From NCBI RefSeq assembly GCF_009911265.1, contig NZ_QXXA01000009.1, forward strand, positions 62,001 to 126,000: a stretch of 64,000 nt of DNA, given 5' to 3'. The notes under the pieces were generated by a model. The model did no database searches, was not told the origin of the DNA, and saw only the letters and a program-made list of their open reading frames with translations. Shown one piece after another: positions 1 through 64,000 of this stretch. Within the stretch, counting starts at the first letter, position 1. Every line of letters begins with the position of its first letter. The position numbers were made by a program, and so were the translations under genes. Source of the stretch: Senegalia massiliensis (GTDB lineage Bacteria; Bacillota; Clostridia; Tissierellales; SIT17).

Positions 1-581
1 GCTGTAACAAGAATTTTTTTACCAACTAAATCTTTATTGAAATTTAAGTAATTATTAACATACTGTACTATTTTTTGAGGATCAGCAAGTTTACCTGGAC
101 CAACATCTCCACAAGCAAGTCTACCTTCACCTGGAGATATAAATTCATATCCTAACTTCTTCAACTTTTCCATGTTTTCTTGAAAGATAGGATTTAGATA
201 CATACCTGTATTCATAGCTGGTGCAAATATGACTTTAGCCTTTGTAGCCATTATAGTAGTTGATAACATATCATCTGCTATTCCATTTGCAATTTTTCCA
301 ATTATATTAGCTGTTGCTGGAGCTACTAAAAACACATCTGCTTTTTGTGCCAAACTGATATGTTCTATATCCCATTGTTGTGGTTCTTTAAACATACTAT
401 CTGTGACAGGATTTTGACTCATAGATGAAAAAGTTAAAGGTGATACAAATTTTGTAGCTGAATTTGTCATTATTACATCTACATTAGCTTTTAATTTTCT
501 TAATCTACTTACAATATCACAAGCTTTATATACAGCTATTCCACCTGTAACCCCTAACACAACATTTTTACCGTCTAACAA
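1..581 (-). CDS. coaBC: Phosphopantothenoylcysteine decarboxylase/phosphopantothenate-cysteine ligase, 5' part only
   Basis: Bifunctional CoaBC (Dfp) joins cysteine to 4'-phosphopantothenate and decarboxylates the product in coenzyme A synthesis. The gene leaves the window on the left, so only about 193 residues of the flavin-dependent decarboxylase half are visible. These include VTGGIAVYKA near the N-terminus, FVSPLTF, the substrate-binding motif APAMNTGMY and the segment LACGDVG that carries the conserved cysteine. TTG at 581 is preferred over ATG at 587 because the ATG touches the Shine-Dalgarno GAGGTG, whereas TTG sits about 8 nt away and gives MLDGKN, as in Bacillus homologues. It follows rpoZ by about 16 nt and ends the visible yicC-remA-gmk-rpoZ-coaBC operon. 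Confidence 0.93.
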   Translation of the reverse strand, partial: MLDGKNVVLGVTGGIAVYKACDIVSRLRKLKANVDVIMTNSATKFVSPLTFSSMSQNPVTDSMFKEPQQWDIEHISLAQKADVFLVAPATANIIGKIANGIADDMLSTTIMATKAKVIFAPAMNTGMYLNPIFQENMEKLKKLGYEFISPGEGRLACGDVGPGKLADPQKIVQYVNNYLNFNKDLVGKKILVT

Positions 582-597
582 TTTCATCACCTCTATA

Positions 598-816
598 TTA
601 TTCTTTAGTAAATTCATTCATATCATCAGGTCTAGTATATGTGATTTTATCTTCTGCAAATTCATGAAGTGCTATACTAACTGGTTTATTAGTAGTTATA
701 TCAATATGTGGTTTATTACCATCAACCAATTGCCTTGCTCTCTTTGAAACTAATAACACTAAAGTATATCTACTATCAACTTTTTTCAAAATATCATTTA
801 CCGATGGATATAACAT
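598..816 (-). CDS. rpoZ: DNA-directed RNA polymerase omega subunit
   Basis: Small RNA polymerase subunit of 72 residues that helps assemble and stabilise the core enzyme. It has the family pattern PSVNDILKKVDSRYTLVLLVSKRARQ near the N-terminus (shown here only as its core; key residues are DSRY and the KRARQ block) followed by KPVSIALHEFAEDKI. The length is normal for Firmicute omega. It starts one base after the gmk stop, with GGAGG about 8 nt upstream of ATG. The gmk-rpoZ-coaBC order is the standard Firmicute arrangement, which supports the call despite the short length. Confidence 0.93.
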   Translation of the reverse strand: MLYPSVNDILKKVDSRYTLVLLVSKRARQLVDGNKPHIDITTNKPVSIALHEFAEDKITYTRPDDMNEFTKE

Positions 817-817
817 T

Positions 818-1420
818 TTAAGCCTCCTCTATATTCTTTATTAAATGTATTTGTCTATTTACTTTACATTTTTCTGCTTTAATTATGGAATTAATATTAT
901 CAACTGCAGAATCTACAGTATCATTTAATACCCCATAATCATATTTAAACACATACTTTAATTCTTTATATGCTGCATCTAACCTTTTTATCATTGCTTC
1001 TTTTGTTTCTGTTGCCCTTTTTTCTATTCTATTTTTAAGTTCTTCCATTGATGGAGGAAGTATAAATATAAAAACACCATCAGGATATATTTCCTTTATA
1101 GAAAGCGCACCTTGAATATCAATTTCTAACAATACATCTTTACCTTCCTCAAGCATATCAAATACATATTCTTTTGGTGTACCATAATAATTACTATATA
1201 CCTCTGCATGCTCTAAAAACTCATTATTTAAAAGCATCTCTTGGAATTTATCTTTAGATATAAAAAAGTAATTAGTACCATCTACCTCTCCTTTTCGTGG
1301 CTCTCTTGTGGTTGCAGAAATAGATAAATTTAAATCTAATTCCTTTAATAATTCTTTACATATTGTGCCTTTTCCAGCTCCAGATGGACCAGAAATAACA
1401 ATTAATAATCCTTTAGACAT
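818..1420 (-). CDS. gmk: Guanylate kinase
   Basis: Phosphorylates GMP to GDP with ATP in the cytoplasm; essential for guanine nucleotide supply. The 200-residue protein has the P-loop GPSGAGKGT at residues 11-19, the GMP-binding segment SATTREPRKGEVDGTNYFF around 35-53 and the lid region with RIEKRATET. Length is standard. ATG start with AAGGAG upstream. It lies between remA and rpoZ, as in many clostridia. Confidence 0.96.
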   Translation of the reverse strand: MSKGLLIVISGPSGAGKGTICKELLKELDLNLSISATTREPRKGEVDGTNYFFISKDKFQEMLLNNEFLEHAEVYSNYYGTPKEYVFDMLEEGKDVLLEIDIQGALSIKEIYPDGVFIFILPPSMEELKNRIEKRATETKEAMIKRLDAAYKELKYVFKYDYGVLNDTVDSAVDNINSIIKAEKCKVNRQIHLIKNIEEA

Positions 1421-1438
1421 GTAATTCTCCTTTCAAAC

Positions 1439-1696
1439 TTAGTCATCTTTTTCTTTGTTTCCTTCTAATCTATTTGATATAGTTTCTGGTTGAATTGCTG
1501 ATAATATTACATGTTCGCTATCTGTTATAATAACAGATCTTGTTCTTCTACCATGTGTAGCATCTATTAACATACTTCTTTCTCTCGCATCTTGTATTAC
1601 CCTTTTTATAGGAGCCGATTCCGATCCTACAATTGCAACTATTCTATTCCCTGAAACAATATTTCCAAAACCAATACTAATTAATTTCAAACTCAA
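1439..1696 (-). CDS. remA: RemA-family DNA-binding regulator (DUF370)
   Basis: 85-residue member of the RemA/DUF370 family. In Bacillus subtilis RemA is a DNA-binding activator of matrix and osmoprotection genes; the role in clostridia is not established. Family hallmarks are [19 protein letters not shown] at the N-terminus, [13 protein letters not shown], and the [18 protein letters not shown] block. TTG start, 8 nt behind AGGAG. It sits between yicC and gmk, the conserved position for this family. The assignment to the family is firm; the regulatory targets are unknown. Confidence 0.9.
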
Positions 1697-1711
1697 ATAA
1701 ATCGCTCCTAT

Positions 1712-2593
1712 CTACTCAATATTTTGAACTTGTTCTCTTATTTTTTCTAATTCACTTTTTATTTCAACAACATATTTAGTTATTTCAATATCTCCAACCT
1801 TTGAACCCATTGTATTTGCTTCTCGATTCATCTCTTGAATTAAAAAATCTAATTTACGGCCTATAGCATCATCTAAGTTTAAAGTTTCTATTAATTGTGT
1901 TATGTGACTATCTAGTCTAACAATTTCTTCTGTTATATTAGCTTTATCAGCAAAATATGCCACCTCATTAGCAAGTTTAGATTCATCTACTTCAACAGAG
2001 TTATCTAACAGATCATTTATTCTATTCTCTAATTTCAATTTATATTCTTCAACAACTAAAGGTGATCTATCTTCAATTTTAAAGTTTAAACCCTTTATAT
2101 AATCAAGCCTTTTTTTAATGTCATGTGCTAATTTCTTTCCTTCTTCACATCTCATAGAATAGATATCTTTAACACTATCTTCAACTGCAACAGATAACAC
2201 ATTCCAAATAACATCTTCAGATTCCTCTTTTTTCTCTACATTTATTATATCAGGATACTTTGTTATACTTTCTAATTTTATAGGGTCATCTAAATTCAAG
2301 TCTTGATTTAATAAATCTAAAGCTTCTTTGTAGGATTTTGCTAAATTTAAATTCACATTAACTTCCAGATCTGACTCGCCTATGTTTTCAAGATTTATGT
2401 ATACCTCTACTCTACCTCTTTTTATTCTTTTCTTAATAATCTTTTTGATTTTTTCTTCTAAATAAGATAAGTGTCTAGGCATTCTTATAATAGTATCATT
2501 ATATCTATGATTTACAGATTTTATTTCAACATTAAACTGTATTTTTTCATCTTTATTTTCGCCTCTTCCAAACCCAGTCATACTTTTAACCAT
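1712..2593 (-). CDS. yicC: YicC/YloC-family endoribonuclease
   Basis: YicC-family protein of 293 residues; Escherichia coli YicC is an endoribonuclease implicated in small-RNA decay. The N-terminal MTGFGRG motif and the C-terminal REANTMGSK motif are both present and bracket the family (YicC-like N domain, then DUF1732). ATG at 2593 is chosen over TTG at 2596 because it is 8 nt from GGAGG. First gene of the operon that continues to coaBC; a sigma-A type promoter lies just upstream. Confidence 0.9.
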   Translation of the reverse strand: MVKSMTGFGRGENKDEKIQFNVEIKSVNHRYNDTIIRMPRHLSYLEEKIKKIIKKRIKRGRVEVYINLENIGESDLEVNVNLNLAKSYKEALDLLNQDLNLDDPIKLESITKYPDIINVEKKEESEDVIWNVLSVAVEDSVKDIYSMRCEEGKKLAHDIKKRLDYIKGLNFKIEDRSPLVVEEYKLKLENRINDLLDNSVEVDESKLANEVAYFADKANITEEIVRLDSHITQLIETLNLDDAIGRKLDFLIQEMNREANTMGSKVGDIEITKYVVEIKSELEKIREQVQNIE

Positions 2594-2621
2594 CAATTTT
2601 ACCTCCTAAATATTATAATCA

Positions 2622-2649
2622 ATTTTACCATAAAATAGTCTAAAGTCAA
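2622..2649 (-). promoter_or_regulatory. Promoter for the yicC-remA-gmk-rpoZ-coaBC operon
   Basis: On the minus strand TTGACT (2649-2644) and TAAAAT (2627-2622) are separated by 16 bp, about 30 bp ahead of the yicC start. Sequence match only. Confidence 0.6.
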
Positions 2650-2746
2650 TTATTATAGTTCACTATATTAAAAATTATATAAAAGTTTTAAAATACCTTT
2701 TAATTGTTACGAAATGTTAATTTTTATTTATTGTTTATCTGTTTTT

Positions 2747-2773
2747 TTGTATGTTTAAATTTTATGATATAAT
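2747..2773 (+). promoter_or_regulatory. Probable promoter for rqcH
   Basis: A perfect TATAAT at 2768-2773 is preceded by TTGTAT at 2747-2752, a short 15-bp spacer. The start codon is 32 bp downstream of the -10. The -35 choice is uncertain. Confidence 0.4.
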
Positions 2774-2805
2774 GAAAATTAAATTAGATTTATGGAGGAG
2801 TAAAT

Positions 2806-4578
2806 ATGTCATTAGATGGAATTACACTAAGAAGTTTAGTTTCTGAGCTTCAATCTACACTTATTAATGGAAAAATAAATAAAGTTTATCAGCCTGAAAC
2901 TGATGAATTATTAATGGATATAAGAAATAATGGAATAACAAAAAAATTAATCGTTTCTGCAAGTAGTAATAATCCTCGGATTCATTTTACTGACGATACT
3001 AAAAAAAATCCACAATCCCCACCTATGTTTTGCATGCTTTTAAGAAAACATATTCAAGGAGGAAGAATTTTATCCATAGAACAATATGGTTTTGAACGTG
3101 TTATAAAAATCTTAATATCATCATATGATGAACTAGGTGATTTAACAGAGAAAGAACTTATAGTTGAAATTATGGGGAGACATAGCAATATAATATTATT
3201 AGATAAAAACAATAATAAGATAATTGATTCAATAAAAAGAGTTACACCTGATATAAGTAGTGTTAGACAAGTTCTACCAGGATTAAAATATATTTCTGTT
3301 CCTTCTCAAAATAAAATAAGCCCATTTGATTTAGAAAAAAATAATTTCTTATTGTTAATAAAAGATATTAATAGCTCAAAAGTCTTATATAAATCCCTTT
3401 ATGAAAATTTTATAGGTATAAGTCCACTTATTGCTAAAGAAATTTGTAAAAGAGCTGGAATTTATGAAAATTTAAATCTAAAAGAGTTGAAAGAAAATGA
3501 TATAGAAAAGATATATTCATCATTTAAAAGTATTATTGATTATATCCTTGATGGAAAATCATGCCCTACAATAGTATATAATGAATTCAAAACTAAAATA
3601 CTAGGATTTTCTAGTTGGGATTTAATTCAGTTTGATAATTCTATAAAACAACACTTCAATACAGTCAATGAAATGTTAGATCAATTATATAAAACAAAAG
3701 ATAAATTAGATAGAATCAAACAAAAATCTTTATCATTAAAAAAACGTATAAAAACTAGATTAGATAGGGATAAAAATAAATTATCAAAACAAAAAGATGA
3801 ATTATTAAATGCTAAAAATAGAGAAAAATATAAAATAGCTGGTGAACTAATTACTGCTAATATATATAGAATAGAAAAAGGTATGGATAAAATAGAAGTT
3901 TTAGATTATTACAATGACAATCAAAAAATAACCATAAAATTAAATCCAAATCTAACCCCTTCTGAGAATGCGCAAAAAAAGTTTAAAAGATATAATAAAT
4001 TGAAAAATGCTTTCATTGAAGTATCCAATCAAATAAAACAAACAGAATCTGAAATTAACTATTTAGAGAATATTCTATTAAGCATTGAAAATGCATCTGA
4101 TTTAGATGACTTAGAAGAAATCAGAGAAGAATTGATTGAAGAAAATTATATCAAAAACAGAAAAAAATATAAAAATAAAAAGAAAAGTAAATTTAAAAGT
4201 AAACCTATGCACTTTTTATCAAGTGATGGCTATGATATTTATGTAGGTAAAAACAATAAACAAAACGATTACCTAACATTAAAATTTTCTGATAAAAATG
4301 ATTTCTGGCTTCATACAAAAGATATACCTGGATCACATGTCATAGTAAGAAAAAAGGGCAAAGAAATTCCTGAAAATACTATTTATGAAGCTTCATTACT
4401 TGCTGCTTATAACAGTAAAGCCAAAATGTCTAGTAATGTTCCTGTGGACTATACAGAAAGAAAAAATGTTAAAAAACCAAATGGAGCAAAGCCTGGCATG
4501 GTTATATATGAAAATAACAATACTATTTATGTAACTCCAACAGAAAAAGAAATAAGTAAAATAAATAAGATAAATTAA
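2806..4578 (+). CDS. rqcH: Rqc2-homologue RqcH (NFACT / fibronectin-binding protein A family)
   Basis: Ribosome-associated quality-control factor that binds stalled 50S subunits and adds C-terminal alanine tails to the nascent chain. The 590-residue protein has the NFACT-N domain (residues 1 to about 180), a helical and long coiled-coil middle (about 280-440) and the C-terminal NFACT-R domain with FWLHTKDIPGSHVIV and a lysine-rich linker. The Asp-Arg pair needed for tRNA binding in B. subtilis RqcH (D97/R98) is Glu97-Arg98 here. ATG start behind GGAGGAG. It is alone on the plus strand and ends at a bidirectional palindrome shared with uraA. Confidence 0.92.
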   Translation: MSLDGITLRSLVSELQSTLINGKINKVYQPETDELLMDIRNNGITKKLIVSASSNNPRIHFTDDTKKNPQSPPMFCMLLRKHIQGGRILSIEQYGFERVIKILISSYDELGDLTEKELIVEIMGRHSNIILLDKNNNKIIDSIKRVTPDISSVRQVLPGLKYISVPSQNKISPFDLEKNNFLLLIKDINSSKVLYKSLYENFIGISPLIAKEICKRAGIYENLNLKELKENDIEKIYSSFKSIIDYILDGKSCPTIVYNEFKTKILGFSSWDLIQFDNSIKQHFNTVNEMLDQLYKTKDKLDRIKQKSLSLKKRIKTRLDRDKNKLSKQKDELLNAKNREKYKIAGELITANIYRIEKGMDKIEVLDYYNDNQKITIKLNPNLTPSENAQKKFKRYNKLKNAFIEVSNQIKQTESEINYLENILLSIENASDLDDLEEIREELIEENYIKNRKKYKNKKKSKFKSKPMHFLSSDGYDIYVGKNNKQNDYLTLKFSDKNDFWLHTKDIPGSHVIVRKKGKEIPENTIYEASLLAAYNSKAKMSSNVPVDYTERKNVKKPNGAKPGMVIYENNNTIYVTPTEKEISKINKIN

Positions 4579-4602
4579 AGGCATATCATATGATATGCCT
4601 TT
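4577..4602. terminator. Bidirectional terminator between rqcH and uraA
   Basis: A perfect 26-nt palindrome (arm AAAGGCATATCAT) overlapping the rqcH stop region and ending 3 bp before the uraA stop. The two genes converge on it. Flanking U-tracts are interrupted by A, so efficiency is uncertain. Confidence 0.65.
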
Positions 4603-4605
4603 AAT

Positions 4606-5907
4606 TTAATTTGTTTCCTGTGGTAATACTTTATTAATTACTATACCAACTATTGCCGCAAGACTCAATCCTACTATTTGAATACTATTAGTAATTGGTA
4701 TGCCAATTATACCAGTAAATGCCTTTGTGCCATCTGCAAGAAATAATCCTTGTTTTACTTTTAATATTTCTGTTCCTATTCCAATTACAAGAATTAGTGA
4801 TGCTATTATCAAATTTCTGTTACTAGAAAAATCTACTTCTGCTGTTGTTAATGTTCTTATGCCTACACTAGCAATCATTCCAAATAGAATAAGACTAACT
4901 CCGCCCATGACTGGAACTGGAATAGTTTGAAGTAATGCTCCTACTTTTCCAATAAAACTTATTGATATTGCTATAATTGCTGATATTCTTAAAATAGAAG
5001 GATCATAGTTTTTTGTTACTGCAAGTACTGAAGTATTTTCACCATAAGTAGTATTTGCAGGTCCACCTATAAGTCCAGAAAATAATGTAGCAAGTCCATC
5101 ACCTATTAAAGTTCTATGAAGACCAGGATCATTAAAAAAATCTTTACCTACTACTGCACCATTTGTAGTAATATCTCCTATATGTTCCATAAAAACAGCT
5201 AAAACTATTGGAGCAATGATAGCTATAGCTTCAATGCTAAACTTAGGTAATGTAAACTCTGGAACACTTATTAAAGCTGCCTCAGTAACGGGTGTAAAAT
5301 CAACTATATTTAACATAACTGATAAAATATAACCTACTATAACTCCACAAAGTATAGGTACTACTTTAAACATACCTTTACCAAATACTGATACTATGAT
5401 TACAGTAGAAACTACAACTAAAGATACTAACCAATTATTTGAAGCCATTTCTATAGCTGTAGGACTCATTATAAGACCAATTACTATAACCATGGGACCA
5501 GTAACTATTGGCGGGAAAAAAGTCTTTATCTTTTCCACTCCAAATAACTTTATAAGACCTGCAAAAATAATATATAAAAACCCAGCAACCATTATACCAC
5601 CTTGAGCATATCTTAAATCACCAAACCTCGTTGCTACTACACCTATAACAGGTATAAATGCAAAACTAGAACCTAAAAACACAGGAACTTTACCCTTTGT
5701 AACTAAATGAAATATTAATGTACCCATACCTGCACAAAATAAAGCTACTCCTGGATTAAGTCCTGTAATCATAGGCACTAAAACCGTAGCACCAAACATC
5801 GCTATTACGTGCTGTATGCTTAATATTCCTTTTTTAAATACCTTATCCATTTTAAGTTTTTGTTCTTTACTCACGTTAACATTTTTTACCATTGTTTCTT
5901 CAGACAT
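4606..5907 (-). CDS. uraA: Uracil permease (NCS2 family)
   Basis: Proton-coupled uracil importer of the NCS2 (UraA/PyrP) family, 433 residues with about 14 hydrophobic segments in the cytoplasmic membrane. Diagnostic residues are the EHIGDITTNGAVVGKDFF segment with its glutamate and histidine, and the GGPANTTYGENTSVLAVT motif with the second substrate glutamate; this form is typical of uracil rather than purine carriers. It lies directly downstream of pyrR and behind a PyrR-type RNA hairpin plus a hairpin that can mask its Shine-Dalgarno, so it is very probably repressed by UMP-bound PyrR. ATG start 6 nt after AGGAGG. Confidence 0.93.
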   Translation of the reverse strand: MSEETMVKNVNVSKEQKLKMDKVFKKGILSIQHVIAMFGATVLVPMITGLNPGVALFCAGMGTLIFHLVTKGKVPVFLGSSFAFIPVIGVVATRFGDLRYAQGGIMVAGFLYIIFAGLIKLFGVEKIKTFFPPIVTGPMVIVIGLIMSPTAIEMASNNWLVSLVVVSTVIIVSVFGKGMFKVVPILCGVIVGYILSVMLNIVDFTPVTEAALISVPEFTLPKFSIEAIAIIAPIVLAVFMEHIGDITTNGAVVGKDFFNDPGLHRTLIGDGLATLFSGLIGGPANTTYGENTSVLAVTKNYDPSILRISAIIAISISFIGKVGALLQTIPVPVMGGVSLILFGMIASVGIRTLTTAEVDFSSNRNLIIASLILVIGIGTEILKVKQGLFLADGTKAFTGIIGIPITNSIQIVGLSLAAIVGIVINKVLPQETN

Positions 5908-5914
5908 AAAATTA

Positions 5915-5968
5915 CCTCCTTTATTTTAGGAGGGAGAAAATTCTCCCTTTCTAGTATCACAGTACTAG
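5915..5968 (-). promoter_or_regulatory. PyrR-binding-loop and Shine-Dalgarno-masking hairpin in the uraA leader
   Basis: Between pyrR and uraA, the minus-strand RNA carries a hairpin at 5968-5951 with stem CTAGTA/TACTAG and hexaloop CTGTGA. This loop fits the CNGNGA consensus of PyrR binding loops and is flanked by CTTTTAA and AAGG as in that family. It is followed by GGGAGAA/TTCTCCC (5947-5932) and by CCTCCT (5933-5928), which is complementary to the uraA Shine-Dalgarno AGGAGG (5920-5915). The last two pairings overlap and exclude each other. No U-run follows, so translational control is more likely than attenuation. This is inferred from folding by eye. Confidence 0.65.
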
Positions 5969-5984
5969 ATTAAAAGTTATACAA

Positions 5985-6618
<634 letters not shown>

Positions 6619-6638
6619 TCTTTATTCACATTTTTTCA

Positions 6639-6667
6639 ATTATAACATATTTAATATAGATTGTCTA
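6639..6667 (-). promoter_or_regulatory. Promoter of pyrR-uraA
   Basis: TAGACA (6667-6662), 17-bp spacer, TATAAT (6644-6639) on the minus strand. Predicted transcription start near 6632, giving a leader of about 115 nt. The -35 abuts the rluD stop codon. Confidence 0.75.
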
Positions 6668-7576
6668 CTACTTATTTCTTATGATTCTAAGTAAATTAGA
6701 AAAATCTTTAGGTAATTCAGATTTAAATTCTAAATATTCCCCACTTCTAGGATGTATAAAACCAATTGTTTTAGCATGTAATAATTGTCCTTCCAAATTA
6801 AATTTTTGCTTTTTTATCCCATAAACTTTATCTCCTACAACAGGATGTTTTATATATTTCATATGAACTCTTATTTGATGAGTTCTGCCAGTCTCTAGTT
6901 TAGCTTCAATTAAAGTATAGCCTTTGAATCTCTCAATAACTTTAAAATGAGTAACAGCATGCTTGCTATTTTCTTCAGTCACACACATCTTTTTTCTATC
7001 TTTTGGATTTCTTCCAATAGGTGCATTTATTATTCCTTTGTCTTCTTTTATATTTCCTTCTACTAAAGCAATATATCGTCTATTGATAGTATGTTTCTTT
7101 AATTGTTCTGCTAAACTTAAATGAGCTAAATTAGTTTTAGCTATCATCAATAGGCCTGTAGTATCTTTATCAATCCTATGCACTATACCTGGTCTTATAT
7201 TTCCATTTATATTTGATAGTGTATCTAAATGATATAATAATGCATTGACTAATGTAGAATTATAATTACCAGGGGCAGGATGTACTACCATATCTCTAGG
7301 CTTATAAACTATTGCAACATCATCATCTTCATATATAATATTTATATTTATATTTTCTGGTATTAATTCAAGTTTCTTTTCTTCAGGTAATTCAATATAT
7401 ATTTTATCTCCTTCACTTATTATATACTTTGATTTTATTAGTTCATTATTTACTTTTATTTTATTTTTTTTAATAAGTTTCTGAATATATGATCTTGAAA
7501 AATTATCTAATTCATCAGCTAAGTATACATCTATTCTCTCATTAACATCATCTTCAACATTAATTTCAATATCCAT
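6668..7576 (-). CDS. rluD: RluD-family 23S rRNA pseudouridine synthase
   Basis: Converts uridines in 23S rRNA to pseudouridine. The 302-residue protein has an N-terminal S4 RNA-binding domain (about residues 1-65) and the catalytic domain with IVHRIDKDTTGLLMIAK, whose aspartate is the nucleophile, and ETGRTHQIRVH. ATG at 7576 is chosen because it lies 4 nt after the lspA stop with a purine-rich GGGAAAAGAG ahead; the longer start at 7603 has no ribosome-binding site. lspA-rluD is the usual Firmicute pair. The exact uridine target cannot be read from sequence. Confidence 0.9.
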   Translation of the reverse strand: MDIEINVEDDVNERIDVYLADELDNFSRSYIQKLIKKNKIKVNNELIKSKYIISEGDKIYIELPEEKKLELIPENININIIYEDDDVAIVYKPRDMVVHPAPGNYNSTLVNALLYHLDTLSNINGNIRPGIVHRIDKDTTGLLMIAKTNLAHLSLAEQLKKHTINRRYIALVEGNIKEDKGIINAPIGRNPKDRKKMCVTEENSKHAVTHFKVIERFKGYTLIEAKLETGRTHQIRVHMKYIKHPVVGDKVYGIKKQKFNLEGQLLHAKTIGFIHPRSGEYLEFKSELPKDFSNLLRIIRNK

Positions 7577-7580
7577 TAAA

Positions 7581-8039
7581 TCACTCTTTTCCCTTATCTT
7601 CATAATTATCTGTCATTACTAATATAACTAATAGTATAGTTCCTATAACTATAAAGCTATCTGCTATGTTAAACACTGGAAAATCATAAACCTCTCCAAA
7701 ATTAACATCTATAAAATCAATAACATAGCCAACTCTAAGTCTATCAATAAAATTTCCAATAGCTCCACCAATAATCATAACTAAACTATAGTTCATTATT
7801 TTAGTATTATTATATTTATTTATATAGAATATAATACCAAACACAATAATTATGGTAATTATTAAAAAGAATGTTCTTTGAGAATTCATTATTCCAAAAG
7901 CAGCACCATAATTTCTTACATAGTTTAATTGTAAAAAATTTTCAATTAATACAATTGGAGCTTCTCCTTCTAAATTAACTACAGAAAAATACTTTGTTAA
8001 TTGGTCTAATATAATAATTAAAATAGGTATTATGTACAT
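7581..8039 (-). CDS. lspA: Lipoprotein signal peptidase
   Basis: Membrane aspartyl protease that cleaves signal peptides from diacylglyceryl-modified prolipoproteins. 152 residues with four hydrophobic helices; the conserved blocks are DQLTK, NYGAAFGI, GGAIGNFIDRL and FPVFNIADS, the last two holding the catalytic aspartates. ATG start behind GAGGAGG. Its substrates in this window include the DUF3798 lipoprotein at 57.4 kb. Confidence 0.95.
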   Translation of the reverse strand: MYIIPILIIILDQLTKYFSVVNLEGEAPIVLIENFLQLNYVRNYGAAFGIMNSQRTFFLIITIIIVFGIIFYINKYNNTKIMNYSLVMIIGGAIGNFIDRLRVGYVIDFIDVNFGEVYDFPVFNIADSFIVIGTILLVILVMTDNYEDKGKE

Positions 8040-8070
8040 TTACTTCCTCCTCAAATAGTCTATAATTATA

Positions 8071-8099
8071 ATTCTAATAGATATTAATAATAATTACAA
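8071..8099 (-). promoter_or_regulatory. Probable promoter of lspA-rluD
   Basis: TTGTAA (8099-8094), 17 bp, TAGAAT (8076-8071) on the minus strand, about 30 bp ahead of the lspA start and just after the traR terminator. Confidence 0.5.
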
Positions 8100-8111
8100 T
8101 AAAAACAATAA

Positions 8112-8135
8112 AATAAGAGCAACTAAGCTCTTATT
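8112..8135 (-). terminator. Terminator of the TraR/DksA-like gene
   Basis: Stem AATAAGAGC/GCTCTTATT with a 6-nt loop, followed on the minus strand by a T-rich tract. It overlaps the stop codon. Confidence 0.7.
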
Positions 8136-8787
8136 CTTTTTGATCATCTGGTATATCTTTCCTATGTTCTCCTGGCATTTGTCCTTCATAAAATTCTTCT
8201 GAAATACTTTCTATATCTTCAACAGATCCTTTATCATTATCATCAAATACACCATTATAATCACCAGTAGAATTTGATGGATCTTTCTCTATTCTATTGA
8301 ATTGTTCTACTTTTTGTATTATATCTTCACCATCAATACCTACATATTCTTTATCACCTTTGTTCATTCTTCGTAAAACATTACTAAGGTATTCTTGTTC
8401 TTTAGTATCAGTCATACCTATAACTTCATCAATCTTTTCTCTATGATTTTTACAAGTTACTGTATAAGGTATTATATCTAACCTTTCTTCTTCTATTTCT
8501 TTTCCACAAACTAAACAATTACCAAAATTTCCTTCATTAATATTTTTTAAAGCAATATCAATTTTAGTCATAATATTTTTTTGGTTATCAGATAAATTAA
8601 TATTATGTTCTTGCATAAATAATTCTGTTCCAATATCAGCAGGATGATTATCATAAGCAGATATTTCACCACTAGAATTTGTAATAGAACCATCAAAATT
8701 TTCTTTTATATCTTTTATTGTTTGTTTTATATCCTCTCTTTCCTTTAATAGCATACTTTTGTATTTATCAACTTTGTTTTTATCCAT
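8131..8787 (-). CDS. TraR/DksA-type zinc-finger protein, YteA-like
   Basis: 218-residue protein of the YteA branch of the TraR/DksA family common in spore formers; its function there is not established. The N-terminal half is a charged coiled coil. A zinc-binding module follows: CLVCGKEIEEERL, then 17 residues between the second and third ligands, ending C-x2-H. The C-terminus is acidic and probably disordered. ATG start behind AGGAGG. Flanked by terminators on both sides, so probably its own transcript. Confidence 0.8.
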   Translation of the reverse strand: MDKNKVDKYKSMLLKEREDIKQTIKDIKENFDGSITNSSGEISAYDNHPADIGTELFMQEHNINLSDNQKNIMTKIDIALKNINEGNFGNCLVCGKEIEEERLDIIPYTVTCKNHREKIDEVIGMTDTKEQEYLSNVLRRMNKGDKEYVGIDGEDIIQKVEQFNRIEKDPSNSTGDYNGVFDDNDKGSVEDIESISEEFYEGQMPGEHRKDIPDDQKE

Positions 8788-8834
8788 AAATATCCTCCTT
8801 ATTTATTTTATCTATATTATTATCATACCCATAA

Positions 8835-8868
8835 AAAAATCCTCACTATCTATATAATGAGGATTTTT
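8835..8868 (-). terminator. Terminator upstream of the TraR/DksA-like gene
   Basis: Stem AAAAATCCTCA/TGAGGATTTTT with a 12-nt loop and a T-run. It would end transcripts coming from mtnN-aroF and the small ORF, or act in the leader of the traR-like gene. Confidence 0.65.
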
Positions 8869-8884
8869 AAAATTATTTATTCTT

Positions 8885-9007
8885 TTATGTGAAGTAAGTT
8901 AAGTATAAATAAAAAAATAAAAGATTATTTTTCTCATATTTTGCATTATAAAAATGAGAAAGTAACAAGAAAAAAAATAATAAATAGTCGGTATTTTTAA
9001 TTTCCAT
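8885..9007 (-). CDS. Possible 40-residue hydrophobic peptide
   Basis: A short ORF in the 306-bp gap between aroF and the traR-like gene, with ATG about 5 nt behind GAGAGGTG. The peptide starts MEIKNTDYLLFFFLLL and has a second hydrophobic patch LLFFYLYLTYF, so it would be membrane-associated. It ends 17 bp before a terminator hairpin. I do not recognise it; the hydrophobic bias is partly what T-rich DNA gives by chance. The ribosome-binding site and terminator favour a real gene. Confidence 0.35.
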   Translation of the reverse strand: MEIKNTDYLLFFFLLLSHFYNAKYEKNNLLFFYLYLTYFT

Positions 9008-9020
9008 ATGACACCTCTCA

Positions 9021-9059
9021 ATAATTCATACTATTTTATACTATTATCATATGAATTAT
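9021..9059. repeat. Inverted repeat upstream of the small ORF
   Basis: ATAATTCATA and TATGAATTAT form 10-bp perfect arms separated by 19 bp in the aroF-to-small-ORF gap. It could be an operator or an RNA hairpin; no clear promoter pair could be assigned around it. Confidence 0.35.
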
Positions 9060-9094
9060 ATTAAATTTAGTTATTATTATTTAAAAATACCTGT

Positions 9095-9907
9095 TTATAT
9101 ATTATTAATACAGCTATAAACTTTTTTTGTAGTATCAATAAGTTTCTCAAACTCTCTAAAGTCAATAGATTGTTTCCCATCTGATAGAGCTTCATCAGGA
9201 TTAAAGTGAACCTCTACCATTATTCCATCTGCTTTTACAGAAGCAGCCGCTTGTGACATAGGTCTAACTAATTCTCTAACTCCTGTTCCATGACTTGGAT
9301 CTACTATTATAGGTAACTTTGTAAGAGACTTAATAATTGGTACAGCAGTTATATCTAATGTATTCCTTGTAAAGTTATCAAATGTTCTTATTCCTCTCTC
9401 ACAAAGAATAATATTATCATTGCCTTCTAAAGCTATATATTCTGCAGCCATTAACCATTCTTCTATAGTTGCATTCATACCTCTTTTTAACATTACAGGC
9501 TTCGATACTTTTCCCACTTCTTTCAATAATGAATAGTTTTGCATATTTCTAGATCCAATTTGTATTATATCAATAAATTCCAAAGACTTTTCTACATCCC
9601 TAGGATCTAATATTTCTGAAACAACCTTTAAATTGTATTTTTCTCCACATTCTTTTAAATATTCTAATCCTTCAAAACCTAAACCTTGAAAAGAATATGG
9701 TGATGTTCTAGGTTTAAATGCACCGCCTCTAAGGATTTTAATTCCTTTTTTTGATAAAAATAAAGATACTTTTTCAATTTGTTCTCTACTTTCTATTGAA
9801 CAAGGCCCAGCTATAATATTAAATTCTCCATCTCCTATTTTAATTCCATTACCTAAATCTATTATTTTATCTTTGCTACCTTTTCTACCTATATATCTTA
9901 ATTTCAT
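9095..9907 (-). CDS. aroF: 3-deoxy-7-phosphoheptulonate (DAHP) synthase, type I-beta
   Basis: Condenses phosphoenolpyruvate and erythrose-4-phosphate in the first step of the shikimate pathway. The 270-residue protein has the type I-beta signatures NIIAGPCSIES, LRGGAFKPRTSPYSFQG, KRGMNATIEEWL, ILCERGIRTF and IIVDPSHGTG. It lacks the roughly 70-residue N-terminal ferredoxin-like regulatory domain seen in Thermotoga DAHP synthase, so feedback control may differ. It is 16 bp downstream of mtnN and is not near other aro genes. Confidence 0.92.
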   Translation of the reverse strand: MKLRYIGRKGSKDKIIDLGNGIKIGDGEFNIIAGPCSIESREQIEKVSLFLSKKGIKILRGGAFKPRTSPYSFQGLGFEGLEYLKECGEKYNLKVVSEILDPRDVEKSLEFIDIIQIGSRNMQNYSLLKEVGKVSKPVMLKRGMNATIEEWLMAAEYIALEGNDNIILCERGIRTFDNFTRNTLDITAVPIIKSLTKLPIIVDPSHGTGVRELVRPMSQAAASVKADGIMVEVHFNPDEALSDGKQSIDFREFEKLIDTTKKVYSCINNI

Positions 9908-9923
9908 TCTAATTCCTCCATAC

Positions 9924-10625
9924 TTACTGCTTATAACTCTTTAAAATCCTCTTTAATATTCCAACTGATCTCTCACTAGCTAAATCAACAAACTCATTGA
10001 AATTATCATTTGCTGAACCATCAGCCTTATCAGAGATTGATCTTATAATTAAAAAAGGTTTATTATTTATATAAGCAGTATGTCCAATTGCAGCTCCTTC
10101 CATTTCTACACAATATGCATTAAAATTATCACATAGCTTTTTTTTCATTTCTTGTGATGATACAAAAATATCTCCTGATACTATTCTTCCTTTATATACA
10201 CTTCCATATTCTAATTCTTTTTCAGAAGAATTTATAGCCAAATCTATTAAATATTTATCAGCATTAAATCCTAATACTTCTAATCTAGGAATTTGTCCTA
10301 AAGGATATCCAAAGCTTGTTGCATCAAAATCATGCTCTAAGACATCTGTTGATACAACTATATCGCCTATTTCTATTTCTTCTTTTACTCCGCCAGCAAC
10401 TCCTGTATTTATTATAATATCAACTTCATATTCACTAATTAATAGCTGAGTTATAATTGCTGCATTTACTTTTCCTATACCACACCTTACTAATACTATC
10501 TTTTTACCCTCAAATACCCCTTTATAAAAAATAGTTTTAGCTTTAACAAACTTTTTTTCTATTTCCATTTCATTTTTTATTTTTTCAATTTCTTCATCCA
10601 TAGCACCTATAATTCCAAATATCAT
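9924..10625 (-). CDS. mtnN: 5'-methylthioadenosine/S-adenosylhomocysteine nucleosidase
   Basis: Cleaves adenine from MTA and SAH, recycling products of polyamine synthesis and methyl transfer. 233 residues with the N-terminal IGAMDEEI motif containing the catalytic glutamate, VEMEGAAIGH for ribose binding, and SDKADG with the catalytic aspartate. ATG start behind AGGAGC. It follows a divIVA terminator and is paired with aroF. Confidence 0.94.
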   Translation of the reverse strand: MIFGIIGAMDEEIEKIKNEMEIEKKFVKAKTIFYKGVFEGKKIVLVRCGIGKVNAAIITQLLISEYEVDIIINTGVAGGVKEEIEIGDIVVSTDVLEHDFDATSFGYPLGQIPRLEVLGFNADKYLIDLAINSSEKELEYGSVYKGRIVSGDIFVSSQEMKKKLCDNFNAYCVEMEGAAIGHTAYINNKPFLIIRSISDKADGSANDNFNEFVDLASERSVGILKRILKSYKQ

Positions 10626-10660
10626 TTTAACAGCTCCTTAAAATTTATTTTTAACAATAA

Positions 10661-10680
10661 AAAAGGGGTTCCCCCCTTAT
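10661..10680 (-). terminator. Terminator of the divIVA/sepF cluster
   Basis: AAGGGG/CCCCTT stem with a 4-nt loop followed by TTTTTTATT on the minus strand. It overlaps the divIVA stop codon. Confidence 0.75.
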
Positions 10681-11144
10681 TCTTCACTCATTATATTTTC
10701 TTCTACAAAAAGTTCTTCTGACATTTCTAATTGTGATTTAAGTAATGTTTTAAATTTCATTTTAAAAAGAAGCATTTCTTTTTTTACATCTTCATATTCT
10801 TGCTTTATATCCATAACTTCTTTATTTGCATTATCTATTATTTCTCGTGATTTTCTTTCAGCTTCTTCTATTATATTATCACTTTTTTCTTTAGCAGTAT
10901 AATTAACTTCTTCAGCAGTTTTTTGAGCAACTACTAATGTCTTTTGTAATGTATCTTCCATACTATTATAGTATTTTACTTTATCATTTAAAGTAGCCAT
11001 CTTATCTTTTAATTCTATATTCTCTTTATGTAATCTTTCGTAATCAGAAATTATTTCATCTAAAAAAGTTTCAACTTCTTTTATATTATATCCTCTAACG
11101 CCTTTGTTAAATTCCTTATTTTGAATGTCAAGTGGTGTTAACAT
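10677..11144 (-). CDS. divIVA: DivIVA-domain cell-division/polarity protein
   Basis: 155-residue coiled-coil protein that binds curved membrane at poles and septa. The N-terminus MLTPLDIQNKEFNKGVRGYN matches the DivIVA membrane-binding domain, followed by a long heptad-rich coiled coil (about 30-140). ATG behind AGGAGG. Last gene of the hlyD-yggS-sepF-yggT-ylmH-divIVA cluster, the usual Firmicute division locus. Confidence 0.92.
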   Translation of the reverse strand: MLTPLDIQNKEFNKGVRGYNIKEVETFLDEIISDYERLHKENIELKDKMATLNDKVKYYNSMEDTLQKTLVVAQKTAEEVNYTAKEKSDNIIEEAERKSREIIDNANKEVMDIKQEYEDVKKEMLLFKMKFKTLLKSQLEMSEELFVEENIMSEE

Positions 11145-11159
11145 TTTTATGCCTCCTTA

Positions 11160-11951
11160 TTATATGTATTTATATATTAGTAATCTTAATTTTCCTTTTT
11201 TACTTTCACCTAATATATCTTCAAACTTAGCTCTACCTTTTTTTCTAACAGATATTAACTCCCCACCATTTAGATTATAAGATATATTATCTATCGGTTT
11301 AAAATCAACTTTAACTTTACCAGCTTTAATCATGTTTGAGCTATCTTTTCTTGACAAATTAAAAATTGAACTAACTATTACATCCAAACGAAGCGAAGAA
11401 ACTGTTGTATATATTTTTTTATGTTTTTTTTCATATTCTATAATATCTTGCTTGCATATTTCTTTGATTGTAACAGACTGGGTTCCAATTTTTTCTAAAT
11501 TTAAAATTATGTAATCTTTTAATTCAGGAGATATTATTATTTGTGCATATTCATCTGAAATAATAATATCTCCAATTTTTTCTCTTTTAATTCCAAGTGA
11601 CATAAAAGAACCTAATATATTTTTATGACTTATTTTAGAAAAGTCATAATTACTAGTAATTTCTAAAACGGATATTATATCATTAAATTTAGTATATCTT
11701 AGATATTCCGGATATAAAATTATCATTTTTCTTTCTGCATTATCATATCCACCTTCTTCATGATAACTTATATCCATAAATCTATTTAATATAGAATAAG
11801 AAAGTTTTCTTTGGTATGGATTTAAAAAATCAGTTGATATAATATTTTTGTCTCGCATAACAATTTCTATGCTATCTAATAATTTCCTCAAATTAATAAT
11901 TTCATCTTTATCATCTATATGTTCCAAGTATTTCTTTTTATCATTAATCAT
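11160..11951 (-). CDS. ylmH: YlmH-type S4-domain RNA-binding protein
   Basis: 263 residues, with a C-terminal S4 RNA-binding domain (about 180-245: LRLDVIVSSIFNLSRKDSSN, then AGKVKVDFK). YlmH sits in the division cluster of Gram-positive bacteria; homologues bind ribosomes and stalled 50S subunits and have been linked to ribosome quality control, which would fit the RqcH encoded here. ATG start behind AGGAG; 8 bp after yggT. Confidence 0.88.
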   Translation of the reverse strand: MINDKKKYLEHIDDKDEIINLRKLLDSIEIVMRDKNIISTDFLNPYQRKLSYSILNRFMDISYHEEGGYDNAERKMIILYPEYLRYTKFNDIISVLEITSNYDFSKISHKNILGSFMSLGIKREKIGDIIISDEYAQIIISPELKDYIILNLEKIGTQSVTIKEICKQDIIEYEKKHKKIYTTVSSLRLDVIVSSIFNLSRKDSSNMIKAGKVKVDFKPIDNISYNLNGGELISVRKKGRAKFEDILGESKKGKLRLLIYKYI

Positions 11952-11959
11952 ATTTACTC

Positions 11960-12235
11960 CTATATTAATAACCTAATGATAAATGTTCCAACTATATCCA
12001 AAGCTAAAAAAGCTAATAAAGGAGAAAAATCAAACATTCCAGTACTTACTCCTAATTTGTTTATAAGCATTCTAAAGGGATATAAAATTGGCTCTGTTAT
12101 TCTATAAATTGAATTTAACAAAGGATTTCTTAAATCTCTTATTATTAAACTTAAAAATATTCTACTAATGATTAAGATTTTAAGTAAATCAATAAACATT
12201 CTTACTGCCCTAATTAACACATAATTATCTATCAC
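11960..12235 (-). CDS. yggT: YggT-family membrane protein
   Basis: 91 residues with two hydrophobic segments and the family pattern FLSLIIRDLRNPLLNSIYRI followed by TEPILYPFRMLI. GTG at 12235 is chosen because it is 8 nt from AGAGG; the longer GTG at 12244 overlaps that site. The role of YggT is poorly defined; it is a constant neighbour of sepF and ylmH and may help place division proteins at the membrane. Confidence 0.85.
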   Translation of the reverse strand: MIDNYVLIRAVRMFIDLLKILIISRIFLSLIIRDLRNPLLNSIYRITEPILYPFRMLINKLGVSTGMFDFSPLLAFLALDIVGTFIIRLLI

Positions 12236-12251
12236 TAAATCCACCTCTTAA

Positions 12252-12701
12252 TTATTTCTGCCATGGAAAAATACCCTTATTTTTTAATTCCTCATGCATA
12301 ATTCCATCTACTTCTACATTGCTTGGAGCTAAGATAAATATATCTATTGCAACCTTTTGAATATTGCCCTCTAATGTATATATTGCTCCACTTGTAAAAT
12401 CAAATGCTTTTCTTTTCTCATCATCTTCCATTTGTTGCAAATTAAGTACTACAGGCTTTCTACTTTTCACATCATCTATAGCCTTAGCAATATCTTCATA
12501 TATTTCAGGTTCATGAATTACAAGTTTCATATTGTTATTAGTATGAATATTAAATACTTTATTTTGTTTAGTTGATCTTCTAGAATTTTTTTCTTCTTCT
12601 ACATACTCTTCTTCTTCATCAAAATCATCATATTCTTCATCTAAGTCTTCTAAACCTACAAAATATTTTACTTTATTAAAAATACTTCCCTTTTCTGCCA
12701 T
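12252..12701 (-). CDS. sepF: Cell-division protein SepF
   Basis: FtsZ-binding membrane-anchored division protein, 149 residues. The N-terminal amphipathic start (MAEKGSIFNKVKYFVGL) is the membrane anchor, followed by an acidic linker and the SepF domain from about residue 60, with KPVVLNLQQMEDDEKRKAFDF and the C-terminal GIFPW. ATG start behind AGGAGG. Confidence 0.94.
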   Translation of the reverse strand: MAEKGSIFNKVKYFVGLEDLDEEYDDFDEEEEYVEEEKNSRRSTKQNKVFNIHTNNNMKLVIHEPEIYEDIAKAIDDVKSRKPVVLNLQQMEDDEKRKAFDFTSGAIYTLEGNIQKVAIDIFILAPSNVEVDGIMHEELKNKGIFPWQK

Positions 12702-12713
12702 TTTTATTCCTCC

Positions 12714-13403
12714 TTATTTTCTTTTACCAAAAATACCTGTGCCAACTCTTACTAAATTTGCTCCTTCTTCAATTGCAATTTCAAAATCATTAGTCATCCC
12801 CATTGAAAGATATTTCATATCTATATAAGGAATTTCTTTTTTCTTTATATCTTCAAATAAAGATTTTGCTTCTTTAAATACATACCTTATGTTTTCAGGC
12901 TCCTCATCAAATGGAGCCATTACCATAAGACCTTTTACAGCTATAAAAGGATATTTTTTAAGAGATTCTATAAAGTTCCATATATCCTGTTTTTTCATCC
13001 CAAACTTACTTTCTTCTTCTGCAATATTTACTTGTATTAATACATCAACTACTCTATCACTTTTTCTAGCTCTTTTATTAAGTTCTTTAGCAAGAGATAA
13101 TCTGTCAAGAGAATGAAATAAATTCATTTTATCTATTATGTATTTAACCTTATTAGATTGTAAATGACCTATCATATGCCAATTTAACTCTTCCCTATTT
13201 AAACTATCATATTTATCCATTATTTCTTGAACTTTATTCTCTCCTATATCGTATAATCCAGAATCAATTATTTCTTCTATAGATTCTATAGATTGAGTTT
13301 TTGTAACAGCAATTAATTTTACATCAGACCTATTTCTATTTGATCTATCACATGCATCTTGTATTTTTTGTTCTATAATTTTAATATTTTCTTTAATTGA
13401 AAT
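12714..13403 (-). CDS. yggS: YggS-family pyridoxal-phosphate homeostasis protein, ATT start
   Basis: PLP-binding alanine-racemase-fold protein of the YggS/PROSC family, which maintains free PLP pools. Reading from ATT at 13403 gives 229 residues beginning (M)SIKENIK, then LIAVTKTQ with the PLP lysine, DIGENKVQE, WHMIGHLQSNK, and SMGMTNDFEIAIEEGANLVRVG. An in-frame TAG (the hlyD-like stop, 13418-13416) lies just upstream and the first ATG is at 13220, after the PLP lysine, so a canonical start would make a dead protein. ATT is 8 nt from AGGAGG, exactly where relatives start. Translation is probably coupled to the upstream gene. Confidence 0.92.
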   Translation of the reverse strand: MSIKENIKIIEQKIQDACDRSNRNRSDVKLIAVTKTQSIESIEEIIDSGLYDIGENKVQEIMDKYDSLNREELNWHMIGHLQSNKVKYIIDKMNLFHSLDRLSLAKELNKRARKSDRVVDVLIQVNIAEEESKFGMKKQDIWNFIESLKKYPFIAVKGLMVMAPFDEEPENIRYVFKEAKSLFEDIKKKEIPYIDMKYLSMGMTNDFEIAIEEGANLVRVGTGIFGKRK

Positions 13404-13415
13404 TTTAATTACCTC

Positions 13416-14669
13416 CTATTCATCTATATAATTTTCAATTAGTTTTTTATCAATTATTACTTCATCATAAGATGATATTGAATTTTGATTTGTTTCATCA
13501 GGTAAAGCAATTACAAAATCATCTTCTGAATAAATTATTTTTATAGACTTAAATTTAATAATAGAATCTACATTTTTTGTATAAACTCCTTTAACATCAT
13601 CTTTTTCAACAACAGCCTTTGATGGTATCTTTAATCCATTATACTCTTTTAAAATTATATCAATATCTAAAATTCTATCTTTATAATATTTATATAAATA
13701 AGAGTCCAATTCAATTAAAACTACTGCATTTTTTTTACTATTATTTACTTTTAAAATTCTACCATTTATCTTTCTACTATCTTTTTTTATTCTAATGTTT
13801 ATATTTTGTTCTTCATTTAACTGTTTTGCATCTTCAACAGGAATATTTGTAGCTATAAACCACTTAAAATCTTTTATAACTTTCACAATAGGTTCCCCTA
13901 CTGAAAAATCAGATATTTTTTTAATATTTTTAATCTGAGGCTTTTTTATATCTATATCAGTTGGATTTAAATTAGTCATATTATTAACAGTGTATTTAGT
14001 TTCATAACCATCAAATAAATAAGATACTAATCCTGACTCATCACTAATAATTGAATTATTATTTTTAGAAATTTTTTCTAATAATTCTTCTTTTTGATTT
14101 ATTAATTGCCTAGTTGTATAACCCATAAATCCATTTTGTTGAGAAATAGTTTTTAATTTATCCTGTTTTTCTTTAAGTTGTTTTTCCAATTCTTCTATTT
14201 CTTTAGAGTTTTCTTTTTCATTAGCTTTTACAATATTTTTTTCAATTTTATTTATTTCTTTTTCTAATTTTGTAAAGTCCTTATTAAACAAAGTATTAGA
14301 TTTATTCTCTTTATTAAGCTTGTCTATTTCTTTTTCTATATTATCTATTTGTTTTTCATAATCTTCAATATTAGATAAATTTGCTTGAGTAATTAACACT
14401 TGATTTTTAGAGATTTTTTCTCCTTCATCATGATAAAACTTTAAATCTCCTTTACTTTTTGCCTCATATATAATTTCATCTTTTATTGTTATTGCTTTAC
14501 TCTCTATTTTTTTTTCAATTTCTTCATCTTTAACAAGAATAGTCTGAGCTTTAGAACTATATAAATTCGGTAAAAACATAAATAATATGTATAATGTAAC
14601 TATAATTAAAAAGAAAAGTTTAACAGTTCTCTTTCTTTTTCTTTTAAGTTGTCTTTGTTGTTTACTCAT
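13416..14669 (-). CDS. HlyD-like membrane-anchored adaptor protein of the division cluster
   Basis: 417 residues: a basic N-terminus, one transmembrane segment (about residues 17-35), two lipoyl/barrel-like stretches and a long coiled coil (about 105-200, rich in KEIEELEKQLKEKQD-type heptads). This is the layout of HlyD/membrane-fusion adaptor proteins. Such a gene commonly precedes yggS-sepF in clostridia; its partner and role are not known. ATG at 14669 is 7 nt from GAGG. Overlaps the yggS ribosome-binding site at its 3' end. Confidence 0.7.
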   Translation of the reverse strand: MSKQQRQLKRKRKRTVKLFFLIIVTLYILFMFLPNLYSSKAQTILVKDEEIEKKIESKAITIKDEIIYEAKSKGDLKFYHDEGEKISKNQVLITQANLSNIEDYEKQIDNIEKEIDKLNKENKSNTLFNKDFTKLEKEINKIEKNIVKANEKENSKEIEELEKQLKEKQDKLKTISQQNGFMGYTTRQLINQKEELLEKISKNNNSIISDESGLVSYLFDGYETKYTVNNMTNLNPTDIDIKKPQIKNIKKISDFSVGEPIVKVIKDFKWFIATNIPVEDAKQLNEEQNINIRIKKDSRKINGRILKVNNSKKNAVVLIELDSYLYKYYKDRILDIDIILKEYNGLKIPSKAVVEKDDVKGVYTKNVDSIIKFKSIKIIYSEDDFVIALPDETNQNSISSYDEVIIDKKLIENYIDE

Positions 14670-14748
14670 TTCCACACCTCAAACTGTAATATCCTATTAA
14701 ATATAATTCTATCTTTATTATAAATTTCCTTCTCATTTTAAAAAATTA

Positions 14749-15123
14749 TTAAAAAAATCTTCCATACTTACTTATTAATTTTACTCTTTTAATTTTAGTT
14801 ACACTTAGATCTAGAACCTTATCTTTATGTGTAACTAACAATACTGAATTTTCCTTTTCCTTAGCCCCTATTACTATACCACTAAACTTCTTATTAGATT
14901 TAAGTAAAATAGAAATTTCATCTCCAGTTCCTATTTTAAGATTACCCAGTAAAAATTCACTTATATCTGCATCATTTATATGTTCAGAAGTAACAGATTT
15001 ATTATCTATTACAATAGTATTTTCCTTTAAATAGATTTTTTCTTTGATAACAACTAAAATATATCCTAAAACACTAACTATAAGTAAAATAAACACTATA
15101 TTTTTCAAAAAATAAAATAACAA
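14749..15123 (-). CDS. Small membrane-anchored protein, function unknown
   Basis: 124 residues with one N-terminal transmembrane helix (about 5-25) and a predicted beta-rich soluble part containing GTGDEISILLKSNKKFSG and SVLLVTHKDKV. TTG start with a weak ribosome-binding site. I do not recognise the family. It is the first gene after the promoter at 15173-15201 and heads the hlyD-yggS-sepF cluster. Confidence 0.6.
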   Translation of the reverse strand: MLFYFLKNIVFILLIVSVLGYILVVIKEKIYLKENTIVIDNKSVTSEHINDADISEFLLGNLKIGTGDEISILLKSNKKFSGIVIGAKEKENSVLLVTHKDKVLDLSVTKIKRVKLISKYGRFF

Positions 15124-15172
15124 AACATCACTACTTTCTAAAATTGATATTTATATATTATTGTTTTCATTA

Positions 15173-15201
15173 AGTATACCATAATTTCACTAATTTATAA
15201 A
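15173..15201 (-). promoter_or_regulatory. Promoter of the division cluster
   Basis: TTTATA (15201-15196), 17 bp, TATACT (15178-15173) on the minus strand, just downstream of the left copy of the 63-bp repeat and its terminator. Confidence 0.55.
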
Positions 15202-15208
15202 TATGATA

Positions 15209-15271
15209 AAAATAATAAAAGGCCAAAATATATAAATATTTTGACCTTTTAAACTAATTCCATTTTATATT
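15209..15271. repeat. 63-bp direct repeat, left copy
   Basis: Identical over 63 bp to 18680-18742 (offset 3471 bp). This copy supplies the last codons and stop of the ABC ATPase gene plus a terminator. Together the copies bracket the secreted-protein/ABC cassette. Confidence 0.95.
15217..15250 (-). terminator. Terminator of the ABC cassette (repeat copy)
   Basis: Stem of 15 bp, with AAAAGG opening the 5' arm and CCTTTT closing the 3' arm (one G-U pair, 4-nt loop), followed by TTTTATTATTTT on the minus strand. Same sequence as the spoIVA terminator at 18688-18721. Confidence 0.8.
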
Positions 15272-15862
15272 TACAATTTGTCCATTTTGCATAGTAATTA
15301 TTTCATCAAAAAGTGAGAGTTCTTGCAAATTAAAACCATGTGCAGCTATAATTATAATTCTGTCTTCTTTTATACTTTCTATATATTTTACTATCTCCAT
15401 AAAATTCTTATCATCCAACGCATTAAATGGTTCATCCAGTAATAAAACATCTGGTTCCTCCATAATTGCTTGACAAATAGCAAGACGTTGTTTCATACCT
15501 AATGAATATTTTTTCACCTTGACATCTGCGTAATCAATTAAATTAACTTTAGATAAGTAATATTCGATTTGTTTCATATTTATTTTTTTCTTAATTGAAG
15601 CTAAAAATTTCAAGTTTGAACGCGCTGTTTCATTTTCTACAAAATTACTATTTTCTATAATAACGCCATAAGAGTATTTTGGTTTATCAATATTACCACT
15701 AGTTGGATGAATTAAATCACATAACAAACGTAATAACATTGTCTTTCCACTTCCATTAGGACCTTTTAATAAATATATTTTACCTTTTTTAAAATTATAA
15801 TTTATATCGGATAAAATATTTTTTCCTTTTATATCTTTATAAATAGATTCTAATTTAATCAT
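15254..15862 (-). CDS. ABC transporter ATP-binding protein
   Basis: 202-residue nucleotide-binding subunit: Walker A GPNGSGKT at 34-41, signature YSLGMKQRLAI, Walker B VLLLDEPFNALDD and the H-loop histidine in IIIIAAHGF. It resembles ATPases of bacteriocin/antibiotic export or immunity transporters (ABC-2 type). Last gene of a five-gene operon with three membrane proteins and a secreted protein. Its last codons lie inside the 63-bp repeat, so its native 3' end may have been replaced. Confidence 0.85.
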   Translation of the reverse strand: MIKLESIYKDIKGKNILSDINYNFKKGKIYLLKGPNGSGKTMLLRLLCDLIHPTSGNIDKPKYSYGVIIENSNFVENETARSNLKFLASIKKKINMKQIEYYLSKVNLIDYADVKVKKYSLGMKQRLAICQAIMEEPDVLLLDEPFNALDDKNFMEIVKYIESIKEDRIIIIAAHGFNLQELSLFDEIITMQNGQIVNIKWN

Positions 15863-15876
15863 TTATTTAACCCCCA

Positions 15877-16521
15877 TTATAATAAATCTATTTTTTTAAA
15901 TCTAAATAATATAAAAATACATAATACTAATAATATACTTTTAACCAGAATTATATTTAAATACATAGTCCTCCAATTATATGAAGCTATCACTATATAA
16001 GATAAATAAAAATGTTTATAAGAAAGAAATTGAGCCAAGATAATAGTTGATATAAATATTAAAGATAAAATAAAATCTTTTATATTCATTAATTTAAAAA
16101 TAATTAAAATCATTGAATAAGTTATTAATGTTATAAAACTAGAAATCATATCAAAATAATAAAATTCTAGATTTGATGACATAAAATACTCAAAAAAATA
16201 AATCACATGTTTAATCAAAATAATTATAATTACACTTTTTAAACTACTTTTACATAAATTTAATTTTAAAGCTTTATATCCACCTTTAGACACAATATAA
16301 TATTTTAATTTATCTACAGATGATATAGAACTCTGTATAAATAATATAAACATAATAATTGAACTAATGTTTAAAATATAATTATATTTATGTATGCTTT
16401 TATCAAGATAATTATATCCTGTGCCTAATAACTCAGTGGAAGATATATTTAAAAAATTATTGTTATCAATACTAAAAAATAAAATAATTAAAACTATATT
16501 TAAAATTATAATCCTTTTCAT
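15877..16521 (-). CDS. Integral membrane protein of the ABC cassette (1)
   Basis: 214 residues, about six hydrophobic helices, very rich in Ile, Leu, Phe and Lys. No motif that I recognise; size and position next to the ATPase fit an ABC-2 permease half. It overlaps the preceding gene by 4 bp (ATGA type), so the two are translationally coupled. Confidence 0.6.
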   Translation of the reverse strand: MKRIIILNIVLIILFFSIDNNNFLNISSTELLGTGYNYLDKSIHKYNYILNISSIIMFILFIQSSISSVDKLKYYIVSKGGYKALKLNLCKSSLKSVIIIILIKHVIYFFEYFMSSNLEFYYFDMISSFITLITYSMILIIFKLMNIKDFILSLIFISTIILAQFLSYKHFYLSYIVIASYNWRTMYLNIILVKSILLVLCIFILFRFKKIDLL

Positions 16522-17153
16522 AGTAAATAATCCTTAAATTTATTCTTATAATATACTAAAAGGATACATACCAGAGAAGTTATAGAAGAAAAAGTTATAA
16601 GTGAGTTCATCCATATTTCCTTTGGAAGATTTATATTCATACTAAATTTTAAAACATAATAAAATAATAATAATATTAAATTCACAGCAAAAGTTCCAAT
16701 TATGCCCATCATCTGTTTTCCAGAAATTAGAGTTATCCATATATACAAAAAAAACATATAAAAAGTAAATACAAATAGTTTAATAAAACTCATTACTAAG
16801 GATAGTGTTATGATTATATTATTATTTGAAATAACTAATATAATTATAGGTACTAACACAATATATAAAACAAAGATCAAACTTATCTTTAATCCATATT
16901 CTAATAAATAACTAACATAATATTCTTTACAACGAACGATAAATATTTTTGTCGTTATAGGTAATTTGAGTATAAAAATATAAGCTACAAAAAAAATATT
17001 TATATTAAATAGAAATTTTTGAACTCTAAATAATGATTGATCCAAAAATAGATTCCCTTGATTATGATGTAAAGCATTAAATTCTTTAAATATAATATAA
17101 ACAAATATAAAGTAGCTAATGCTTAGTACTATTAAAAATCTACTATTTCTCAT
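16518..17153 (-). CDS. Integral membrane protein of the ABC cassette (2)
   Basis: 211 residues, about six hydrophobic helices. Overlaps both neighbours by 4 bp. Probably a second permease subunit; similar in size to the protein at 15877-16521 but not obviously a duplicate by eye. Confidence 0.6.
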   Translation of the reverse strand: MRNSRFLIVLSISYFIFVYIIFKEFNALHHNQGNLFLDQSLFRVQKFLFNINIFFVAYIFILKLPITTKIFIVRCKEYYVSYLLEYGLKISLIFVLYIVLVPIIILVISNNNIIITLSLVMSFIKLFVFTFYMFFLYIWITLISGKQMMGIIGTFAVNLILLLFYYVLKFSMNINLPKEIWMNSLITFSSITSLVCILLVYYKNKFKDYLL

Positions 17154-18019
17154 ATTAAATAATCACTTCCAAATTTCTTAATATTTGCTTGATATAAATA
17201 ACTAATAATAATCATACAAGTTATTATAAAAACTAGTACATGACTAATGTTATTTAAATTAGGCTTTAAAATAAATATTTCCATTAAGTTAAATATTATA
17301 TTATCAAACACAAAAAAAGAAGTTATGAAAGCTAATTTATTACTCATATTTCCAAATGTATAACCTATTATATAACCAAATACTAATATTATAAAGGGAA
17401 TACTTTGAATGATATATTTATTCCTTAAAAATAACAAGCTTAAGCTTGATAAAAATATGATTACTGTATGTAAAATAGCAATATAAAATATAATAATGAA
17501 AATATTAATAAAATATTGAAATATATTTAAATTCAAGAAAATAGAACTGCTTAGCATATTACTTTCACCAAATAATATTAATGTAATAATTAAAGCTACT
17601 ATAAAAAAAAACATTATAAAAGTTACTATGTAAATCAATTGTGAAATTAACACTTTTTTTAAATATTTTTTAAATAATGTTCTAGTAATTATTAAATTTC
17701 CATAATTAGATTCTATTGATTCAAAAATTTTTGAACTAAGTAACAAACCAAATCCAACAAGAAGAATAATATTAAATATAATAAAAAAATCAGAAGAAAG
17801 TATAAATTGTTCAAAATAATAAATTCCATTATAATCATTAATTATTTGTGACACTCTTTCTATATTAACATCAGAAGCTCCGGAATTTAATACATCTATC
17901 CATTCCTTTTTAGTTAAATATGTAGAATAATAACTTCCACTAATAATAAGAAATAAAATTAAAATTAGTAGAATTGTAATTTTGGATTTATAATATCTAA
18001 ACACTTCTTGTAACACCAT
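17150..18019 (-). CDS. Integral membrane protein of the ABC cassette (3)
   Basis: 289 residues with a first helix at about 13-33, an extracytoplasmic stretch (about 35-75) and roughly five more helices, the usual ABC-2 permease layout. Start ATG behind GGGGGA. It is the first membrane gene after the secreted-protein gene. Confidence 0.6.
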   Translation of the reverse strand: MVLQEVFRYYKSKITILLILILFLIISGSYYSTYLTKKEWIDVLNSGASDVNIERVSQIINDYNGIYYFEQFILSSDFFIIFNIILLVGFGLLLSSKIFESIESNYGNLIITRTLFKKYLKKVLISQLIYIVTFIMFFFIVALIITLILFGESNMLSSSIFLNLNIFQYFINIFIIIFYIAILHTVIIFLSSLSLLFLRNKYIIQSIPFIILVFGYIIGYTFGNMSNKLAFITSFFVFDNIIFNLMEIFILKPNLNNISHVLVFIITCMIIISYLYQANIKKFGSDYLI

Positions 18020-18137
18020 AAAATAATCCCCCTATAAATTTCAAATGATTTTAGTTAAATTAATGTATTATATTTTAATTAATTCAAAGAAAAATACAAT
18101 ATGCAATATATGCCATATTACAAATTAATTCTGTTTA

Positions 18138-18539
18138 TTATTTAGCATCAAATTTTAATTTAATTGTATCTGTCCCTGCTTGATTCCATGCAGGTTTTAC
18201 TTGAGCATAATAATAATGATTTGGCTCACCTGTATTATTATTGCCTGTATATGTCACTCCAGTATCTGGGATTGAACGATAGCTGCTTCTAACAGCTCCG
18301 TCTGAATTTACAAGTCTCAAACTAGGGCTTGACCACATTGTTTTTGCACTTGCATAAACTTTGAATTCATCACTAGTCGTCGTCTTTGTAGACCTTAATT
18401 TAGAGTTTGATGTTGTGTAAACGGTTGCATCATTTGTAAGTGAAAAAGTCCCATAGCTACTATAAGTTGCAAAAGCTACTTGTGATACTAATAATGTAAT
18501 TACAAACAATATTGTTATAACCTTTCTCTTTTTTCCCAA
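18138..18539 (-). CDS. Small secreted protein linked to an ABC transporter
   Basis: 133 residues with a clear signal peptide (KKRK, hydrophobic 8-22, cleavage likely after AFA at 24) and a mature part of about 109 residues rich in Ser, Thr, Asn and Tyr, with no cysteine. The C-terminal part HYYYAQVKPAWNQAG, then DTIKLKF, looks beta-stranded. I do not recognise the family. The layout, a secreted small protein followed by membrane proteins and an ATPase, recalls bacteriocin-with-immunity operons such as lactococcin 972 types, but no specific match is claimed. TTG start, 7 nt from AGGAGG, with a consensus promoter. Confidence 0.7.
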   Translation of the reverse strand: MGKKRKVITILFVITLLVSQVAFATYSSYGTFSLTNDATVYTTSNSKLRSTKTTTSDEFKVYASAKTMWSSPSLRLVNSDGAVRSSYRSIPDTGVTYTGNNNTGEPNHYYYAQVKPAWNQAGTDTIKLKFDAK

Positions 18540-18601
18540 TATAATTCCTCCTAAAAAGTCAAATGTTTTTTATATGGAATATATTGCATATGTATAACTA
18601 A

Positions 18602-18630
18602 ATTATACCATTACTTTGTTTATATGTAAA
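18602..18630 (-). promoter_or_regulatory. Promoter of the secreted-protein/ABC cassette
   Basis: TTTACA (18630-18625), exactly 17 bp, TATAAT (18607-18602) on the minus strand, about 60 bp ahead of the secreted-protein start. Confidence 0.75.
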
Positions 18631-18679
18631 TAACCAATTCCAAAAAAAGACAAAAATTTCTCTAAACTACCTTTAATAG

Positions 18680-18742
18680 AAAATAATAAAAGGCCAAAAT
18701 ATATAAATATTTTGACCTTTTAAACTAATTCCATTTTATATT
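18680..18742. repeat. 63-bp direct repeat, right copy (spoIVA 3' end and terminator)
   Basis: Identical to 15209-15271. This copy contains the last two spoIVA codons, its stop codon and its terminator, and is probably the original, since the SpoIVA C-terminus is conserved. Confidence 0.95.
18688..18721 (-). terminator. spoIVA terminator
   Basis: 15-bp stem with a 4-nt loop and T-rich tail on the minus strand, 15 bp after the spoIVA stop. Confidence 0.8.
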
Positions 18743-20214
18743 ATAATGCAAATTAACCCACCACTACCTTTATTAATTATTCTTTGTAGTGTTCTTTGTA
18801 TTTTGCTTCTAGCATCAATTGGCATCATATTAATTTTAGTTTGCAATTGTTCATTTACTAAATCATGTAGAGATTTTCCAAACATATTTGTTTCCCAAAT
18901 TTTTGCTGGATCACTCTCAAATTCTTCTAATAAATAATTTACTAATTCTTCACTTTGTTTTTCTGTTCCAATTATAGGCGATACCTCTGTAGCAATATCT
19001 GCTCTTATAAGGTGCAGTGAAGGTGCATTTGCTTTTAATTTAACACCAAACCTATGACCTTCTTTAAATGTTTCAGGTTCTAAAAGTTCTAATTCTTCTA
19101 TACTAGGAGATACTAATCCATATCCACTTTGCTTTACATCTTCTAATGCCTGTGCTATTCTATCATGCTCTTTTTTGATTTGTGAAAGTTTTGTTATCAG
19201 ATTTAGTATTTGATGTTCTCCTTTTATATCGTATCCTGTAGATTCACTTATTACATTATAGAATATACTATCATCTACAGCTAAATCTATATTTACTACT
19301 CCTTTTCCTAAGTTTATTTCATTAATATTTGTTTTTTCAACAACATCAGATTCAAATATATTTTCTACTGCTTTATTTATTTCACTTAATTTATGTATAC
19401 CTGAAGTATTTTCTTTTACAGTATCAATAATTTGTTTCTTCAAAGAATGCTTAGTACTTAGTCCATCTACCCAACCAGGTAAATCAATATTTACTTCTTG
19501 TATAGGAAATTCTAACAATACTTTATTTAGAGTAGATGTTATATCTTCTATTTCTAAATTCATACAATCAACAGCGATAACAGGAACATTATATTTTTCT
19601 TCTAAATTTTCTTTAAGTGCCACTGTACTATCAAGTGTTGGGTGCTTAGAATTTAAAAGTATAACAAATGGTTTATCTAATTCTTGAAGTTCTTTAACTA
19701 CTCTTTCCTCTGATGCAATATAACTTGACCTATCTATTTCTGTAAATGATCCATCTGTTGTAACAACTACCCCTATTGTAGAATGATCAGTTATTACCTT
19801 TCTTGTTCCTATCTCAGCAGCTTCTGCAAAAGGTATTTCTTTTTGATACCATGGTGTTGTAACCATTCTTGGCATATTATTCTCTTCATGACCTAATACA
19901 CCATCTACCAAATAACCTACACAGTCAACCATTCTTACCTTAAATTTAATATTATCATCTAAAACTAAATTTACAGCTTCACTTGGCACAAATTTAGGTT
20001 CTGTAGTAGTTATAGTTTTTCCTGCACCAGATTGAGGAAGTTCATCTTTTGCCCTTTCTTTTCTATGTTGGCTTTCTATGTTTGGAATTACTAACTTATC
20101 CATGAATTTTTTGATGAATGTTGATTTGCCTGTTCTTACTGGTCCCACAACTCCAATATAAATATCTCCGTCTGTTCTTTCAGAGATTTCTTTATATATA
20201 TTGAACTTATCCAC
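18736..20214 (-). CDS. spoIVA: Stage IV sporulation protein A (spore coat morphogenetic ATPase)
   Basis: Coat basement-layer ATPase that polymerises on the forespore surface. 492 residues, the same length as the B. subtilis protein. Walker A GPVRTGKST lies at 24-32; MVDCVGY is the Walker B-like region and the conserved C-terminus is IINKGSGGLICII. GTG start behind GGAGG. It marks the organism as a spore former. It would be expected to use sigma-E; I could not assign a convincing sigma-E promoter in the 155 bp upstream. Confidence 0.96.
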   Translation of the reverse strand: MDKFNIYKEISERTDGDIYIGVVGPVRTGKSTFIKKFMDKLVIPNIESQHRKERAKDELPQSGAGKTITTTEPKFVPSEAVNLVLDDNIKFKVRMVDCVGYLVDGVLGHEENNMPRMVTTPWYQKEIPFAEAAEIGTRKVITDHSTIGVVVTTDGSFTEIDRSSYIASEERVVKELQELDKPFVILLNSKHPTLDSTVALKENLEEKYNVPVIAVDCMNLEIEDITSTLNKVLLEFPIQEVNIDLPGWVDGLSTKHSLKKQIIDTVKENTSGIHKLSEINKAVENIFESDVVEKTNINEINLGKGVVNIDLAVDDSIFYNVISESTGYDIKGEHQILNLITKLSQIKKEHDRIAQALEDVKQSGYGLVSPSIEELELLEPETFKEGHRFGVKLKANAPSLHLIRADIATEVSPIIGTEKQSEELVNYLLEEFESDPAKIWETNMFGKSLHDLVNEQLQTKINMMPIDARSKIQRTLQRIINKGSGGLICIII

Positions 20215-20315
20215 TAACGTCGCCTCCTTTATAAATTAAACAAAATCATATATCTTCTTAAAGTATATATATTGAAGTTGTACCGATAATATTACAAGCT
20301 TTAAAAAAAATATAA

Positions 20316-20357
20316 AAAAATGTTTAAAGTATTAATATTAATACTTTAAACATTTTT
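20316..20357 (-). terminator. Terminator of the der-plsY-gpsA operon
   Basis: Perfect 42-nt palindrome (21-nt arms, AAAAATGTTTAAAG...), followed on the minus strand by T-rich DNA, 14 bp after the gpsA stop. Confidence 0.8.
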
Positions 20358-20370
20358 AAAATCTGTTTAT

Positions 20371-21372
20371 CTACATTTCTACTTCATGAGTTTTATCTCT
20401 AAGCATTAAATTTATTACAGAATTCTTTACATCTTTTCCTTTATATAAAACTCCATATATTGCATTTACTATAGGCATTTCAACATCTAATTTCTTTGCT
20501 AAATTATATGCTGATTTAGAAGTTTTAATACCTTCAACTACCATTCCAACTATACTACTTGCTTCTTCCATTGAATGTCCTTCTCCAATTTTTATACCAG
20601 CTCTTCTATTTCTACTATGCATACTTGTGCAAGTTACTATTAAGTCACCGATTCCAGAAAGTCCCGCAAAAGTCATAGAATTTGCTCCCATTTTTTCACC
20701 AAGTCTTGCTATTTCAATTATTCCTCTATTCATAAGAGCAGCTTTAGTATTATCTCCATATCCAAGTCCATCTGATATACCTGCTCCAAGTGCTATTACA
20801 TTTTTAAGAGCTCCTCCAAGTTCTACACCTATAACATCTTCATTTGTATAAACTCTAAACTTAGGAGTCATAAAAAATTCTTGTACATATAAACCTACAT
20901 CCTCATATTTAGAAGCTACTACTATAGCAGTAGGAATGTCTTTTGCAACTTCTTCTGCATGAGATGGCCCTGATAATACAGCATATTTAGAATTAGGTAT
21001 TAATTCTTCAACAATTTCTGAAATTCTATAAAGTGTATCTACCTCTATACCTTTTGCTACATTAACTATTATTTGACCAGGCTTTATATCATCTTTTATT
21101 TTTTCAATAGTATTTCTAACTGCTTGAGTTGGTACTGCTAATAATAAAATATCTTTATTTTTTATTGTTTTATCAATACTAGAAGTTATATTTATATTAT
21201 TTGGAAGAATTACTCCAGGTAAATACTGAATATTTTCTCTAGCCTCACTCATTTGTGAAGCTTTTTCTTCATTTCTAACCCATAAATCAACTTCTACGCC
21301 TTTTTTAGCTAACAATATACTAAGAGCAGTGCCCCAACTACCGCCTCCTAATACACCTATACTTTCACTCAT
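20371..21372 (-). CDS. gpsA: NAD(P)H-dependent glycerol-3-phosphate dehydrogenase
   Basis: Makes sn-glycerol-3-phosphate from dihydroxyacetone phosphate for phospholipid synthesis. 333 residues; N-terminal Rossmann motif GGGSWGTAL, then VLSGPSHAEE, the substrate region with GALKNVIALG and AGLSGIGDLIVTC. ATG behind AGGAGG. Next to plsY, which uses its product. Confidence 0.95.
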   Translation of the reverse strand: MSESIGVLGGGSWGTALSILLAKKGVEVDLWVRNEEKASQMSEARENIQYLPGVILPNNINITSSIDKTIKNKDILLLAVPTQAVRNTIEKIKDDIKPGQIIVNVAKGIEVDTLYRISEIVEELIPNSKYAVLSGPSHAEEVAKDIPTAIVVASKYEDVGLYVQEFFMTPKFRVYTNEDVIGVELGGALKNVIALGAGISDGLGYGDNTKAALMNRGIIEIARLGEKMGANSMTFAGLSGIGDLIVTCTSMHSRNRRAGIKIGEGHSMEEASSIVGMVVEGIKTSKSAYNLAKKLDVEMPIVNAIYGVLYKGKDVKNSVINLMLRDKTHEVEM

Positions 21373-21382
21373 ATAAATCCTC

Positions 21383-21982
21383 CTATTTTGCTTTTTCTCC
21401 TATTTTGGATTCACATCCATCTAGTAATCTTTTTATATTAGATTTATGTCTAATTATCGCTAATAATGCTAATGCTGTCAAGAATAAAATATATTCTAAA
21501 TTAAAAGGCCGTATTATAATTAATCCAATAAAAGGCACTAATGATATAGCAGAAACAGAACCAAGAGATACATATTTAGTTATTATTATTATTATTATTC
21601 CTATTATTATTGCAATTAGAGCAGGTATAGGATGAATAAAAGTTGCAGCACCAATTGTTGTTGCAATTCCTTTACCACCTTTAAATTTAAGTACAATAGG
21701 AAAATCATGTCCTATTACTGCAAATAACCCTGCTATAAGTCCTCCCATATCTCCAAGTAGCATTTCCCCTATTATAACTGCTATAACACCTTTTAAAGCA
21801 TCAAAAATAAAAGTTACAATAGCAATTTTTTTCCCAAAAACTCTTAAAGCATTTGTAGCTCCAGCATTTCCACTACCTTTTGTTCTAATATCAATTCTTT
21901 TGATTAATTTTCCTAAGATATAAGATGTGGAAAAATTACCGATTGCATATGCTATTAGGGCTACTAAAAGGATATCTCTCAA
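21383..21982 (-). CDS. plsY: Acyl-phosphate:glycerol-3-phosphate acyltransferase
   Basis: Membrane enzyme that transfers an acyl group from acyl phosphate to glycerol-3-phosphate. 199 residues and about five helices; conserved motifs SGNAGATN, GHDFPIVLKFKGGKGIAT and VSLGSVSA. TTG at 21982 is chosen because it is 7 nt from AAGGGGG and follows the der stop by one base; the longer start at 22009 lies inside der. Works directly with gpsA downstream. Confidence 0.93.
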   Translation of the reverse strand: MRDILLVALIAYAIGNFSTSYILGKLIKRIDIRTKGSGNAGATNALRVFGKKIAIVTFIFDALKGVIAVIIGEMLLGDMGGLIAGLFAVIGHDFPIVLKFKGGKGIATTIGAATFIHPIPALIAIIIGIIIIIITKYVSLGSVSAISLVPFIGLIIIRPFNLEYILFLTALALLAIIRHKSNIKRLLDGCESKIGEKAK

Positions 21983-21983
21983 A

Positions 21984-23300
21984 TTATTTCCCCCTTTCTC
22001 TAAATTCAAATAGAATAGGTGTACCTTCTAGTCCAAAAGAAGCTCTTAATTGATTTTCTAGATATCTAGCATATGAAAAGTGCATTAATTCTTTATCATT
22101 TACAAAAATTATAAACTTAGGTGGCTTTGATGCAGCTTGTGTTGCATAAAATATCTTAAGTCTTCTACCTTTGTCAGAAGGTGGTTGATTCATAAGAATA
22201 GCCTCACCAACTATATCGTTTAATACTCCAGTTTTTATTCTCATAGAATGATTATTTGATACAACTTTAATCAAGTCAAGAATTCTATTTATTCTCTTTC
22301 CTGTTAAAGCAGATACAAGTAATATTGGTGCATAAGTCATAAATGGTAGTCCTTCTCTAACTTCCTTTTCAAACTTCAAATAGGTTTTGTCTTCTTTTTC
22401 TATTAAGTCCCATTTATTAACTAAAATTATAGCTGCTCTACCGTTATCATGTGCATAACCAGCTATTTTTTTATCCTGCTCTGTAACTCCTTCTTCAGCA
22501 TCAATTACAATTAAACATACATCTGATCTTTCAATAGCTGTAAGAGCTCTTACAACACTATATCTTTCAATGTTCTCAGTTATCTTTTTTCTTTTTCTCA
22601 TTCCAGCAGTATCAATGAAAACATATTTTTCATCTCCCACATTAAAAGGAGTATCAATAGCATCTCTTGTAGTGCCTGGAATATTACTTACAATTACTCT
22701 ATCTTCTCCTAGAATTTTATTTATAAGAGAACTTTTCCCTGCATTTGGCTTTCCTATAACTGCAACTCTAGTTATATCTTCTTCATATCCAGTGTCTTTA
22801 TCATCTGGAAAATTAGATATAACTTCATCAAGTAAATCTCCTATACCATATCCATGACTTGCAGATATCATTATTGGTTCTGATAACCCTAATTCATAAA
22901 ATTCATATATAGTATTAGGAGGTGTATGAGAATCCACTTTATTAGCTACTAATATAACCTTTCTATTAGATTTTCTAAGCATATTTGCAACTTCTCTATC
23001 TGTAGAAGTTAAACCTTCTTTCCCATCTACCATAAAAAGTATTACATCTGCTGTTTCTATTGCAATTTCAGCTTGTGTACGCATTTGAGATAAAATAATA
23101 TCTTCACTATTTGGTTCTATACCTCCAGTATCTATCATATTAAAATAATTGTTTAGCCATTCACCTTCAGCATATATTCTATCTCTTGTAACTCCTGGTT
23201 CATCTTCTACTATTGATATTCTTTTTCCTGCAATTCTGTTAAACAAAGTCGATTTACCTACATTTGGTCTTCCAACTATAGCAAGTATCGGTCTTCCCAT
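21984..23300 (-). CDS. der: Ribosome-assembly GTPase Der (EngA)
   Basis: Double-GTPase needed for 50S assembly. 438 residues: first GTPase with GRPNVGKST (9-17), DTGG and NKVD; second with [17 protein letters not shown] and NKWD; then the KH-like domain ending in [12 protein letters not shown] start behind AGAGGTGATG. In an operon DUF512-der-plsY-gpsA. Confidence 0.96.
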
Positions 23301-23310
23301 ATCATCACCT

Positions 23311-24633
23311 CTAATTTATTAATGTATTTATAAAATCTTTTCCATTTACCTTAGATATACGTATATCTTTTTGTATTTCGTTTTTTATATCACTAACAGT
23401 TAAATCATCTAAAAATACTTCTTCTCCACTTCTTAGCATTGATTCAGGTATAACAAGTTCATCAAATTCTTCATTTATAACATTTTTAATTAAATCTCTT
23501 CCTGTAACTAAACCTGAAACAGTAATAGTATGACCAAAAAAGTCATTTTTAACTTCAATAACTTTAATTTTTAATCCAGAAATATTTTCACTTATAATTT
23601 TAGCAATCCTCTTCATATAATCATATGCAAGAGTTCCAGTTGCAAGTAGTACTGTTTTATTTATATTTATATTCGTTATATTTTTTAATTCATTTTCTAT
23701 ACTAGATTTAAAATCTCGAAGCAATCCTACGCCATTTTCTATTTGAGGAAATCCTTCATAATCTTCATAGCTAGGTAATTTCCAAGCAGCTAAAACATAA
23801 AATTCATCTGATGCGAATATAAACCTACTACCAAATTCATATAAATATTTTCTTTGGTAGCTACTTACTTCTTTTAAAAGTTTTATAGATTTTTCTTTAT
23901 CATAACTATCTATTTTTTTTAATCCTGCTCTATGCTTTGTAATACCCACAGGTACAACTGCTACACTTTCAACATTTGGATAAAGTTTTGATAAATCATT
24001 AAGAGTTCTTTTAAGTTCTATTCCATCATTTATTCCAGGTATTAAAACAATTTGTGCATTCATTTTTATATTTGCTTTATTAAATCTCTTTAATATATCA
24101 TATAATTTGCCTGCATTTTTATTATTTAACATCTGCTTTCTCAATTCTTTATTTGTAGTATGAACAGATATATTTATAGGACTAATTCTATACCTTATGA
24201 TTCTATCTATTTCTTCATCACTCATATTAGTAAGAGTAATAAAGTTGCCTTGTAAAAATGATAACCTAGAGTCATCATCTTTAAAATATAATGTCTCTCT
24301 CATATTTTCAGGCAATTGATCAATAAAACAAAACATACAATTATTTCTACATCTTTTTGCTTTGTCTATCAATGAATTAGAAAATTCTATACCTAAATCT
24401 TCATCATATTCTTTTTCTATTTCTAAATCCCATATTTCACCATTTAACTTTTTTATTGTTACCACTATATAATCATCTGCTATATGAAATTTATAATCAA
24501 TAATATCTTTTATTTCATTATTATTGATAGAAATAAGTATATCACCAACTTCTACATCAAGTTCCTCTGCTATACTATTTTCTTTTACACTTTCTATTAT
24601 ATTTATATTATCATCAATATTACGTAATTCCAT
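23311..24633 (-). CDS. DUF512 family radical-SAM protein with PDZ-like domain
   Basis: 440-residue DUF512 protein. A PDZ-like N-terminus ([19 protein letters not shown], residues 18-36) is followed by a radical-SAM-type cluster motif CRNNCMFC, the segment [16 protein letters not shown], and the DUF512 C-terminal half. The reaction is not established; the family is a frequent neighbour of der in clostridia. ATG start behind AGGAAGGA. Confidence 0.88.
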
Positions 24634-24668
24634 TATTTTGTCCTTCCTAATTAGTACCTGGTATTAAC

Positions 24669-24674
24669 ATTATA
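24669..24674 (-). promoter_or_regulatory. Extended -10 promoter of the DUF512-der-plsY-gpsA operon
   Basis: TGGTATAAT on the minus strand gives an extended -10 (TGnTATAAT) about 36 bp before the DUF512 start. No good -35 is visible. The -10 lies inside a small inverted repeat GGTAT...ATACC. Confidence 0.5.
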
Positions 24675-24744
24675 CCACAACACCTTATATTTTCCTATCA
24701 TACTTAGGTATACTATCATTATATTTCACAAAAATCAAGAAAAA

Positions 24745-24767
24745 AAGAGTGCTATATAAGCACTCTT
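24745..24767 (-). terminator. glyA terminator
   Basis: AAGAGTGC/GCACTCTT stem followed by TTTTTCTTG on the minus strand. The 5' arm is inside the last codons of glyA. Confidence 0.85.
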
Positions 24768-25990
24768 GATGGTAAATCAAATTTAGCTGTAAGTTCATGT
24801 ACTTCATTTTTAAGTTTTTCTGGATCATCCTTTTTAGTTATAGCTCTATAAATAATATCTGCTATTATATCCATTTCTTCTTCTTTCATATTTCTTGTTG
24901 TAACAGCAGGAGTACCAATTCTTACCCCACTAGTTACAAAAGGTGATTCTTTATCAAATGGTATAGTATTTTTGTTTACTGTAATATCAACATCAGTAAG
25001 TAGCTTTTCTGCTTCTTTTCCTGTTAAGCCATTAGCTTTTGCATCTATTAAAATTAAGTGATTGTCTGTTCCTCCCGAAACAAGTGTTAGTCCTCTATCA
25101 ACTAATCCTTTTGCTAGAGCTTTAGCATTACTTATAACTTGTTTTTGATAGTCCTTAAAATCATCACTTAAAGCTTCTTTAAATGCCACTGCCTTTGCAG
25201 CTATAATATGCATAAGTGGTCCACCTTGTATACCAGGGAATATGGCTTTATCAACTTTTTTTGCATATTCTGATTTACAAAGTATAGCTCCACCACGAGG
25301 TCCTCTTAATGTTTTGTGAGTTGTAGTAGTTACAAAATCAGCATATTCTACTGGATTCATATGAAGACCTGCTGCTACAAGTCCTGCTATATGTGCCATA
25401 TCAACCATTAAATAGGCCCCAACTTCATCAGCAATATCTCTAAACTTTGAAAAATCTATCTCTCTTGGATAAGCACTTGCTCCTGCAACTATTAATTTCG
25501 GTTTATTTTCTTTTGCTATATTTAAAACTTCATCATAATCTATTTTATGAGTATCTTTATTTACTCCATATGAAATGAAATTATAATATGTTCCAGAAAT
25601 GTTCACAGGACTACCATGAGTTAAGTGTCCACCATGAGATAAATTCATACCCAAAACTGTATCTCCGGGTTCAAGTATACTAAAATAAACCCCTAAGTTT
25701 GCATTTGAACCAGAATGTGGTTGAACATTTACATGATCTGCTCCAAAGAGTTCCTTGAGTCTTTCACGAGCTAAGTCTTCAGCTTGGTCTACAAATTCAC
25801 ATCCTGCATAGTATCGTTTTCCAGGGTATCCTTCTGCATATTTATTTGTAAGTATACTTCCTGCAGCTTCTAAAACTGAATCTGTTACATAATTTTCTGA
25901 CGCTATTAACTCAAGCCCTTCTTTTTGTCTTTTATACTCTTTGTTTATAATATTAAATAATTCTTCATCATGCTTTTCAAGATTTTTCAA
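24752..25990 (-). CDS. glyA: Serine hydroxymethyltransferase
   Basis: PLP enzyme interconverting serine and glycine and loading tetrahydrofolate with one-carbon units. 412 residues; conserved [17 protein letters not shown], the PLP-lysine motif [14 protein letters not shown], and [14 protein letters not shown] start 9 nt from AAAGGTG. Own promoter and terminator; divergent from the ThrE-type exporter genes. Confidence 0.96.
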
Positions 25991-26021
25991 TTCATCATCA
26001 CCTTTCTTCTAGTTTACTTTA

Positions 26022-26050
26022 ATAATAAACAAAAAAAAAGTATTAGTCAA
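26022..26050 (-). promoter_or_regulatory. glyA promoter
   Basis: TTGACT (26050-26045), 17 bp, TATTAT (26027-26022) on the minus strand. Confidence 0.7.
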
Positions 26051-26058
26051 ATATTTTA

Positions 26059-26086
26059 TTGTTTATTATTTCATAGATGTTATAAT
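26059..26086 (+). promoter_or_regulatory. Promoter of the ThrE-type exporter pair
   Basis: TTGTTT (26059-26064), 16 bp, TATAAT (26081-26086). Back to back with the glyA promoter; the two -35 boxes are 8 bp apart. Confidence 0.6.
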
Positions 26087-26136
26087 AATATAATAAATGT
26101 TGTGTTTTAAAAAATCCATTGTATAAAGGTGATTAG

Positions 26137-26943
26137 ATGGAAAAAAGTGAAATAAAAAATTTATTAATATTATCAATTCTTGCAGGAAAAATAATGCTCC
26201 GTAATGGTGCTGAAACATATAGAGTTGAAGATACAATAACAAGAATATGTAAGTCTAGAAATATAGATTTTGTAGAAACATTTGTAACCCCTACTGGTAT
26301 ATTCTTATCTGTTGAGCATAATGATGAATTATTTTCTTATATTAAAAGAATTAATTCTATATCAATTGATCTTCATAAAATTGAAAAGGTGAATGATTTC
26401 TCAAGAAAGTTTGTATCTACAAATATGTCAATTTCTGAAGGAATAAAAACATTGACTTTGATAGATAAGTTAGATCCTTATAAAAATACATTAAGGTATT
26501 TATTTGGTGGTCTCGCTGGAAGTTTCTTCACCTTAATGTTTGATGGTAATTTGTTTGATTTTATAGCTTCATTTATTACTAGTACATCATTAGTTATATT
26601 ATTAGATTTTATAAAAAAACTTCCACTAACTTTTTTTCTATCAAATGTTATAGGCGGTATATTTGTTACTTTATTTTCAGTTATTTTATATAGCTTTAAT
26701 ATTGGAAACAATATAAATAATGTTATAATAGGATCACTTATGTTATTAGTCCCTGGGGTAGCAATTACAAATGCAATTAGAGACTCAATATCTGGCGACT
26801 TTGTATCAGGTATATCTCGAGCAGTAGAAGCTACTATAATAGCTCTTGCTATAGCTTTAGGGGTTGGAGTAACACTTAGGATGGTAATTAATACATTTGG
26901 GGATATAGACAGTATAAGGAGTGCAATTAATGCTTTATTTTAA
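26137..26943 (+). CDS. Threonine/serine exporter family protein, ThrE N-terminal part (YjjP-like)
   Basis: 268 residues of the DUF1212/YjjP family: a soluble N-terminal half with AGKIMLRNGAETYRVEDTI and then about five membrane helices. In Corynebacterium ThrE this is one half of a single amino-acid exporter; here the halves are two overlapping genes, as in E. coli YjjP/YjjB. Substrate unknown. ATG behind AAAGGTG. Confidence 0.85.
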   Translation: MEKSEIKNLLILSILAGKIMLRNGAETYRVEDTITRICKSRNIDFVETFVTPTGIFLSVEHNDELFSYIKRINSISIDLHKIEKVNDFSRKFVSTNMSISEGIKTLTLIDKLDPYKNTLRYLFGGLAGSFFTLMFDGNLFDFIASFITSTSLVILLDFIKKLPLTFFLSNVIGGIFVTLFSVILYSFNIGNNINNVIIGSLMLLVPGVAITNAIRDSISGDFVSGISRAVEATIIALAIALGVGVTLRMVINTFGDIDSIRSAINALF

Positions 26944-27376
26944 ACATTTTATATTTGCTTTCATTTCTACCGTAGGATTTTCAATTATTTTTAATATATC
27001 AAGAGATTGTATTATAAAGTCTGGTATAAATGGTGCTGTTGGTTGGATAATTTACATCATATTTGTTGAGCATCTAAATTCTCCTGTAATGGGCTCTTTC
27101 TTTGGAGCTTTAAGTGTGGGTATATTAGGTGAATTTTTTGCTAGAAGATTTAAAAAACCTGCTACAGTGTTTATAATTCCAGGAATAGTCCCACTTGTTC
27201 CAGGATCAGGTATGTATTACACTATGCTTGCAGTTACAGAAAAAAGATTTATTGATGCGGCAGAAATAGGAAGTGAAACTATATTTATCGCTGCAGCTAT
27301 TGCATCTGCAATAATAATTTCTATTTCAACTGCTAAAATAATTAGAGAATCTAGAGCTAAAAGGTTGTATAAATAA
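26930..27376 (+). CDS. Threonine/serine exporter family protein, ThrE C-terminal part (YjjB-like)
   Basis: 148 residues with about five helices, including GFSIIFNISRD, PVMGSFFGALSVGILGEFFARR and IIPGIVPLVPGSGMYYTM, typical of the YjjB/DUF3815 half. ATG at 26930 is 8 nt from AAGGAG and lies inside the 3' end of the upstream gene, so the two halves are co-translated. The longer GTG at 26921 overlaps the ribosome-binding site. Confidence 0.85.
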   Translation: MLYFKHFIFAFISTVGFSIIFNISRDCIIKSGINGAVGWIIYIIFVEHLNSPVMGSFFGALSVGILGEFFARRFKKPATVFIIPGIVPLVPGSGMYYTMLAVTEKRFIDAAEIGSETIFIAAAIASAIIISISTAKIIRESRAKRLYK

Positions 27377-27409
27377 AAATTGCTATCCTAATTTAGGATA
27401 GCAATTTTT
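27375..27409. terminator. Bidirectional terminator between the ThrE pair and csoR
   Basis: 35-nt palindrome with 17-bp arms (AAAAATTGCTATCCTAA) and T/A runs on both sides, touching the csoR-like stop codon. Serves the two convergent operons. Confidence 0.85.
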
Positions 27410-27681
27410 TAATTATTATATTTTATAATTATATTTATTAAATTTTGTATAGCTTCTTCACTATCTTTACCTTCTATTATATCTTTTTTAATACAGTTTT
27501 TAGTATAATTTTCTAAAATTATACCACCTACTTTGTTAAGTGCAGATTTTGCAGCTACAATTTGAGTAAGTATATCAGCACAATATTTATCTTCTTCTAC
27601 CATTCTTTGAATTCCTTTTATCTGACCCTCTATTTTTCTAAGTCTTGTTATAGAACTCTTTTTAGTATCTATATCTTTCAT
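27409..27681 (-). CDS. CsoR/FrmR/RcnR-family regulator lacking the copper-ligand histidine
   Basis: 90-residue all-helical DNA-binding repressor of the CsoR superfamily. With ATG at 27681 (8 nt from GGAGG) the family cysteines are C34 and C63, spaced as in copper-sensing CsoR (C36/C65), but the middle ligand, His61 in CsoR, is Tyr59. Loss of histidine argues against a Cu(I) sensor and is compatible with a thiol or persulfide sensor of the CstR kind; this is inference. It follows an RseC-like redox membrane protein by 18 bp. Confidence 0.85.
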   Translation of the reverse strand: MKDIDTKKSSITRLRKIEGQIKGIQRMVEEDKYCADILTQIVAAKSALNKVGGIILENYTKNCIKKDIIEGKDSEEAIQNLINIIIKYNN

Positions 27682-27699
27682 ATTAAATTCCTCCATAAG

Positions 27700-28122
27700 T
27701 TAAATCACCCTTACGAGTTTTAACTCTGTAGATTTATTTTTCTTTATATTATTATCAATAACTCTAAGTAAAAAATAAGCTATACCTAGAGCAATTAATC
27801 CTGTTAATACACCCAAAATTTCATAATTTTGAAACCCTAGATTACTAAAGAAATAAACACCTAATGAAATTCCTGCAATAAGCATTACTAAAGGGATTAT
27901 ATAGGCTATAAATGCAGATTTCATCAAAGTCTTTGTTTCCATCTCTACCTCCACAAAATTCCCTACTCTTGCATTTATTGTATTTTTAATATTAACTCTC
28001 ATTGCTGGAATACTACAACCTCCACCACAAGATGAACATTTATCTCCACATGCACTAGTTCTTCTTACATCTACAACAGCATAATTATCTTTTACTTCTA
28101 CAACATAACCAACTTGATCCAT
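27700..28122 (-). CDS. RseC/MucC-family membrane protein
   Basis: 140 residues of the SoxR-reducing-system RseC family. Four cysteines in the soluble N-terminus (SACGDKCSSCGGGC, C-x3-C-x2-C-x3-C) suggest a redox centre or metal site, followed by two membrane helices (about 70-120). In anaerobes such proteins are often beside Rnf-type or redox genes; the partner here is the CsoR-family gene. ATG behind AGGAGG. Confidence 0.82.
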   Translation of the reverse strand: MDQVGYVVEVKDNYAVVDVRRTSACGDKCSSCGGGCSIPAMRVNIKNTINARVGNFVEVEMETKTLMKSAFIAYIIPLVMLIAGISLGVYFFSNLGFQNYEILGVLTGLIALGIAYFLLRVIDNNIKKNKSTELKLVRVI

Positions 28123-28153
28123 ATTATTCCTCCTTAACGCTATGCTTACTTTA

Positions 28154-28182
28154 ATGATACCATAAGGAATAACCTATTTCAA
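28154..28182 (-). promoter_or_regulatory. Promoter of rseC-like/csoR-like genes
   Basis: TTGAAA (28182-28177), 17 bp, TATCAT (28159-28154) on the minus strand. The -35 overlaps the end of aspS. Confidence 0.55.
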
Positions 28183-29961
28183 TTCACTCATATTAACTTG
28201 TATAGAAAGTTCTTTTAACTGTTCTTCTGTTATTTCTGTAGGAGCCTCTGTAAGAAGGGATGTAGCATTTTGTGTTTTAGGAAATGCTATAACATCTCTT
28301 ATGTTCTTCATTCCTGTAAGAAGCATTACAAGTCTATCAAATCCATATGCTATTCCTCCATGTGGTGGTACTCCATATTTAAAAGCTTCAAGTAAAAATC
28401 CAAACTTTTTCCATGCTTCTTCTTCTGTAAATCCAAGAGCTCTAAACATTTTTTGCTGTAATTCTGTATTATTTATTCTTATACTACCACCTGCTATTTC
28501 GTCACCATTTATAACAATATCATAAGCCTTTGCTTTCACCTTTTCAGGTTCAGTTTCAAGTAATGGTATATCTTCATCAACAGGATGAGTAAATGGATGA
28601 TGTTTAGCTACATATCTATCTTCATCTTCATCATATTCAAATAGTGGGAAATCAGTTATCCAAACCATTTCAAATATATCTTCATCTATAATATCTAATG
28701 TTTTTGCAACTTCAATTCTCAAGTGACCAAGTGAATCAAAAACTATTTTATCTTTATCTGCAACTATAAATACTATATCTCCTTTTTCTATATCTAATTC
28801 TTGTTTTATTTCCCCTATTTCTTCTTCACTTAAAAACTTTAATATAGGAGAACTAATACCTTCTTCATTCATTTTAATCCATGCAAGTCCTTTTGCACCA
28901 TAAGTTTTAATGTATTTTTCAAGTTTAGAAATCTTTTTTCTACTAAATTCATTTTCATATCCTTTTATATTTATAGCTCTTACACTTCCACCACTAGCTA
29001 TTGCTCCACTAAACACTTTGAATTCAGAGTTTTCAACAACATTTGATATGTTTTTTATTTTAAATTCAAAACGTAAATCAGGTTTATCTGAACCATAACT
29101 TTCCATGGCTTCATCATACTTCATTCTCTTTATAGGTAAATCTATTTCTATACCTTTTATTTCTTTAAATATTTTATATATAAGTTTTTCATTTATAGAT
29201 ATAACATCGTCAATATCTACAAATGACATTTCTGCATCAATTTGAGTAAATTCAGGTTGTCTATTTGCTCTCAAATCTTCATCTCTAAAACATTTTACTA
29301 TTTGATAATATCTATCCATACCAGAAACCATTAAAAGTTGTTTCATAAGTTGTGGAGACTGAGGTAATGCATAAAATTTTCCTGGATTAACTCTACTTGG
29401 TACTAGATAATCTCTTGCTCCTTCTGGAGTAGGCTTGTTGAGTACAGGTGTTTCTATTTCTAAAAAATTATTTTCATCAAAAAAATTTCTCACAATTTTT
29501 GCTGTTTTATGTCTTATTTTAATATTATTTTGCATATATGACTTTCTAAGATCTAAAAATCTATATTGAAGTCTCATTTTTTCAGATACTTCATCATTAT
29601 CTTTTATATAAATAGGTGGTGTTTCTGATTTATCTAATATTTTAAGTTCATTTACAAAAACTTCTATATCACCTGTAGCAAGTTCTTTATTTTTAGATTG
29701 TCTTTCTACAACTTTTCCTTTTATTGCAATAACATATTCACTTCTAATTGCATCTGCTTTTTCAAAACTTTCAACAGAAATTTCATTATCAAATACTATT
29801 TGTGAAATACCTGTAATATCTCTTAAATCAACAAATATTAATCCCCCTAAATTTCTTCTCTTTTGTACCCATCCCATAAGTACAACTTGCTCATTTATAT
29901 TATCTTTTGTTAATTCACCACACATATGAGTTCTTCTTAAATTTCCTAATTTTTCAATCAT
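28174..29961 (-). CDS. aspS: Aspartyl-tRNA synthetase
   Basis: Charges tRNA-Asp. 595 residues, the bacterial form: OB-fold anticodon domain at the N-terminus (GWVQKRRNLGGLIFVDLRD), catalytic motifs FLEIETPVL, FRDEDLRADRQPEFTQID-like (here RANRQPEFTQID) and GGIAYGFDRLVMLL, with the GAD insertion between. ATG behind AGGAGG, 4 bp after hisS, so both synthetases are controlled by the T-box. Confidence 0.96.
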   Translation of the reverse strand: MIEKLGNLRRTHMCGELTKDNINEQVVLMGWVQKRRNLGGLIFVDLRDITGISQIVFDNEISVESFEKADAIRSEYVIAIKGKVVERQSKNKELATGDIEVFVNELKILDKSETPPIYIKDNDEVSEKMRLQYRFLDLRKSYMQNNIKIRHKTAKIVRNFFDENNFLEIETPVLNKPTPEGARDYLVPSRVNPGKFYALPQSPQLMKQLLMVSGMDRYYQIVKCFRDEDLRANRQPEFTQIDAEMSFVDIDDVISINEKLIYKIFKEIKGIEIDLPIKRMKYDEAMESYGSDKPDLRFEFKIKNISNVVENSEFKVFSGAIASGGSVRAINIKGYENEFSRKKISKLEKYIKTYGAKGLAWIKMNEEGISSPILKFLSEEEIGEIKQELDIEKGDIVFIVADKDKIVFDSLGHLRIEVAKTLDIIDEDIFEMVWITDFPLFEYDEDEDRYVAKHHPFTHPVDEDIPLLETEPEKVKAKAYDIVINGDEIAGGSIRINNTELQQKMFRALGFTEEEAWKKFGFLLEAFKYGVPPHGGIAYGFDRLVMLLTGMKNIRDVIAFPKTQNATSLLTEAPTEITEEQLKELSIQVNMSELK

Positions 29962-29965
29962 ATAA

Positions 29966-31231
29966 TTACCTCCTAAGTCTTTCCTCTATAGACTCTACAA
30001 CATTTTCTAAGCTAAGATCTTTTTGATCTCCAGTTTTCATATTTTTTATTTTAATACTTTTATTTTCTATCTCATTGTCTCCTATAACTATTGTATAAGT
30101 AGAATTTAACTTGTTGGAATATTTGAATTGAGCTTTTACACTTCTATCTAAATGATCTAAATCTGAAGATATTCCAAGATTCCTTAAATCTTTTACTATT
30201 TTCATAGCAAGTGATTTTGCTTTATCACCCATTGTAACTATAAATATATCTAAATCATCTTCTTTTGGTATTTCTATATTATTATTTTCTAAAGTAAGAA
30301 TTAATCTCTCTATACCCATTCCAAATCCTATAGCAGGTGTACTTGGCCCTCCTACTTGTTCAACTAGACCGTCATATCTACCTCCACCACATACTGTGCT
30401 TTTAGCACCTATTTCAGAAGATATAAATTCAAATGCTGTTTTTGTGTAATAATCTAGTCCTCTAACAATTCTTGGATTCACAATATAATCGATTTCCAGA
30501 TTATCTAAATAATTTTTTACTCCATCAAAATGTTCACTACATTCATCACATAAATAATCTAAAATAGTTGGAGCTTCTTTTAACTCCATTTGACAATTAT
30601 CATTTTTACAATCTAATATTCTCATAGGATTCGTATCAAATCTTGAATTACATGTTTCACACAATTTATCTAATCTTTCACTTAAGTATTCCTTTAAAGC
30701 TTTATCATAATTAGGTCTACACTTGGAACACCCTATACTATTAATTTGTAATTCTATACCTTGAATTTCAAGCCTTTCATATAAATTGTCCAAAATACTA
30801 ATTACTTCAGCATCTATTGAAGGATTCTCACTACCATATACTTCTACACCAAATTGATGATGTTCTCTAAGTCTCCCTTTTTGTGGTCTTTCATATCTAA
30901 AGACAGGTGTTATATAAAAAGTTTTTATAGGCTGTGCATCAGCATAAAGTTTATTTTCTACATATAATCTTGCAGCTGAAGCAGTTCCTTCAGGTTTTAA
31001 TGTTATACTCCTATCACCTTTATCTAAAAAAGTATACATTTCCTTCTGTACTACATCTGTAGTTTCTCCTACACCTCTTTCAAACAATTCAGTATGCTCA
31101 AAGGTAGGAGTTCTTATTTCCTTATAACCAAAACTATTACAAACTTCTCTAAATGTTTTTTCTAGGTATTGCCATTTATAAGACTCATTAGGTAATACAT
31201 CTTTAGTTCCTCTTGGTGCTCTTGTTAACAT
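29966..31231 (-). CDS. hisS: Histidyl-tRNA synthetase
   Basis: Charges tRNA-His. 421 residues: class II motif 1 region RTPTFEHTELFERGVGETTD, motif 2 PVFRYERPQKGRLREHHQFG, the histidine-binding VRGLDYYTKTAFEF and motif 3 GIGMGIERLIL-like GFGMGIERLILTL. A four-cysteine insertion (CSKC, CETC, CDEC and CKNDNC motifs) suggests a zinc-binding knuckle in the middle domain. ATG behind AGGAGGG, directly after the T-box terminator. Confidence 0.96.
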   Translation of the reverse strand: MLTRAPRGTKDVLPNESYKWQYLEKTFREVCNSFGYKEIRTPTFEHTELFERGVGETTDVVQKEMYTFLDKGDRSITLKPEGTASAARLYVENKLYADAQPIKTFYITPVFRYERPQKGRLREHHQFGVEVYGSENPSIDAEVISILDNLYERLEIQGIELQINSIGCSKCRPNYDKALKEYLSERLDKLCETCNSRFDTNPMRILDCKNDNCQMELKEAPTILDYLCDECSEHFDGVKNYLDNLEIDYIVNPRIVRGLDYYTKTAFEFISSEIGAKSTVCGGGRYDGLVEQVGGPSTPAIGFGMGIERLILTLENNNIEIPKEDDLDIFIVTMGDKAKSLAMKIVKDLRNLGISSDLDHLDRSVKAQFKYSNKLNSTYTIVIGDNEIENKSIKIKNMKTGDQKDLSLENVVESIEERLRR

Positions 31232-31255
31232 ATTTAACCCTCCTATTTAATTTGA

Positions 31256-31497
31256 ATAATAAAAAAAACCCTATCCCTATAGACAAGGGACGAGAGTTTG
31301 AAGTTCCCGTGGTGCCACCCAAATTGGTATATAACCCACTTATAATCTTTAACGCAGATATACGAATAATTCTACTAAAATTCAAATTATTTACTCTGAG
31401 GTGTCTTCATAAGTTATCAATGCTAATTTTCACCAACCATTAGCTCTCTAGAAATGATAAAACTAACTACTCTGCCTCTTCACCGTATGTTTATATT
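31256..31497 (-). promoter_or_regulatory. T-box leader controlling hisS-aspS
   Basis: Leader of about 240 nt. The T-box core GGGTGGCACCACGG lies at 31320-31307, upstream of a terminator with an 8-T run. Stem I has the AG-rich 5' bulge (GAGGCAGAGTAG) and the distal GGTTGGTG. The specifier side reads ATGAA-GAC-A, closed by the GAGG/CCTC stem, so the main specifier codon is GAC (Asp) at 31405-31403. It overlaps CAC (His) at 31403-31401. Uncharged tRNA-Asp, and possibly tRNA-His, should promote readthrough. Confidence 0.9.
31261..31291 (-). terminator. T-box terminator ahead of hisS
   Basis: TCCC and CCCT segments pair with AGGGA/AGGG and are followed by eight T residues on the minus strand (31268-31261). 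Alternative to the T-box antiterminator. Confidence 0.75.
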
Positions 31498-31503
31498 GTA
31501 ATT

Positions 31504-31532
31504 ATTATAAATTATTATTCTTCTTCTGTCAA
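31504..31532 (-). promoter_or_regulatory. Consensus promoter of hisS-aspS
   Basis: Perfect TTGACA (31532-31527), 17 bp, perfect TATAAT (31509-31504) on the minus strand. The -35 is inside the last codons of hemZ. Start of the T-box RNA predicted near 31497. Confidence 0.85.
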
Positions 31533-33002
31533 CATTTTATTTACAGCTGATACTTTTCTTTCTATCATATCATCTATTCTATTTATATAATCATTTAAGT
31601 TTACTACATTAGGTACTCGAATTATTTTATTTGAACTTGGATAAAACACCTTAGATACAGCTCCAGCACCTAATCCAATAATAGTTTGTTTTTCTTCCAT
31701 CATAGAAATATTGTATATACACTCTTTATATTTTTTTGCATATCCCACATTTTCAAAATTACCTAATATTTGTTTTTGTCTATACATATAATAAGGCTTC
31801 ATATTCATTTCCTTTGAATATACAACTGTTTCATTTAACATATCAGATAGACTTCCTTCTTTTATAATATCATATTCATCTAAATCTTTATTTAACTTTG
31901 AAGACTTCTTTATAGTTAGAGTATGAACAGTTAAGTTATCTGGATCTAACTCTTTTATTATTTCCATAGTATTTTTGATATCATTTAAATTTTCTCCAGG
32001 TAATCCTATGATTACATCCATGTTTATAGAATTAAACTTCATACTTTTTGCTAATTTAAATATTTCTTTAATATCAGCTTTAGTATGATGTCTATTCATT
32101 AGTTTTAAAGTTTTATTATTCATTGTCTGTGGATTTATACTAATTCTATCTATTTTATTTTCCTTTAACATTTCTAAAACTTTCTTATTTATAGTATCTA
32201 CTCTACCAGCTTCTACTGTAAATTCTATTATATTTTGAATGTCAAAGTATTCATATACAGCTTTAATTATTTTTTCTAAATTTTCTAAAGGTATAGAAGT
32301 AGGTGTTCCTCCTCCAATATAAATAGTTCGTAATGTCTTATCTTTCATAAATAAGGCCAGTTGTTTTATTTCTTTAATTAATGAATTAGTATAATCCTCA
32401 ATTAGTGAATTCCATTTTCTTATTGAATAAGAAGGAAAAGAACAATATATACATCTACTAGGACAAAATGGTATACTTATATATAAACTGTAATCTTTTT
32501 TATTTAAAGGGTATAAATATTTTTCTTGTATATCTGTAATTTTTAAAAGAAGATTTACTTTTTTTATATCTATTAAATATTCTCTTGTTAGAATATTTAA
32601 TATTTCATTTTTATCTACATTTTTCTCCTTTAAATCATGTACAATCTTTGAAGGTCTTATTCCTGTTAATATACCCCATGATGTATTCATATCTTTAATA
32701 TTCATAACAGCTTTATAAACACACTTTTTTATTGCTATATTAATCTTTTTATCAAATGGTTTTTTAATATTTATTTTATCTATACTTTTTATATTATTTT
32801 TGCTAATTAACTTTTTATCTAAATAAATATTAACATTTACTGAATTGCTTTTAACTGTAATAATTATCAAATAGCCTTCAATATATAAATCCATATTATC
32901 TATAAAATTTATATTACTTGTTTCCATAATAACCTTTACTAATTCGTAGATATCATGTTTTTTATTATAATTCTTTAAATAAATATTTACCATTTTTTTC
33001 AC
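31515..33002 (-). CDS. hemZ: HemZ-type radical-SAM coproporphyrinogen dehydrogenase-like protein
   Basis: 495 residues of the HemN/HemW/HemZ radical-SAM group. The cluster motif CPSRCIYCSF follows YISIPF; then YIGGGTPTS, and INPQTMNNKTLKLMNRHHT. The extended N-terminal domain of about 165 residues is the HemZ feature. The HemZ name implies oxygen-independent coproporphyrinogen oxidation, but in anaerobes without other haem genes the activity is unproven. The GTG start overlaps the stop of the MBL gene; ATG three codons later is an alternative. Confidence 0.82.
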   Translation of the reverse strand: MKKMVNIYLKNYNKKHDIYELVKVIMETSNINFIDNMDLYIEGYLIIITVKSNSVNVNIYLDKKLISKNNIKSIDKINIKKPFDKKINIAIKKCVYKAVMNIKDMNTSWGILTGIRPSKIVHDLKEKNVDKNEILNILTREYLIDIKKVNLLLKITDIQEKYLYPLNKKDYSLYISIPFCPSRCIYCSFPSYSIRKWNSLIEDYTNSLIKEIKQLALFMKDKTLRTIYIGGGTPTSIPLENLEKIIKAVYEYFDIQNIIEFTVEAGRVDTINKKVLEMLKENKIDRISINPQTMNNKTLKLMNRHHTKADIKEIFKLAKSMKFNSINMDVIIGLPGENLNDIKNTMEIIKELDPDNLTVHTLTIKKSSKLNKDLDEYDIIKEGSLSDMLNETVVYSKEMNMKPYYMYRQKQILGNFENVGYAKKYKECIYNISMMEEKQTIIGLGAGAVSKVFYPSSNKIIRVPNVVNLNDYINRIDDMIERKVSAVNKMLTEEE

Positions 33003-33628
33003 TAACCTTTATTCAAAAACGGATTTACTTTTCTTTCATAACCTATGGTACTACTACCACCGTGACCTGGATATATTGTTACTTCATCATCATATATCAT
33101 AAGTTTATTTTCTATTGATTTTATTATATCATCATAAGAACCACCATATAAATCTGTTCTACCTATAGAACCTTTAAATAAAGTGTCTCCTGTGAAAATA
33201 TTATTACCTATTTTTATGGATATACATCCTCTAGTATGCCCTGGAGTATGAATTATTTCAGCATTAAGCTCTCCAAAGTCTATTATTTGTCCATCTTCTA
33301 AAACTCTATCTGGCTCTATTTCTGTAGTAACCATTGGCATTTTAGAAGATAAATTTAGCTCTTTATTCATTAACATTTCTCTATCTTCTTTATGAATTAA
33401 TATTTGTGCATTAGTCTTTTGTTTTAAATCCCCTATCCCACCAATATGATCTCCATGGCCATGAGTTAATACTATATATTTAACTTCTATATTATGTCGT
33501 TCTATAAAATCAATTATTTCATTTGTATTATCTGCTGGATCAATAACAATACCTTCACTATTATCATCTGATGAAATTATATAACAGTTTCCACCATAAA
33601 CCCCACTTGATAAGTTTTCTATTATCAT
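33002..33628 (-). CDS. MBL-fold metallo-hydrolase (YqgX/glyoxalase II-like)
   Basis: 208-residue metallo-beta-lactamase-fold hydrolase. The metal motif THGHGDHIGG is at about 55-64, with the later ligands in IHTPGHTRGC, FTGDTLF and YPGHG. Similar to B. subtilis YqgX; a role in hydrolysing S-lactoylglutathione-like thioesters is possible but unproven. ATG behind AGGAAGA. Part of rel-dtd-MBL-hemZ. Confidence 0.87.
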   Translation of the reverse strand: MIIENLSSGVYGGNCYIISSDDNSEGIVIDPADNTNEIIDFIERHNIEVKYIVLTHGHGDHIGGIGDLKQKTNAQILIHKEDREMLMNKELNLSSKMPMVTTEIEPDRVLEDGQIIDFGELNAEIIHTPGHTRGCISIKIGNNIFTGDTLFKGSIGRTDLYGGSYDDIIKSIENKLMIYDDEVTIYPGHGGSSTIGYERKVNPFLNKG

Positions 33629-33642
33629 AATATTCTTCCTTT

Positions 33643-34092
33643 CTAAAAGTTCTTTTTACTGTCCAATAATATTGTAACTGGACCATCATTAGTTAATTGT
33701 ACCTGCATATCTTCTCCAAATTTACCTGAACCAACCTTAATATTATATTCTAAACAAATATCTATAAATTTTTCATATAAATCTTCTGCAATAGAAGGTT
33801 TAGCTGCCTTCATAAAATTTGGACGTCTTCCTTTTCTGCAGTCACCGTATAATGTGAATTGAGATACTATAAGTAATTCTCCTTTAATATCTAAAAGTGA
33901 TAAATTCATTTTTTCATCATCATCTTCAAAGATTCTTAGATTTAGAAGTTTTTCAACTAAATATTTTATATCCTTTTCATCATCTTCTTCACTTATTCCT
34001 AAAAGTACTAATAATCCTTTTTTAATCTCAGATTCTTTTTTACCATCTATTTCTACTAGAGCAGAATTTACTCTTTGAACAACAGCACGCAT
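33643..34092 (-). CDS. dtd: D-aminoacyl-tRNA deacylase
   Basis: Removes D-amino acids (and mischarged glycine) from tRNA. 149 residues starting MRAVVQRVNSALVEIDG, with SQFTLYGDCRKGRRPNF and the NDGPVT motif that gates the active site. ATG at 34092 chosen, 6 nt behind AGAGGTG; the GTG at 34101 is part of that site. Follows rel, the standard Firmicute pair. Confidence 0.94.
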   Translation of the reverse strand: MRAVVQRVNSALVEIDGKKESEIKKGLLVLLGISEEDDEKDIKYLVEKLLNLRIFEDDDEKMNLSLLDIKGELLIVSQFTLYGDCRKGRRPNFMKAAKPSIAEDLYEKFIDICLEYNIKVGSGKFGEDMQVQLTNDGPVTILLDSKKNF

Positions 34093-34103
34093 TCTTCTCA
34101 CCT

Positions 34104-36260
34104 CTAACTAGTTACTCTATATACATCTAATACTCCACGAATTCTTTTAAACCTTTTCATCAAATTATTCAATTGATTAATGTCTTTTATTTCAAGAGTC
34201 AAATTAATAATAGCTAATCTTTCTTTATTTGTTCTAGCATTTAAAGAAGATACAAATAAATTAGCTTCAGATAATAAAATGGTTATTTCTGACAATAACC
34301 CTGGTCTATCTGTTCCTTTTACTTGTATTTCAGCTTGATATGATGTCTTATCTTCTTTAGCCCACTCTACATGTATAAATCTCTGATCTTTTCCTAAATC
34401 TAAAATATTAGGACAATCACTCCTATGAACAGATACTCCTCTTCCTCTAGTTATATATCCCTTGATATCATCACCTGGAACAGGGTTACAACATCTTGCA
34501 AACCTTACTTTTACATTATCAATACCACTTATATTTATCCCTTGATTTTGCTTTCTTTTCCTTTTTGATTTAACTTGATTATGAACTTTTACAGGCTCAT
34601 CATCTTTTTTATAATATTCCTTATGGTATTCTTTTAGTTTGGTTGTAATTTGTGCAAGTGTTATACTTCCAAACCCTAATGCTGCATATAAATCATCTAT
34701 TTTATTAAAACTTAATTTTTCAACTACTTTTTCTAACCACTCATCTTTTAATATTTCTGTAAGTTTATATCCTTCTCTTTTTACTTCCTTTTCAAGTTTA
34801 TCTCTACCTTTTATTATATTGTCAGATTTTTCTTCTTTTTTAAACCACTGCTTTATTTTGCTCTTGGCTTGGGAGCTTTTAACAATTTTTAACCAGTCTC
34901 TACTTGGCCCATTACTATTTGGAGAAGTAAGTATTGTAATAATATTTCCATTTTTAAGTTTATAATCAAGAGGAACTATCCTTCCATCAACTTTCGCTCC
35001 TACACATTTATTACCAACTGCAGTATGAACTCTATATGCAAAATCTATAGGTGTACTTCCTGCAGGTAAATTTATAACATCTCCTTTAGGAGTGAATACA
35101 AACACTTCATTTGTAAAAAGATCTATCTTTAAAGATTCCATAAACTCTTTTGGATCTTTAGTTTCTTTTTGCCACTCCATCATCTGTCTTAACCAAGAAA
35201 GTTTTTTATCAAAATTATTCTCATCTTTGTTTCCTTCTTTATATTTCCAGTGTGCTGCTATACCATATTCAGCTGTTCTGTGCATATCCCATGTTCTTAT
35301 TTGGATTTCAAATATTTCTCCACTTGGTCCTATAAGTGTAGTATGAAGTGATTGGTACATATTTTGCTTTGGCATAGCTATATAATCTTTAAATCTTCCT
35401 GGTATAGGTTTCCACATTGTATGAACAATACCAAGAACACCATAACAATCTTTAATAGAATTAACAATTACCCTTATTGCAGTTAAATCAAATATCTGTT
35501 CAAAGGTTTTATTTTGATAAACCATCTTTCTATAAATACTATAAAAATGTTTTGGCCTACCACTTATTTCAGATTCTATATCTACTTCATTTAATTTATT
35601 ATCTAATTTATCTATAACTTTATTAATATACTCTTCTCTTTCTTTACGCTTTTTGGAAACCTTATCAACCAAGTCATAGTACCCTTCAGGATCTATATAT
35701 CTAAGAGAAAGATCCTCAAGTTCCCATTTAATTCTAAAAATACCTAGTCTATTAGCTATTGGAGCATAAATTTCCAATGTTTCAAGAGCTTTTTCTTTCT
35801 TCTTTTCATCAGACATATACTCTAAAGTTCTCATGTTATGAAGTCTATCAGTTAGTTTAATAATTATAACTCTAATATCCTTTGCCATTGCTACAACCAT
35901 TTTTCTTAGGTTTTCTGCTTTTCTCTCTTCTTTGGTTTTATATTGAATCTTTTTTAATTTAGTTACTCCATCTACTAAATTTGCTACTTCTTTTCCAAAT
36001 TCTTCTTTAACCAAATCATAGCTATTTTCAGTATCTTCAATGACATCATGTAATAGACCAGCTATTATAGTACTAACGTCCATATTTATATCTGCTAATA
36101 TCATTGCAACATTAACAGGGTGAATTATAAAATCTTCACCTGAATTTCTCAGCTGACCCTCATGAGCTGATTTAGCAAAATTATAAGCCTTCCTTACTTT
36201 TTCTATATCTGCTTGAGGGTTATATTGTTTTATTTTTTCAATTAATCTTTCTACTGACAA
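34104..36260 (-). CDS. relA: Bifunctional (p)ppGpp synthetase/hydrolase Rel
   Basis: Stringent-response enzyme, 718 residues. HD hydrolase domain with SAHEGQLRNSGEDFIIHPV and GLLHDVIEDT, synthetase domain with GRFKDYIAMPKQNMYQSLH (the RxKD form seen in bifunctional Rel), TGS domain (VFTPKGDVINLPAGSTPIDFAY), and a C-terminal zinc-finger/ACT part with ARCCNPVPGD. TTG start behind a GGTGGG stretch. In the recJ-apt-rel-dtd cluster. Confidence 0.95.
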   Translation of the reverse strand: MSVERLIEKIKQYNPQADIEKVRKAYNFAKSAHEGQLRNSGEDFIIHPVNVAMILADINMDVSTIIAGLLHDVIEDTENSYDLVKEEFGKEVANLVDGVTKLKKIQYKTKEERKAENLRKMVVAMAKDIRVIIIKLTDRLHNMRTLEYMSDEKKKEKALETLEIYAPIANRLGIFRIKWELEDLSLRYIDPEGYYDLVDKVSKKRKEREEYINKVIDKLDNKLNEVDIESEISGRPKHFYSIYRKMVYQNKTFEQIFDLTAIRVIVNSIKDCYGVLGIVHTMWKPIPGRFKDYIAMPKQNMYQSLHTTLIGPSGEIFEIQIRTWDMHRTAEYGIAAHWKYKEGNKDENNFDKKLSWLRQMMEWQKETKDPKEFMESLKIDLFTNEVFVFTPKGDVINLPAGSTPIDFAYRVHTAVGNKCVGAKVDGRIVPLDYKLKNGNIITILTSPNSNGPSRDWLKIVKSSQAKSKIKQWFKKEEKSDNIIKGRDKLEKEVKREGYKLTEILKDEWLEKVVEKLSFNKIDDLYAALGFGSITLAQITTKLKEYHKEYYKKDDEPVKVHNQVKSKRKRKQNQGINISGIDNVKVRFARCCNPVPGDDIKGYITRGRGVSVHRSDCPNILDLGKDQRFIHVEWAKEDKTSYQAEIQVKGTDRPGLLSEITILLSEANLFVSSLNARTNKERLAIINLTLEIKDINQLNNLMKRFKRIRGVLDVYRVTS

Positions 36261-36343
36261 TTAACCCACCCACTTTATATTGTTTTTATAATATTACTAG
36301 TATAACATAGCAAACCATATCTAAAAAGTGATTATTATATGCA

Positions 36344-36856
36344 TTAATACTCAATTATTGACTTTATATTATACCCTTCTAAATGTTTTCTACCATTTAA
36401 AAATGTTAATTCCATTAAAAAGTATATTCCTACAACCTCTCCACCTAATTCTTCTACCATTTTAATAGTTGATAGCACTGTACCACCTGTAGCTAAAAGG
36501 TCATCAACTATTATTACCTTATCACCTTTATTTATAGCATCTTTATGTATTTCTAGTTTGTCAGTACCATATTCTAAATCATATTCATAACTTATTGTTT
36601 CAGCAGGTAATTTGCCAGGTTTTCTAACAGGTACAAAAGCTTTATTTGTTGCATATGCAAGTGGTGCCCCTACTAAAAATCCTCTTGCTTCTGGACCAAG
36701 TATAGTATCAAACTCTACTTCAGAAGACATCTTTTTTAATTCATCTATTGAATATTTAAATGCATCTTTATCCTTTAATACTGTTGTGATATCTTTAAAC
36801 CCAATTCCTTCTTTAGGAAATCCTTCAATATTTCTAATTTTATCTTTTAAATTCAC
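36344..36856 (-). CDS. apt: Adenine phosphoribosyltransferase
   Basis: Salvages adenine to AMP using PRPP. 170 residues; FPKEGIGFKDIT at the N-terminus, GPEARGFLVGAPLAY, and the PRPP loop VIIVDDLLATGGT. GTG start behind GGAGGAG. It sits between recJ and rel, as in Bacillus. The 83 bp before rel hold nothing that I can identify. Confidence 0.95.
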   Translation of the reverse strand: MNLKDKIRNIEGFPKEGIGFKDITTVLKDKDAFKYSIDELKKMSSEVEFDTILGPEARGFLVGAPLAYATNKAFVPVRKPGKLPAETISYEYDLEYGTDKLEIHKDAINKGDKVIIVDDLLATGGTVLSTIKMVEELGGEVVGIYFLMELTFLNGRKHLEGYNIKSIIEY

Positions 36857-36876
36857 TTTGTGCTCCTCCTTTAAGT

Positions 36877-39276
36877 TTATAGAACATATTCATTTAAATT
36901 TTTTAATAATTTCGAACTATTAATATCAACTTTATTATTTGTTTTGTTTAATTTAATATAATAATTTTCGCTATCTATTTTTTTATATTTTAATAAGCCA
37001 GTTTGATTAAATATTATTAATGCTAATTCAATTTTAATTTTACTTAAATTATATTTTGATAATGAAGCAATATATTTATAAATTTGAAATTTAAATATTT
37101 CATCTTTAGAAATAAATGTTTTATAGATAAACCTTAATTCTTCTATATTTGGTGTCCATTTTTTTATTTTGATTTTATTTTTTTCTAAATCTTTTATATT
37201 ACACAATATTTCTATATCAGGATGAATAGCTTTTATCTTATCATAAATACTTTTATCCATAGGTAAGTCATATAATATAACAGGTTTATTATCATATATT
37301 ATGTCATTCTCTGTTGGGTTAACAACCAAATCTATTTTTTTAAATATATCTCTTCCTGACTTATCTATTCTTTCCATTATAAAATTTAAATGTTCTATAT
37401 CATTTACATATACCTTAAGTTTTTCACTTTCAATTATCTTCTCATATAAATGACTAAATTTATCAATATCATTTTTACTTATAATATCAGAAGGATATTT
37501 TTCTAATCCCTTAGATATATTTGTATGCAATTTTTTAAAGTATGTTTTTTTTATTTGTTCTATATTCTTAGATTTAAAAATAATATCTCTAATCATAATT
37601 TGAACCTTTTTCTTATTCATATATTCATTTATGTCCAATGTTCCAATTATATTTAAAATATCTGTGTTTTCAATATCATTTACTAAATAACCAAAATTAA
37701 ACCCAATAGAATCTATATCTATCCCTTTATATAATAAAGATAACTTTAGATGAGTTTTGTCTTTTCCTACAGCTCGAATATCTCTAGCTATAGCATCTTC
37801 AAATAAAAATACAGGACTAGAATTTCCCATCCCAAATGGAGAGAGAGTTTCTAACTCTTTTACTGTATTGATACTAATATCTTCAGCTTCAATAATAGCA
37901 TCTACAGTAATTTCTTTTACGAAATCTTCATCATCTAACATATTTCCTACAATTTCATTTATATTACTTCTAAATGTATTAATATTTTCAGATTCTATTG
38001 ATAATCCTGCAGCCTGACTATGACCTCCAAAACCTAAAAATAAATCCTCACATTCTTTAAGTGCATTATATATATTTAGTGGTTCAATGCTTCTTGCAGA
38101 AGCCTTTCCTATCCCTTCATCATCTATTGATATAAGTACAGAAGGTCTGTGATATTTTTCTGTTATTCTAGAACTTACTATTCCAATAACTCCAGCATGC
38201 CAGCCTTTCGATGAAAGTACTATTACATTATCATTTTCCATATTATTATCTACAATCATTTTTTCAGCTTGCTCTAAAATATCTCTTTCTACTGACTGTC
38301 TCTTTTTATTTTCCTCATCTAATCTTTTTGCTATATCTGAAGCTAAGTCTGGATCATTTGTAGTAAAAAGTTCTACTCCCATATTTGCAGAATCCATTCT
38401 TCCTGCTGCATTAATTCTAGGACCAATTATAAATCCAATATGTCCACTTGTAATATCTTTATCTCTTAGTCCTGTTACTTCAATCAATGATTGAATACCT
38501 ATATTAGAGCTTTTTTTAATAAGCTCTAGTCCTTTTTTTACTATAAGTCTATTTTCATCCATTAAATCTACAATGTCTGCAACAGTACCTATAGCTACAA
38601 TAGGAAGTAATGATATATCAAGTTCAACTCTAAATTCAATACTTATTGCATGAACTAACTTAAAAGCAACTCCTACTCCTGCTAATTTTTTAAAAGGATA
38701 ATTACTATCACGTCTATTTGGATTAATTACTGCTATAGCTTCTGGTAAATTTTCGCTAGGTGTATGATGATCAGTTATAATCATATCAATTCCTATACTC
38801 TTTGCAAAATTTGCCTCTTCTATAGAAGTAATGCCACAATCTACAGTTATTATTAAATCACCTTTTTGTTCCTTTATATATTCTATAGCAGATTTATTCA
38901 AACCATATCCTTCAGTATGTCTATTAGGAATATAGTATCTTACATCAATTCCTATAGAAAAGAAAAAATTAACAAGCAAAGAAGTGCTTGTTACTCCATC
39001 TACATCATAGTCTCCATATATCCATATATTTTCATCTTTTTCAATAGCTCTTAATATCCTTTCAGTAGCTTTTTTCATATCATTCAATAAAAAAGGATCA
39101 TAAAAATCATTATATTTTGGATTCAAAAATTTAATGATTTCATCTTTATTTTTAATACCTCTATTAAATAATATCTTTGAAGCTAAAAAGGATATGTTCA
39201 TTTCTTGGGATATTTTTTCTATATCCTCTTCATTTTTACTTAAAACTTTTATAAATTTTTTATCATATTGTATCAT
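36877..39276 (-). CDS. recJ: Single-stranded-DNA-specific exonuclease RecJ
   Basis: 5'-3' ssDNA exonuclease for recombination and repair. 799 residues: DHH domain with YGDYDVDGVTS, TVDCGITS, ITDHHTPSENLPEA, then the DHHA1 region with GPRINAAGRM and FGGHSQAAGLS, and a long C-terminal extension typical of Firmicutes. First gene of recJ-apt-rel-dtd-MBL-hemZ, with a consensus promoter ahead. Confidence 0.95.
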   Translation of the reverse strand: MIQYDKKFIKVLSKNEEDIEKISQEMNISFLASKILFNRGIKNKDEIIKFLNPKYNDFYDPFLLNDMKKATERILRAIEKDENIWIYGDYDVDGVTSTSLLVNFFFSIGIDVRYYIPNRHTEGYGLNKSAIEYIKEQKGDLIITVDCGITSIEEANFAKSIGIDMIITDHHTPSENLPEAIAVINPNRRDSNYPFKKLAGVGVAFKLVHAISIEFRVELDISLLPIVAIGTVADIVDLMDENRLIVKKGLELIKKSSNIGIQSLIEVTGLRDKDITSGHIGFIIGPRINAAGRMDSANMGVELFTTNDPDLASDIAKRLDEENKKRQSVERDILEQAEKMIVDNNMENDNVIVLSSKGWHAGVIGIVSSRITEKYHRPSVLISIDDEGIGKASARSIEPLNIYNALKECEDLFLGFGGHSQAAGLSIESENINTFRSNINEIVGNMLDDEDFVKEITVDAIIEAEDISINTVKELETLSPFGMGNSSPVFLFEDAIARDIRAVGKDKTHLKLSLLYKGIDIDSIGFNFGYLVNDIENTDILNIIGTLDINEYMNKKKVQIMIRDIIFKSKNIEQIKKTYFKKLHTNISKGLEKYPSDIISKNDIDKFSHLYEKIIESEKLKVYVNDIEHLNFIMERIDKSGRDIFKKIDLVVNPTENDIIYDNKPVILYDLPMDKSIYDKIKAIHPDIEILCNIKDLEKNKIKIKKWTPNIEELRFIYKTFISKDEIFKFQIYKYIASLSKYNLSKIKIELALIIFNQTGLLKYKKIDSENYYIKLNKTNNKVDINSSKLLKNLNEYVL

Positions 39277-39309
39277 TATTTCACCTACTATATTTTAAAC
39301 ACATATAAT

Positions 39310-39338
39310 ATTATAGCTAATAGGTAACTTTAATTCAA
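39310..39338 (-). promoter_or_regulatory. Promoter of the recJ-apt-rel cluster
   Basis: TTGAAT (39338-39333), 17 bp, TATAAT (39315-39310) on the minus strand, just after the lapA-like gene. Confidence 0.7.
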
Positions 39339-39347
39339 CTTTGTTTA

Positions 39348-39650
39348 TTAATTTTCATCATCATTTAAAACTTTTTCTTGTTTTTTTCTATCAAGCCTTG
39401 TACAATCTTTCTTTAATTTTTCTATTTCTAATTTTTGTTGATTAATAGTTTTATTCATCTTTCTATGCTTAACTAATCCAAGAAAAGCTACAATAATTGC
39501 TCCTAATGCAGCCGATATAAATATAACCAATGCTTGTGAGACTTCAACCTTTGTAAATAAAAAATTAATTGCTACTGAAGCTGAATTCTGAACTGCAAAT
39601 GTTGCTATTAATACAGCAAATAGTAATGATAATATAAATCCCAATTGCAT
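39348..39650 (-). CDS. LapA-domain membrane protein (DUF1049)
   Basis: 100 residues with two helices (about 1-20 and 40-60) separated by AVQNSASVAINFLF, the DUF1049 hallmark, and a charged coiled tail. In enteric bacteria LapA is a lipopolysaccharide assembly partner; in Gram-positives its role is unknown. ATG behind AAGGAG, 12 bp after the ABC1 kinase gene. Confidence 0.82.
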   Translation of the reverse strand: MQLGFILSLLFAVLIATFAVQNSASVAINFLFTKVEVSQALVIFISAALGAIIVAFLGLVKHRKMNKTINQQKLEIEKLKKDCTRLDRKKQEKVLNDDEN

Positions 39651-39662
39651 AAAACCACTCCT

Positions 39663-41336
39663 TTATTTTTTATTATCCCAAGAATGAAATATAATAGAAA
39701 CAATAAGTATAATACCCATTATTCCTGCAAGTAAAAATCCTACAAGTCCTATAGCACTCATTTCTAATATCTGTGGACCTGTTTTAGCTTGAGCTATAGT
39801 AGATGAACCTATTATTATAGCAGATATTATAATACTTAATGAAAGTTTATTAGTAACAGCATTTAATTCTCTTCTAAATTTTGATAATCCTTCATGATTC
39901 ATATTTAATTTAATTTTATCATTGCTTATTTTATAAAAAATTGTATTTAACATTTTAGGTATCTCCCTAAAATCTTCTAACATATTATAAGCTGAACTAT
40001 ATGTTTTATTAAATAGTCTTTTTGTATTGAATTTATCCTTTTTTATACTTTCTAGTAAATCTTTTGATACATCTGTTAAATTGAATTTAGGATTTAAATT
40101 TTTAGCTGTACCTTCTATTGATATAATCGTTTTAATTAAAAGAGTCAATTGACTTGGTACGCGCACTTTATGTTTATATGTTATTCTTAAAATATCAGTT
40201 AGTGCATCACTAAAGTCAATCTTATCAAAAGATAAATTATAATAATAATTTAACACATAATTTATATCCCTTTTAAATAACATTTTATTTGTAGTTTCAG
40301 GTATAGAGTCCATTTTATATAAAGTTTCTACTATTTTTTCAGAGTTTTTATCTACGGAAGATTTTAAAAGTAACATAAGTAATTTAGTACTTTCATCATC
40401 TAAATACCCTACCATTCCAAAGTCTACAAAACCTATTTTTTCTCCATTAATAACAAATAAATTTCCAGGATGAGGATCTGCATGAAAAAAACCATGTAAA
40501 AAAACTTGTTCCATATAAGTTTTTGCTAAATTATATGCTATTTTTTCATTATCATAATTATTTTCAAATAATGATTGAGTATCATTTATTTTTATTCCTT
40601 TTAATTTAGATATTACAAGTACTTTTTTAGTTATAAAGTCCCAATATACTTTAGGTACTACAGCATATCTATTATCTCTTAATGCCTGACGAAAATTTTC
40701 ATAATTTTGTGCTTCCATTGTATAGTCTAATTCTCGTCTCAATGTAGTTGCAAACTCATCTACAATTTCGCTAAAACTAACTACACTTTTTCTTACTATA
40801 TAATCATCTACAATCCCACCAATGGTTTTTAAAATTTCTAAATCTTTTTCAATCAAATTCTTTATATTTGGTCTTCTAATTTTAACTACAATATCTTCTC
40901 CTGAAAAAAGTTTAGCATTATATACTTGACCAATTGAAGCTGCAGCAAGGGGTTTTTCATCAAATTCCATAAAAGCGTCAGATATATCTATTCCTATTTC
41001 CTCTTTAAATAACCTTTTAGCATCAACTAATGGATATTCACTTACTTGATCTTGTAATTTAGATAGTTCTTCTATGATATCTGTTGGCAATAAATCATAT
41101 CTAGTACTCATAACCTGCCCAAGCTTTATATAAGTAGGTCCTAATTCTTCTATAGCCATTCTAAGTCTTTTCCCTCTTGAATATTTACTACTCAATTTAC
41201 TAGATTTCCTAAAAAAAATCTTTCTAAAGAATATTCTATTTGGTAACTTTCCTGCTATCATACTAAAACCATACTTAGTTAATATATTATAAATTTCTTT
41301 ATATCTATGTATTTTACTAACTCTATTTTTTATCAT
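39663..41336 (-). CDS. ABC1/UbiB (AarF) family atypical kinase
   Basis: 557 residues. The ABC1 signature KLGQVMSTR (KxGQ motif), the alanine-rich loop AAASIGQVY, the kinase HADPHPGN motif and VDFGMVG are present, and two C-terminal transmembrane helices (about 495-555). UbiB supports ubiquinone synthesis in proteobacteria; anaerobic Firmicutes usually lack quinones, so a lipid-related ATPase role is more plausible here, as inference. Confidence 0.88.
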   Translation of the reverse strand: MIKNRVSKIHRYKEIYNILTKYGFSMIAGKLPNRIFFRKIFFRKSSKLSSKYSRGKRLRMAIEELGPTYIKLGQVMSTRYDLLPTDIIEELSKLQDQVSEYPLVDAKRLFKEEIGIDISDAFMEFDEKPLAAASIGQVYNAKLFSGEDIVVKIRRPNIKNLIEKDLEILKTIGGIVDDYIVRKSVVSFSEIVDEFATTLRRELDYTMEAQNYENFRQALRDNRYAVVPKVYWDFITKKVLVISKLKGIKINDTQSLFENNYDNEKIAYNLAKTYMEQVFLHGFFHADPHPGNLFVINGEKIGFVDFGMVGYLDDESTKLLMLLLKSSVDKNSEKIVETLYKMDSIPETTNKMLFKRDINYVLNYYYNLSFDKIDFSDALTDILRITYKHKVRVPSQLTLLIKTIISIEGTAKNLNPKFNLTDVSKDLLESIKKDKFNTKRLFNKTYSSAYNMLEDFREIPKMLNTIFYKISNDKIKLNMNHEGLSKFRRELNAVTNKLSLSIIISAIIIGSSTIAQAKTGPQILEMSAIGLVGFLLAGIMGIILIVSIIFHSWDNKK

Positions 41337-41386
41337 ATATCTCTTCCTCTTTAATATTTGATTATTATTACTTTACCCAAAATTTA

Positions 41387-41415
41387 ACTATATTAATAAT
41401 AAACAATTAAAACAA
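41387..41415 (-). promoter_or_regulatory. Probable promoter of the ABC1-kinase/lapA-like genes
   Basis: TTGTTT (41415-41410), 17 bp, TATAGT (41392-41387) on the minus strand. Confidence 0.45.
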
Positions 41416-41420
41416 GTAAA

Positions 41421-41451
41421 AATAAAGTCTCAGATCTTCTGAGACTTTATT
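41421..41451 (-). terminator. secF terminator
   Basis: Stem AATAAAGTCTCAGA paired with its complement around a TCT loop, 7 bp after the secF stop, followed by T-rich DNA. Confidence 0.75.
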
Positions 41452-41458
41452 AGTAAAT

Positions 41459-42322
41459 CTATTTTGAATTAGTTTTAAACAGATACCATATGGGACTTGC
41501 TATAAATATAGAAGAATAAGTTCCAATTAATACACCAAGTATTAATGGAAGTGCAAATTCTTTTATTGCATCTACCCCAAATATATACAGACAAGCAATT
41601 GCTAAAAATGTAGTAAATGAAGTATTAATGGATCTAACTACAGTCTGTGAGATACTAGTATCTACTAATTTAGCATAATCTGTTTTCTTAAATAACTTTA
41701 AATTTTCTCTTATTCTATCAAACACAACAATAGTATCATTTATAGAATAACCTACAATAGTAAGTAGTGCTGCTACAAATGAAACATTAACAGGTAATTT
41801 AAATATTGCAAATATAGCAAGAGTTATAAGTATATCATGAATCAATGCTATAATTGCAGATAATCCAAATTTAAATTCAAATCTAAATGTTATATATATA
41901 AGCATTCCTACCATTGCTATTGCTATAGCAATCAGTGCATCATTTCTAATTTCTTCACCTATTGCAGGTCCAATTTTTTCAGATTGGAGAGGTTTATCTG
42001 ATTCTAAGTTGTATTTTTCTTTGAATTTATTAAATATTTCATTTCTCTTTTCATTTGAATAATCTTCTGTTGTTTTTATTATTATTTCATGATTTTCATC
42101 ACCAGCATGAACTATATCAGCATTTTCATCGTATTCATCTGTGATTTTTCTTATTTCACTTACTGGAATTTCTTTACCTAAATCTATTTGAATAAGAGTT
42201 CCTCCAGTAAAATCAATTCCAAAATTAAGTCCATTTATAAATAGCATTGCTATTCCAATTACTATTACAATAGATGAAATTATAAAGAATATATTTCTTT
42301 TCTGTATGATTTGTAAATTCAA
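41459..42322 (-). CDS. secF: Protein translocase subunit SecF
   Basis: Membrane component of the SecDF complex, which uses the proton gradient to help pull proteins through SecYEG. 287 residues with six helices; NFGIDFTGGTLIQI and SINDTIVVFDRIRENL are the family motifs. TTG start behind GGGGGGAG. SecD and SecF are separate genes here, unlike the fused B. subtilis SecDF. Confidence 0.95.
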   Translation of the reverse strand: MNLQIIQKRNIFFIISSIVIVIGIAMLFINGLNFGIDFTGGTLIQIDLGKEIPVSEIRKITDEYDENADIVHAGDENHEIIIKTTEDYSNEKRNEIFNKFKEKYNLESDKPLQSEKIGPAIGEEIRNDALIAIAIAMVGMLIYITFRFEFKFGLSAIIALIHDILITLAIFAIFKLPVNVSFVAALLTIVGYSINDTIVVFDRIRENLKLFKKTDYAKLVDTSISQTVVRSINTSFTTFLAIACLYIFGVDAIKEFALPLILGVLIGTYSSIFIASPIWYLFKTNSK

Positions 42323-42333
42323 CTTTCTCCCCC

Positions 42334-43602
42334 CTATGCTCCAAACATCTTTGTATTTTTAGTTATTTTCATTTCAATAAATAGTTTTAATAATAATCTG
42401 GTAATTACTAATGCAGTAATCATAGATGTAATTATACCTATTATAAGAGTAACTGCAAATCCTTTTATAGGTCCTGTACCAAAATTAAATAAAACTATAC
42501 CAGCAATAAGGGTAGTTATATTAGCATCTATAACAGTAGATAGTGCACTTTTAAATCCTGAATCTACAGATGACCTTATAGATTTCCCAAGTCTAATTTC
42601 CTCTTTTATTCTTTCAAATATAACAACATTAGCATCAACTGCCATACCTATTGATAATATAAGTCCTGCAATACCTGGAAGTGTTAAAGTTGCATTTAAG
42701 CTTACTAAAGTAAACAATACTATGAGTATATATATAGTAAGAGTAATATTTGCTACAAGTCCTGGTATCCTATAGAATATTAACATGAATAAAAATATTA
42801 AAATTATTCCTATAGTTGCTGCATATACCGATTTATCCAATGATTCAAGCCCAAGTGTAGGCCCTATTTCAGATGCTTGTACTTCTTCCATCTCTACAGG
42901 AAGTGCACCTGCTTTTATGAGCGTTGCAAGCTCTCCTGCTTCTTCTATTGTAAAATCACCTTCAATTGTAGCCGAACCATCTGTTATAACATCATTTACA
43001 ACTGGTGCTGATATAGTCTCTCCATCAAGTACTATATTTATAATTCTTTCAGGCCCTTCTGGTTTTCCCATAGCTTCTTCTGTTGCCTCTTTAAATAAAT
43101 TAGCACCTTCCGAATCAAACTCTAGTGATACTACAGGTACACTTTTACCAGTAATACGCTCTTCTATATATATAGGCTCAGAATCTTTTACATTCTTACC
43201 TGTAACTACTACTTCATCCTCTGAATTTATAAATTGAAGCTCTGCAGTTTTTCCTATCATGTCAAATGCTTCCTGTGTATCTTTGAGTCCTGGTAATTCA
43301 ATTCTTATCCTATCTTCGCCTTCTATAGTTATACTAGGTTCAGTAACTCCAAGTCCATTTACACGTTGATCTATTATAGCTTTAGCTTCTTGCATTTTTT
43401 GTTTTAATTCATCACCTGTTGCATCAGTCTTTGCTTCTAGTACTACAAATACTCCTCCTTCTAAATCAAGACCTAAATTAATAGATTCATTAACTGGAGA
43501 AATCTCATATTTTCCTATACTAATACCTTCAATAGCAACATAAACTCCTGCTCCAGCCAAAGCAAGGATTAAAAGGAAAATAATAACACTTTTACCCTTC
43601 AT
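42334..43602 (-). CDS. secD: Protein translocase subunit SecD
   Basis: 422 residues: N-terminal helix, the LGLDLEGGVFVVLEA (D1) motif, a periplasmic-side P1 domain, then a six-helix RND-like membrane part with GMAVDANVVIFERIKEE (D4). Shorter P1 head than in E. coli, as usual in clostridia. ATG behind AGGAGG; 11 bp before secF. Confidence 0.95.
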   Translation of the reverse strand: MKGKSVIIFLLILALAGAGVYVAIEGISIGKYEISPVNESINLGLDLEGGVFVVLEAKTDATGDELKQKMQEAKAIIDQRVNGLGVTEPSITIEGEDRIRIELPGLKDTQEAFDMIGKTAELQFINSEDEVVVTGKNVKDSEPIYIEERITGKSVPVVSLEFDSEGANLFKEATEEAMGKPEGPERIINIVLDGETISAPVVNDVITDGSATIEGDFTIEEAGELATLIKAGALPVEMEEVQASEIGPTLGLESLDKSVYAATIGIILIFLFMLIFYRIPGLVANITLTIYILIVLFTLVSLNATLTLPGIAGLILSIGMAVDANVVIFERIKEEIRLGKSIRSSVDSGFKSALSTVIDANITTLIAGIVLFNFGTGPIKGFAVTLIIGIITSMITALVITRLLLKLFIEMKITKNTKMFGA

Positions 43603-43648
43603 AATCTTTCCTCCTTAAAAGTTATATAATAATTATAATTATTATATA

Positions 43649-44149
43649 TTATTTATGCTTTTTTGATAAACTTACGTAGTTATCTGCTGATTTTTGTAAA
43701 TCATTTATTTCTTCATCAGTTAATTTTCTTATTGCTCGTGCAGGAGAACCTAGTACAAGATGTCCTGAAGGTATTGTTTTACCTGGAGTAACTACACTAC
43801 CAGCTCCTATTAAAACATTTTCTTCTATTATTGCTCCATTTAATATTATTGCTCCCATGCCTACAAGAACATTATCACTTATTGTACATGCATGTACAAT
43901 AGCTTTATGACCAATTGTAACATTATTTCCAATAATAGTTGGTATAGATTTTTCTACATGAATTATTGTACCATCTTGAATATTAGTTTTTTCTCCAATA
44001 ACTATTTTATTCAGATCACCTCTTAAAACAGTATTATACCACACATTTGAATCTTTACCTATAATTACATTTCCTATTATGTCTGAACTTTTAGCAACAA
44101 AGCATGTTTTATCTATTTCTGGTGTAAATTCTTCAAAATTTTTTATCAA
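43649..44149 (-). CDS. Gamma-carbonic-anhydrase-like hexapeptide-repeat protein
   Basis: 166 residues forming a left-handed beta-helix of hexapeptide repeats (VIIGKDSNVWYNTVLRGDL, then IGEKTNIQDGTIIHV) with three metal-binding-type histidines (in IHVEK, GHKAIVHACT). This is the YrdA/PaaY-like branch of gamma carbonic anhydrases; activity is often untested. TTG start 8 nt from AGGAGG. Between scfB and secD. Confidence 0.85.
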   Translation of the reverse strand: MIKNFEEFTPEIDKTCFVAKSSDIIGNVIIGKDSNVWYNTVLRGDLNKIVIGEKTNIQDGTIIHVEKSIPTIIGNNVTIGHKAIVHACTISDNVLVGMGAIILNGAIIEENVLIGAGSVVTPGKTIPSGHLVLGSPARAIRKLTDEEINDLQKSADNYVSLSKKHK

Positions 44150-44170
44150 TTTTCAAACCTCCTGTTATTT

Positions 44171-45517
44171 TTATAAATTTGCTAATATTGAAATAGAGCT
44201 TTCTATTCTTTTTTTCTCCATTTCACATCCTATAGTATAAGGCTTGTTTATATTTTTATTGAAATTATATGCATTTGCATGACATCCACCACTACAATAA
44301 AATTTAGCCCAACACTCAGAACAATCCTCTTTATTATATACATTTGCATTATTAAATCTATCTACAATTTCTGTATTTTTGATTCCACTATCAAGAGTAC
44401 CCAATTTAAACTTCTCATCACCTACAAATTGATGACAAGGATATAAATCTCCTTCAGGAGTTACTGCTAAATATTCTACTCCAGCTCCACATCCTGAAGC
44501 TCTTTTTATAGCACAAGGTCCTTGATTTAAATCAATCATAAAATGAAAAAAGTTAAAATCTTTATCTTTTTTCTTTATTTTTATATATTCTTTTGATAAT
44601 TTATCATATTCATCTAAAATTTCTCCAAGATGTTTTTCTAATATTGCATATTCCATATGAGGTTCAGTAACAACTGGTTCAACTGATACAGATTTAAAGC
44701 CTAAATTATATAATTCTAATACATCTTTTGAAAAATCTAAATTTTTGGAAGTAAAAGTCCCTCTTAAATAATAATCTTTACCTTCTCTAGATTTAGCCAT
44801 TTCTAAAAATTTAGGTACAATTATATCAAAACTACCTTCACCATTTATTGTCTTTCTCATTTCATCATTTACTTTTTTTCTTCCATCTAAACTTAAAACT
44901 ACATTTGACATATGTTCATTAATAAAATCCATTTTTTCTTTATCAAGTAATAACCCATTAGTAGTTATTGTAAACCTGAAATTTTTATTATGTTTTTTTT
45001 CTATTTTTCTTCCATAATGTACAAGTTCCTTAACCACATCAAAATTCATTAGAGGCTCACCGCCAAAAAAATCTACCTCAAGATTTCTTCTATTAGCAGA
45101 ATTCTCAACTAAAAATTCTAATGCTTTTTTTCCTGTCTCCAAACTCATAAATGATTTTTCACCATTAAAATCTCCTTGAGATGCAAAACAATATTCACAT
45201 TTCAAATTACAATCATGAGCTATATGAAGGCAAAGTGCTTTTACAATCTTATTATTATTGGCTTTAACATCCTTAAAGTATATATCTTCAGAATAAATTA
45301 TGCCACTTTCTTCTAATTCTTTTATCTCTTCATAACCTTCTTGGATAGTTTTAGAATCATATTTCCATTCCAATTCTTTTTTTATATCTGTTAAATCCTT
45401 TTCTTTATATAAATCAATTAAATCCCATATAAGTTCATCTACAAGATGTACTGAACCACTATTAATATCAAGTACGATAAATTTATCATTTTGTTTAAAT
45501 TTATGTATCCTTTTCAT
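44171..45517 (-). CDS. scfB: SCIFF ranthipeptide maturase (radical SAM/SPASM)
   Basis: Radical-SAM enzyme that installs thioether cross-links in the six-cysteine SCIFF peptide. 448 residues: N-terminal peptide-recognition domain (about 1-90), cluster motif CNLKCEYCF, FFGGEPLMNF, and a C-terminal SPASM domain with CGAGVEYLAVTPEGDLYPCH and CSECWAKFYCSGGCH. ATG behind AGGAGG. Its substrate gene scfA is 57 bp upstream, separated by a terminator-like hairpin. Confidence 0.95.
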   Translation of the reverse strand: MKRIHKFKQNDKFIVLDINSGSVHLVDELIWDLIDLYKEKDLTDIKKELEWKYDSKTIQEGYEEIKELEESGIIYSEDIYFKDVKANNNKIVKALCLHIAHDCNLKCEYCFASQGDFNGEKSFMSLETGKKALEFLVENSANRRNLEVDFFGGEPLMNFDVVKELVHYGRKIEKKHNKNFRFTITTNGLLLDKEKMDFINEHMSNVVLSLDGRKKVNDEMRKTINGEGSFDIIVPKFLEMAKSREGKDYYLRGTFTSKNLDFSKDVLELYNLGFKSVSVEPVVTEPHMEYAILEKHLGEILDEYDKLSKEYIKIKKKDKDFNFFHFMIDLNQGPCAIKRASGCGAGVEYLAVTPEGDLYPCHQFVGDEKFKLGTLDSGIKNTEIVDRFNNANVYNKEDCSECWAKFYCSGGCHANAYNFNKNINKPYTIGCEMEKKRIESSISILANL

Positions 45518-45549
45518 TATTTCCTCCTAAGTTATTCTTCACAACGATA

Positions 45550-45576
45550 AAAAAGTAGTGCTCTACACTACTTTTT
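45550..45576 (-). terminator. Hairpin between scfA and scfB
   Basis: AAAAAGTAGTG/CACTACTTTTT stem with a 5-nt loop followed by TTATCG, starting at the scfA stop codon. Probably a partial terminator that gives more scfA than scfB transcript. Confidence 0.7.
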
Positions 45577-45721
45577 ACCTGCTGGTGTTTTCACAAGTTT
45601 GATTACCTACTGTGCAAGATGTTTTGCAAGCAGATTGACAAGATGTTTGACATTCTCCACATCCACCATATTCTATTGTGCTCTTTAAATTTTTACTACT
45701 TAAAGTTTTAATATGTTTCAC
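45575..45721 (-). CDS. scfA: SCIFF ranthipeptide precursor (six cysteines in forty-five)
   Basis: 48-residue precursor not found by length-limited ORF calling. It starts GTG-AAA-CAT (MKHIKTLSSKNLKSTIEYGG) behind AGGGGG and continues with CGECQTSC, QSACKTSC and NQTC, giving six cysteines at 21, 24, 28, 32, 36 and 43, the conserved SCIFF pattern. ScfB introduces thioethers into it; the mature product is thought to act in signalling in clostridia. It has a strong promoter 36 bp upstream. Confidence 0.95.
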   Translation of the reverse strand: MKHIKTLSSKNLKSTIEYGGCGECQTSCQSACKTSCTVGNQTCENTSR

Positions 45722-45756
45722 TAATATTTACCCCCTAATACATAATTTACGTTTAA

Positions 45757-45785
45757 ATTATATCACAAATTAGACTGGGTATAAA
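45757..45785 (-). promoter_or_regulatory. scfA promoter with extended -10
   Basis: TTTATA (45785-45780), 17 bp, TATAAT (45762-45757) preceded by TGA, giving an extended -10, on the minus strand. Confidence 0.75.
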
Positions 45786-45788
45786 GCT

Positions 45789-46172
45789 TTATTTTAAGTT
45801 TACTCCTATCATCCCGGCTATTATTCCAACTAAAACTCCAATACCTAATTTTGTTAGACTATAGATATCTATCCCTGTATTCTTAAATACTATAAAACCA
45901 AATAGTATAAGTAATAACATATAACTTAATCCTAATACTCCACCATTTATAAATCCTCTTTTTGATGAATTTATAGCTATTTTTATAGCTCCTAAGCTTA
46001 TGGATATAATTAATATTACTGTATTAACTAGTGGAATCCATTTTTCACCTAAACTTGTATAAGTTAAAATCAAAGTAAATATTACAAATAAAATTAAAGT
46101 AACAATGAAACTTAACAACAAAGACTTGCCTAATAAAAGTACATAATTCATATTTTTTTTACCTGTATTCAA
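45789..46172 (-). CDS. TIGR04086/YrzE-type membrane protein
   Basis: 127 residues with four hydrophobic helices and short loops (TSLGEKWIPLVN, SSKRGFINGGVLGLSYML). This family is a regular neighbour of scfA in clostridia, which is the main reason for the call; its function is unknown. TTG at 46172 is 8 nt from GGAGG; GTG one codon earlier is an alternative. Confidence 0.75.
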   Translation of the reverse strand: MNTGKKNMNYVLLLGKSLLLSFIVTLILFVIFTLILTYTSLGEKWIPLVNTVILIISISLGAIKIAINSSKRGFINGGVLGLSYMLLLILFGFIVFKNTGIDIYSLTKLGIGVLVGIIAGMIGVNLK

Positions 46173-46230
46173 CACCTACACCTCCACTCTTACCTAATAG
46201 ATATGCAGGTATATTTTTATTTATTACAAT

Positions 46231-46262
46231 AATTAAAGACTAGCTTAAGCTAGTCTTTAATT
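46231..46262 (-). terminator. yajC terminator
   Basis: Perfect 32-nt palindrome (AATTAAAGACTAGCTT and complement) overlapping the yajC stop codon. Confidence 0.7.
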
Positions 46263-46532
46263 ATCTTCACTTACATTCACTTTGTTACCTATTGCCCATT
46301 TCTTAACATCAAATTTTGTTTTGTCAGCACCAACTTCAATTGTAATATCATCTTCTTTTATTTTTGTAACCTTACCAACTATACCACCTATAGTTATAAT
46401 CTGATCACCTACTGAAAGATTACTCCTCATTTCGCGTATCTTCTTATCCTTTTTTTGCTGTGGTCTAATAAGAAGAAAGTAAAATATAACAAGTAATGCT
46501 ATTGGAAATGCAAATGCTCTTAAAATATCCAT
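46257..46532 (-). CDS. yajC: Preprotein translocase subunit YajC
   Basis: 91 residues: one N-terminal helix, then RPQQKKDKKIREMRSNLSVGDQIITIGGIVGKV, shown here by its key blocks RPQQK and GDQIITIGGI. It associates with SecDF. ATG at 46532 is chosen because AAAGGGG lies about 12 nt upstream and the protein then starts like other YajC proteins. It follows tgt, as usual, but is separated from secD by the scf genes. Confidence 0.92.
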   Translation of the reverse strand: MDILRAFAFPIALLVIFYFLLIRPQQKKDKKIREMRSNLSVGDQIITIGGIVGKVTKIKEDDITIEVGADKTKFDVKKWAIGNKVNVSEDN

Positions 46533-46567
46533 TATTATATACACCCCTTTCAATTCATAATATATTC

Positions 46568-46596
46568 ATTATATATTTTTTATATGATTTTTTCAA
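46568..46596 (-). promoter_or_regulatory. yajC promoter
   Basis: TTGAAA (46596-46591), 17 bp, TATAAT (46573-46568) on the minus strand. Confidence 0.7.
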
Positions 46597-46621
46597 TACA
46601 CTTGAACCTTTTTTAGATATT

Positions 46622-48782
<2,161 letters not shown>

Positions 48783-48799
48783 CAAATCATTCCTTTACT

Positions 48800-49012
48800 T
48801 TAGAAAAACTTTCTAATAATATTTATAATTACAGTCAAAATAATACTTATTACTATAGATGTTACTATAGGAAAAGCAAATGTGAAATTTTCTTTTTTTA
48901 TAACAATATCTCCCGGTAAATTACCTAATCCTAATTTTCCACCTATCAATATAATAATTCCAATTAATACAATGATTAATCCTATTATAATAATATTTTT
49001 TCCTATATCCAT
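48800..49012 (-). CDS. DUF2905 small membrane protein
   Basis: 70 residues with two hydrophobic helices flanking LGLGNLPGDIVIKKENFTF, the conserved core of DUF2905. Function unknown. ATG at 49012 chosen, 7 nt after AAAGGTGAT and 4 bp after the ruvB stop. A regular ruvB neighbour. Confidence 0.85.
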   Translation of the reverse strand: MDIGKNIIIIGLIIVLIGIIILIGGKLGLGNLPGDIVIKKENFTFAFPIVTSIVISIILTVIINIIRKFF

Positions 49013-49016
49013 TTTA

Positions 49017-50021
49017 CTAATCACCTTTAATATTAAAATGTTCCAAACATCTTTTAGTAATTACTCTCCCTCTTGGAGTTCTATTTATAAATCCAATTTG
49101 TAATAAATAAGGTTCATACACATCTTCAATAGTATTTCTCTCTTCACCAATAGTAGCAGCCAAAGTATCTAACCCTACCGGACCATGAGAAAATTTATGA
49201 ATTATAGAAAGTAATAAGCGCTTATCTATATTATCTAGACCTAATTCATCTATTTCTAATAAATCTAGAGCTTTATCAGCAACTTCTTTTGTTATAACAC
49301 CATTTTCTACTACTTCAGCATAATCTCTAACTCTTTTTAATATCCTATTTGCTATTCTCGGTGTTCCTCTAGATCTTTTAGCTATCTCTAATGCTCCTAC
49401 AGAATCTATCTCTATACCAAGTATATTAGCAGATCTTATTATGATACTTTTTAAATCTTCTATACTATAATAATCTAATTTACACATAACACCAAATCTA
49501 TCTCTTAAGGGAGAAGTTAAAAGTCCTGCACGAGTAGTTGCTCCTATAAGTGTAAACTTAGATAAATCAAGTCTTATAGATCTTGCACTTGGACCTTTCC
49601 CAATTATTATATCTAGTGCAAAATCTTCCATAGCAGGATAAAGTATTTCTTCCACACTCCTATTTAATCTATGAATTTCATCAATAAAGAGTACATCTCC
49701 TTCACCTAAATTAGTAAGTATAGCAGCTAAATCTCCAGCTTTTTCTATGGCAGGACCAGATGTTATTCTTATATTTACACTCATTTCATTTGAAATAATA
49801 CTAGCAAGTGTAGTTTTACCAAGGCCTGGTGGACCATATAAAAGCACATGGTCAAGTGATTCATTTCTTATTTTTGCTGCTTCAATAAATATTTTTAATT
49901 TTTCTTTTACCTTGTCTTGACCAATATAATTTTCTAGTAATTTAGGTCTTAATGTAGATTCTATATCAAAGTCTTCAGTTTTAACACTACTTGTGACAAT
50001 TCTATTTTCCTTTTCATCCAT
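49017..50021 (-). CDS. ruvB: Holliday junction branch-migration ATPase RuvB
   Basis: AAA+ motor of the RuvAB complex, 334 residues. [16 protein letters not shown] at the N-terminus, Walker [10 protein letters not shown], Walker [11 protein letters not shown], sensor [18 protein letters not shown], and a C-terminal winged helix ending [12 protein letters not shown] behind AGGGGA; 12 bp after ruvA. Confidence 0.97.
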
Positions 50022-50033
50022 AATTATCCCCTC

Positions 50034-50621
50034 TTATCTTTTTGATAATTCACCTAAAGATAACTTTATTATATCTTCAGTACTTAAATTTTTAGTATCT
50101 ATACGTGATATTACATTAGATGCTTCATATTTAGTATACCCAAGAGCAACTAAAGCATCTATGGATTCATCATAATTAGAGTTAACATTTAAATTAGATG
50201 TTTCGATATTTTCTATGTCATAATCTTTTATTTTATCTTTAAGCTCTAATATCATTCTATTAGCTGTTTTTTTACCTACTCCTGGTGCTTCTGATAATTT
50301 GTTTGCATCTTCATTTATGATTGCATATTTTATTTGATCTACAGATAATGCAGATAAAATTCCAAGACCTACTTTTGGTCCTATTTTTGAAACAGATATT
50401 AATTTTAAAAATAATTCAAGTTCTGTTTTCATACCAAATCCATATAAGCTCATATCATCTTCTCTCACATTTAAATAAGTATAAATCTTAACTTCTTCTC
50501 CTATTTTAAGATCTTTTATTGTATTTACAGAAGTATGTATCTTATATCCAATTCCACTATTATCTATAACTATAAAATCTTCAGATATTTCTTCAACTAT
50601 ACCTTTTATATATCTATACAT
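50034..50621 (-). CDS. ruvA: Holliday junction DNA helicase subunit RuvA
   Basis: Junction-binding tetramer subunit, 195 residues. N-terminal OB domain (MYRYIKGIVEEI, DDMSLYGF), helix-hairpin-helix region (SKIGPKVGLGILSAL, then PGVGKKTANRMILELKD) and the C-terminal RuvB-binding domain (ALVALGYTKYEA). ATG at 50621 is 8 nt from GGAG; the GTG at 50630 abuts it. Confidence 0.95.
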   Translation of the reverse strand: MYRYIKGIVEEISEDFIVIDNSGIGYKIHTSVNTIKDLKIGEEVKIYTYLNVREDDMSLYGFGMKTELELFLKLISVSKIGPKVGLGILSALSVDQIKYAIINEDANKLSEAPGVGKKTANRMILELKDKIKDYDIENIETSNLNVNSNYDESIDALVALGYTKYEASNVISRIDTKNLSTEDIIKLSLGELSKR

Positions 50622-50634
50622 TTTATCCACTCCA

Positions 50635-51129
50635 TTATTTCATTTCAAATAACTTATCAAATTGACCAGAATGAGCATGACTAATAGCGACAGCCAAAGC
50701 GTCTGCCGCATCATCTGGCTTTGGAATTTCTTTTAAATTTAAAAGTAGTTTTACCATTTCTTGTACTTGCTTTTTCTTAGCTCTACCATAACCTACAACA
50801 CCTTGTTTTACTTGCAATGGAGTATATTCAAATAAATCTATATTTTGATTCATAACAGCAAGTATTTCTACTCCTCTTGCTTGTCCAACTTGTATTGCTG
50901 TTTTTACATTCTTATTAAAAAATAATTCTTCAATTGCTACAGCATCAGGCTTATATTCTATTAATATATTTGTAAGTTCATCATATACTTTTTTTAATCT
51001 TTGCTGTGGGCTCATACTAGCAGGAGTTGTTATTACACCGTAATCAACAACCTTAAAATTATTTCCTTTATAGTCAATAACACCATATCCTACTATGGCT
51101 ATCCCAGGATCTATACCAAATATTCTCAT
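50635..51129 (-). CDS. ruvC: Holliday junction resolvase RuvC
   Basis: Resolves Holliday junctions by symmetrical cleavage. 164 residues: first catalytic aspartate in [25 protein letters not shown] with the second acid, and [13 protein letters not shown] with the last two. ATG behind AGGAGTTG. First of the ruvC-ruvA-ruvB-DUF2905-queA-tgt run; a weak promoter (TTGGTT/TATATT) may lie ahead. Confidence 0.96.
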
Positions 51130-51182
51130 TTGTTCAACTCCTAATAAATATTTATAATATATAATTCTATCATATTTAAACC

Positions 51183-51230
51183 AATAATAGAAAACTTCAT
51201 AAGTTTTAACTTATGAAGTTTTCTATTATT
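51183..51230 (-). terminator. Terminator of the BofC-like gene
   Basis: Perfect 23-bp arms around a TT loop (AATAATAGAAAACTTCATAA...). One arm is inside the last eight codons of the upstream gene. Confidence 0.75.
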
Positions 51231-51790
51231 TCACCTATATCGTCTATACTATCAACGATAATACCTTTTTTTAATTTATCTTTATCAAAATCACTTAAAA
51301 ATTCTATAGATTGATCTAACTTTTTAAATACTACTTTTTCTCCCTTGTCATTTATTTTATATATGGAAACATACCCTTCATATTCACCTACAACATAATG
51401 ATTTGGACATAAAAACTTCTTATCTATTCTCACTATGACCCTCTCAGAATCAAATCTTATTATTTTAGTAGAAAACTCTGTTTTAAAATTGTTTTTAAAT
51501 TCATCTCTATCCATATCTATATATTTCTTCTTATCTAACTCAAAACTTCTTACCACATGCTCACATTCAGTATAATAATTTTCATATTCTATAATTGTAT
51601 CTTTATTTATTTTCTCTTGGTTTTCAACATTGATTTCTTGTGTTAACTCTTTATTTATATTTTGATTTTTAGCTATATTTTCATCTTTATTTTTATTTTC
51701 TAATCTATTATCTAGAAAAGTGAATATTAATAAAACTACAGCTAAAGTAAGTCCTAAAAACAAATAAAACATTTTATAAGAGTTTTTCAT
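51206..51790 (-). CDS. BofC-like sporulation protein
   Basis: 194 residues: an N-terminal helix (about 7-26), a charged linker, and a C-terminal part with [21 protein letters not shown] that fits the BofC C-terminal domain. In B. subtilis BofC is a forespore-made inhibitor that controls sigma-K activation through SpoIVB, and it lies near ruvAB, as here. Similarity is recognised by eye from one segment and the neighbourhood, so moderate confidence. Confidence 0.65.
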
Positions 51791-51883
51791 AATATCTTCA
51801 TCCTTTCTTGGAAGATATTATTTCCAAAAAAACATTTTATATACAAATTTCAACCCCTATTGAACTTATAAAGGCTATAGTTC

Positions 51884-52621
51884 TTAATAGGGGTATCTCT
51901 TTAATACTCTATCGTTAAGTGCATACCAACATGATCCTTTAAATATATTCATGAGATTTTTTATTAATTCTCTAACTAAAACATCATATATTTTTTCTAA
52001 TTCATTTTGAGTAAGACAAATACTCTCTTCTTTTATATTAAGCTCATCTGGATTAAAGACAAGTTTTAATTGTTTATCTACATAATTATCAATATATTTC
52101 AATTTTGAATGGATTACTTTTTCTGCAAATATTTTTATAAGATGCTTATATTCATTTCTTACACTCTCGTTTATATCTATTTCTTCTTTTATTTCATTTC
52201 TAACTTTATTTATTTCATTGTTTGCATAATTAAAGTGAAATAAATATCTTTTGTCATAAAGTATATCTAAATCGAAATACTTCAATGCAAGTTCTTCCAA
52301 TACATTAATCCATTTATTATTATAAAATCCATATTTATACCCTTCAATATAAAAGCAAAGTTCAATTCTATCAATATCTTCTCTAATAACGTTAGTAATT
52401 GATCTTGCAATAGCACGTGGATTGTCTCTATCTCTTAATAATTTTTTTATTTTATTTTCAATATTTTTAGTACAGATATATTGGGGATAAATATTACTAA
52501 TATTTTTTTCTAAATCATATAATGACAATAAAATATGTATTGAATTTATATCATTATTAAATAAAAATTTATTTTTCAGTCCTTCATATAGTTCCCAAGG
52601 TTCCACTGCAGAAGTTTGCAA
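51884..52621 (-). CDS. Conserved-looking hypothetical protein
   Basis: 245 residues, soluble, helix-rich, no signal peptide or metal motif. Segments such as SAVEPWELYEGLKNKFLF, RAIARSITNVIREDIDRIE and the C-terminal WYALNDRVLKRYPY look constrained but I cannot place them. TTG at 52621 is 7 nt behind AGGAGG; ATG at 52627 abuts it. Divergent from the HPP gene. Its function is unknown. Confidence 0.7.
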   Translation of the reverse strand: MQTSAVEPWELYEGLKNKFLFNNDINSIHILLSLYDLEKNISNIYPQYICTKNIENKIKKLLRDRDNPRAIARSITNVIREDIDRIELCFYIEGYKYGFYNNKWINVLEELALKYFDLDILYDKRYLFHFNYANNEINKVRNEIKEEIDINESVRNEYKHLIKIFAEKVIHSKLKYIDNYVDKQLKLVFNPDELNIKEESICLTQNELEKIYDVLVRELIKNLMNIFKGSCWYALNDRVLKRYPY

Positions 52622-52678
52622 ATCCATCCCTCCTTCTTTAGAAATTATTGCCAGTATAAAATAATCTAAACCTGTTTA

Positions 52679-52708
52679 TTGATTTATTTTTTAATTTTTT
52701 CATAATAT
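52679..52708 (+). promoter_or_regulatory. Possible promoter of the HPP-family gene
   Basis: TTGATT (52679-52684), 18 bp, TAATAT (52703-52708). Surrounded by T-rich DNA, so a chance match is possible. Confidence 0.35.
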
Positions 52709-52752
52709 GATAATATATAATTAAATTTATTCAAATTTAAGGAGTGTTTGTC

Positions 52753-53256
52753 ATTAAATTTTTAGATTCTAAATTTAAAGATAATATTAAAAGATATATA
52801 TTGCAATGTGTATTAGCAACCATATCAATAATGTTCATATTGTTATTTTTAAACTACTTTGTATACACTACAATAATAGCAAGTTTAGGTGCTACCACTT
52901 TTATTGTCTTTACTATGCCAAAAACTCATTCTGCAAAAGGAAAAAATATTCTTGGTGGATATACTCTTGGTATAATTTTTGGTATAATATTTCATTTATT
53001 ATCAATATTTTTAATAGAAATAATAGAAACAATAAATTTAAATACCCTTTATATGATTACAGGAGCATTATCAGTAGGTGCTACAATGTTTGTAATGACC
53101 ATAACTAATACAGAGCATCCTCCAGCAGTGGGTATGGCTCTATCATTAATTCTAACTCCATGGGATTTTAAAACTTTATTTTTCGTATATCTATGTATAA
53201 TACTTATGATAATAGTTAAAAAGTCACTGGAAAATTATTTAATAGATCTTCAATAA
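52753..53256 (+). CDS. HPP-family membrane protein, possible ATT start
   Basis: 167 residues with four or five hydrophobic helices. The HPP-type stretch ASLGATTFIVFTMPKTHSAKGKNILGGY and the later NTEHPPAVGMALSL are present; some family members carry nitrite, but the substrate here is unknown. In-frame GTG at 52744 overlaps the Shine-Dalgarno AAGGAG, while ATT at 52753 is 8 nt from it and gives (M)KFLDSKF, so ATT is preferred but not certain. The gene ends in a T-rich stretch before the convergent ABC permease. Confidence 0.82.
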   Translation: MKFLDSKFKDNIKRYILQCVLATISIMFILLFLNYFVYTTIIASLGATTFIVFTMPKTHSAKGKNILGGYTLGIIFGIIFHLLSIFLIEIIETINLNTLYMITGALSVGATMFVMTITNTEHPPAVGMALSLILTPWDFKTLFFVYLCIILMIIVKKSLENYLIDLQ

Positions 53257-53328
53257 TTTTTTTTCGACAAAAAAAGACTCGAATATTTATTATACTATTA
53301 TATCGTATTTTTTTCAACATCTAAGAGC

Positions 53329-53388
53329 AAAATAATATCTATAAATAAAGCACTTCCTAGGAAGTGCTTTATTTATAGATATTATTTT
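53329..53388. terminator. 60-nt perfect palindrome, terminator between HPP and the ABC importer
   Basis: 30-bp perfect arms centred on CCTAGG (53356-53361), overlapping the stop codon of the minus-strand permease. Probably terminates the ABC operon and perhaps the HPP gene. Confidence 0.8.
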
Positions 53389-54659
53389 CTTTTCAACTCT
53401 ACTCTTTTTTTCCAAGCATGTAACCCCAAAGAAACACCTATTACTCCATAAGCTACAAATGCTCTAAAAAATTCTCCTATTTGTGCATCACCAAATAAAT
53501 TTTTTCCTGCTAAAGGAGATACTATAAATAATGTATGGAATAATGTTGTACCGAGTATTGCCTGACCTATAGTTGCTTTAGAAACTGAAGCCCCACCTAT
53601 AAGTAATGCTGCTATTGAAAACATTCCAATTTGTTCATGACTTCCATACGTATTTAAGGTTCCTAGATTTTGCAAAAATATAATTTGTCCCCAAGCTGCT
53701 AAAACTATAGATATTACAATAGCTAGAACTCTTATTTTATCTACATTTATACCAGAAACTTTAGCAATTTGTTTGTCTTGACCTACCGTTCTAAATTCTT
53801 GACCTATTTTAGTCTTGACAATTAATACATTAAAAAGACACAAAGCAAATATTACAAATATGGTTATAACAGGTACCTTAGTCATATTTAATAGTGAATT
53901 ACTAGTCTTTATATATAAAGATAATATTATAAGTAAGACCATCATTATCATAGTAAATATATATTTAAATTTATTATAATTTACTTTGTATTTACTTCTT
54001 TTATTTCTTATATAAATAAAAGAATAAATTATAATTGTTATTATAGAACAAGTTAATAATACATCAAATAAAGGTAGTTTTAAAATATTATCTAAAGCGT
54101 ATTTTATACCTGTAGGTTTAACGCCCTTTGACAAATCAATAGTATTTCTTATACCTACTCCTCCACTTAACATTAAAACTGGATTTTTCATAGGTATTAA
54201 TGTACCTACTAAAAATAAAAATATTAATTGATAAACACCATTGGCAAAAAATCCTGTAATCATACTGGCAATCATTTCTTGCCCTTTAGTTTTATTTAAT
54301 AATTTTCCAGTTAAAAATCCAAATAATAAAGCAATAGGAAATGATATAACTATTGCTAATATAAATCCTTTAAACCCAGTAATACCTAAATGTGTCACAG
54401 ATATTATAGCTATTTGTCCTGCCATTGCTCCTACTACAATACTAAAGTTTAATCCCATGCCTGCAAGTACTGGAATTATTAATGAAAGTACTAAAAATGA
54501 GTTTCTTGTAATTCTTGTTATCAACTCATTTACTATAAATGGTATTGGTAAATTAGATAGTTGAACTCCTATAAGACATAAAATAACAAATATAATTGTA
54601 ACTATATTATTAAATATCATCTTTTTTCCTGAATCCCCTACAATATTTTTACTTATCAT
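53382..54659 (-). CDS. ABC importer permease (branched-chain/ribose-type)
   Basis: 425 residues with about ten helices of the BPD_transp_2 (ribose/nucleoside) class; GMGLNFSIVVGAMAGQIA near the N-terminus, GLNKTKGQEMI-like LNKTKGQEMIASMI, and GQEFRTVGQDKQIAKVSGINVDKIR near the middle. Pairs with the permease upstream. ATG at 54659 is chosen as it overlaps the upstream stop (TAATATG); GTG at 54671 abuts the ribosome-binding site. Last gene of the DUF3798 operon. Confidence 0.85.
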   Translation of the reverse strand: MISKNIVGDSGKKMIFNNIVTIIFVILCLIGVQLSNLPIPFIVNELITRITRNSFLVLSLIIPVLAGMGLNFSIVVGAMAGQIAIISVTHLGITGFKGFILAIVISFPIALLFGFLTGKLLNKTKGQEMIASMITGFFANGVYQLIFLFLVGTLIPMKNPVLMLSGGVGIRNTIDLSKGVKPTGIKYALDNILKLPLFDVLLTCSIITIIIYSFIYIRNKRSKYKVNYNKFKYIFTMIMMVLLIILSLYIKTSNSLLNMTKVPVITIFVIFALCLFNVLIVKTKIGQEFRTVGQDKQIAKVSGINVDKIRVLAIVISIVLAAWGQIIFLQNLGTLNTYGSHEQIGMFSIAALLIGGASVSKATIGQAILGTTLFHTLFIVSPLAGKNLFGDAQIGEFFRAFVAYGVIGVSLGLHAWKKRVELKRK

Positions 54660-54660
54660 A

Positions 54661-55701
54661 TTAACTATCACCTCCTACTTTAGTTAAAGCATACAAGATG
54701 ATACCGTTTTGAATAATCATCCTAGCTACCTCAGATAAATTTCCTTCACTTACTATTTTATTAGCAACAGGTAATGATACTGTAAGTAATCCTTGAAATA
54801 ATAACACTCCTAGAATAACATGACTTATTTTTGCCTTTCCAGCTGAAGCTCCCCCTATTAAAATTGCAGCTACAGCAGGAAATGCCATCATTAATGGAGC
54901 TTGATATAGTTGGAAAAATCCATAACTTTGAGCATAAACTAATATACCTATAGCTCCAAGTATAGTAGATAATATTGTACCAGTTATTCTTGCATTATTC
55001 ACATTAATTCCAGACGCTACTGCAAATTTAGGATTTTCTCCAGCTGCTTTCATAGCTATACCTGCTTTACTTCGTAAAAACAACCAAACTAAAAAACATA
55101 ATGCTAAAAAGAATGCTAAAAGCCCAGTCGGTATAGTTATATTTCCAATAGAAACAGACATAAATTCATTTAAAATTTGTGCATATCTTCCATCTAAAGA
55201 AATAGTAACCCTAAGCCCTTTTCCTATAGGCCAAATCATTTCTGGACTTTTAAACGGCATTAATATCCATAAAATACTCATTAAAAATACTACTGAAAAT
55301 CCAGTATATGTTGCAACCATCATTTCTGATCCTTTTACTGCATTTAATATTTTGGCATAAAAATAACCAACAATTATTGCAATAGGAATAGAAATAGCTA
55401 TAGCTGCTAAAAATCCCTCTACTCCAGTTAAATTAAGTTCAATACTTATTAATCCCCCCAACAAACCACATATTACACCTAATGGCAATCCAAAATTAGG
55501 TCCTATACCAGACAATATTGATGGAACCATAGCAAGTACTAATACTCCATTCATTCCAATTCTTACTAATGTATCTTCTAATAATAAATTAACTGGTAAT
55601 TTTAAAAAATGTGCTGAAATTATAAGTAAAATAAAAAAAGTAATTATAATCATCCTTGGAAGCCCTAAAGCATTTTTAGTCTTATTAAATACACTTACCA
55701 T
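54661..55701 (-). CDS. ABC importer permease (second subunit)
   Basis: 346 residues, about ten helices, same class as the downstream permease: GIGPNFGLPLGVICGLLGG, NAVKGSEMMVATYTG, and GIAMKAAGENPKFAVASGINV are parallel motifs, so the two are paralogues. Starts ATG behind GGGAGG, one base after the ATPase gene. Confidence 0.87.
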   Translation of the reverse strand: MVSVFNKTKNALGLPRMIIITFFILLIISAHFLKLPVNLLLEDTLVRIGMNGVLVLAMVPSILSGIGPNFGLPLGVICGLLGGLISIELNLTGVEGFLAAIAISIPIAIIVGYFYAKILNAVKGSEMMVATYTGFSVVFLMSILWILMPFKSPEMIWPIGKGLRVTISLDGRYAQILNEFMSVSIGNITIPTGLLAFFLALCFLVWLFLRSKAGIAMKAAGENPKFAVASGINVNNARITGTILSTILGAIGILVYAQSYGFFQLYQAPLMMAFPAVAAILIGGASAGKAKISHVILGVLLFQGLLTVSLPVANKIVSEGNLSEVARMIIQNGIILYALTKVGGDS

Positions 55702-57306
55702 TTAAAAAGCCTCCCTTCTACTCTTTTTGTATTCTCCTGCCATCATCAATCCAAATTTTGAATCTTCATCATCAGGACTTAATATACCTTCTACCTGTCC
55801 TTCAGTGATTATTGCAATTCTATTACATATAGATCTAAGTTCAGCTAATTCACTAGATGTCATAACTATTGTCATACCTAGCTCTTCATTTAATTTATAT
55901 AATAAATCTAAAACTAATTTTTTAGCACCAATATCTATACCTCTTGTAGGTTCTGATATTAATAAAATGTCAGGTTGTAATGTTAATGCACGAGCTATAC
56001 ATACCTTTTGTTGATTACCACCACTAAGGCGTCTAGTAATTTGTTCTGGTCCTCTGCACCTTATATCTAAATCAGTAATCATTGTAAGACAATGCTCTCT
56101 AATATCAGATTTAGAAATTTGACTAAAAAGGCCAAATTTAGAAATATATTTTTTCTGCATTTGAATAGCAGTAAGTGCAATATTCATTTCAATAGAAGTA
56201 TCTAATAATAATCCAATTCCTCTTCTATCTTCTGAAACAAAACCTAAACCATTTTTTAAAGATTCTACTGTATTATTTAATTTCAATTTTTTGTTGTTAA
56301 TTATTATTTCTCCTTTAGTTTCATAAAGTCCCATTATCCCATTTGATATTCCTACTTTACCTTGACCAGCAAGTCCACCAATACCCAATATTTCTCCTCG
56401 TTTAACATCAATATTTATACCTTTTGTACTTTCTCCTGGCATATTTACATATAAATTTCTTAATGACAATATTACATCTTTCTCTCTATTTTCTGAACTG
56501 GTTTCACTTTCTTTTTTAGATAGTCTTTTAATTTTTCTACCTACCATTAGTTCAGCTAATTCTAAAATATGAGTATGTTTCTTTTCTTTACAAACTACTA
56601 ATTCTCCATCTCTAAGAACTGTTACCTTATCTGAAACCTTCATAACTTCATCTAATCTATGTGTAATAAAAATAATGGCTATGCCTAAATTTGCTAATTT
56701 TTTCATTGCTTTTAATAAATTTTCTGATTCACTTTCTGTAAGAACTGCTGTTGGTTCATCAAAAACTAATATTTTAATATTGTCTTTATCTATTTCTCTA
56801 GCAATTTCAATAAATTGTTTGTGGCCTACAGGTAACCCTTCTACTAATGTCCATTCATCTAAGCCTATCTCCAATTTATCTAAAGCCATCCTTGTATCTT
56901 TATTCATAGATTTATTATCTAATGTTTCTAATTTTTCTCCAAATATTTTACTTATAATATTCTTTTTTGTCTTTTCTCTATTTAATTTAATATTTTCAGT
57001 GATGGTAAAACCAGGAATCAACATAAACTCTTGATGAACCATTCCAATTCCATTTTTCATAGCTTCATTTGGAGAATCTATATTTACTATTTCTCCATCA
57101 ATCATTATATCTCCAGAAAATCCTCCTGTGGATTGAATAACTGGCATACCAAATAATATATTCATTAATGTGGACTTTCCCGCACCATTTTCACCTAATA
57201 TAGCATGTATCTCTCCTGATTTAATTGATAAATTTATATTTTTTAACACTTTATTTTTAAAATATTCTTTTTCTATATTTTTCATTTCCAATATATAATC
57301 ACTCAA
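55702..57306 (-). CDS. ABC importer ATP-binding protein (two domains)
   Basis: 534 residues with two nucleotide-binding domains, as in sugar/nucleoside importers. The first has Walker A GENGAGKST, signature-like LPVGHKQFIEIA and VFDEPTAVL. The second has a degenerate Walker A (GGLAGQGKVG), signature LSGGNQQKVCIARAL and ISEPTRGID. TTG start behind GGGGGT. Feeds both permeases downstream. Confidence 0.92.
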   Translation of the reverse strand: MSDYILEMKNIEKEYFKNKVLKNINLSIKSGEIHAILGENGAGKSTLMNILFGMPVIQSTGGFSGDIMIDGEIVNIDSPNEAMKNGIGMVHQEFMLIPGFTITENIKLNREKTKKNIISKIFGEKLETLDNKSMNKDTRMALDKLEIGLDEWTLVEGLPVGHKQFIEIAREIDKDNIKILVFDEPTAVLTESESENLLKAMKKLANLGIAIIFITHRLDEVMKVSDKVTVLRDGELVVCKEKKHTHILELAELMVGRKIKRLSKKESETSSENREKDVILSLRNLYVNMPGESTKGINIDVKRGEILGIGGLAGQGKVGISNGIMGLYETKGEIIINNKKLKLNNTVESLKNGLGFVSEDRRGIGLLLDTSIEMNIALTAIQMQKKYISKFGLFSQISKSDIREHCLTMITDLDIRCRGPEQITRRLSGGNQQKVCIARALTLQPDILLISEPTRGIDIGAKKLVLDLLYKLNEELGMTIVMTSSELAELRSICNRIAIITEGQVEGILSPDDEDSKFGLMMAGEYKKSRREAF

Positions 57307-57339
57307 ATTAATACCCCCTTATTTTATCAAAGAGTAATT

Positions 57340-57373
57340 AAATAAGGCTACCAAAGTACAGGCAACCTTATTT
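57340..57373 (-). terminator. Intra-operon hairpin after the binding-protein gene
   Basis: 13-bp stem with two G-U pairs and an 8-nt loop between the DUF3798 gene and the ATPase gene, without a clear U-run. Likely a processing/stability hairpin or weak terminator that favours the binding protein. Confidence 0.45.
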
Positions 57374-57383
57374 TTATTAACTA

Positions 57384-58547
57384 TTAAAAGTCTATAAAAT
57401 CAGACAATATCATCAAATAGTTATCGTAAGTTTTCCCTGTATTTTCATCAGTATAAGGTACAATAGTCATACTTGGCTCTACTCCAGCTCTATCTTCTAC
57501 ATACTCATAAAATACTTCTGTTACTTTATCTGTATCTAATCTATTTTCAATATCACCTTCTAGATATGCTTTTGCATATTCTGCTCCTGCCTCAACAAAC
57601 ATCATGTTCATAGGTACAGGCCATGTAGAAAATCTTCCCTTTCCGCCACCTTCTTCAATTTTTTTAGATATTTCAGAAGATACATAGTTTATATCACCTT
57701 TTTTATCTTCAGGAATTTCTATTCCTAATGCTCCTGGATATCCATGGAATGGAGATGGACAACATTGCTGTGGTAAAATTGCCCCTTCATTTAATGCTGA
57801 TTTAATAAGAGGTTCTTGCATTGCACAATTAGTTGCAAATAAAGCTGTATCTTCTCCATATTCTTCTATTTTTCTTGGAACATCTTCTAATATAAATTGT
57901 TGTGCTCCTGATACACCTGCATCACCTGTAGGGTCTGGTGCAGTAGCATCTACAAATTCCATGTCTAATTTTTCTGCAGTTTGCTTGAATAAATCTCTTC
58001 TTTGAGCTAGTAGTGCATATGACATATGTCTTGGGAATGAATAGTGAACAAAAGTCTCAGCACCTTGTTTTTTTGCTTGTTCAACAACAGCTGTACCCAT
58101 TCCTAATTCATCCATTTGAAATACTACATCAGCTTTAGAAGCTATCATATTTGGATCTTCTCCAGCAGTACCAACTATAAATAATATATCTTCTCTCGTT
58201 TCTCTAACCTTATCTATAGCTGCTGATGTTCCTGGAACACCTTGTACTATTACAATAGCTTTTATGTCCTGATCGGAAGCCATACTTACAATATTTGCAA
58301 TTGTTGTTTCTTGTTCTTTCATAAATTGGTCAGGATATGTTTGTATAACTACTTTATCTTCACCATATTTTTCTAATACACTTTCAGCAGCTCTATATTC
58401 TTCCTCATTCTGAGATACAGTACCTGTCATAATACCAATCTTCCATGAAGATTCAGATTTAGATTTTGAATTTTCTGAATCATCTCCGCATGCTGACAAA
58501 CTTATAGTCATAATTAAAATCAATAAAACACTTATTAATTTTTTCAA
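57384..58547 (-). CDS. DUF3798 lipoprotein, predicted ABC solute-binding protein
   Basis: 387-residue lipoprotein: signal peptide with lipobox LSAC (Cys20), then a periplasmic-binding-fold body of the DUF3798 family (KIGIMTGTVSQNEEEYRAAE, VIVQGVPGTSAAIDKVRE, FPRHMSYALLAQRRD). Its ligand is unknown. It precedes a two-domain ATPase and two permeases of the ribose/nucleoside class, so it is the probable substrate receptor. TTG start behind GGGGGA. Confidence 0.88.
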   Translation of the reverse strand: MKKLISVLLILIMTISLSACGDDSENSKSKSESSWKIGIMTGTVSQNEEEYRAAESVLEKYGEDKVVIQTYPDQFMKEQETTIANIVSMASDQDIKAIVIVQGVPGTSAAIDKVRETREDILFIVGTAGEDPNMIASKADVVFQMDELGMGTAVVEQAKKQGAETFVHYSFPRHMSYALLAQRRDLFKQTAEKLDMEFVDATAPDPTGDAGVSGAQQFILEDVPRKIEEYGEDTALFATNCAMQEPLIKSALNEGAILPQQCCPSPFHGYPGALGIEIPEDKKGDINYVSSEISKKIEEGGGKGRFSTWPVPMNMMFVEAGAEYAKAYLEGDIENRLDTDKVTEVFYEYVEDRAGVEPSMTIVPYTDENTGKTYDNYLMILSDFIDF

Positions 58548-58687
58548 TGAAATTCCCCCTTTTATTAAAATTCTTTAGCTAAAATAAATTAAAAACCTCC
58601 CCCTTTATTCTAAATTTATATTTTTGTTATTTTTAAAAGTATATTCTATGACTAAAGATATATTACAGAAATTTAGATGAAATAAAA

Positions 58688-58735
58688 AAATACCTTCAAT
58701 TTTATTGTGTTAACACAATAAAATTGAAGGTATTT
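58688..58735 (-). terminator. yebC terminator
   Basis: 48-nt perfect palindrome (24-nt arms, AAATACCTTCAATTTTATTG...) followed by TTTTATTT on the minus strand, 7 bp after the yebC stop. The next 140 bp to the DUF3798 gene hold no clear promoter. Confidence 0.85.
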
Positions 58736-58742
58736 CAAATAT

Positions 58743-59483
58743 TTATTCCATTTCTTCTGGAATTTCCCAGTTATGATACACTTCTTGAACATCATCATTA
58801 TCTTCAATAGCATCTATAAGTTTTTCCATGTTCTTCATATCTTTAGATTCTTCTAATTTAGTTTGAGTTTGAGGAATAAAAGATACCTCTGCTGTAGAAA
58901 ACTTATATCCTTCACTTTTTAATGATTCTCTAACATCTTTGAAATCTTCTGGAGAAGTTGTAATTTCAAAATATTCATCTTCCGCTACAAAGTCTTCAGC
59001 ACCAGCCTCAATTGAATTAAGCATTATTTCTTCTTCATCTATATCTTCATTTCTATCTATTATAAGTATTCCTTTTCTATCAAACATAAAAGATACACAA
59101 CCAGTTGCACCTAGATTACCGTTATATTTAGAAAAATAATGTCTTATATCTGCTGCAGTTCTATTTTTATTGTCTGTTAAACATTGAACCATTACAGCAA
59201 CACCATTAGGTCCATAACCTTCATAAGTAATTTCTTCATATGATGCACCATCTAAATCTCCTGAACCTTTTTTGATTGCTCTATCTATATTATCATTTGG
59301 CATATTTTCAGCCTTTGCCTTTTCTATAGAATTAGAAAGTTCTGCATTATATTCTGGATCGTCTCCACCTTCTTTTACTGCTACAGTGATAGCTCTAGCT
59401 AATTTAGTAAATACTTTAGCCTTTTTTGCATCCTGTCTTCCTTTTCTATGCTTTATATTGGCCCATTTTGAATGTCCAGCCAT
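58743..59483 (-). CDS. yebC: YebC/PmpR-family protein
   Basis: 246 residues, three-domain YebC fold: [20 protein letters not shown] at the N-terminus, [19 protein letters not shown], and [23 protein letters not shown]. The family has been described both as transcriptional regulators and as ribosome-associated factors easing translation of proline stretches. ATG start behind AAAGGAG. Confidence 0.93.
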
Positions 59484-59520
59484 TTAAATCACTCCTTTAT
59501 CCCTTTATAAAACAATTAAT

Positions 59521-59549
59521 ATTCTAACACAATATAATGATTTTATAAA
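59521..59549 (-). promoter_or_regulatory. Probable yebC promoter
   Basis: TTTATA (59549-59544), 17 bp, TAGAAT (59526-59521) on the minus strand. Confidence 0.45.
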
Positions 59550-59563
59550 GAAAAAAGATATCA

Positions 59564-60478
59564 TTAGCTAAAAATATCAGTACTTAGATATCTTTCTCCA
59601 CTATCAGGTGCTATCACTACAACTTTTTTACCTTTGCCTAATTCTTTTGCAATTTTTATAGCACCATTTATAGCAGCACCAGAAGAAATACCTACTAATA
59701 ATCCTTCTTTTCTAGCTACCTCTTTAGTTGTCTTAACTGCTTGTTCTCCAGCTATTTTTAATATTTTATCTATTATATTCATATTTAATACATCTGGTAT
59801 AAATCCTGCCCCTATACCTTGTATTCTATGTGGCCCAGGACTTTCTCCACTCATAACTGCAGACTCACTAGGTTCTATGGCAATTATTTTTATATCTTTA
59901 TTTTTCTCCTTTAATACTTCAGAAACACCAGTAATAGTTCCACCAGTTCCTACACCTGCTACAAATGCATCTATATCTCCATTTGTTTGTCTAAGTATTT
60001 CTACAGCTGTAGTTTTTCTATGCATTTCAGGATTGTTTTTATTCATAAATTGTTGAGGCATAAAATAACCATTTTTTTCTTTCAATTCTTTAGCTTTCTG
60101 TATAGCTCCATTCATACCTTTTTCACCTGGTGTAAGTACAAGTTCAGCACCGTATGCTTTAAGTAAATTTCTTCTTTCTGTGCTCATAGTATCTGGCATA
60201 ACTAATATAACATTATATCCCTTAGCTGCACCTATCATAGCAAGACCTATACCAGTATTCCCGCTGGTTGGTTCAACAATAGTTGAATTCTTTTTTAGCT
60301 CACCTTGTTTTTCTGCCATTTCTATCATATTAAATGAAATTCTATCTTTTACACTACTTCCTGGATTAAAAGATTCTAGCTTAACAAATATTTCTGCGCT
60401 ATCATCATCTACTATATTATTTAATTTCACCATTGGAGTTTCACCAATCAATTCAAGAATATTATTTACAGTTTTCAT
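59564..60478 (-). CDS. cysK: Cysteine synthase A (O-acetylserine thiol-lyase)
   Basis: PLP enzyme making cysteine from O-acetylserine and sulfide. 304 residues: [10 protein letters not shown], the PLP lysine in [22 protein letters not shown], the [11 protein letters not shown] phosphate-binding loop and [10 protein letters not shown] at 60478 is 6 nt behind AGGAGG; the earlier ATG overlaps the site. Good promoter upstream; divergent from the TauE halves, which may export or import sulfur anions. Confidence 0.94.
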
Positions 60479-60529
60479 TTTCATCCTCCTCATTTAAACA
60501 CTTTAATTCCTACCAGTTTATATGTATTT

Positions 60530-60558
60530 ATTTTATTGTATAAATTAATCTTTGTCAA
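60530..60558 (-). promoter_or_regulatory. cysK promoter
   Basis: TTGACA (60558-60553), 17 bp, TAAAAT (60535-60530) on the minus strand. Confidence 0.75.
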
Positions 60559-60619
60559 GGAATATGTTTTTAAACTTTAGTCAATATTATATCTATATAA
60601 CATTATAAAGGTGATTTAA

Positions 60620-60976
60620 ATGAAAGATAAGATAATATTAATTTTTATTGGTTTAATTACAGGTTTTATCAATGGAATATTTGGATCAGGTGGAGGACTG
60701 ATAATAGTACCTTCATTAATTTATATATTAAATATAAAGAGACATAAAGCTCATGCAACTGCCATATCAATTATTTTACCATTATCTTTTATAAGTACAT
60801 ATATTTATATTAGAAATGATTTAATAGATTTTAATATAGTAATCTTAATTTCTATAGGTGCAATTTTAGGTGGATTTATAGGTGCTAAATTATTAAATAA
60901 AATTCCAATTAACATTTTAAGAAAATCTTTTAGTCTTCTAATAATTTATATTTCAATTAGGATGATAATATTATGA
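60620..60976 (+). CDS. TauE/SafE-family half-transporter (first)
   Basis: 118 residues and about four helices. GFINGIFGSGGGLIIVPSL is the family's N-terminal signature. TauE/SafE proteins normally carry two such repeats in about 250 residues; here each repeat is its own gene and the two overlap by 4 bp (ATGA). Likely a heteromeric carrier for an anion such as sulfite or an organosulfonate, unproven. ATG behind AAAGGTG. Confidence 0.85.
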   Translation: MKDKIILIFIGLITGFINGIFGSGGGLIIVPSLIYILNIKRHKAHATAISIILPLSFISTYIYIRNDLIDFNIVILISIGAILGGFIGAKLLNKIPINILRKSFSLLIIYISIRMIIL

Positions 60977-61329
60977 AATTAATATTTATTGGTCTATTAT
61001 CGGGAATATTAGGTGGGATGGGAATCGGTGGAGGTACAATACTTATACCATCTTTAATTTTTTTTATAGGACTAAGTCAAACACAAGCTCAAGGTACAAA
61101 TTTAATTGTATTTATTCCTACTTCTATAATTGCATTAATAATTCATTATAAAAATAAAAATATAGTTACAAATATTATATTATATATCATTATACCAGGA
61201 ATAATTGGGTCTATTCTCGGAAGTTTTATTGCCATAAAAATTGATCAATTACTTCTTAGAAAAATTTTTGGTGTATTTATGCTATTTATAGGTATATATC
61301 AATTCTTTCATAAAAAAGACAATGAGTAA
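60973..61329 (+). CDS. TauE/SafE-family half-transporter (second)
   Basis: 118 residues, same length as its partner, with GLLSGILGGMGIGGGTILIPSL and four helices. It has its own ribosome-binding site (AGGATGA) and its ATG overlaps the stop of the first gene, so this is an organised pair rather than a frameshifted single gene. Confidence 0.85.
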   Translation: MKLIFIGLLSGILGGMGIGGGTILIPSLIFFIGLSQTQAQGTNLIVFIPTSIIALIIHYKNKNIVTNIILYIIIPGIIGSILGSFIAIKIDQLLLRKIFGVFMLFIGIYQFFHKKDNE

Positions 61330-61355
61330 AAACTCATTGTCTTTTTTATGAAAGA
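61304..61355. terminator. Convergent terminator shared by the TauE pair and the CoA-binding gene
   Basis: 24-bp perfect arms around an AAAA loop. The left arm is the last codons of the second TauE half and the right arm includes the stop and final codons of the convergent gene; T-runs lie in both arms. Confidence 0.85.
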
Positions 61356-61720
61356 GCTACAAGTACACAATCTTCTACTATATTAAGATTACTTTCTTTT
61401 GCTTTTTCAATCACATTTTTATCAGATGTTCCAGGTTGGAACCACACATTTTTAATTCCCTTTTTATTTACTTCATCTAATGCATTTAGACTTACTTGAG
61501 GAGGAACTACAAAATCTAATACATCTGGTGTTTCTGGTAATTCTTCTATAGATTTATAGCACTTTTCTCCATTTATCTCATCGTATTTTGGATTTATAGG
61601 ATATACTTTATAATCATGATCCTTTAATTTTTTATAAATTTTATATCCAAATTTACTCTCATTAGGAGTGACACCTAATACTGCCCAAACTTTTTTTTCT
61701 AACATCTCTTTTTTATTCAT
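61346..61720 (-). CDS. CoA-binding domain protein
   Basis: 124-residue single-domain CoA-binding (Rossmann-like) protein: KKVWAVLGVTPNESKFGYKIYK near the N-terminus (key VLGVTPN), VYPINPKYDEI, VLDFVVPP, and VWFQPGTSD. Resembles the YccU family; specific function unknown. ATG behind AGGAGG. Confidence 0.87.
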   Translation of the reverse strand: MNKKEMLEKKVWAVLGVTPNESKFGYKIYKKLKDHDYKVYPINPKYDEINGEKCYKSIEELPETPDVLDFVVPPQVSLNALDEVNKKGIKNVWFQPGTSDKNVIEKAKESNLNIVEDCVLVALS

Positions 61721-61772
61721 ACAATCTACCTCCTGAATAGTTTTTACCCTTTTTATTTCTTTAAAAACATCA

Positions 61773-62420
61773 TCATTTTATTAATTTTTTATTTTTAAAT
61801 GATAAATACTGTTCACCTAGTTCTGTAATAACTACATCTCCACTAGTTATATCTAATAATAGACTCTTTAAATCTTCTAGTTTTTCTTTTCTAGATAAAA
61901 GAATCATATTAACAGAATCATCATAACTTATATCTTCTATAAAATATGAAGAATTATTTATAACATTTTCTATTTTACCATTAAAAGTATAATCAAACCT
62001 TACTTTTATTTTCTTATAAATAATTTTTTCTATTATTGATGCACTTTCAAGAGCAATTTTAGCACCATGAGTATATGCACGAACTAATCCTCCAGCACCT
62101 AATTTTATACCACCAAAATATCTTGTTACAACTACTACTATATTTCTAAGGTCTTCCTTTTTTATAACTTCTAAAATTGGTATGCCTGCAGTTCCACTTG
62201 GCTCACCATCATCACTATATCTTTGTATATTATTATTTTCACCTATAGCATATGCATATACATTATGTGTTGCATCTTTATGTTTAGTTCTTATTTGTTC
62301 TATAAAATCTAAAGCTTCTTCCTCAGATTCTATAGGTTTTGCATATCCAATAAATTTTGATTTTTTCTCTATAAAATCGTCTTCTCCAAATTTATGTATT
62401 GTTTTAAATATATCTTTCAT
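61773..62420 (-). CDS. YigZ/IMPACT family protein
   Basis: 215 residues. The conserved core KSKFIGYAKPIESEEEA, DATHNVYAYAIG, YSDDGEPSGTAGIPILEVI, and VTRYFGGIKLGAGGLVRAY identify the YigZ/IMPACT family; the C-terminal DUF1949-like part follows. Role in bacteria is uncertain, possibly translation-linked. ATG behind AAAGGAG. Confidence 0.92.
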   Translation of the reverse strand: MKDIFKTIHKFGEDDFIEKKSKFIGYAKPIESEEEALDFIEQIRTKHKDATHNVYAYAIGENNNIQRYSDDGEPSGTAGIPILEVIKKEDLRNIVVVVTRYFGGIKLGAGGLVRAYTHGAKIALESASIIEKIIYKKIKVRFDYTFNGKIENVINNSSYFIEDISYDDSVNMILLSRKEKLEDLKSLLLDITSGDVVITELGEQYLSFKNKKLIK

Positions 62421-62458
62421 TTAATCTCCTTTCTTTTTTATAAAATATTATAACATAA

Positions 62459-62478
62459 AAAAGGGCCTAGGCCCTTTT
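62459..62478 (-). terminator. Terminator of the hflX-HEAT-Nudix run
   Basis: 20-nt perfect palindrome AAAAGGGCCTAGGCCCTTTT followed by TT on the minus strand, overlapping the stop of the Nudix gene. Confidence 0.85.
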
Positions 62479-62911
62479 ATACTATAGCTAAATTTTCATT
62501 TTTAAGTTTTAAATATTTTTTATGAGAAAGTCTTACTAATGATTTATCTTGGCTATAAGTGATTTTTTCTATTGCTTCTTGTATTTCATAAAAACCACCA
62601 TTTTTAAACTCTTTACTCTTGATATCATATTCCAATGACTTGGCTTCCATTATAAACCATATAATTTCATTACAAACAGGTTTTTTTCTAGATAAAGAAT
62701 AAAACTCATAATTTGTTTCACCTGCTGGTGATACTATTTGAATATTTTCTAACCCAGTTTCTTCTTTTACTTTAATTTTAGCAGTTTCAATAGCTAAATT
62801 TCCACTTTGAATTTTACCTTTAGGAAGAATCCATTCATCCTTTTCATTTTTTAGAATAAAAACCTTGTCTTCATAAAATACAACACCACCAGCACAATTT
62901 CTCAAGAGCAT
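62477..62911 (-). CDS. Nudix-fold protein with a degenerate Nudix box
   Basis: 144 residues starting MLLRNCAGGVVFYEDKVF, with WILPKGKIQSG. The Nudix box (G-x5-E-x7-REUxEExGU) reads GKIQSGNLAIETAKIKVK then EETGL: the first Glu is Asn, the Arg is Ile and the next Glu is Lys; only the EExG pair remains. Hydrolase activity is therefore doubtful. ATG at 62911 has AGGAGG 8 nt upstream, better than ATG at 62989. It follows the HEAT-repeat gene. Confidence 0.8.
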   Translation of the reverse strand: MLLRNCAGGVVFYEDKVFILKNEKDEWILPKGKIQSGNLAIETAKIKVKEETGLENIQIVSPAGETNYEFYSLSRKKPVCNEIIWFIMEAKSLEYDIKSKEFKNGGFYEIQEAIEKITYSQDKSLVRLSHKKYLKLKNENLAIV

Positions 62912-62978
62912 ATTTAAAACCTCCTCTTTATTATTAATACCATCATATAATAATTTATCAGAAAATTCAATTGATTTT

Positions 62979-63617
62979 TTATTTTTCAACTAAATAATTT
63001 ATAACATCTTTTGATGCACGTCTTACATATTCCTTTTCCCTTTTATCATTTGATATTTTTTCCAACAACTTTATAGTATTCATATCTCCTATATTTCGAG
63101 TGGATTTAATTGCATATTGTCTAACTTGAGGATTATCATCAAAGAAAAACTCTTCCAATATATCTTTATGTTCACTTTTAGCCATCTTACCTAGTGCCGA
63201 TACTGATAACCTTCTATAATTTACATTCTTACTTTTTAATTCCATAAGTAAAAAAGGAACTAATTTCTCATCTTTTAACTCTCCTATTAACCATATTAAT
63301 ATCATTCTATCTTCAATATTTTTAAATTTTATATATCTTTTATAAATCTGTTCAACTAAATCTTTTTTATCTTCATTTGTAAGTGTTTTTAAATACTCAA
63401 CTCTTTTTGACTTGCTCATAGAAATAATCTTTATTAATTTATCTTGTTTTTTCTTTTTTTGATATTTGATCTTTGCTTCTATAATATGCTTTTCAATTTC
63501 TTTATATGGCAAATTTCTAATTTTAGATATTATATCAATACTTTTACCTTCAAGATATAAAAGATAACTTATTTGAAAACTCTCCATCTTATCTATTTCA
63601 TTCCACTTACCAAGCAT
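62979..63617 (-). CDS. HEAT-repeat domain protein
   Basis: 212 residues, all helical. Helical repeats are visible from about residue 95: VPFLLMELKSKNVNYRRLSVSALGKMA, shown by its core YRRLSVSALGKM, and the next, NPQVRQYAIKSTRNIGD, then EYVRRASKDVINYL. Protein-interaction scaffold of unknown partner. ATG start behind AGGTGA; 10 bp after hflX. Confidence 0.8.
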   Translation of the reverse strand: MLGKWNEIDKMESFQISYLLYLEGKSIDIISKIRNLPYKEIEKHIIEAKIKYQKKKKQDKLIKIISMSKSKRVEYLKTLTNEDKKDLVEQIYKRYIKFKNIEDRMILIWLIGELKDEKLVPFLLMELKSKNVNYRRLSVSALGKMAKSEHKDILEEFFFDDNPQVRQYAIKSTRNIGDMNTIKLLEKISNDKREKEYVRRASKDVINYLVEK

Positions 63618-63626
63618 AATATCACC

Positions 63627-64000
63627 TTACTTAACTACATATTCTTTATATTTAAAATAATCTTTCTTATTAAGCACTACTTCTATAAAAGTACCTTCTT
63701 CTGTATGTGATACCTTCTTTGGATTATAATTATCTAAAATATAAGAAGTTATATCAGATTTATTATAAGGTAAAAGTATTTTTGTATTATAAAATTTATC
63801 TTCTAAGGCTATTTCAATTGAATCAAACAATTTATCAATATTGATATTTTTTTTGGCAGAAATATATAATTTTTCTCCTTTTATATTATATCCTATATCT
63901 TCAATGCTTTGTTGATCAATTTTATTAAATACTGTAATAATAGGTTTGTTTTCTGTATCTAAATCTTTCAATATATTTAATGTAGTTTTTATTTGTATAT
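63627..64000 (-). CDS. hflX: GTPase HflX, C-terminal part only
   Basis: The gene leaves the window on the right; about 123 residues are visible. QIKTTLNILKDL and VFNKIDQ (the NKxD G4 motif), then ISAKKNINIDKLFDSIE (G5-like SAK) and a C-terminal domain identify HflX, a ribosome-binding GTPase that splits stalled or dormant ribosomes. First of the run that continues to the HEAT and Nudix genes. Confidence 0.85.
   Translation of the reverse strand, partial: IQIKTTLNILKDLDTENKPIITVFNKIDQQSIEDIGYNIKGEKLYISAKKNINIDKLFDSIEIALEDKFYNTKILLPYNKSDITSYILDNYNPKKVSHTEEGTFIEVVLNKKDYFKYKEYVVK

Follow-up and report, generated by a model that had tools for sequence, protein, structure and literature searches.

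In the window, a 64,000-nucleotide stretch of the Senegalia massiliensis genome, the leader of the hisS–aspS operon is very probably a canonical T-box that works by transcription termination and has one specifier, the Asp codon GAC, beside which the overlapping His codon (CAC) does not serve as a second. The overlap itself is real but expected, was published earlier for other bacteria, and may provide at most a weak second input.

The locus reads on the minus strand from promoter to T-box, terminator, hisS, and aspS. A pattern scan located a TTGACA-17-TATAAT sigma-70 promoter (31532–31504), a consensus match only, which agrees at 12 of 12 positions; its −35 box overlaps the 3′ end of a gene (31515–33002, minus strand) that ends just upstream of the leader and, judged from its sequence, resembles a HemZ-type radical-SAM coproporphyrinogen dehydrogenase. 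The covariance model RF00230 matches the leader at full length (31492–31283; model positions 1–219) with 146.8 bits (E = 6.7e-33), above the gathering cut-off of 93 bits. Within Stem I, the cmscan alignment opposes the 5′ arm of the specifier-loop closing stem, GAGG (31478–31475), to its 3′ arm, CCUC (31401–31398), in the segment AUGAA-GAC-A-CCUC-AGAG, with GAC (31405–31403) at the specifier position in the standard register and CAC (31403–31401) in the +2 register. The antiterminator region, GGGUGGCACC...GUCCC (31320–31287, from the sequence and the RF00230 alignment), contains the bulge UGGC (31317–31314), a UGGN motif complementary to G73 of tRNA-Asp(GUC). Ahead of hisS lies an intrinsic terminator (31288–31261, from the sequence and the pattern scan), consisting of a stem (31288–31269) and a run of eight U. 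The two genes, named from their sequences and from matches in homologue searches, encode a histidyl-tRNA synthetase of 421 residues (hisS, 31231–29966) and an aspartyl-tRNA synthetase of 595 residues (aspS, 29961–28174), the latter fitting the GAC specifier. The initial annotation had described the GACAC overlap, the T-box architecture, GAC as the expected specifier, and a HisRS–AspRS operon, all of which hold exactly. The T-box itself is beyond chance; the GAC/CAC overlap mostly is not.

By analogy with the T-box family, the anticodon GUC of uncharged tRNA-Asp would pair with GAC in the specifier loop, and the G73-CCA end of the same tRNA would pair with UGGC of the antiterminator bulge. The terminator would then fail to form, and both hisS and aspS would be transcribed.

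The initial annotation also proposed that one leader might sense two tRNAs by a register shift. In the form assessed here, register 0 presents GAC to tRNA-Asp, and opening of the first stem pair lets tRNA-His read CAC two bases on, so that a single leader reports on both synthetases. The operon carries exactly HisRS and AspRS, and each overlapping codon fits one product. Both the GACAC overlap before hisS–aspS and the idea of dual sensing are already published. GACAC in the specifier loop is characteristic of hisS–aspS T-boxes (PMC5313534), and these T-boxes have been proposed to sense both tRNAs (PMC4342826). Gutierrez-Preciado et al. (2009) is cited both for the suggestion that GACAC mainly interacts with aspartyl-tRNA (PMC5313534) and for a pair of alternative structures through which both tRNAs would be sensed (PMC4342826). 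The hisS–aspS T-box of MRSA has been called a histidine T-box (PMC7927825). With the hisS–aspS T-boxes of bacilli and lactobacilli (Gutierrez-Preciado et al. 2009, via PMC5313534 and PMC4342826), the window leader shares the operon, GACAC, and a single T-box, and we found no substantive difference beyond its host, a clostridium whose genus is that of Anaeromonas. Overlapping-codon double reading is reported for Clostridium acetobutylicum (PMC4052509), whose transamidation-operon T-box likewise has overlapping specifier-loop codons and genes linked to both amino acids; there, both tRNAs (Asn and Glu) were shown to bind (Saad et al. 2013, via PMC4052509 and PMC7778990). Unlike that T-box, the window leader has a second codon that reaches into the stem and whose tRNA has the wrong discriminator base. 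The His-specific T-box of lactic acid bacteria also precedes hisS, but there CAC is the specifier (PMC5313534), whereas the window leader has GAC.

Conservation among relatives speaks for the Asp codon. HisS homologue searches yielded 54 different leaders of hisS in which a T-box core is present; in every case aspS follows hisS within the fetched stretch, and in most the two genes are directly adjacent. Four leaders (L082, L088, L102, and L105) were excluded as not safely readable, leaving 50, including four whose specifiers were set by eye (L068, L107, L120, and L138). In the standard register, GAC is kept in 45 of the 50, which supports the Asp reading; CAC occurs in three (L142, L143, and L155) and AAC in two (L113 and L117). 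The two bases that follow GAC are AC in 32 leaders, AU in eight, GC in two, AG in two, and GU in one, such that the +2 register holds a His codon, CAC or CAU (CAY), in 40 of 45, a point in favor of dual sensing. Against it, the other five, among them A. gelatinilytica and C. algeriensis, lose the shifted His codon and retain GAC. The initial annotation had named a second codon not conserved in homologous leaders as a result that would speak against its proposal, and one such case falls within the genus of the window: Anaeromonas gelatinilytica has GACGCC, with GAC and the operon retained. Lineages with a His specifier place CAC elsewhere than the shifted register. In L142, L143 (Sporosalibacterium), and L155, CAC occupies the normal register in place of GAC, with the hisS–aspS operon intact and, in two of the three, a UGGA bulge. 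Judging from these sequences, a switch to His sensing appears to use the standard specifier position and not the +2 register.

The AAC (Asn) specifier precedes hisS–aspS in the standard register in Christensenella intestinihominis (L113) and in L117, and no asnS above the family cut-off was found in either genome. An Asn T-box on this operon would make sense if the AspRS of these genomes also charges tRNA-Asn. Caldicoprobacter (L070) likewise is without asnS, yet it keeps GAC.

The overlap has a high background rate in unrelated T-boxes with C-ending specifiers. The Rfam consensus 3′ of the specifier is aCC, a purine (usually A) followed by a C, the first base of the closing stem's 3′ arm, and because this consensus comes next, specifiers of the form NNC, for any amino acid, tend to produce a +2 codon CAC or CAU. 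Control specifiers were read from T-boxes of the source genome, its relatives, and other Clostridia, and from tyrS and asnS leaders; five tyrS specifiers were set by eye, and 14 other calls, unreliable or unreadable, were removed manually ahead of the count. Leaving Asp and His leaders aside, 90 of 139 NNC leaders (65%) carry a His codon in the +2 register: Asn 29/29, Ile 16/17, Arg CGC 3/3, Tyr 18/32, Phe 6/13, Ser 7/13, Leu 5/15, and Pro 3/12. The leaders of the source genome itself include Ile AUCACC, Phe UUCACU, and Cys UGCACC. That Asn, Ile, and Arg leaders unrelated to His show the same overlap argues against dual sensing. The rate in GAC hisS–aspS leaders (40/45, 89%) exceeds that of the pooled controls (p = 0.002) but is not above that of Asn or Ile and not significantly above Asn plus Tyr (p = 0.13), p-values that serve only as a guide, as the leaders are related to one another and specifier types differ widely. 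From these comparisons, the overlapping CAC appears to be mainly a side effect of the T-box consensus.

The structural position of the second codon also weighs against its use. In the window leader, the final C of CAC (position +5) is paired with a G of the 5′ arm, placing the last base of the codon in the closing stem, so that only GAC lies wholly in the unpaired loop. In the consensus Stem I, the energy needed to open this pair is 3.4 kcal/mol, rising to 6.3 kcal/mol for two pairs. In the alignment of relatives, read by eye, a C at +5 usually faces a G of the 5′ arm and a U faces an A, a pattern that fits a paired position. Three Christensenellales-like leaders (L118, L124, and L130) differ, in that their +5 C seems unpaired and the whole GACAC apparently lies in the loop. 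Related gut-type leaders vary at +5, with GACAG in L120 and L127, GACAU in L131 and L138, and GACAC in the three just named, and in some of these seven the stem begins one base later. When the whole leader was folded by minimum energy, the T-box structure did not emerge (z = 0.42), which makes that fold uninformative on the registers. Ensemble energies of Stem I under constraint differ little between the registers (−15.5 vs −14.9 kcal/mol); only the consensus-structure energy separates them.

The antiterminator bulge points to tRNA-Asp as well. In the source genome, tRNA-Asp(GUC) has G73 and tRNA-His(GUG) has C73, and relatives in which both tRNAs were found show the same discriminators. The window UGGC is complementary to G73-CCA of tRNA-Asp and mismatched to C73 of tRNA-His. 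The discriminator rule holds in this genome, where UGGA in the Cys and Thr leaders goes with U73 in the corresponding tRNAs. Among the 45 GAC leaders, the bulge is UGGC in 31, UGGU in 13 (a wobble with G73), and UGGA in one. We rejected UGGC alone as an exclusion of His, since TBDB drops the discriminator criterion for His T-boxes, where the discriminator base of the tRNA can be internally paired (PMC7778990). In the family of L142 and L143, L149 (genome G013) combines GACACC with UGGA, which fits neither its tRNA-Asp (G73) nor its tRNA-His (C73); it is the single case in which a His reading in the +2 register would merit testing.

Taken together, sensing of tRNA-His through a shifted register, as first annotated, is unlikely: the overlap follows the consensus, the last base of CAC sits in the stem, and the bulge matches the discriminator of tRNA-Asp. 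Some observations do count against a single Asp specifier, namely the CAY excess, the apparently unpaired GACAC of the three Christensenellales-like leaders, and the unreliability of the discriminator match for His T-boxes. A weak secondary response to tRNA-His through the +2 CAC, once the first stem pair opens, could accompany a main response to tRNA-Asp and would explain the retention of GACAY before hisS–aspS; we regard this, too, as improbable. A His-only sensor, with CAC as the actual specifier and GAC incidental, is scarcely credible, even with hisS as the first gene of the operon and some relatives having a His specifier, as these have it in the standard register, the specifier position here is held by GAC, UGGC fits tRNA-Asp but mismatches C73 of tRNA-His, and GAC is kept where relatives lose CAC.

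If real, dual sensing would give a second example from nature of a T-box that reads two tRNAs, with the register slipping into the stem. The single-Asp reading that we prefer carries a caution for the T-box family: overlapping codons at C-ending specifiers follow from the consensus and should be weighed against a background rate before being taken for dual sensors.
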